Shown here piece after piece: positions 1 through 23,160 of a DNA stretch of 23,160 nucleotides. A program made the translations under genes and the position numbers. Below the pieces are notes generated by a model. The model did not search any database. It saw nothing but the letters and a program-made list of their open reading frames with translations, and was not told the DNA's origin. Positions within the stretch are counted from its first letter, which is position 1. Each line of letters begins with the position of its first letter. Origin of the DNA: a virus. Location: the IMG/VR virus record IMGVR_UViG_3300042346_000961, positions 1-23,160 of that record. One strand, written 5' to 3'.

Positions 1-196
1 CCATGCCGGTCTCGGCGAGTTCCTTCGCCGTGGTCAAAATGATTTTGTGCGCCTCCGAAAAAAACAACTCCTCGGGCCAGGACATGACTCTCAGGCATTC
101 GAAGTTTTGCAGGATGCAGGAGATCGCAGCCTTCTCGGCGGTTTCGTTGAGTGGGACGCTTGGGAGCATCGGGATAATCTTGGGGAGTGTTGTCAT
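1..196 (-). CDS. dnaB: Replicative DNA helicase, DnaB-type, N-terminal part (cut by window edge)
   Basis: This is a 5' fragment of 65 codons running off the left edge of the window. It starts at the ATG at 196-194 and has no stop. Residues about 13-65 match the DnaB N-terminal helical domain: a PLNETAEKAAISCIL segment, then a 'W-PEELFF-SEAHKIILTTAKELAETG' pattern, which is how the DnaB N-domain normally begins (E-A-E-x-A-V-L-x-x-I-L ... FY/FF ... H-x-x-I). In the known family this domain helps form the hexamer and contacts primase; the RecA-like ATPase motor would lie to the left, outside the window. The start overlaps the stop of the upstream gene as ATGA, so the two are probably translationally coupled. 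That pairing suggests a phage-encoded replication-initiation and helicase module. Family assignment is firm; completeness of the gene cannot be judged. Confidence 0.82.
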   Translation of the reverse strand, partial: MTTLPKIIPMLPSVPLNETAEKAAISCILQNFECLRVMSWPEELFFSEAHKIILTTAKELAETGM

Positions 197-645
197 ACGC
201 AGGTGGGGAGGAAGCGGTCGCAAGACCGCTCTTTATTCTTCTCTTCTCTGGTAACGCTTTTGTAACGCTGTGAGCGTTTCTCTTCCGTTACATCACCGTT
301 ACCGCGATGCTTGTTGACTCGACGCCCTACAAGTGCTCGCTCCTTAGCGGTTTGGGTGTTGTGCCGGTCGAAGTTCACAAAGGTGATTTTCGCATCTTTC
401 ACGCGCAACCACCCCGCTTCGACGAGGCTTTCAGCGAAGCACTCATTGCCCGCCAGTTTGTTCAAATGCGAGAACGCCGCGATTGTTGTAACGCCGTCAG
501 CGTTACAATTCCGTGACGCCCAACCCCACACCTGGATCAACGCCCCGACCACCGCATTCGGGGCCATCTTCGTCGCCTCGGCGATCTGTAAAACCTCGGG
601 CTTTTCGGGTAGGTGGAGTTCCACTTTAATCCATTCTCCGGCCAT
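193..645 (-). CDS. Phage replication-initiator-like protein (replisome organiser / helicase-loader type)
   Basis: A 150-residue protein starting at the ATG at 645, preceded by an AAGGAA Shine-Dalgarno about 6 nt away that lies inside the last codons of the upstream gene. The N-terminal half (MAGEWIKVELHLPEKPEVLQ, then 'VVGALIQVWGWASRNCNADG' and 'LVEAGWLRV') has the look of the winged-helix domain at the front of phage replication initiators of the O/DnaD/replisome-organiser type, where a short protein's fate is decided by W/L/V spacing around a helix-turn-helix. The last 40 residues are very basic and charged and probably disordered or DNA-contacting. It overlaps the DnaB-type helicase gene by 4 nt (ATGA), the classical initiator-helicase arrangement. 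The role in loading the helicase at an origin is inferred from family look and position; no origin iterons are visible in the window. Confidence 0.6.
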   Translation of the reverse strand: MAGEWIKVELHLPEKPEVLQIAEATKMAPNAVVGALIQVWGWASRNCNADGVTTIAAFSHLNKLAGNECFAESLVEAGWLRVKDAKITFVNFDRHNTQTAKERALVGRRVNKHRGNGDVTEEKRSQRYKSVTREEKNKERSCDRFLPTCV

Positions 646-646
646 A

Positions 647-844
647 TTATTTCCTTCCCTTCATAGTGTTCTGATTCCGCTCGATGTATTTCCGCACGCG
701 CTCCATGTCCGCCTCCGCCTCTGCCTGTTCTGCCAGCGCGTAGGTGTGCCGATAAGGCGGCAGCGGCTCCAGGCGTTGAATGCGCGGCCCGATCGGGCAG
801 CCGTTCAAACAGATGGAGAGGCGGAGGGAGAGGTCAGATTGCAT
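647..844 (-). CDS. Small hypothetical protein (65 aa) of the early operon
   Basis: This fills the only gap between the nuclease-like gene and the replication initiator. The ATG at 844 overlaps the preceding stop by 11 nt; no good ribosome-binding site is seen, so an earlier non-ATG start near 898 is possible. The protein has a Cys-containing, Pro-rich front (two Cys in 'SICLNGCP') and a charged helical tail (AEQAEAEADMERVRKYIERN). The TAA stop lies 1 nt before the next ATG, and its last codons supply that gene's Shine-Dalgarno sequence, which supports it being translated. No family is recognised and no function is proposed. Confidence 0.45.
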   Translation of the reverse strand: MQSDLSLRLSICLNGCPIGPRIQRLEPLPPYRHTYALAEQAEAEADMERVRKYIERNQNTMKGRK

Positions 845-1445
845 CTGGAAAAAGAAGCTGTTGAATGTAAAAAGCCCGCTCAGACACAGGCTTGCCAAAC
901 ATCACCGTATTCATGGCATTCATCACCCAATCGGCCCGGACGAAAATAGACTCGCTGAAATAGGAGTGATTCCGCTGCCTGTCCTTCTTGCAGGACGCCT
1001 CCCAATCAGAGCGCTTTTGCTCTGCCGCCATTCTTAAAGTGTGAAAGCACAAAAGAAATGGGCGCCCAAAATCAGAAGGATCAAATCGGTAGAGAATTAG
1101 GTCAGTCTTTTTTCGACAATCAAAAGACCACCCAATTTCCCCTTGGTTTTTTCCATTCGGGCAAACCGACCATGTTTCGATTGCCAGCTCGGGGATGATT
1201 TCCCCATTCCGCCCCCTTGTTCGCCAAAATCTCGAACACCCTTCTGTTCGGGTCTTTAGGTCAATATAGACCTCTCGACCCCCTTTAATCGTTGCAATAT
1301 AATCAACCCCAGCCCGATCCTCATCTTCACTTGCAGGCCGAACATCTTCGCACTGCGAGAGCTTCAACTTGATCGCCGAAATATCACTGGCTTGCGCGTC
1401 TGCCGTCTTGCTTGCGCTTAAGCAGTTGTCGAAATCGTAAAACAT
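834..1445 (-). CDS. Putative PD-(D/E)XK nuclease-like phage protein
   Basis: A 203-residue protein. I chose the ATG at 1445 because a GGAGGGGC ribosome-binding site sits 6 nt upstream and the previous gene ends at 1447; the longer frame to 1535 is only the neighbour read in another frame. Residues 46-66 read 'AGVDYIATIKGGREVYIDLKTR'-like: an Asp in GVDY (D48), a beta-hairpin, then D62-L-K64. That spacing fits the core of a PD-(D/E)XK nuclease, in which the acidic residues bind metal and the Lys activates water. The next part (ELAIETW, GEIGWSFDCRKKTDLILYRF) is consistent with the following strands of such a fold. The gene lies directly downstream of the ParB/methyltransferase fusion, so a modification-linked or recombination nuclease role is possible. 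The motif is read by eye; the family is not certain. Confidence 0.45.
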   Translation of the reverse strand: MFYDFDNCLSASKTADAQASDISAIKLKLSQCEDVRPASEDEDRAGVDYIATIKGGREVYIDLKTRTEGCSRFWRTRGRNGEIIPELAIETWSVCPNGKNQGEIGWSFDCRKKTDLILYRFDPSDFGRPFLLCFHTLRMAAEQKRSDWEASCKKDRQRNHSYFSESIFVRADWVMNAMNTVMFGKPVSERAFYIQQLLFPDAI

Positions 1446-1446
1446 T

Positions 1447-2616
1447 TTATTGCCCCTCCCCCCATGGCGTCCACCCGTCCCGATTGTGGCGGCTGAACAT
1501 TTCCAGAAACGGACCAGGCGAGCAGGATTCCACAAGATCGTAGAACTCTACCGGCTTCGAGCTGTGGCCATTAGGCCCGCGCGGGGCTGTGAATAGCGTG
1601 CCGACATCCTTGCGCTTCAACGGCTGGCTTCCCTTCACTGCAAAAAGGATTTGCTCAGTCTGGCCACGGAAATAGTTGCCCATTCCGAAGCTCGGCTTTG
1701 CCCAAGTGATTGCCGTAATATACCGGAATCCCCACGCTTGAATCAGGTCAAAGCCCTTCGGCAAGCTCCGGTTTGTGATCCACATGTAAAGGTGGCAATC
1801 ATCATCAGCCAGCGTTCCGACAGGCAGCGCCATCAGTTGTTCCTTGCTCATGGTGGCGTAGTCCGGTCGGGCGCGCCCCATCTGGTCTTGGTCGCCCTCG
1901 TCACCCCAATCCCACGGCGGGTCAATGACGATAGTGGCAAATTTCGCCGCCGATTTGATGATGTCCTCGGGGGCTTGCGCTTCCGCAACTTTGGCGCGGT
2001 TTTCTTCGCGGCGGGCTTCGCGCTTCTCTTCTTTCTCGATGCGCCTTATTTGTTGGTATGCAGAAGAAATACTAACATCCCCTTGCTTGGCTTTCTCCCA
2101 TAGCTCAGGAGCTTTTTTAATAATCTGCTCCGCCATACCAACTTGGCCGGTTGATACGCCTGCCGCTTTGGCGATTTCGACGCGAGTGTTAATTGCAGCC
2201 TGAAAGGGTTTGTCATTTTGTGACAAACCCTTTTCAACTTTAATATTTCCACGCCCGCCTTCTTTTCCGCTCTCTCGCTGCTTTGCCTTCCCTATCTCCA
2301 ATAAATCCTTTTTATTCCCAAGCTCTAAATCCAAACGCCAAGCAGTTGTTAGATTTCGACGGCCAGCTTGGTTGTTTCGCATCCAGATCCGTGCATGCGT
2401 TCGGCTTTCAAATTGGATTTGAACCGTCTCAAACGGCAGGCCGTTCCGGGTGCAAATCTCGTGGCGGTTGTGGCCGTCGATCAGGATATCGCCCCACACC
2501 ACCAGCGGGTCGCGGCACCCATCGCGCAAAATGTTGGCTTCCAGTTGGCTGAGTTCGTCAGGCGCTAACGGGGGGATTAGCGCCTTGAACTCAGGGTCGA
2601 TTATGATCGTTTGCAT
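1447..2616 (-). CDS. ParB-like domain fused to an MT-A70 family adenine methyltransferase
   Basis: A 389-residue protein in three parts. Residues about 8-80 are a ParB/Srx-like domain with the motif ILIDGHNRHEI (46-54). Residues about 140-192 look like a KorB/ParB-type helix-turn-helix (EIAKAAGVSTGQVGMAEQI), followed by a very charged coiled linker (193-215, EKEEKREARREENRAK). From about 225 there is an MT-A70 methyltransferase with the catalytic DPPW at 232-235, and later 'LYMWITNRSLPKGFDLIQAWGF' and 'EQILFAVKGS', typical of that family. MT-A70 enzymes transfer a methyl group from S-adenosylmethionine to N6 of adenine; phage versions are usually orphan DNA methylases that hide the phage from host restriction. 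The ParB part may confer DNA binding. The ATG at 2616 is 2 nt after the previous stop; a TTG at 2622 is the alternative start. No strong ribosome-binding site is seen. Confidence 0.88.
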   Translation of the reverse strand: MQTIIIDPEFKALIPPLAPDELSQLEANILRDGCRDPLVVWGDILIDGHNRHEICTRNGLPFETVQIQFESRTHARIWMRNNQAGRRNLTTAWRLDLELGNKKDLLEIGKAKQRESGKEGGRGNIKVEKGLSQNDKPFQAAINTRVEIAKAAGVSTGQVGMAEQIIKKAPELWEKAKQGDVSISSAYQQIRRIEKEEKREARREENRAKVAEAQAPEDIIKSAAKFATIVIDPPWDWGDEGDQDQMGRARPDYATMSKEQLMALPVGTLADDDCHLYMWITNRSLPKGFDLIQAWGFRYITAITWAKPSFGMGNYFRGQTEQILFAVKGSQPLKRKDVGTLFTAPRGPNGHSSKPVEFYDLVESCSPGPFLEMFSRHNRDGWTPWGEGQ

Positions 2617-2618
2617 AA

Positions 2619-3053
2619 TCAAAACGGGATGTCGTCGGTCTCTTTGGCAGGTTTAGCTATCTGCGCAGGGGCCAAGGCTTTGGGTGACATCCAGCGCTCG
2701 AGGGTGTTGAAGCGATGGCCGGGATCGGCTCCCTCTTCCTCGCCAAGAACGACCGTAGCCGTCTTGCCGATGAAATCCTCTGGCTGCACATCCACTTCCT
2801 CCCCTGGCACCACGGCGAACCCGCAGGCTTCGCGCACTTGGTCAATCTTCCACCCCGCTTTTTCGGTAAAGGTCAGGTGCTCATGGACTTCCGGCCCCTT
2901 GGCGCCATCGCCGATTTCGACGCGGCAAATGAGTTTGATCATCGGGTTCCCCGCCTTGGAAAGCTTCTCCATGGCATTGACGATTTCGACTTTGTAGGTT
3001 CCCGGCTCCACGAAATAGACGGGTTTCGGTTCACTCTGCTTGTAGGTAGGCAT
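2619..3053 (-). CDS. DUF669-like, SSB-type phage protein with DDIPF C-terminal tip
   Basis: A 144-residue protein. The first 100 residues (EPGTYKVEIVNA, GNPMIKLICRVEIGDG, EHLTF, then ACGFAV, DFIGKTATVVLG) resemble the DUF669-like phage family commonly found beside recombination ATPases and often proposed to bind single-stranded DNA. A Pro/Ala-rich linker follows. The protein ends in an acidic ETDDIPF, essentially the same as the DDDIPF tip of bacterial single-stranded DNA-binding protein, which recruits recombination and replication partners. This makes an ssDNA-binding role the best reading. It is the third gene of a cassette with a Sak4-like ATPase and a Fe-S nuclease. The start at 3053 follows an A-rich leader with no clear ribosome-binding site, 3 nt after the nuclease stop. 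Confidence 0.72.
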   Translation of the reverse strand: MPTYKQSEPKPVYFVEPGTYKVEIVNAMEKLSKAGNPMIKLICRVEIGDGAKGPEVHEHLTFTEKAGWKIDQVREACGFAVVPGEEVDVQPEDFIGKTATVVLGEEEGADPGHRFNTLERWMSPKALAPAQIAKPAKETDDIPF

Positions 3054-3056
3054 ATA

Positions 3057-4064
3057 TTATTTTTTGTTTTTGATTTGGCGCAGGGTGTTAATGGGTGCCC
3101 CTGCTTTCACCGCTGACTCGTCCACCTCAACGCCGGCATCGGCGCAGAACTGGCGAAATTTCTCGGCGCTCATTTTCCCGCCCAAGGCGAGAATGAGCGT
3201 CTCCTTAGAAACATTAGCGGAGGCCCGAGCGATGGCATCGGCCTCCACGAACTGACGGCCCGCGCCGGTCGTGACCTTCCAGCCGGGAATGTCCTCGCCC
3301 GCGGCGAGGCGTTCTTTCAGCGCATCCAGAACCGGCTCGGCGATCTGCTTCTCGGCGAGCTTCCAGTTCGCGGCGAAGGCGGACAGCTCGACCGGATTGG
3401 CGAGGATTTGGTCGCGGATGTCGGAGAGTGCGAGGTCGGACTTGACCAGCGCCAGCGCCTCGGAGGATTGACGCACCAAGGCTCGGCACGAGTTGGCATG
3501 AGCGCACCAGCCGCAGTATTCATTAGGCGTCGGCTCCGCTAACCGGCTGGAGGCATTAGCGATCACCGCCGAAACGGTCGCCTCGGCTTGCTCCCTCGTG
3601 AAGGTGTAAGTCCGCCTAACTCTCTGATCGACATAAACGACATGAGCCGTCCACGAGTCGGCGAAATGCTCGTGCATACAGGCCAAACAATAGGCCGCAA
3701 GTTGCTCCCTATAATTTCTGACTTGGCCCGTTTTTACATCTGCCACCCATTGCGCCCGAACGCATACCGCATCAGCCGTTCCCGGCTTCGAAAGGCCAGG
3801 CACCTCCATGCCGAGATATTCTTCGCGGGTCTCGACATGGTAGCCACCGGAGAGCGTCCGAAGTTCATCCACGCCCCACCGAGCCACCGCCTGATCCTCG
3901 GCGCTCAGTCCGTCGTAGGTCGTGGGATCATCAACCAAGAGCTCACGAATCGCCCGATCCAGTAGCGTCCCACGCTCGGCTGCCGCGCTGGTGCCGGGTG
4001 CGCCCGTAAATAGGGCGCACTCGGCGAGCTTCGGCAGGGAACTCGGAGAGATTTCCTTAATCAC
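3057..4064 (-). CDS. RecB/Cas4-like PD-(D/E)XK exonuclease with Fe-S cluster cysteines (DUF2800-like)
   Basis: A 335-residue protein starting at GTG 4064, fixed by a GGAGGT site 6 nt upstream and a GTGA overlap with the ATPase gene; the frame is open further upstream but there it only shadows that gene. Motifs in order: ERGTLLDRAI (30-39), where many relatives have His instead of D36; GTAD (D98); VADVKTG with D109 and K111; QLAAY (121-125). These are RecB-family nuclease motifs II, III and QxxxY. Cysteines C16, C184, C187 and C193 form a C...C-x2-C-x5-C set like the 4Fe-4S cage of Cas4 and AddB nucleases. The C-terminal part (200-335) is helical. In phages, such nucleases sit beside annealing ATPases and process DNA ends for recombination. 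The exonuclease activity is inferred from the family. Confidence 0.82.
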   Translation of the reverse strand: MIKEISPSSLPKLAECALFTGAPGTSAAAERGTLLDRAIRELLVDDPTTYDGLSAEDQAVARWGVDELRTLSGGYHVETREEYLGMEVPGLSKPGTADAVCVRAQWVADVKTGQVRNYREQLAAYCLACMHEHFADSWTAHVVYVDQRVRRTYTFTREQAEATVSAVIANASSRLAEPTPNEYCGWCAHANSCRALVRQSSEALALVKSDLALSDIRDQILANPVELSAFAANWKLAEKQIAEPVLDALKERLAAGEDIPGWKVTTGAGRQFVEADAIARASANVSKETLILALGGKMSAEKFRQFCADAGVEVDESAVKAGAPINTLRQIKNKK

Positions 4065-4987
4065 GCTGCGACCTCCATTTGAGCCTTGGCTTTGGCGACA
4101 AGGGCGGCAGGCCGCGCCACGATCTGCTGGCGCAGTTTCTCGCTGGCATCTCGCCATGTCTGGCCCTCGGCGATGGAACCGTTGCTGACGAGGAACAGGT
4201 TGACGACTTCCTCGTTGTCCTCGAGGACGGCCACCGACTCCCGGCCAATGATCTCCACGGCAGGCGCCGAGGTTTTGGGTGCAGGTTTCCCGAACACATG
4301 CGCCACGGATTCCCATTCCATAGGCAACTCCTCGGCGAGGCCCGAGCGAGTCTTCGCGTCGTAAGCCGCCGAGTGGGTTGTGTAGATCACCCGCTCCTTG
4401 CCACCAACCCCTTTGGCTTTGCCACCCTCCTGCGATACGGCCTTGGTTTTGAACCTGAAAAACCAAAGCTCGTCAGCCCATTCTTTGACCAGCGGCGAGG
4501 ACTGCTTGGAGAGCTTCAACTCGTAGCGGTCGTAAGCGGCGAGGATGTCCGGCGGCTCGGTGCGCTGAACCTTGGAGTGCGCCAAGACAACCACATGTTT
4601 GCCAGCGTCGATGAGCATATCGAGAGCGGTCAGGAACCGGCTGACCTTTTCCGCCGCCATGACCCAGCCCTTGCCGAATCCGAAATCCTCGACGGATTGC
4701 TTCTTGTTCGTGGCGAGGAGGTCTTCAACCGCCAACCGCTCCGCCCAGTCGGCGCTGTCGATGACCACCGTCTCGTAATCCGTCGCCGCTGCCTCGGTGA
4801 TGCACTCGCCGAGTTCCTTCCAACTCGAGACCGCCACGCGGTCCACGGCGAGGTGGTTGCTGCCGCCCTCGATGTCTAAAAACAAGGGAGAAGGGAACTT
4901 GCTGGCGAAAGTGGTCTTTCCGACCGACTCCACCCCGTAAATGACCACCCGCTGTGGCCTTTGTTGTTTGCCTTTGATTATTTTCAT
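4061..4987 (-). CDS. Sak4-like RecA-fold ATPase (AAA_24), phage single-strand annealing/recombination
   Basis: A 308-residue protein. The Walker A motif is GVESVGKT (18-25), followed by 'FPSPLFLDIEGGS' (31-43), typical of AAA_24/Sak4-like proteins. The Walker B region is YETVVIDSAD (71-80), and HVVVLAHSKV (131-140) is a RecA-core strand. From about 215 there is a linker, then a C-terminal helical tail (EDNEEVVNLFLVSNGS, WRDASEKL). Sak4-type proteins are short RecA-like ATPases that promote phage homologous recombination together with an SSB, and an SSB-like protein is encoded two genes downstream. I prefer the ATG at 4987; a TTG at 4996 in frame would add three residues. Neither has a strong ribosome-binding site. 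The downstream nuclease overlaps by 4 nt. Confidence 0.82.
   Translation of the reverse strand: MKIIKGKQQRPQRVVIYGVESVGKTTFASKFPSPLFLDIEGGSNHLAVDRVAVSSWKELGECITEAAATDYETVVIDSADWAERLAVEDLLATNKKQSVEDFGFGKGWVMAAEKVSRFLTALDMLIDAGKHVVVLAHSKVQRTEPPDILAAYDRYELKLSKQSSPLVKEWADELWFFRFKTKAVSQEGGKAKGVGGKERVIYTTHSAAYDAKTRSGLAEELPMEWESVAHVFGKPAPKTSAPAVEIIGRESVAVLEDNEEVVNLFLVSNGSIAEGQTWRDASEKLRQQIVARPAALVAKAKAQMEVAA
4071..4076 (-). promoter_or_regulatory. Ribosome-binding site that fixes the GTG start of the RecB-like nuclease
   Basis: The minus strand reads GGAGGT, 6 nt before the GTG at 4064. It is nearly a full anti-Shine-Dalgarno match and sits inside the end of the Sak4-like gene. This supports the 335-residue protein over the longer open frame. 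Confidence 0.75.
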
Positions 4988-5060
4988 ATCACTCAATTTG
5001 TTGCGCGTTGGTTAGGATGCGCGCCCCCCGTCACCTGCCCTTTCGGGCGATGCTGAAATT

Positions 5061-5207
5061 TTATTCTCTCGACGGACTCACCGCGGCCGCTTGCCAAAGG
5101 AGTTCTAGGGTTGCCCACTGGCAGTGCTTGAAACACTCAGAGCAAACCGGCCCGAGGTCGTTATCCACCTGCTCGGCTTCGCCTTGGCAGATGGCACACC
5201 TAGTCAT
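5061..5207 (-). CDS. 48-aa zinc-ribbon mini-protein
   Basis: The start at the ATG at 5207 is preceded by GGAGG 7 nt upstream; an in-frame extension to 5261 lacks such a site. The protein has C4-x2-C7 and C22-x2-C25 with a further C29, a treble-clef or zinc-ribbon pattern, followed by a hydrophobic/aromatic helix (WATLELLWQAAA). Its start overlaps the end of the preceding 55-aa gene by 8 nt. It probably binds one zinc ion and interacts with DNA or a host protein; the function is unknown. It is the last of four tiny genes before the recombination cassette. Confidence 0.65.
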   Translation of the reverse strand: MTRCAICQGEAEQVDNDLGPVCSECFKHCQWATLELLWQAAAVSPSRE

Positions 5208-5367
5208 CGAAATCCTCCAGATTCTCGCAGTCCCACTCAGCCCAGCGGTCTTCTTTCTCACGCAATTTGCGGAGCCGGTTGAGGATGTCCCGTTGCCCGA
5301 GGCAGTAAGAGGCGTAGCAACTGCCGAGGGTCACCAGTGCCAAGAGAAGGCCCGCCGTGGCGCTCAT
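5200..5367 (-). CDS. 55-aa membrane-anchored mini-protein
   Basis: Start ATG 5367, with a GGAGGT site about 6 nt upstream and an ATGA overlap with the previous gene. An N-terminal hydrophobic segment (TAGLLLALVTLGSCYASYCLG, residues about 4-24) would span the membrane once. A charged helix follows (QRDILNRLRKLREKEDRWAE), and the end is acidic (CENLEDFDD). No family is recognised. Position in the early operon suggests an accessory or host-takeover role, which is inference only. The strong ribosome-binding site and the overlaps on both sides are good evidence that it is a real gene despite its size. Confidence 0.62.
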   Translation of the reverse strand: MSATAGLLLALVTLGSCYASYCLGQRDILNRLRKLREKEDRWAEWDCENLEDFDD

Positions 5368-5513
5368 CGCACAACCTCCACCCGGCTTGGAACGCCGCCG
5401 AATTGTTGAGCGAAACGCTCCCGAGCCTCGAAGGCCGAGAACGCCCAGAAATACTCCCCCACCCTGTGCCGAAGGAAATTCAGCCCCTCGCAGTGCCAGA
5501 GTCGCTTTTTCAT
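5364..5513 (-). CDS. 49-aa hypothetical early protein
   Basis: Start ATG 5513, with GGAGG about 8 nt upstream and an ATGA overlap with the preceding gene; it ends in an ATGA overlap with the next one. The sequence begins MKKRLWHCEGLNFLRH and contains an aromatic/basic segment (EYFWAFSAFEARERFAQQF) that could form an amphipathic helix. No known family is recognised. The reading frame is open upstream to 5759, but that part shadows two other genes. Confidence 0.55.
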   Translation of the reverse strand: MKKRLWHCEGLNFLRHRVGEYFWAFSAFEARERFAQQFGGVPSRVEVVR

Positions 5514-5617
5514 CGGGCGAGCCTCCAGGTGAGCGCGGCCAACGCCACCGGCGCGGCCATCAGTTGGAAAAACTCGATCCCGTAACCGAGCAGGCGGAGC
5601 GTCGTATCGTAGTCCAT
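5510..5617 (-). CDS. 35-aa predicted single-pass membrane mini-protein
   Basis: The start ATG at 5617 overlaps the previous stop as TAATG and has GGAGG about 8 nt upstream; the end overlaps the next ATG as ATGA. The protein MDYDTTLRLLGYGIEFFQLM continues into a hydrophobic AAPVALAALTW and ends in a basic R residue, so most of it could be a membrane helix. It is too small for a family assignment, but the layout of ribosome-binding site and overlaps fits a translated gene. Confidence 0.5.
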   Translation of the reverse strand: MDYDTTLRLLGYGIEFFQLMAAPVALAALTWRLAR

Positions 5618-5850
5618 TACGCGGCCCTCCGTTTCCGTGTTGGGATCGTCGTGCGATTCGCGGTGGAGGCGTTCCGATAACCCCACCAGTCGAGGAAGGA
5701 TTCCCTGACGATGTGCCAACCACCGCACCGGCCGCGTGGCATCGTGGCGGCGAACTCACCGCGCTTGATATAGTCCCGAATGGATCGGCTTGAAAAACCC
5801 GAGAGGCGCCGAGCCTCCGCCATGTCGATGAAAGTCTCGGAGAGGTTCAT
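5617..5850 (-). CDS. Excisionase / MerR-like helix-turn-helix protein
   Basis: A 77-residue protein with the layout of AlpA/Xis-type (HTH_17) winged-helix proteins: a leading helix (FIDMAEARRLSGFSSRSIRDY), a turn with IKRGEFAATMPRG, then a wing 'RCGGWHIVRESFLDWWGYR' and a basic tail ending KRRAA. These proteins bind DNA and either direct excision together with an integrase or activate early genes. A GGAGGG site lies 7 nt before the ATG at 5850, and the ATG overlaps the RHH stop as ATGA. Placement directly after the first early gene and one control region away from the integrase suits an excisionase, but a plain regulator is equally possible. Confidence 0.68.
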   Translation of the reverse strand: MNLSETFIDMAEARRLSGFSSRSIRDYIKRGEFAATMPRGRCGGWHIVRESFLDWWGYRNASTANRTTIPTRKRRAA

Positions 5851-6008
5851 TTCTTCGCCCTCCGTTTGTTTTTCCGATCCACCATTTCGCGGACCGCTTG
5901 AACGATCACTTTGCTCAGTGTCGTGTCGTTTGCTTCAGCTTCCCGCTTGATCTCCTGCCAGAGGTCAATCGGGAAACACGCTCCCTGTTTTTTGTTGCTC
6001 GCTGTCAT
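5847..6008 (-). CDS. Ribbon-helix-helix regulator, first gene of the leftward early operon
   Basis: A 53-residue protein (start ATG 6008) with an RHH layout: a short strand (QGACFPID), helix A (LWQEIKREAEAND), turn (TTLS), helix B (KVIVQAVREMVDRK) and a basic tail. RHH dimers insert the strand pair in the major groove of short palindromes. A TTG at 6044 would give a longer form, but that stretch is made of two GTGCACC repeats and is better read as operator DNA. No ribosome-binding site is seen, so it may be leaderless or weakly translated. It is probably autoregulated through the adjacent palindromes. Confidence 0.65.
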   Translation of the reverse strand: MTASNKKQGACFPIDLWQEIKREAEANDTTLSKVIVQAVREMVDRKNKRRAKK

Positions 6009-6010
6009 GC

Positions 6011-6036
6011 GGTGCACTTTTTTATTTCGGTGCACT
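6011..6036 (-). repeat. Operator pair 1-2: two GTGCACCG direct repeats, 18 bp apart
   Basis: The plus strand has ggtgcact at 6011-6018 and again at 6029-6036, each preceded by C; on the minus strand this reads AGTGCACCG twice, 18 bp centre to centre. They lie immediately in front of the leftward RHH start, so a bound repressor would block that gene's transcription. Confidence 0.6.
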
Positions 6037-6133
6037 TTTATCAATAAAAAAAGTCAATGGGGTGTTCTCCCCATACGAAGATTTCTATTGACATCCGCAT
6101 GGGGGCAAGGTTTGCGGGCGAAAATATTTTTTT

Positions 6134-6171
6134 GGTGCACCGAATAAAATAATTGGTTGCAAGGGTGCACC
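6134..6171 (+). repeat. Operator pair 3-4: two perfect GGTGCACC palindromes, 30 bp apart
   Basis: GGTGCACC occurs at 6134-6141 and 6164-6171, just upstream of the rightward RHH start. Site 3 extends as GTGCACCGAATAAAA, matching site 2 read on the other strand (GTGCACCGAAATAAAA). The two pairs therefore face each other across the control region. Confidence 0.6.
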
Positions 6172-6194
6172 TATTCGCTGACATTGTTTTCGTT

Positions 6195-6524
6195 GTGGGT
6201 CGGCACAAAAAACCAGAAAGCGAAAAAGTGAAAAAACCGGGCGTCTCTTTGACCCCGGAGTGCCAAGATATTTTAGCCAAAATCATCCGCTACGAGTTTG
6301 AAGTGAACCAGACCGACATGGTTCCATCTCAAGCCATCCGTAAGTGCATGAGGCTCGCGTGGGACTACCACTACCGGGCAGCTTATGAGAGGCACCAATC
6401 GAAGAAACAGCCCCTCCCCCAGGGCTCGTCTTCGAATATTGTGCGCCCACAATCCGTGACCTCCGATGGTGGATTGTCAACTCACCAAACTGCGATCTCC
6501 CTCCAGGGTGGCAAGGCGAAATAA
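6195..6524 (+). CDS. Ribbon-helix-helix transcriptional regulator (likely repressor), the only rightward gene
   Basis: A 109-residue protein. I chose the GTG at 6195 because the product then begins (M)GRHKKPESEKVKKPGVSLT, the standard basic N-terminus and strand of many RHH regulators (compare the common MGRPKKPE... start). In-frame TTG 6153, GTG 6165 and GTG 6228 are alternatives; none has a clear ribosome-binding site. After the strand come helix A (PECQDILAKIIRYEFEVN), a turn, and helix B (PSQAIRKCMRLAWDYHYRA), then a Gln/Ser-rich disordered tail. It is divergent from the early operon, with GGTGCACC palindromes just upstream. It is therefore the best candidate for the phage repressor, but no peptidase or CI-like domain is present. 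It converges on the integrase with 13 nt between the stops. Confidence 0.6.
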   Translation: MGRHKKPESEKVKKPGVSLTPECQDILAKIIRYEFEVNQTDMVPSQAIRKCMRLAWDYHYRAAYERHQSKKQPLPQGSSSNIVRPQSVTSDGGLSTHQTAISLQGGKAK

Positions 6525-6537
6525 TCGACCTGACCGC

Positions 6538-7557
6538 CTAAACCCTCCACCAAGCCCGCCAGTCCGCCTTGCGCGAAGGAACCGCGTAGGTTTTGAGAAC
6601 GAGCGCCGTCGAAGAATGCCCGAGCTGATGCGCCGTCTTGCCAGCATCCTGGCATCGACCGAGGTGGTAGGTGGCGAACGAATGGCGGAGGGCATTCTCG
6701 GGTAGTTTGGCCCACGGAACGACGCCCTCGTTGTTGAGCCGCTGAATCAGCGCCTCCCGCTCCCGATAAAGTCGGAGCGATTTCGGAGGCACAATCAGGC
6801 CGGATTTCCCTTTGAAAAAATCCTTCCGCTTTTTCAGAGGCTCCGTGAAGTCCACGATGCGCTCAGGCAGGCCGCTTGATTGTTTCGAAACCTCCCGCCG
6901 CACCTCGATCTGGCCGGTTTTCGCATCGACATCCTCCCACCGCATCCTGTGAACCTCGATGGACCTCAACCCCGCAAACGCACCCAGCAAAAACCAAGCG
7001 CGCAAAGCATCCGACATTTCCGAGTTCAAGATCGTTCGCAGTTCCTTCGCCGAGATCAGGGACCGCTTCGACTCCGCCTCCGGCGCAATCACCCGGCGGA
7101 ATGGATTTCGGTCCAGCAACTCCATATCGACGCACCACCGAAAAAACCCCGAAGCATATCGATGCCACCCCGCCCGCGTCGTCGGCGCGCCTTGGATCTT
7201 CGCAAACACCCTCGCCGCTTGCATGGGCGACACCGCCGCCACCGCGCCAGGGAACGCATCCAAAAGCTCCCCACATATTTTTTCCAGCTTCTCACGATGC
7301 CGATCCGAGCTGCCCGCCTTGGAGGCGATGTAATCCCGCACCGCCGACTTCATCGACATACCCCTCGCCTGCTCCTCCGCGAGCGAATCCGTCCCACCCT
7401 TCTGAAGTTTCTCCAAAAGCCCCGGCCCCGCCGCCCAAGCCTCCGCCTCGGTGCGATAAAACCGGCGGATCCTCTTGCCAAAAATTTTCTGCGGAATGGT
7501 CAGCTTCCAAGGCGTCGAAGGCCGCTGCGGGTAAGGTGTCACAAGAAAGGCGCTCAT
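6538..7557 (-). CDS. int: Tyrosine site-specific recombinase (phage integrase)
   Basis: A 339-residue protein starting at ATG 7557 (MSAFLVTPYPQRPSTPWKL). Residues about 65-155 form the SAM-like core-binding domain and 165-330 the catalytic domain. Catalytic residues: R198 in GAFAGLRSIEV, probable K225, R291 in NALRHSFAT, H314 in LGHSS and nucleophile Y324 in LKTYAVP. The box II position normally held by His (HxLRH) is Asn288 here. The enzyme recombines attP with attB by a covalent 3'-phosphotyrosine intermediate. The gene lies right beside the tRNA-type attachment site, and three GTTGCCC repeats occupy the DNA just upstream of its start, so integrase binding may also repress its own expression. 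A longer frame to 7623 runs through those repeats and has no better start. Confidence 0.9.
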   Translation of the reverse strand: MSAFLVTPYPQRPSTPWKLTIPQKIFGKRIRRFYRTEAEAWAAGPGLLEKLQKGGTDSLAEEQARGMSMKSAVRDYIASKAGSSDRHREKLEKICGELLDAFPGAVAAVSPMQAARVFAKIQGAPTTRAGWHRYASGFFRWCVDMELLDRNPFRRVIAPEAESKRSLISAKELRTILNSEMSDALRAWFLLGAFAGLRSIEVHRMRWEDVDAKTGQIEVRREVSKQSSGLPERIVDFTEPLKKRKDFFKGKSGLIVPPKSLRLYREREALIQRLNNEGVVPWAKLPENALRHSFATYHLGRCQDAGKTAHQLGHSSTALVLKTYAVPSRKADWRAWWRV

Positions 7558-7560
7558 GCT

Positions 7561-7589
7561 GTTGCCCAGACTTGTTGCCCGTGTTGCCC
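7561..7589 (+). repeat. Three GTTGCCC direct repeats on the integrase side of attP (candidate arm sites)
   Basis: GTTGCCC occurs at 7561-7567, 7574-7580 and 7583-7589, all in the same orientation, immediately upstream of the integrase start. Together with two copies on the other side of the tRNA segment they resemble the arm-type sites bound by the N-terminal domain of tyrosine integrases. The DNA from 7590 to 7699 otherwise holds nothing I recognise. Confidence 0.5.
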
Positions 7590-7699
7590 GAAATCGCAAA
7601 TATTTTCTTCCAGTAGCCGCCAATAGCCGCCTGTAGTTTCAAGAAGCCAACCACCCGCCGAGCCGCATAAAACCTAGCTCAAATCGTCACAAGTCGCTC

Positions 7700-7755
7700 T
7701 GCCGGCGGCGGGACTCGAACCCGCACTCCGCTTTCGCGAAAACGGATTTTAAGTC
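7700..7755 (-). other. attP: attP core: 3' half of a tRNA-Leu(UAA) gene
   Basis: Read on the minus strand from 7755 this is the tRNA part from the anticodon stem to the discriminator base. The anticodon loop is CTTAAAA with anticodon TAA at 7751-7749, then the 3' stem strand TCCGT, a class II variable arm (TTTCGC-GAAA-GCGGAG), the T arm GCGGG-TTCGAGT-CCCGC, the acceptor strand CGCCGGC and discriminator A at 7700; CCA is not encoded. The 5' half is absent: the stem partner expected as ACGGA is AGCGA, and no D arm follows. This is the classical attP design in which integration rebuilds the host tRNA gene, with crossover in or near the anticodon loop. Confidence 0.85.
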
Positions 7756-7792
7756 GCTTTCTTGGGTTTGTTTTTCAATGACTTACGGGAGT

Positions 7793-7809
7793 GTTGCCCG
7801 TTGTTGCCC
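7793..7809 (+). repeat. Two GTTGCCC direct repeats on the lysis-gene side of attP (candidate arm sites)
   Basis: GTTGCCC lies at 7793-7799 and 7803-7809. The decamer GTGTTGCCCG at 7791-7800 is identical to 7581-7590 on the integrase side. The last copy touches the endolysin stop codon. A weak ACGGG/CCCGT inverted repeat (7785-7801) includes the first copy. Confidence 0.5.
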
Positions 7810-8417
7810 TAAAGGACCTTATTGAGAGCCGCAAGGAGGGCGGCGTGGGCCGCTGGAGAGCAATCGTCTTTGCGGCCGGGGGAGACATCGGCGTGGCGCA
7901 GGATGTTGGCCAAGGGGATGTGGTGCTCGCGGAGGATGGGCAACAGGTATTCCACGGCGGAGAGGAGGGCATCTTCGCTGAGGGGCGTGGTGTAGGTGTC
8001 GCCTTCCCATGCCAGGCCGACGCTGAATGAGTTGGCGTCTTTGCGGCCTTGCCAGCTCGAGACTCCGGCGTGCCAGGTGCGCTGGGTTGGCAGGGCGAGG
8101 ACGGTTCGTTTTCCATTTCTGGCGATGATGCAGTGATACGAAACTTTGCTGACGGGGTCGCAGCACCATGAGACGCTCCCGGCGTAAGCTCCGCTCGAGT
8201 GGTGGAGCACGATGTGGGTCGGTTTTATCACGCGGCCCGCTGAAATGTTGGGCGTCTTCTTGTTTGTCTGCTGGTAAAATTTTGGCTCGGGCTTGATGGT
8301 GCCGGAGGTTTTGGCGGGCTTGGCTGCTGGCTTTGCGGGCTTCGGCTCGGGCTGTGGCGCGGGGGATTGCGCGGGCTTTGGCAGCATGAAGAAGCGGGCG
8401 AGGAGCGAGAGTATCAC
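7809..8417 (-). CDS. Endolysin, N-acetylmuramoyl-L-alanine amidase (Amidase_2)
   Basis: A 202-residue protein that cuts the bond between muramic acid and the peptide stem of peptidoglycan at the end of infection. It starts at GTG 8417, overlapping the previous stop as GTGA. Residues 1-12 (MILSLLARFFML) are hydrophobic, a possible signal-anchor; 13-60 are a Pro/Ala/Lys-rich linker; 62-200 are the amidase. Zinc ligands by analogy with T7 lysozyme are H72 (IVLHHSS), H175 (RHADVSPGRK) and C186 (DDCSP). H116 (TWHAG) and the SVGLAWEG strand fit the family. The N-terminal hydrophobic part suggests export by a signal-arrest-release type route, which is inference. It is the last lysis gene before the attachment site. 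Confidence 0.9.
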   Translation of the reverse strand: MILSLLARFFMLPKPAQSPAPQPEPKPAKPAAKPAKTSGTIKPEPKFYQQTNKKTPNISAGRVIKPTHIVLHHSSGAYAGSVSWCCDPVSKVSYHCIIARNGKRTVLALPTQRTWHAGVSSWQGRKDANSFSVGLAWEGDTYTTPLSEDALLSAVEYLLPILREHHIPLANILRHADVSPGRKDDCSPAAHAALLAALNKVL

Positions 8418-8665
8418 TTGTCTTTCAGCGCGGGGATGGATTTCTGGAATTCGCCGAGGGCGTTCCAGAGGTCGCGATTCGCGGCTTCGCTTTCGGTCAG
8501 GCGCGGCTCGAAGCGGACCGTGGTGCGGAGGTGGAGCGTGCCAGCCTCGCCGATGCGGTCGCCGAAAGGAGGCATCGGCACGGCCACGCAGGAGGTGAGG
8601 AATGCCATTGCGAGAAAGAGCCAGCCGATGATCATCAGAACGGCGGCGACCTGTTTGGGGTTCAT
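8414..8665 (-). CDS. Small lipoprotein of the lysis cassette (outer-membrane spanin candidate)
   Basis: An 83-residue protein with a lipoprotein signal: short polar start (MNPKQ), hydrophobic core (VAAVLMIIGWLFLAMAF) and a lipobox LTSC with C26. After cleavage about 58 residues remain, including a Pro-rich stretch and a charged helical tail. A small lipoprotein between holin and endolysin genes is typical of an outer-membrane spanin (Rz1-like), which joins an inner-membrane partner to fuse the two membranes. The start overlaps the holin stop as TAATG and uses an AAGGGA ribosome-binding site in the holin's last codons. The spanin role is inferred from context; the lipoprotein signal is seen directly. 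Confidence 0.65.
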   Translation of the reverse strand: MNPKQVAAVLMIIGWLFLAMAFLTSCVAVPMPPFGDRIGEAGTLHLRTTVRFEPRLTESEAANRDLWNALGEFQKSIPALKDK

Positions 8666-8838
8666 TATTTCCCTTTTCGGAAAATGTTGATCGTGCCGAC
8701 TAAGCCGAGGCCGGCGGCGATGATCTGGTTTTGAAGTTCAGGCTCGATCTTCACGCCGAGGGCGACGGCGACGAGGATCAGGCCGCGCCAGGTGCTGTTT
8801 TCGCTGAGACGATCGAGGACAAAGAGGATTGCTTTCAT
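8665..8838 (-). CDS. Holin-like two-helix membrane protein (57 aa)
   Basis: Start ATG 8838. The protein has an N-terminal charged helix (MKAILFVLDRLSENSTW), a first hydrophobic segment RGLILVAVALGVKI, a short hairpin EPELQNQ and a second hydrophobic segment IIAAGLGLVGTINIF, ending with basic FRKGK. The pattern 'STWRGLI ... GV ... PE ... IIAAGLxxxGxIxxF' is that of a widespread small phage holin type. Holins accumulate in the inner membrane and open it at a set time so the endolysin reaches the cell wall. It overlaps the lipoprotein start by 1 nt. No clear ribosome-binding site precedes it. Confidence 0.75.
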   Translation of the reverse strand: MKAILFVLDRLSENSTWRGLILVAVALGVKIEPELQNQIIAAGLGLVGTINIFRKGK

Positions 8839-8862
8839 GCTTCGCGGCGGGGTGTCAAAGGG

Positions 8863-9162
8863 TCAGGGATTGTGCCGGTCGAGTTTAGACTCGAGGCGGT
8901 CCATGATCGTGATGGCGCGGTTCGTGGTCTGCTGGTTGCTGGAAATGACCTCGAGCATTTCGCGGTTGGCGGTTTTTAGGTGGGTGACGAATTCTTCGTT
9001 CTGCTGGTCCATTTTTGTTTCCACGCGCTCGAGGCGGCGGGTGAACCACCGGAAGAGGATGCTGGCGAAAATGAGGCCGATCGCCACGAGCGCGATCAGG
9101 TGCCAAGTGGCATCCTGACGCGCTGCGTGGTTGATGATGCCGAGGGCGGAGTCGGGCGTCAT
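8863..9162 (-). CDS. Single-pass membrane protein with coiled coil (i-spanin or accessory holin candidate)
   Basis: A 99-residue protein starting at ATG 9162 (ATGA overlap with the preceding fibre gene). After a short N-terminal segment there is one transmembrane helix (WHLIALVAIGLIFASILFRWF, about 20-40), a basic stop-transfer (TRRLERVETK) and a long coiled-coil tail (about 45-95) rich in Q, E, N and T with heptad spacing. This architecture fits an inner-membrane spanin, whose coiled coil would reach the lipoprotein partner encoded two genes downstream. It also fits BhlA/UviB-type small holins. The N-terminus has no signal peptide separate from the membrane helix. Confidence 0.62.
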   Translation of the reverse strand: MTPDSALGIINHAARQDATWHLIALVAIGLIFASILFRWFTRRLERVETKMDQQNEEFVTHLKTANREMLEVISSNQQTTNRAITIMDRLESKLDRHNP

Positions 9163-10574
9163 GAGTTCGCCTGGGCGATGAGGTTGCCGACGATGGCTGT
9201 GGTCGCCACATTCGCGAGGCGCTCCACGACGAGTGCGTCGGTGACGGCTTTTACTGCGGCTACATCCGAGTTTGCTGGCGCGGTGTAGGCCGAACCGGCG
9301 AGGCGGGTGCTCACGGCTTGGTCGACTCGGGCCAACTCGGTGGCGAGCTCGGAGCGAACTGCCGTGGCCACGGTGGCGGCGCTTGGGGCTGTCGCACCGC
9401 TGACTGGTGCATCGATGCGGGCGAGTTCGGTGGCGAGTTCCACGCGCACCTCGTCGGCGATGGCGGCTGCGGTTGGGACGGTCGGCGCATTAGTGAGGGT
9501 CGTGACGGTCGCCAAGGTGCCGGATGGCGCGAGTCGGCTGGAGACGGCGGCATCGATGCGGCCGAGTTCGACCGAAAGCTCAGTGCGGACCTGGGCGGCG
9601 ATTTCGGCTTCGGTGGGGACATCGGGCGAGTTCGTGAGCGTATCGACCACGCCGCCGGTGATTTCTTTTGTCGCTGCGGACCAGACGGCGGCAGCCACAG
9701 AGGCCGCGCTAGGAGCGGCATCGGTTGGGAGGCTGTCGAGCTTGCCGCCGCTGCGCTCGAGGTCGGAGCGAATCGCGGCGACGAGGGCGATTTCGTCCAC
9801 ATTCTGGTTGCCGATGGCTCCGACGATGGCGTTGAGGACGGCTTGGCCGTCGTTCTCATCGAGGAGCGAGCCTTCAACGGCGGCGCTGATCTGCGCGGTG
9901 GTTGGCGGGGTTGTGTAGTCGGCAGAGGCGAGTCGGCTCGAGATGTTTTGATCGATGCGGCCAAGCTCGGTTCCGAGTTCAGTGCGAACCGCTGATGCCA
10001 CCGTGCTGGCGCTAGGCGCGGAGGTTGGCTCGGTGTAGTCGGCATCTGCCAAACGGCTGGAGATCGTGGCGTCGATGCGGGCGAGTTCGGTTGTCAGCTC
10101 GGTGCGGACAGCGCTGGCGTTGGATGCAGCACTAGGCACGCTCGGGAGGTCGCCGGTCGTGAGGGTCGATCTGGTGCTAGTGGCGACATCCAAGCGCGAA
10201 AGCTCGGTGGATATCTCCGTTCTCACCTGGCTGGCGATTTGGCTTGGCGTAGGAACGGTCGGTGCGTTGGTGAGCGTGGTGGCAGTGTCGGTGAGGGTGA
10301 CGCGGGCAACGGCGTCGGTGGCGGGGTTGAAGGTGCTCAGAGGCACCTCGGCGGTGCCGTTCCAGACGATTGACCCAGTGCCGACATTTTCGGTGCCGTC
10401 GTTAAAGACGAGGAAGTAGGTTCCGGCGCTTCCGGTCATGTTGCCGGTGTAGAGACCGGAGGTGGAGATTTCAGTGAGGGTGATGGGGCTGCCGACAGCG
10501 GCTCCGGCTTGGTAGCGTTTGGCGGTAATGGTTTTGCCGGATTCGGCAAGCGCGATGTTGAGTTCGTTGGCCAT
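9159..10574 (-). CDS. Repetitive coiled-coil tail fibre protein (471 aa)
   Basis: The N-terminal part (residues 1-90, 'KTITAKRYQAG', 'GLYTGNMTGSAGTYFLVFNDG') looks like a small beta-domain found at the start of phage fibre or baseplate proteins. From about 100 onward the protein consists of roughly eight related 30-45-residue units with the consensus P-[ST]-A-x-x-[AI]-A-x-x-V-R-[TS]-E-L-x-x-E-L-x-R-[IL]-D-x-x-[VI]-S-S-R-L-A, for example 'VASAVRTELGTELGRID' and 'IAAQVRTELSVELGRID'. One unit near the middle is expanded and divergent (about 225-320). The heptad-like helices suggest a trimeric coiled-coil shaft. It sits between receptor-type proteins and the lysis genes. A fibre role is inferred; no catalytic motif is visible. 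Confidence 0.65.
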   Translation of the reverse strand: MANELNIALAESGKTITAKRYQAGAAVGSPITLTEISTSGLYTGNMTGSAGTYFLVFNDGTENVGTGSIVWNGTAEVPLSTFNPATDAVARVTLTDTATTLTNAPTVPTPSQIASQVRTEISTELSRLDVATSTRSTLTTGDLPSVPSAASNASAVRTELTTELARIDATISSRLADADYTEPTSAPSASTVASAVRTELGTELGRIDQNISSRLASADYTTPPTTAQISAAVEGSLLDENDGQAVLNAIVGAIGNQNVDEIALVAAIRSDLERSGGKLDSLPTDAAPSAASVAAAVWSAATKEITGGVVDTLTNSPDVPTEAEIAAQVRTELSVELGRIDAAVSSRLAPSGTLATVTTLTNAPTVPTAAAIADEVRVELATELARIDAPVSGATAPSAATVATAVRSELATELARVDQAVSTRLAGSAYTAPANSDVAAVKAVTDALVVERLANVATTAIVGNLIAQANS

Positions 10575-10580
10575 GGTGTG

Positions 10581-10784
10581 TTAGGTGGTTGGGTCTTCGG
10601 GCAGGTTGAGGGCTGTGCGGGCAGCGGCTTCGCTGTCGAACCACTGCCAGCCGTCCACGGGTAGTGTGAGGGCGGCAAGGTTCTCGCGGCGGAGTTCGTA
10701 GGCGGAGTTGAGGACATAGTTCGGGCCGTGGAGGAGGCTTCCGTTGTCGTTCTTGTAAAAACCAGAGGTGTCGGGTGTTTCCAT
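10581..10784 (-). CDS. Small fibre-associated protein (67 aa)
   Basis: The sequence METPDTSGFYKNDNGSLLHG, then 'PNYVLNSAYELRRENLAAL' and 'PVDGWQWFDSEAAARTALNL', follows a pattern common in small phage tail-tip proteins: 'FYK..G.LL..PN.V.....EL.......PVDGW..F.....A'. It lies between the leucine-rich adhesin and the coiled-coil fibre and ends 7 nt before the latter's start. It is perhaps a chaperone-like or capping subunit for the fibre, but this is inference. No ribosome-binding site is obvious. Confidence 0.55.
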   Translation of the reverse strand: METPDTSGFYKNDNGSLLHGPNYVLNSAYELRRENLAALTLPVDGWQWFDSEAAARTALNLPEDPTT

Positions 10785-10789
10785 AATTT

Positions 10790-11818
10790 TTAACCGGTGA
10801 CGGTCCAGCCCTTGGCGGTGGCGATGCTGGGGTTGTCGGAGGAGGTGCCGTAGTTGCCGGTGACGGTGATTGTCTTGCCGCTGCCGGTGGAGGATAGGTT
10901 GGTGTAAATCTCATTGAGCGCGGCGGCGCTTAGGGAGCAGTTTGCAAATGAGACGGTGGCGTTGATTCCTGTGGCCCGAACGCGGGAGAGGCTGGTGCAG
11001 TTTAAGAAGGTGCTCCCGAAATTTGTAACCGACGATAGGTTGAGCGCGGGGATTTCTTTGAGGGCGACGCAACCGCTAAAAGCCGAACTAATGTTTGTGC
11101 ATGACCCCAAACTGTAAAGAGGGATACTTGTCAGTGATGAGCAGTTTTGGAACGCTCTTTGGAAATCCGTGACACTTGAGGTATTTACCGATGGCCCGGC
11201 CTTCAAAGACCTCGCTTCTTCGCAAAAGAGAGCGCCGTTGCCACTTGATGTGTTTGGAGGGAAATCGACTTGGATTAGGCCGCTACAGAAATTGAATGCT
11301 TGATAAACGCCAATCGACCCGAGAGCGAGGAGTTGCACGCGCTCCAAATAGCGGTGCCTCACAAGAGTTGCCGCGTTGCCGGGACCGAAGTTTCCACTCA
11401 AATTCGGTGTGTTGTATTTGAGTTCCAACCACCCGGAGCTGTAGGCGTTAACCAATCCGGCCTGTGAGTGCTTCACATGTAGTGTGACGGCGGTGAGGTT
11501 TTGACCGCTCTGAGGCGTGATTTTTATAATCGATTGGCGGTAGCCGCGACTGGTGAGGCTGGAGGCTGGGAGATCCGCCCACGAATAAACATGCTCGGCC
11601 GTGGCACCGGTCGCCAAGTTCTCGACCGCCGACCCATCGCCCCAATCGACCGTGTAGGCTCCTGCTACGGTGAAGGCGACGAAATTAGAATCGTTCTCCC
11701 ACACGGCGTGCAGGCCAGCAAAGCCTTGACTGGTTGGAGCCGTGAGGGGTAGCCAATCGCCGGGGCGGTTCCAGCTATTTTTGGATTTGGCTTTGGGAAA
11801 GAGAGGCTGTGCGATCAT
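10790..11818 (-). CDS. BspA-like leucine-rich-repeat (DUF285) tail adhesin
   Basis: A 342-residue protein starting at ATG 11818 (MIAQPLFPKAKSKNSW), in ATGA overlap with the upstream gene; a frame open to 11848 has no better start. Residues about 25-100 include a PKD-like VDWGDGS strand. Residues about 200-290 carry about 24-residue repeats: 'SSVTDFQRAFQNCSSLTSI', 'CTNISSAFSGCVALKEIPAL', 'SSVTNFGSTFLNCTSLSRV', each with the F-x-x-C-x-x-L signature of BspA-type leucine-rich repeats. The C-terminal part (ALNEIYTNLSSTGSGKTITV) is a standard cap for such proteins. BspA-type repeats mediate surface binding in many bacteria, so a receptor-binding role on the tail is likely. Parts of the gene are less GC-rich than its neighbours. 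Confidence 0.75.
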   Translation of the reverse strand: MIAQPLFPKAKSKNSWNRPGDWLPLTAPTSQGFAGLHAVWENDSNFVAFTVAGAYTVDWGDGSAVENLATGATAEHVYSWADLPASSLTSRGYRQSIIKITPQSGQNLTAVTLHVKHSQAGLVNAYSSGWLELKYNTPNLSGNFGPGNAATLVRHRYLERVQLLALGSIGVYQAFNFCSGLIQVDFPPNTSSGNGALFCEEARSLKAGPSVNTSSVTDFQRAFQNCSSLTSIPLYSLGSCTNISSAFSGCVALKEIPALNLSSVTNFGSTFLNCTSLSRVRATGINATVSFANCSLSAAALNEIYTNLSSTGSGKTITVTGNYGTSSDNPSIATAKGWTVTG

Positions 11819-12192
11819 GCGTAAGTGAGATTTGCTTTGTTCGACCACGCGCCGGTGGCGCTGGATTCTTGGGATGTGGTGCCTGATGAGTTGAAAATTG
11901 TCCTCGAGATTTCCCAGGCTGCGCTGTCGTAGATGCTGCCGGAATTTGGGAAGTCGCCGTAGAGGAGGTAGCCCAGGTAGGTGGTGGTGCCGTCGCTCGA
12001 AATGTCGAAGGACCAGACGCGGTCGGGGGCGTCTTTGGCACCGGCGAGTTTGTAGACCGTGCCGTTCGGATGCTTGGCGTAAATCTTCCGATCTGTGTGG
12101 TTGATCGAAATCGCTCCGGGCGAGAGCTGGTCGGCGGTTGGGATTTTGCCCGCGACCGTCGAGAGTTTGGGAACTATTTGTGTGTTTGCCAT
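11815..12192 (-). CDS. Tail-fibre tip protein with fibre N-domain and shared C-terminal domain (125 aa)
   Basis: The N-terminal part has the 'QLSPGAISINHTDRKIYAK' and 'NGTVYKLA' pattern seen at the start of phage tropism and fibre proteins (GELAIN..D.KLY.K...G.V..L). The last 68 residues, from RVWSFDISSDGTTTYLGYLL to ATGAWSNKANLTYA, match the end of the 543-aa fibre (YLYAFDQSLDGLTTYSGRLL ... ATGSWANRETLAFA). The C-terminal domain is therefore a duplicated module. The start is ATG 12192, without a clear ribosome-binding site; the end overlaps the leucine-rich adhesin start (ATGA). Confidence 0.62.
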   Translation of the reverse strand: MANTQIVPKLSTVAGKIPTADQLSPGAISINHTDRKIYAKHPNGTVYKLAGAKDAPDRVWSFDISSDGTTTYLGYLLYGDFPNSGSIYDSAAWEISRTIFNSSGTTSQESSATGAWSNKANLTYA

Positions 12193-12231
12193 GTGGCGTT
12201 TTTTGTTTTGCGGAGTTTTGACCCCCCGCGT

Positions 12232-12257
12232 GGCGAGGCGCTATGGAGCGCCCCGCC
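12232..12257 (-). promoter_or_regulatory. Strong RNA hairpin between two fibre genes
   Basis: In the 84-nt gap between fibre genes the minus-strand RNA can fold an 11-bp stem, GGCGGGGCGCU / AGCGCCUCGCC with a CCAU loop. It contains one G-U pair, so it is continuous only in the transcribed strand. No run of U follows on that strand, so it is not a standard terminator. mRNA processing, stability or attenuation are possible roles. Confidence 0.45.
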
Positions 12258-12276
12258 GGGGTTGGTTGGTTATTTT

Positions 12277-13194
12277 TTAATAAACGCCGCCATCGATCGT
12301 CGTCTCCAAGGCGGAGATCCGAAGTTCGTGATCGGCCACATCGGCCTCGACTGCGGTCAGGCGGCTGTCCGCACTGGCGTTTTCGAGGGTGGTGATGCGG
12401 TTGCTCAACGAGGTATCGGCTGTCGAACGAGTCGAGCTTTCCGAATCCAGATTCGACTGGACGAGGGCGATGTCGGACTCGAGGCCGGACACATCCGAAG
12501 CGCGAGCTGCGGCCTCAGCAGAGACTGCGGCGATGCGGGCGGATTCCTCGTCCAGGATGTCTTGCTCGGCGGCGCTGACGCGGGTGGTTAGGGCGCTGAG
12601 GTCGCTCGAGACGGTGTCGATGTTGCCTTGGAGGCTGGAGTCGCCGGAGGTGCGGGCGGAGGTCTCGTCAGCGATCGAGTCGTTGATCGACAAGATGGCG
12701 GCTGCCAGGGCGTTGTCGTTGGTCAGGTCGACCGAATTGATCAAATCGACAATTTCTTTAAAATTATCGGCGTCAGCCGTTGATGCTGAAAGAATTGCAT
12801 CGATGCGGCCTTTCTCGACGGTGATCTTGCCGTCCAAAGCGGTGTCGGCTGCTTCCAAAGTGGAAACGGCGGCGCTGATCGCGGACTGGCGGGCGGATGT
12901 CTCGGCGGCGATGTCGTCGGCGATGTCGCTTTCGGCACCTTGAGCGCGGGAGATTTCCGCATTGAGGTTCGTGGTGAGCGTCGAATCCGCTGCTTCGCGG
13001 GCGGATTGCTCGCTCGAAACGGCGCTGTCAACATAGGTCTTCTTGGCGAAGATGTGCTCGCCGCCGATGGCGAGAACGCCTTGGGCTGTGCCTACAAAGA
13101 GGCTTTTGTTCAGTGTGTCGATTGCCAGCTCGCCCGTCTGAAGACTGACGGGAGCGCCTGAACCGCGTTTGATTTTGATGATTGGATTGGCCAT
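12277..13194 (-). CDS. Coiled-coil tail fibre with tropism-determinant-like N-terminus (305 aa)
   Basis: The N-terminal MANPIIKIKRGSGAPVSL, then 'TGELAIDTLNKSLFVGTAQG', is the typical short attachment domain at the head of phage fibre and major-tropism-determinant-like proteins. Residues from about 50 to the end are coiled coil in which Ala, Ser, Asp and Glu alternate: 'SSEQSAREAADSTLTTNLNA', 'AETSARQSAISAAVSTLEAA', 'DETSARTSGDSSLQGNID'. A recurring [ED]-x-x-S-A-R motif marks units of variable length. This suggests a long trimeric shaft, ending in a short TTIDGGVY tip. It is likely an elongated fibre that presents the small tip proteins encoded next to it. Confidence 0.7.
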   Translation of the reverse strand: MANPIIKIKRGSGAPVSLQTGELAIDTLNKSLFVGTAQGVLAIGGEHIFAKKTYVDSAVSSEQSAREAADSTLTTNLNAEISRAQGAESDIADDIAAETSARQSAISAAVSTLEAADTALDGKITVEKGRIDAILSASTADADNFKEIVDLINSVDLTNDNALAAAILSINDSIADETSARTSGDSSLQGNIDTVSSDLSALTTRVSAAEQDILDEESARIAAVSAEAAARASDVSGLESDIALVQSNLDSESSTRSTADTSLSNRITTLENASADSRLTAVEADVADHELRISALETTIDGGVY

Positions 13195-13249
13195 GGCTAA
13201 TTAGGTGGTGGTTGTGGTTTTGGTTGGGCTGTTCGTGGGTGGGTGATTG

Positions 13250-13477
13250 TCAAAAATTACCGGCATCGATGATGGGAATCATGAGGGCGTAGGCGCTCGC
13301 GGAGGGTGACCAGCGGTAGGGCATGCCTTCGTCCATCGCCATATACAGGCGGTCCGCTTTCCCGACGCTCGGGAAGCTCGATCGGTTCGGATATTCGACG
13401 ACGATGCCTGGCAGGGTTAGGTCGAACGCGGAAAGGTCGAGCTGCTGGGTGAGGTTGCTTTCGGTGATTGTTGTCAT
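13250..13477 (-). CDS. Small fibre-associated protein (75 aa)
   Basis: Starts at ATG 13477, overlapping the 543-aa fibre stop as ATGA. It contains a compact domain 'FPSVGKADRLYMAMDEGMPYRW', whose G-K-x-x-x-x-Y-x-A-x-D-x-x-x-x-Y-x-W pattern is common as a short beta-module in tail fibre proteins. The N-terminal half (TQQLDLSAFDLTLPGIVVEY) probably forms a strand and a loop. It probably assembles on the end of the preceding fibre; this is an inference from the overlap and from the domain type. Confidence 0.55.
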   Translation of the reverse strand: MTTITESNLTQQLDLSAFDLTLPGIVVEYPNRSSFPSVGKADRLYMAMDEGMPYRWSPSASAYALMIPIIDAGNF

Positions 13478-15105
13478 GCGAATGCAAGAGTCTCCCGGTT
13501 AGCCCACGATCCGGTGGCGGAGGCGGTGGCGAGGATTTGGCCGGCGGCGTTGAGGGTGCTGCGGCGAATGGTCCAGCTTGTGGCGGTCTCTGGGAGTGCT
13601 GGCGCGGCGGGGCGGTTGGCGTTGAGGAGTCGGCCGCTGTAGGTGGTGAGGCCGTCGAGGCTTTGGTCGAAGGCGTAGAGATAGAGGGTGGGATCGATAG
13701 GCGGCTGGACGGTGCGCAGGCCGAGGGCGGTGCAGGAGATCTGCATTCCGGCGGCGGGCGCGGAGTCGAAGGTGATCGTGCCGCTGGCTTCGCTGACGAG
13801 GTAGTCGGTGGTGGGGGTTTGCGTGACGCCGTTGAGGGCGACGAGGACATGCTCGGGGTCGGAGCTGACGAGGCCGTCGATCGGGAAGGTGGTGGCAACG
13901 CCGTCGCCGATGCGGACGGTGGTGTTGATTTGCAGGCCGGGGGCGCTGGCGATGATGTAGGACGAAAGGCCGGTGATCTCGGTGGCGGCGTGGGTGTGGA
14001 CCGTGTCGGCTTTTGAGAGATCGACCCAGAGCTTGAATGCGGGCGAGGCGGAGGGATCGAAGACAGCCCAATAACTGCCAGGCGGTGGATATCCGGGATT
14101 TGGCTCTCCGATGCGGATGTAGAGTTCGCCGTTGTAGCTGACGACTTGCCCGGGGGAGTAGTCCGCGCCGTTGTTGTAGGCGCCTTGGTAATCGACGGGC
14201 TCGGGCTGGAGGGCGGTGTCGGCCTTGGCTCCTTGGGCGGCGGTGGCTTTGCCGTCGATTTCGGACTGGAGGGTGTTGATCGCGGCGGCTGCTTCGGCGA
14301 TGGAGTCAAGGGACTCGGTGCCGAGGTTGCTGGCGAGGAGGTCGATCCGGTCGCTGAGGGCGGTGTCTTCGGTGGCAAGGGCGGCGAGGTCGGCATCGAG
14401 GCCGGTGATCTCGCTCTTGAGGTGCGTGTGGGCGGAAGGCGCGAAGGTGCTCGGCTTGCCGGTCAGGCTGCTCCAATCAACGGGCGGGGAGACGGCGACG
14501 ACGGCGGAGGCGAAATCGGTGATCTGCGCGGCGGTGTGCGTGTGGGTGCTCGGCGGGAATGTGGCAGGCTTGTTCAGCACGCTGTCCCAAGTGGGAGGCG
14601 GGGCGAGTTCGGCGATGGCCTGCGCGGTGCGCAGGGGGGTCATCCATTTTGCGTTATCGGTTCCGGCTTCGGCTTCGGATTGCGTGGCTTTGCCGTCAGG
14701 GAGCGCGGCGGGTGTGGCCTCGTCGCCGAGGATGACGGAGTTTTGAACTTCGACTTGGAGCGTGGCGGTGCGCAATGCCTGGCTCGGTGCTGACCAGCGG
14801 ATCTCGAGATAGGCGCTGATGCTGGCGGGGTCGGAGGAGAAGGCGGCCTCGACCGGCAATGTATTTAGATCGAGGATTGTTTGGCCGGGGGCCGCCAGAG
14901 CTAGGAAATTGGCGTCAGAGAAGGAGGTCTTGAGGGCGACGGTGGTCGTGGTGCCTGCGGGGGGATCGATGGCAATGCCGTTCTGCACGAAGACGACCTC
15001 GAGCGGCACCTGATCGCGGCGTTTTAAGACGAGCGTCTGGAGCGCGACATTCGACGCGGCGGACTTGATGAATCGCCGGTTTTTTGAATCAAGGAAGAGT
15101 TTCAT
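13474..15105 (-). CDS. Large tail fibre with HxH metal-site repeats (543 aa)
   Basis: I chose ATG 15105 (MKLFLDSKNRRFIKSAASNV); a TTG at 15132 is the alternative. Residues 1-135 form a domain shared with the 2024-residue protein. About 150-250 hold fibre repeats of the type 'W-x-x-x-x-x-KP-x-T-F-x-P-[ST]-x-H-T-H-x-x-x-x-I-T-x-[FL]'; HTH appears at three places, as in T4-type long-fibre tips where HxH pairs bind metal along the trimer axis. About 305-350 (QGAYNNGADYSPGQVVSYNG ... YWAVFD) resemble a carbohydrate-binding module. The last 70 residues match the end of the 125-aa tip protein. It is therefore a modular receptor-binding fibre. A hairpin lies directly in front of the start codon. Confidence 0.78.
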   Translation of the reverse strand: MKLFLDSKNRRFIKSAASNVALQTLVLKRRDQVPLEVVFVQNGIAIDPPAGTTTTVALKTSFSDANFLALAAPGQTILDLNTLPVEAAFSSDPASISAYLEIRWSAPSQALRTATLQVEVQNSVILGDEATPAALPDGKATQSEAEAGTDNAKWMTPLRTAQAIAELAPPPTWDSVLNKPATFPPSTHTHTAAQITDFASAVVAVSPPVDWSSLTGKPSTFAPSAHTHLKSEITGLDADLAALATEDTALSDRIDLLASNLGTESLDSIAEAAAAINTLQSEIDGKATAAQGAKADTALQPEPVDYQGAYNNGADYSPGQVVSYNGELYIRIGEPNPGYPPPGSYWAVFDPSASPAFKLWVDLSKADTVHTHAATEITGLSSYIIASAPGLQINTTVRIGDGVATTFPIDGLVSSDPEHVLVALNGVTQTPTTDYLVSEASGTITFDSAPAAGMQISCTALGLRTVQPPIDPTLYLYAFDQSLDGLTTYSGRLLNANRPAAPALPETATSWTIRRSTLNAAGQILATASATGSWANRETLAFA

Positions 15106-15106
15106 G

Positions 15107-15124
15107 CCGCTCGACCGAGCGGCG
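15107..15124 (-). promoter_or_regulatory. Inverted repeat abutting the start codon of the 543-aa fibre
   Basis: The minus-strand RNA reads GCCGCUC-GGUC-GAGCGGC, a 7-bp perfect stem with a tetraloop, ending 1 nt before the AUG at 15105. No Shine-Dalgarno is seen here. The fold would hinder ribosome access and may keep this fibre at low level, or mark a processing site. The gap 15106-15196 holds nothing else. Confidence 0.4.
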
Positions 15125-15196
15125 GGTGTCAAATCGGGCGGGCTTCCGAGCGTCTCCTAGAGCGGAGAGCGGAAGGCGGAGGGCGGAAAGATGCGG

Positions 15197-15517
15197 TTAG
15201 ATTTCCGGTTTCAGCTTTCCGGTTTCCGGTCTCTCTACCGCTTCCCATTTACCGAGGGGGCATCGCTCGGTTGCCATGCGGAGCTTGGCCCAGGTGGAGC
15301 AGCCGCACTTGCGGCAGCGGCCCGTGGCGTTCAGTGCCTCGGCATCCCACTCGGGGCAGGCGCGGCAGGTGGCTTCGCGGGCGGCGAGGGCTTCGGGTGG
15401 GGTGGTCAAGAATCCGGAGCGAGCGAAGCGGCCTGTGGCCTGCATGGCGCTACGCATTTGGCGATGAGATTCCCGCAAAGAGTCAGGCATTTTGGCTAAA
15501 AAGTCCTCGTAGGTCAT
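15197..15517 (-). CDS. Zinc-ribbon tail-region protein (106 aa, CPLGKW motif)
   Basis: Start ATG 15517, set by an ATGA overlap with the Cys-rich gene; the frame is open to 15655 but shadows that gene. The N-terminal half is helical (YEDFLAKMPDSLRESHRQMR). The C-terminal half has cysteines C51-x2-C54, C68-x2-C71-x-C73 and C86-PLGKW, consistent with a double zinc-binding knuckle. Proteins with this 'C..C..W...G.C..C.C....K.....CPLGKW' layout occur in phage tail-fibre neighbourhoods; their role is not known to me. It may be a fibre-assembly factor. Confidence 0.65.
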   Translation of the reverse strand: MTYEDFLAKMPDSLRESHRQMRSAMQATGRFARSGFLTTPPEALAAREATCRACPEWDAEALNATGRCRKCGCSTWAKLRMATERCPLGKWEAVERPETGKLKPEI

Positions 15518-16095
15518 GACACGGTGACGGTGAAATTGAACTCTGTAGGACCGCCCATAAAAGGCGGGATGCATTGTGCAGAGATTGTCATTGGATACGA
15601 TCCCCTCGGGTCGAGGCTTGTAATGATTTTCGAGTCTCCCGCGTTTACGCCGCATAAATCTTGCTCACCCATATAATCATATAAAAGAATACCTTGAACA
15701 TATAATGACAAAACCCAGCAACAGCCTTGTGAAAGCGGAGCCCCATAAAAACCATGTCCCGCCCTGTAAATGCTGATCATATACAAGTTATCATAAACCG
15801 GTCCAGGCCCAAAAGCATCCCAATAATCGGCGCAGGTTCTCGGCTCAAGGTTCGTTGGAAAGCCTTGAAGGTTGCATTCATCGCCGGGGCAGACTGCGGC
15901 GGGAAATTGAAATTCAGTCAATCCGCTCACTTGGTCACCGGTCAGGCTAAAATTAAAATCCGCAAGAAATGGCGGGCAATCGCGGTAAGGTTGGAAATCC
16001 CCCCCCCCCCCACAACACGCGCACTCGACGGCGCGGAGGCCGGGGGTGTCGGTTTTGATTTTGATGGCTCCGGAGGATGTGCGGCCGAGGGTCAT
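15514..16095 (-). CDS. Cys-rich tail-region protein containing a G13 homopolymer (193 aa)
   Basis: Start ATG 16095 with GGAGG about 9 nt upstream, 1 nt after the polyglycine gene's stop. The N-terminus is MTLGRTSSGAIKIKTDTPGL, then ECACC-GGGG-D, where four Gly codons are a run of 13 G bases. The rest is a beta-rich, aromatic sequence with 11 Cys in total and a VCPGDEC pair. The middle of the gene (about 15650-15790) is visibly AT-rich compared with the neighbours, suggesting that the body has a different origin. No family is recognised. It sits in the fibre block between the polyglycine protein and the zinc-ribbon protein, so a surface-exposed adhesin or accessory protein is a reasonable guess. 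Confidence 0.65.
   Translation of the reverse strand: MTLGRTSSGAIKIKTDTPGLRAVECACCGGGGDFQPYRDCPPFLADFNFSLTGDQVSGLTEFQFPAAVCPGDECNLQGFPTNLEPRTCADYWDAFGPGPVYDNLYMISIYRAGHGFYGAPLSQGCCWVLSLYVQGILLYDYMGEQDLCGVNAGDSKIITSLDPRGSYPMTISAQCIPPFMGGPTEFNFTVTVS
15999..16011 (-). repeat. 13-base G homopolymer (C13 on plus strand) inside a coding sequence
   Basis: Thirteen consecutive C on the plus strand encode Gly29-Gly32 and the first base of Asp33 in the 193-aa protein. A one-base change would shift the reading frame after codon 32 and lose about 83% of the protein. It is the longest homopolymer I noticed in the window. Confidence 0.9.
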
Positions 16096-16096
16096 G

Positions 16097-16756
16097 TCAG
16101 CATTCCTCCGTGGCGATCCATCCGAGCTCACCATCGATGGATCCAAACACATATTTTCCGTTCGCGGGCACCGCATTGGATGGCTCCCATTTTTTTGTGC
16201 CACCGTTAAAAGTTAAAAGTTGCCCGGTCTCGGAGCCGGTGGCGAATGCTTGCCAGCCGTCGACGGCGTCCCATTGCAGTAGCGCGCCTGGGCTACCGGA
16301 GAATGGAGCCCAAGTTTTTAAGGAATTGTCCCAGCGCAAAAGCTGGCCCTCAACAGATCCAGCTCCCCTTGCTTCCCAGCCTTTCAGTTCGTCCCATTGA
16401 GGAAAAGATCCTCGAGAACTGGTTGAATTACTGCCGCCGCCACTGCCTCCTTCTCCGACTCCATTAACGACACCGCCTCCGAATGGAACCCAGGCTTTTG
16501 CAACGGCGTCCCATTTCAAAAATTGGCCTTCTTTCGAGCCATCTAAAAATTGCGCAGGGCTCCAACTGAGCGATTGGTTGGTATAACCTTTCAGGTAAAA
16601 GTCCGTGATGACCCCGCCGAGAGCTTTCCAAGGGGGGCGCGGGACACACATGCAGGTGTTCCCGCCACCACCGCCACCGCCGCCGCCGCCGCCCCCTCCA
16701 CCGCCTCCTCCACCACCGCCTCCACCGCCTCCTCCACCACCGCCGCCTCCGGGCAT
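16097..16756 (-). CDS. Polyglycine tail-fibre/adhesin protein with W-x-repeats (219 aa)
   Basis: ATG 16756 is preceded by AAGGAGG 8 nt upstream and overlaps the giant gene's stop as TAATG. After MP come 30 consecutive Gly, then NTCMCVPRPPWKALGGVIT. The C-terminal part has about five repeats of the form [GS]-x-x-G-Q-[FL]-L-x-W-D-x-x-x-x-x-W-x-P-F ('EGQFLKWDAVAKAWVPFGG', 'EGQLLRWDNSLKTWAPFSG', 'TGQLLTFNGGTKKWEPSN'), a common tail-fibre repeat. It ends YVFGSIDGELGWIATEEC. Long glycine runs can form polyglycine-II helices, known in T-even phage adhesins (gp38-type). The TEEC ending is shared with the partial gene at the right edge. Confidence 0.78.
   Translation of the reverse strand: MPGGGGGGGGGGGGGGGGGGGGGGGGGGGGGGNTCMCVPRPPWKALGGVITDFYLKGYTNQSLSWSPAQFLDGSKEGQFLKWDAVAKAWVPFGGGVVNGVGEGGSGGGSNSTSSRGSFPQWDELKGWEARGAGSVEGQLLRWDNSLKTWAPFSGSPGALLQWDAVDGWQAFATGSETGQLLTFNGGTKKWEPSNAVPANGKYVFGSIDGELGWIATEEC
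16661..16750 (-). repeat. Glycine-codon (GGN) array with a 24-bp perfect tandem duplication
   Basis: Thirty GGN codons in a row. Within it, 16697-16720 and 16721-16744 are identical 24-bp units (8 codons each) in tandem; the flanks hold degenerate GGC/GGT runs. This can lengthen or shorten in frame by slippage or unequal recombination. Confidence 0.9.
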
Positions 16757-19700
16757 TAGATTGCCCTCCTTATTTCGTAGAGGTCGGCAGCTACATTGAA
16801 TCCTTCGTTTGTTATGTTGACCATGATAGCTTTGGAGTCGAGGTGGACATTATTCACGCAGAGAAGGTATCTATTGCCGGATGTCAAAGCTGGGTTGCCG
16901 CCGGTGGCGGTGCATTTCACGACAAACCATTTGTAAGTAGCGAGGGCGATGTAGGGAACGGTCTGCCCGGCGTAGAAGGTTGGCTTGGGTCCGGCGAAGC
17001 TCGCACCTTGGACGCCGCGAACGGGCGCCGAGGTGTTGCTGGACAGGGCAATGGTTTTCCCGGCTGCAATAGAGTCGGCAGCGTAGCGCTGGGTGTCGTC
17101 GAGTTCGGGGAATGTCGAGGATGAGAAGGTGGTGCCGAGGAAGTCCGGTTGGAAGGCTTCTTGGAAAAATGTGTCGTCGTTGCGCCGGGCGGTGGGGTAG
17201 AGCGCGGCGAGCGGGAGCTTGAGCGTTAGCGGTTTGAGCTCGAGCGCGGTGTAGCCTGGGCGGGATTTGGCGAACGCGTTCGGGCTTTCATCTTGGTAGA
17301 TGACGATATTTTGCGAATCGACGATCTGCACGAGCTTGCGGCCCCATTCTGCAACCCACCACTCATACCAATCAAGCGGGGGGGAGAATGTGCGGAGCGT
17401 GGAGATGTAGTGGCCGGTGCCGCAGGTGGTGGCGTAAATGCCAGGGATTTCCTCGACGATCTCGAGGGTTTCGCCACCGAGCGCGAGACCTTCATAAGCG
17501 CGGTGCGTGGCGGTGTATTGCAGGGTGCCGACGCGTTCCTTGGAACACAGGAGGGTCTGTGTGTCGGGATCAAAAACGACGAGGCCGGTGGTATTTGCTG
17601 CCTGCATCGTGTGGACATTGTCGAGCTTGGCTGGGAGCTCGATGGCATTGCCCGGCCAGTAATTGAAGGTGTAGGTGTAGGTGTCCTCGATTTCGGGGGT
17701 TGGTCGGAACGCGGCGGTGATAGTGAAAGTGCCATCGGCCTGCCCGCTGGGCCAACTGCCTCCGAGATGCAGGATGTCTGAAGGAGAACCTTCGATTTTT
17801 TCGAGAATGTAAAACGGATAATATAGCCCGGCTGGGTTCCACTCTTGGCCGTTGATGGTGGTTTTTGGGGAGCACTCGACGCGGGTGGCGCGGAGGAGGG
17901 TGCTCGGCAGGTTGACTGTGGCGCCGGTAAGTTTGGCGCTGTATTCAGTCTGCGGGCCAAAGATAGTGACGAGGCTATTTGTGACCGGGGTGGCGAGGAG
18001 GATTTGGTTGTTGGCAAATGAGTAGTCGGCCGGGGCAAGCGCCACGCCATCCACGGACACGCCGTCGATGCTGGGCCAGATGTCTTTTGAGATCGCGAGC
18101 TCGTTCCCTGCGGTAAGTGACATGCCACGCATTTTCACTTCTCCCAAGGAGGTTGCGAAATATGCCACCACTGCCGAGGAAGTGATGTTGCTTTTGAAAA
18201 GAATCGTGGCGGTGGGTTTATCGAAATAAAAATCAGGAATCTCCTCGGTGCCTTTGTCGGGGCTCACGACCGAGCAGGTGAGGATTTCAAAATCGGGCGA
18301 GTCGATCGGGATTGTGGTCTGCACGCTCGAGGAGGCCGCCACCTGCTTGGTTATGCTGACTCCGAAATCGATGAAATTCCGCGAGGCGCTGCCGACGATG
18401 CTGATCGCGCCTTCGGTTTCTGGGTTCGTAAAATAAAAGCACTGGCGATCCGGGAAAAAAACGAAATCCTGTCCTGCGGTGAGCGGCGTGGTGATCTGTG
18501 CTCCTTCGACCTCGCTGGTGATGGTGACATTGGAGACGCCGGAGAGCCAGCCGCGCTGGCCTGGGAGGCTGGATTGGGTCGGGCGGTGATAGAGCGGATC
18601 GGTTAGCGGCTCGCGGAGCGTGAGCGTGGATTCCTCGGCCTGCTCGCCAGTGAGGACGATCTGGCGGGCGGCCAGGTAGGGAGCGAGGCTGTTGCCACCG
18701 GAGGCGATGGGGCCGCTGACACTGCCGCCTCCACCGCTGAGGTTGCCGCGAATGACGGAATTCTGGATTTGGAGCGGGAGGGTGATCGTGCGGATCGCGG
18801 CCGTGGCGGCGTCCTCCCACTTGATTTCCAGGAGGGCGTCAATCTGGTCTGGCTCGTCGGCGAAAAGTTCTTGGACGGGATCGGTGGAGAGGTCGAGGAT
18901 GCCCGAGTCGGCATCGGCATAGGCGAGGTATTCGCCTCCGTAGGTCTGCTTGATGCCAACCGAGATGTTGTAGTCGGCGGGGACGGAGAAGGTCGTGGTG
19001 TCGCTGACGAAGACGATCGTGAAGGGGGTGCGGTCGTCACGCTTGAGCGTCATCTTCGACAGCACGGATCGCGTGTTGGCTTTCGAGAGCATCTTGCGGC
19101 CTTTCGGGTCCACATAAAGTTCAAGGGTGTTCCACGAGACGGTGGTGAGGATGAAGACGCCTGTGGCAGTGAGGCTGTTTTCGTCCACCGCAGTCAGCGA
19201 AATATAGTGCGTGCCGGTGAAGGTGGGCGTGCCGGTGATCTGCCCGGTGGCGGAGTCGATCGAGGCCCAATCTGGCAAGGAGGTGGCATACCAAGAGACA
19301 GGCTCGCCGGAGAGCACTTGCGGGGTGGCGGTGAATGACGAGCCAACCGTGGCGGTGAAGGATTGCGAAGTTGGAAGCTGCATGGTGATCGTGGGTGTGG
19401 TCCCGCCGCCGCCGCCGTTGCTGGCGGAGATGACGAGCGAGACATTGGTGGGATCGCTGGTGCCTCCGGGTCCGGTGGCTGTCACCGAAAAGGTCGTGGT
19501 GCCTGCGGTGGTCGGCGTCCCGGCGATGACTCCGCTTGAGGAGTTTGTTGCTGCCCAAGCGGGCAGGGCGGTGAATGCGTAGGAGGTGGCGGGGCGGTTT
19601 GCGCTGTCGCTGATAGCTACGCCTGCCGAGAATGCTGTGCCGACAGTGCCGTTGAGAGTTTGGTTCGGAGTGATGAGAGGCTTACCTGCCGAGATGGTAA

Positions 19701-22700
19701 ATCCGACGCTCTGTGAGGCTCCGCTCCCTGCGCCATTTGATGCGGCGATGCTCGCAGTGAATGAACCAATGGTTGTGGGTGCTCCGGTGATGGCCCCAGT
19801 GGAGGAGTTGATCGACAACCCGGCGGGCAGGGCCGTGGCAGCCCATGCGGTGGCAGGGCGATCGAGAGCATCATCAAGCGCGATATTTGCCGAAAACGCA
19901 TCCCCGACCTTGCCGGTGAATGTCTGCCCGGCGGTGATGAGCGGCACGCCGATGGCGATCGAAAGCGTGGCTGTCTCGGTGTCCGAGCCGCCGGGTCCGG
20001 TGGCTGTGAGGGTGATTGTGGTCGTCTCGACATCCTGAGGTGTTCCGGTGATCTCGCCGGTGGATGAATTGATCGTGGCCCAACTTGGCAACCCCGTGGC
20101 CGACCAGCTAGTCACAGGCCGGTTTGTCGCATCAGTCAGCGAAAAGGTTTTGCTAAATGCCGTTCCCACAGCCCCGCTGGCAGTCTGCCCTGCGGTGATG
20201 ATCGGCACGCCATCGGCGATCGTGAAGGCGATACTTGTTGCGGTGCCTGCGCCCCCGCCGCCCGTGGCCGTGAAGGAGGCTGTAAACGAACCCCTGGTCG
20301 TCGGCGTGCCCGAGATCGCGCCTGTGGTCGTATTGAGCGACAGCCCCGCAGGAAGCCCCGTGGCACTCCAAGAGGTCGCAGGCCGATCCAGCGCGTCATC
20401 AAGAGCAGGCGTTTGAGTGAACGCCACGCCCACCTTGCCCGAAAAACTCTGCCCGCTTGTGATAATAGGCGCACCCACAGCGATCGAGATTGTTGCCGTC
20501 TCGGTGTCTGTGCCTCCCGGCCCAGTAGCGGTAAGGGTGATAGTTGTGCTGCCGCCGTCCTGGGGTGTGCCGGTGATCACTCCGGTGCTGGAATTGATCG
20601 AGGCCCAACTTGGCAGGCCCGTAGCACTCCATGATGTCACAGGGCGGGTTGCCGAGTCGGTGAGCGAGAATGTTTTGGAAAATGCCTCGCCAACCTTTCC
20701 TGATCCGGTCTGGTTCGGCGGGATGATTGGCGCTCCTTCGGAGATCGTGAAGGCTACGCTTGTCGCTGGGCTTGTTCCTCCGCTGCCCGTGGCCGTGAAG
20801 GATGCAGTGAAGCTTCCTTTCGTGGTTGGTGTGCCGGTGATTGCCCCCGTGCTGGTGTTTAGTGAGAGGCCGGTGGGGATGCCTATGGCGCTCCATGAGG
20901 TCGCTGGGCGATCTACGGCGTCAGTGAGCGAGATCGTTCCAGAAAACGCATCGCCGACCTTGGCGGTGAATGTCTGCCCGGCGGTGATGAGCGGCACTCC
21001 GATGGCGATTGAGAGCGTCGCCGTCTCGGTGTCGGATCCGCCGGGGCCAGTAGCCGTGAGGGTGATTGTGGTGCTGCCGCTGTCTTGCGGTGTGCCGGTA
21101 ATCTCTCCGGTGCTGGAATTGATGGAGGCCCAGCTCGGCAGTCCGGTGGCAGACCATGAGGTCACAGGGCGGTTGGTGCTGTCGGTGAGCGAGAATGTCT
21201 TTGAAAATGCTTCGCCGACTTTACCTGATCCGGTCTGGTTCGGTGGGATGATTGGCGTCCCCTCTGAAATAGAAAAACTCACATCCGTCGCCGGGCTTGT
21301 TCCTCCGTTCCCTGTCGCTGTGATGGAGGCAGTAAAACTCCCCTTCGCTGTTGGCGTGCCGGTGATTGCACCCGTGCTAGTATTCAGCGTCAGCCCAGCA
21401 GGCAAGCCCGTGGCACTCCATGAATCCACAGGTCGATCCAAGGAATCAGTCAGCGCGATCGTTCCAGAAAATGCCACGCCCACTTTTCCCGAAAAGGTCT
21501 GATCCGCCGTAATGCTCGGCGGCCCCACCTCGATCAAGATTATCGCCGTGGTCGGCTCGCTCGTGCCTCCCGGGCCAGTAGCGGTGAGGGTGATTGTAGT
21601 CGTCTCGACATCCTGCGGCGTTCCCGTGATCTGGCCAGTGGAGGAATTGATCGAGGCCCAAGTTGGAAGTCCCGTGGCACTCCACGAAGTCACAGGGCGG
21701 TTTGCAGAGTCGGTGAGCGAGAATGTTTTGGAGAAAGCCTCGCCGACTTTCCCCGAAGCCGTCTGCCCAGCCGTGATAATCGGCACAGCATCCTCGATGG
21801 AGTAAATTTCGATAGATTTCGAGTTAGTCGTCGGCCAAATATCGAAAGCAATGTATTCGGCATTTTCCGAAATATCCACTGCAGAGCCGAAATAGTCTAA
21901 ACCCGAGGGGCGCGGAATCTCAACGCTGCGCGATGTCACCCAGTCGCTGCCAGTCCATGAATATGTGTCTACAGAAAAACGATCTCGGTGAACAAGGAAA
22001 GATCCGTCGGCCGATAATGCTATTGAGGTCTGTGATATCGACTGAGAAAGATTGATAGCGCTGCCAGCCTCAACCCACGCGCCAGAGATTAAATCGTAAG
22101 TCCTGATTGTCGTCTGGCTCAAGGCCACAACTCGGGTTCCGGTATTGTTTATTTTAACCGAATAAAGCGTAGAGTCTGGCAGCGTGATATTTTCGCCAAC
22201 ACGAACAGTTTCCGTGCCGGAAACTCCTTGAAAAACAGAGATTGTTTTTAGCGAATTATAGCTGCCATAGACAACGCAATAAGTTCCGTTTCGGGATAAA
22301 GAACAATTTCCTGCAAAATCATTATTTGCGCCATATCTTTTTGACTGATTAAATGAGTTGTATGGTTCAAATTCGTTAAGTTTCCCAAAACTTACATATT
22401 TATAGTTGTATGAAACGCCTTGAGATGTTTGCCCCTGCGAATGCGCAGAATAAGCGATATACCCGTTGCTAGTCGCATCGAAGCCATATAGAGTGAGGTT
22501 ATTAGTCCGTGCTACGAGTGTATAAAGTTGACCTCCCGGAGCCCAATATATATAGATTCCGCTGCCCACCAAGTAAGCATAATATTGCCCGCTGGAATCG
22601 ATTGGTAAGCACTTTTGTTGAATGCCGCTGAAAGATATATCTGACTCCGGAAGGCTTATCGTTCTCAGTAAGTGCAAACTAAAGTTAGGCTCGTTAAATT

Positions 22701-22830
22701 GCCATCCACTGTAGGTTTCATTTGTTGAAAATGTAAGATACTCTTGGGATGAAATAGTTAAACTATTAAATCTTTCAAAATCTGCAACTGAGACAGACCC
22801 GAGCCGGTTCAACAAGACTGGTGTGCTCAT
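16756..22830 (-). CDS. Giant modular tail fibre/adhesin: propeller-like head, ten Ig-like (He_PIG) repeats, long C-terminal region (2024 aa)
   Basis: The start is ATG 22830 (MSTPVLLNRLGSV). Residues 1-349 have repeated strand motifs such as LSRNGTYCVVYGS, INNTGTRVVALS, LSADGSFLVHRD and ISENAEYIAFD, like blades of a beta-propeller. Residues 350 to about 1230 carry ten tandem Ig-like repeats of 87-88 residues (nine close copies, the tenth divergent) with the He_PIG signature G-x-x-x-x-x-S-T-G-x-I-T-G-T-P. Residues 1236 to about 1365 (LELYVDPKGRKMLSKAN ... IQNSVIRGN) match the first 135 residues of the 543-aa fibre. The remaining 660 residues are beta-rich with no recognised motif and end LYEIRRAI. 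The Ig array is probably a spacer holding the head away from the tail, for receptor contact. The head DNA is much more AT-rich than the rest. No Shine-Dalgarno is visible before the start. Confidence 0.85.
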   Translation of the reverse strand: MSTPVLLNRLGSVSVADFERFNSLTISSQEYLTFSTNETYSGWQFNEPNFSLHLLRTISLPESDISFSGIQQKCLPIDSSGQYYAYLVGSGIYIYWAPGGQLYTLVARTNNLTLYGFDATSNGYIAYSAHSQGQTSQGVSYNYKYVSFGKLNEFEPYNSFNQSKRYGANNDFAGNCSLSRNGTYCVVYGSYNSLKTISVFQGVSGTETVRVGENITLPDSTLYSVKINNTGTRVVALSQTTIRTYDLISGAWVEAGSAINLSQSISQTSIALSADGSFLVHRDRFSVDTYSWTGSDWVTSRSVEIPRPSGLDYFGSAVDISENAEYIAFDIWPTTNSKSIEIYSIEDAVPIITAGQTASGKVGEAFSKTFSLTDSANRPVTSWSATGLPTWASINSSTGQITGTPQDVETTTITLTATGPGGTSEPTTAIILIEVGPPSITADQTFSGKVGVAFSGTIALTDSLDRPVDSWSATGLPAGLTLNTSTGAITGTPTAKGSFTASITATGNGGTSPATDVSFSISEGTPIIPPNQTGSGKVGEAFSKTFSLTDSTNRPVTSWSATGLPSWASINSSTGEITGTPQDSGSTTITLTATGPGGSDTETATLSIAIGVPLITAGQTFTAKVGDAFSGTISLTDAVDRPATSWSAIGIPTGLSLNTSTGAITGTPTTKGSFTASFTATGSGGTSPATSVAFTISEGAPIIPPNQTGSGKVGEAFSKTFSLTDSATRPVTSWSATGLPSWASINSSTGVITGTPQDGGSTTITLTATGPGGTDTETATISIAVGAPIITSGQSFSGKVGVAFTQTPALDDALDRPATSWSATGLPAGLSLNTTTGAISGTPTTRGSFTASFTATGGGGAGTATSIAFTIADGVPIITAGQTASGAVGTAFSKTFSLTDATNRPVTSWSATGLPSWATINSSTGEITGTPQDVETTTITLTATGPGGSDTETATLSIAIGVPLITAGQTFTGKVGDAFSANIALDDALDRPATAWAATALPAGLSINSSTGAITGAPTTIGSFTASIAASNGAGSGASQSVGFTISAGKPLITPNQTLNGTVGTAFSAGVAISDSANRPATSYAFTALPAWAATNSSSGVIAGTPTTAGTTTFSVTATGPGGTSDPTNVSLVISASNGGGGGTTPTITMQLPTSQSFTATVGSSFTATPQVLSGEPVSWYATSLPDWASIDSATGQITGTPTFTGTHYISLTAVDENSLTATGVFILTTVSWNTLELYVDPKGRKMLSKANTRSVLSKMTLKRDDRTPFTIVFVSDTTTFSVPADYNISVGIKQTYGGEYLAYADADSGILDLSTDPVQELFADEPDQIDALLEIKWEDAATAAIRTITLPLQIQNSVIRGNLSGGGGSVSGPIASGGNSLAPYLAARQIVLTGEQAEESTLTLREPLTDPLYHRPTQSSLPGQRGWLSGVSNVTITSEVEGAQITTPLTAGQDFVFFPDRQCFYFTNPETEGAISIVGSASRNFIDFGVSITKQVAASSSVQTTIPIDSPDFEILTCSVVSPDKGTEEIPDFYFDKPTATILFKSNITSSAVVAYFATSLGEVKMRGMSLTAGNELAISKDIWPSIDGVSVDGVALAPADYSFANNQILLATPVTNSLVTIFGPQTEYSAKLTGATVNLPSTLLRATRVECSPKTTINGQEWNPAGLYYPFYILEKIEGSPSDILHLGGSWPSGQADGTFTITAAFRPTPEIEDTYTYTFNYWPGNAIELPAKLDNVHTMQAANTTGLVVFDPDTQTLLCSKERVGTLQYTATHRAYEGLALGGETLEIVEEIPGIYATTCGTGHYISTLRTFSPPLDWYEWWVAEWGRKLVQIVDSQNIVIYQDESPNAFAKSRPGYTALELKPLTLKLPLAALYPTARRNDDTFFQEAFQPDFLGTTFSSSTFPELDDTQRYAADSIAAGKTIALSSNTSAPVRGVQGASFAGPKPTFYAGQTVPYIALATYKWFVVKCTATGGNPALTSGNRYLLCVNNVHLDSKAIMVNITNEGFNVAADLYEIRRAI
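16765..16771 (-). promoter_or_regulatory. Strong ribosome-binding site for the polyglycine gene
   Basis: AAGGAGG on the minus strand, 8 nt before ATG 16756, within the last codons of the giant gene. It is the best Shine-Dalgarno in the fibre block and suggests the polyglycine protein is made in higher amount than its neighbours. Confidence 0.7.
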
Positions 22831-22901
22831 GGTGCTCTAAATGGCGCGGAGTATGTCGGCGTGAGTATTGTGGCCATGCTCTGTTCCCCGCATGTCAAAA
22901 C
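22831..22901. other. Short gap before the giant gene, with a possible 18-codon reading frame
   Basis: On the minus strand a frame from ATG 22893 to TAG 22837 encodes MRGTEHGHNTHADILRAI. It has no clear ribosome-binding site. Its ending ADILRAI recalls the end of the giant protein (ADLYEIRRAI), which could be a remnant of a duplicated gene or chance. It is not counted as a gene. Confidence 0.3.
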
Positions 22902-23160
22902 TCAACACTCTTCGGTCGGGAGCCATTTGAATCCATCGCCCGAGAAGGCGAGCACATAAGTCGCGCCATCGGTCGGCGGAGGCGGTGAGAAGATCAGTTG
23001 GCGCTGTCGTTTTCCGGAGGGGCCAGCGACCTCCGTGGTGATCCAGGGTTGTGGGCGGCCGGAGCTGTCGCGCTCCGGGATATCTAGCGTCGCATAGATA
23101 AAATTCTCATCGAGGTCGGATGCGGAAATTTGAACCGGGTAGCCGCCACCCTTGGCCGAC
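22902..23160 (-). CDS. Partial tail-region protein, 3' end only (cut by window edge)
   Basis: Eighty-five codons of an open frame without start, entering from the right edge and ending at TGA 22904-22902. The sequence includes 'GGGYPVQISASDLDENFIYA', 'ERDSSGRPQPWITTEVAGPS' and ends ATYVLAFSGDGFKWLPTEEC. The last residues parallel the end of the polyglycine protein (KYVFGSIDGELGWIATEEC), pointing to a shared C-terminal motif. Position at the head of the fibre block suggests another fibre or tail-tip component. No family is recognised. Confidence 0.6.
   Translation of the reverse strand, partial: SAKGGGYPVQISASDLDENFIYATLDIPERDSSGRPQPWITTEVAGPSGKRQRQLIFSPPPPTDGATYVLAFSGDGFKWLPTEEC

Follow-up and report, generated by a model that had tools for sequence, protein, structure and literature searches.

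Genes at the locus

The DNA analyzed (the window), a viral record, comprises 23,160 bases and contains an amidase gene and a gene of the phage integrase family. The latter (Phage_integrase, PF00589; positions 6538-7623), together with a gene for an MT-A70-type methyltransferase domain (PF05063; positions 1447-2622), suggests that the phage is temperate. The feature of interest is a run of 13 G's in a gene for a protein of 193 amino acids. This gene is separated by a single base from an upstream gene for a 219-amino-acid protein, and its stop codon is overlapped (ATGA) by a small CxxC gene (Table 1). Neither the 193-amino-acid protein (Pfam and PHROGs) nor the 219-amino-acid protein matched a known family, but PHROGs assignments placed tail genes on both sides of the former, which confirms the tail-region location given in an earlier note on this DNA. 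The 219-amino-acid protein has about five repeats of the type Q-L-L-x-W-D..W-x-P-F. Its C terminus, ..GWIATEEC, is common to the proteins encoded upstream in relatives, which otherwise differ.

Table 1. Features at the G tract and in its surroundings
Feature	Positions	Strand	Evidence
G13 homopolymer, seam linker between leader and body	15999..16011	-	Same-site tracts in relatives
Putative exchangeable tail adhesin gene, 193 aa, ATG start, in frame	15514..16095	-	ORF; 73 distinct relatives
Constant N-terminal leader, 28 aa (MTLGRTSSGAIKIKTDTPGLRAVECACC), with near-invariant end TGCGCGTGTTGT; predicted disordered	16012..16095	-	
Exchangeable beta-rich body; at least 30 C-terminal types in the family	15514..15998	-	Clusters, alignment, AlphaFold2
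Small CxxC gene, phrog_13558 (function unknown), start taken at MTYEDF	15197..15517	-	
Upstream tail gene, 219 aa	16097..16756	-	30 Gly at start, ..GWIATEEC end
Hairpin-type repeat, GAGACCGGAAACCGGAAAG family, at end of linked small gene (approximate boundaries)	15160..15245	-	
Upstream 2024-aa tail protein, tandem putative Ig (He_PIG) domains	16756..22830	-	phrog_8763; PF05345

The run reads C13 on the plus strand and G13 on the coding strand, where the sequence across it is TGT TGT GGG GGG GGG GGG GAT; the G's spell Gly29 to Gly32 and the first base of Asp33. The coordinates of the run, the codons that it occupies (29 to 33 of 193), and the open frame of this copy at length 13 were all as the earlier note had described them. 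The next-longest G or C run in the window is 7, and a first-order Markov estimate from dinucleotides gives only ∼0.002 expected runs of 13 or more.

Computed translations kept the frame at tract lengths of 10, 13, and 16, and the length of 13, a consensus-contig figure like all tract lengths given here, is not secure against 10 or 16. Frame-breaking lengths gave products of 45 to 52 amino acids overall and of 46 to 51 amino acids for lengths 11, 12, 14, and 15, with a 50-amino-acid product at length 12 and a 47-amino-acid product at length 14. The tract is a pure homopolymer of slippable length at which a frame-breaking change in length is computed to truncate the protein.

A constant leader followed by exchangeable bodies

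A protein search of IMG/VR yielded 29 loci, many of them similar only over residues 1 to 24 to 1 to 31. An alignment scan with the leader reached 182 loci, 80 of which were kept, and 73 distinct genes remained after the removal of duplicates. Common to these 73 viral genes is a leader of 27 to 30 residues, MTLGRTSSGAIKIKTD-GGLRAVECACC with small variations. Behind it lie at least 30 clusters of bodies that have no similarity to each other at an E value of 1e-5; the type found in the window has 16 members and is accompanied by the small CxxC gene. The final bases of the leader, TGCGCGTGTTGT, are 89 to 100% conserved per base as DNA, in part due to the selection of members by that motif, and conservation drops to 30 to 50% within a few bases past it. 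The G tract occupies the first codons after the leader, i.e., the seam between leader and body.

In the AlphaFold2 model of the window protein, pLDDT was 40 to 48 over residues 1 to 30 and mostly ∼90 from residue 41 onward, and models of two different body types had confident beta-rich bodies with leader pLDDT values near 45. The body in the window had no Foldseek match at an E value of ≤0.001 in PDB or BFVD. The label adhesin, introduced by the earlier note, is given by no family model, and no family or fold match in Pfam, PHROGs, PDB, or BFVD supports such a role. However, from the position and the variability of the body we infer that it determines the host, and the gene is referred to here as a putative adhesin gene.

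The leader ends in CxCC, and a few residues further on most bodies start with CxC or CxxC; in the window (region 15970 to 16020), one of these cysteines is a tyrosine. The seam may therefore hold a metal site or disulfides.

No similar DNA or protein was detected among 50,697 named phages, and a bacterial-genome scan that used the full-length protein gave no match. The leader alignment detected relatives in two contigs of metagenome-assembled genomes (MAGs), titled Verrucomicrobia (Lac Pavin) and Spartobacteria, and the hosts are therefore probably Verrucomicrobiota.

Recombination at the seam and hairpin repeats around the cassette

Comparison of pairs of related genes revealed differences in identity between leader and body. 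The bodies of L101 and L137 share 99.6% identity (564 bases), compared to 85.2% for the leaders, and the level of identity switches within the conserved leader end. Leader and body are 70.0% and 97.9% identical, respectively, in L142 versus L163 and 91.7% and 98.7% identical in L006 versus L048. These alignments show, at the level of sequence, that leader and body recombine at the seam; the G tract marks that junction.

An insert of 39 to 136 bases, in most cases hairpin forming, lies between the end of the upstream gene (..ATEEC stop) and the leader ATG in 35 of the 67 members with a recognizable upstream gene end (for example, L060, L093, L053, and L101); in the remaining members the gap is 2 to 6 bases. 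The inserts include several unrelated repeat families. Nearly all occurrences of the motifs scanned lie within ∼120 bases of the gene on its upstream side or 265 to 402 bases after it; the latter position is beyond the linked small gene, and the window has a repeat there as well. Bodies that are 98.7 to 99.5% identical occur with different inserts or with none. Of 21 sampled genomes from the family to which the Lac Pavin MAG belongs (Verrucomicrobiota), 14 have dispersed copies of one of the motifs, CACGGAGANCACGGAG, whereas its reversed control was found in none. The hairpin repeats may drive cassette exchange, affect transcription, or merely mark sites that tolerate insertion. Multiple cassettes in a shufflon-like array were also considered and rejected; there is at most one leader per locus.

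G runs at the seam in related viruses

Tracts at the same site were found in L070 (G13), in L072 and L086 (G11), and in L053, L129, and L164 (G8), the last three being genes with three further body types. The family loci total 706,817 bases and contain 15 G or C runs of at least 8, 6 of which lie at the seam (four body types), and 4 runs of at least 10, 3 of which (G13, G13, and G11) lie at the seam, all in frame. Seam tracts of at least 8 are present in 6 of the 73 members and tracts of at least 11 in 3. Most members have no glycine run at the seam, and L003 and L039, the bodies of which are 85 to 87% identical to that of the window, have GPTDFQPC or GSTFDYPC there in place of a tract. The only G or C run of at least 10 outside the seam in the family loci is a C15 in L053, ∼10.7 kb downstream of the gene start and near runs of G8 and G9.

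L070 and L072/L086 were found by a pattern scan and, independently, by the leader scan. Two seam-directed scans add some ascertainment bias to the counts, mainly for L164, but the three longest tracts are free of it: the analysis started from the window, and the leader scan also picked up the other two. A wider pattern (TGYTGY followed by G10) added no further family members. A search for genomes with the flank of the window but a different tract length returned none besides L070, and the flank of the G11 tract was found only in L072, L086, and L196. The window and L070 have related backbones (83 to 87% over several kilobases), and their G13 tracts may be the product of a single event.

The tract might be a neutral accident of codon choice, a glycine linker that happens to use GGG and is stable and without consequence. 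Glycines often serve as linker residues at the seam, where the first codon past the leader is usually GGG. However, when seams were simulated 3,000 times with the codon usage of the bodies, the mean number of members with runs of at least 8 was 0.66, compared to 6 seen, and with runs of at least 11 it was 0.04, compared to 3 seen; neither observed count was reached in any simulation. GGG accounts for 64% of the glycine codons at the seam, versus 21% in the bodies and 7% in the leaders, and for 46 of the 89 seam glycine codons that remain when the first codon is left out. Polyglycine in the neighboring gene avoids G runs: its stretch of 30 glycines is encoded by 12 GGC, 9 GGT, 7 GGA, and 2 GGG codons, and its longest G run is 5. 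Thus, a homopolymer is not required for this phage to encode polyglycine, and the seam differs in this respect. Glycine preference and the local codon bias of the shared stub could account for part of the homopolymer excess, but as a full explanation a codon accident seems quite improbable. The bodies of L021 and L064 are 95% identical and their seams differ by one GGGGGT unit, a difference of the kind that slippage would produce. Pure tracts recur at the same site in some relatives beyond what codon usage predicts; L003, L039, and most other members lack one.

Probable slippage and possible switching

Because related viruses have similar runs at the same joint, the seam is, as judged from sequence comparison, a real slippage-prone hotspot, and the consensus contigs make slippage there likely. 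It could be argued that the tract is an artifact of sequencing or assembly, produced by poly-G in two-color chemistry or recorded with the wrong length, since the window is a metagenomic viral record and poly-G is error prone. However, contigs assembled from other metagenomes have this type of tract at the same site, with base-for-base agreement between two of them, and the frame on both sides of the tract is conserved relative to homologues. The artifact reading is largely refuted, and we consider it very improbable.

L072 and L086, which come from two metagenomes, are 99.98% identical over 5.5 kb, and both have G11. L196 (IMGVR_UViG_3300033995_000656), from a third metagenome, is 100% identical to L086 over 8,738 bases, and its contig starts with GGGTATAATT, i.e., it breaks inside the G tract. 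The break may reflect mixed tract lengths, at which an assembler may stop, or merely poor sequencing through poly-G, which can also break a contig. In the comparison of tract lengths in related phages that the earlier note had proposed as a check, lengths of 13, 11, and 8 were found among relatives, and the near-identical L072 and L086 have the same G11.

The earlier note had suggested a phase-variable phage gene. In its full form this would be a selected contingency locus that often flips the adhesin body OFF and ON, so that a burst mixes adhesin-plus and adhesin-minus genomes. The tract is a pure homopolymer on which the frame depends, it recurs in several phages, and its length exceeds the class of polyG/polyC tracts of seven or more that were surveyed as potentially variable in Campylobacter jejuni (PMC4965091). 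Because the tract sits after the leader, a frameshift removes the whole body, and the computed stubs agree with the prediction that slippage would switch the protein off. Yet all seam tracts of at least 8 are in frame, no OFF member was present among 72 complete genes, tracts of at least 11 are confined to the few members noted above, and the identical G11 of two metagenomes also speaks against frequent flipping. ON/OFF phase variation is credible, with no copy seen switched off; frequent, selected flipping seems unlikely.

We consider it probable that the tract is a joint prone to slippage in an exchangeable, putative tail adhesin. The constant, flexible leader of ∼28 residues would dock the protein on the virion, and the body of ∼110 to 260 residues, which probably binds the host, is exchanged among phages, as the alignments show at sequence level, by recombination that passes through the conserved leader end. 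The seam, past the last conserved Cys-Cys, would be under little sequence constraint, and GGG there would therefore have grown repeatedly by replication slippage into G8 to G13, as the recurrence of the tracts and the codon bias suggest. Tracts of 11 to 13 would slip often, producing in-frame variants in linker length and some frame-shifted genomes without a body. The frame-shifted fraction could be a selected switch or a mutational load.

Comparison with known systems

The tract has the anatomy of the poly-G contingency loci found in bacteria such as Campylobacter and Neisseria: a pure in-frame G tract of slippable length precedes a functional domain, and a frameshift leaves a short stub. Unlike those loci, it lies in a phage gene, is found in a minority of family members, and is known from consensus contigs, in which population polymorphism was not seen. 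Phages vary their tropism via invertases, diversity-generating retroelements, and recombination. In the literature searched, to the extent that the sources were available, homopolymer slippage in phage adhesin or tail genes was not found, and the phase variation described was on the host side.

The adhesin gp38 of T-even and S16-like phages is a small, detachable protein at the fiber tip, with glycine-rich motifs and hypervariable segments. Like the gene for gp38, the gene described here appears to be a small separate gene right after a tail gene, with a constant attachment part, a variable remainder, and a glycine-rich element. However, the family replaces the whole body behind a 28-residue leader rather than loops on a conserved scaffold, and its glycines form a short linker that is optional, whereas the long polyglycine belongs to the neighboring gene. 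The structure of S16 gp38 is cited in PMC6957217. No sequence or fold homology to gp38 was found with PHROGs, Pfam, or Foldseek against PDB and BFVD, and the resemblance appears to be one of gene position and small size.

With a constant N terminus, unrelated C termini, and recombination at the boundary between them, the protein may work like a modular phage receptor-binding protein, host binding being putative. It differs from such proteins in its anchor, a very short peptide that is rich in Cys, is predicted to be disordered, and has a near-invariant DNA end, and in the hairpin repeats that are often present at the cassette border.

Implications

The results define an apparently undescribed, widespread gene, a leader plus a swappable body, in phages that probably infect uncultured Verrucomicrobiota. 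That the tract at the seam is a contingency locus, encoded by the phage and toggling an exchangeable adhesin in a large phage family, probably of Verrucomicrobiota, is a doubtful proposition at present. If true, swapping of bodies by recombination and fast ON/OFF or linker-length variation would be combined at one position. The family makes the question of switching testable from existing metagenome reads.
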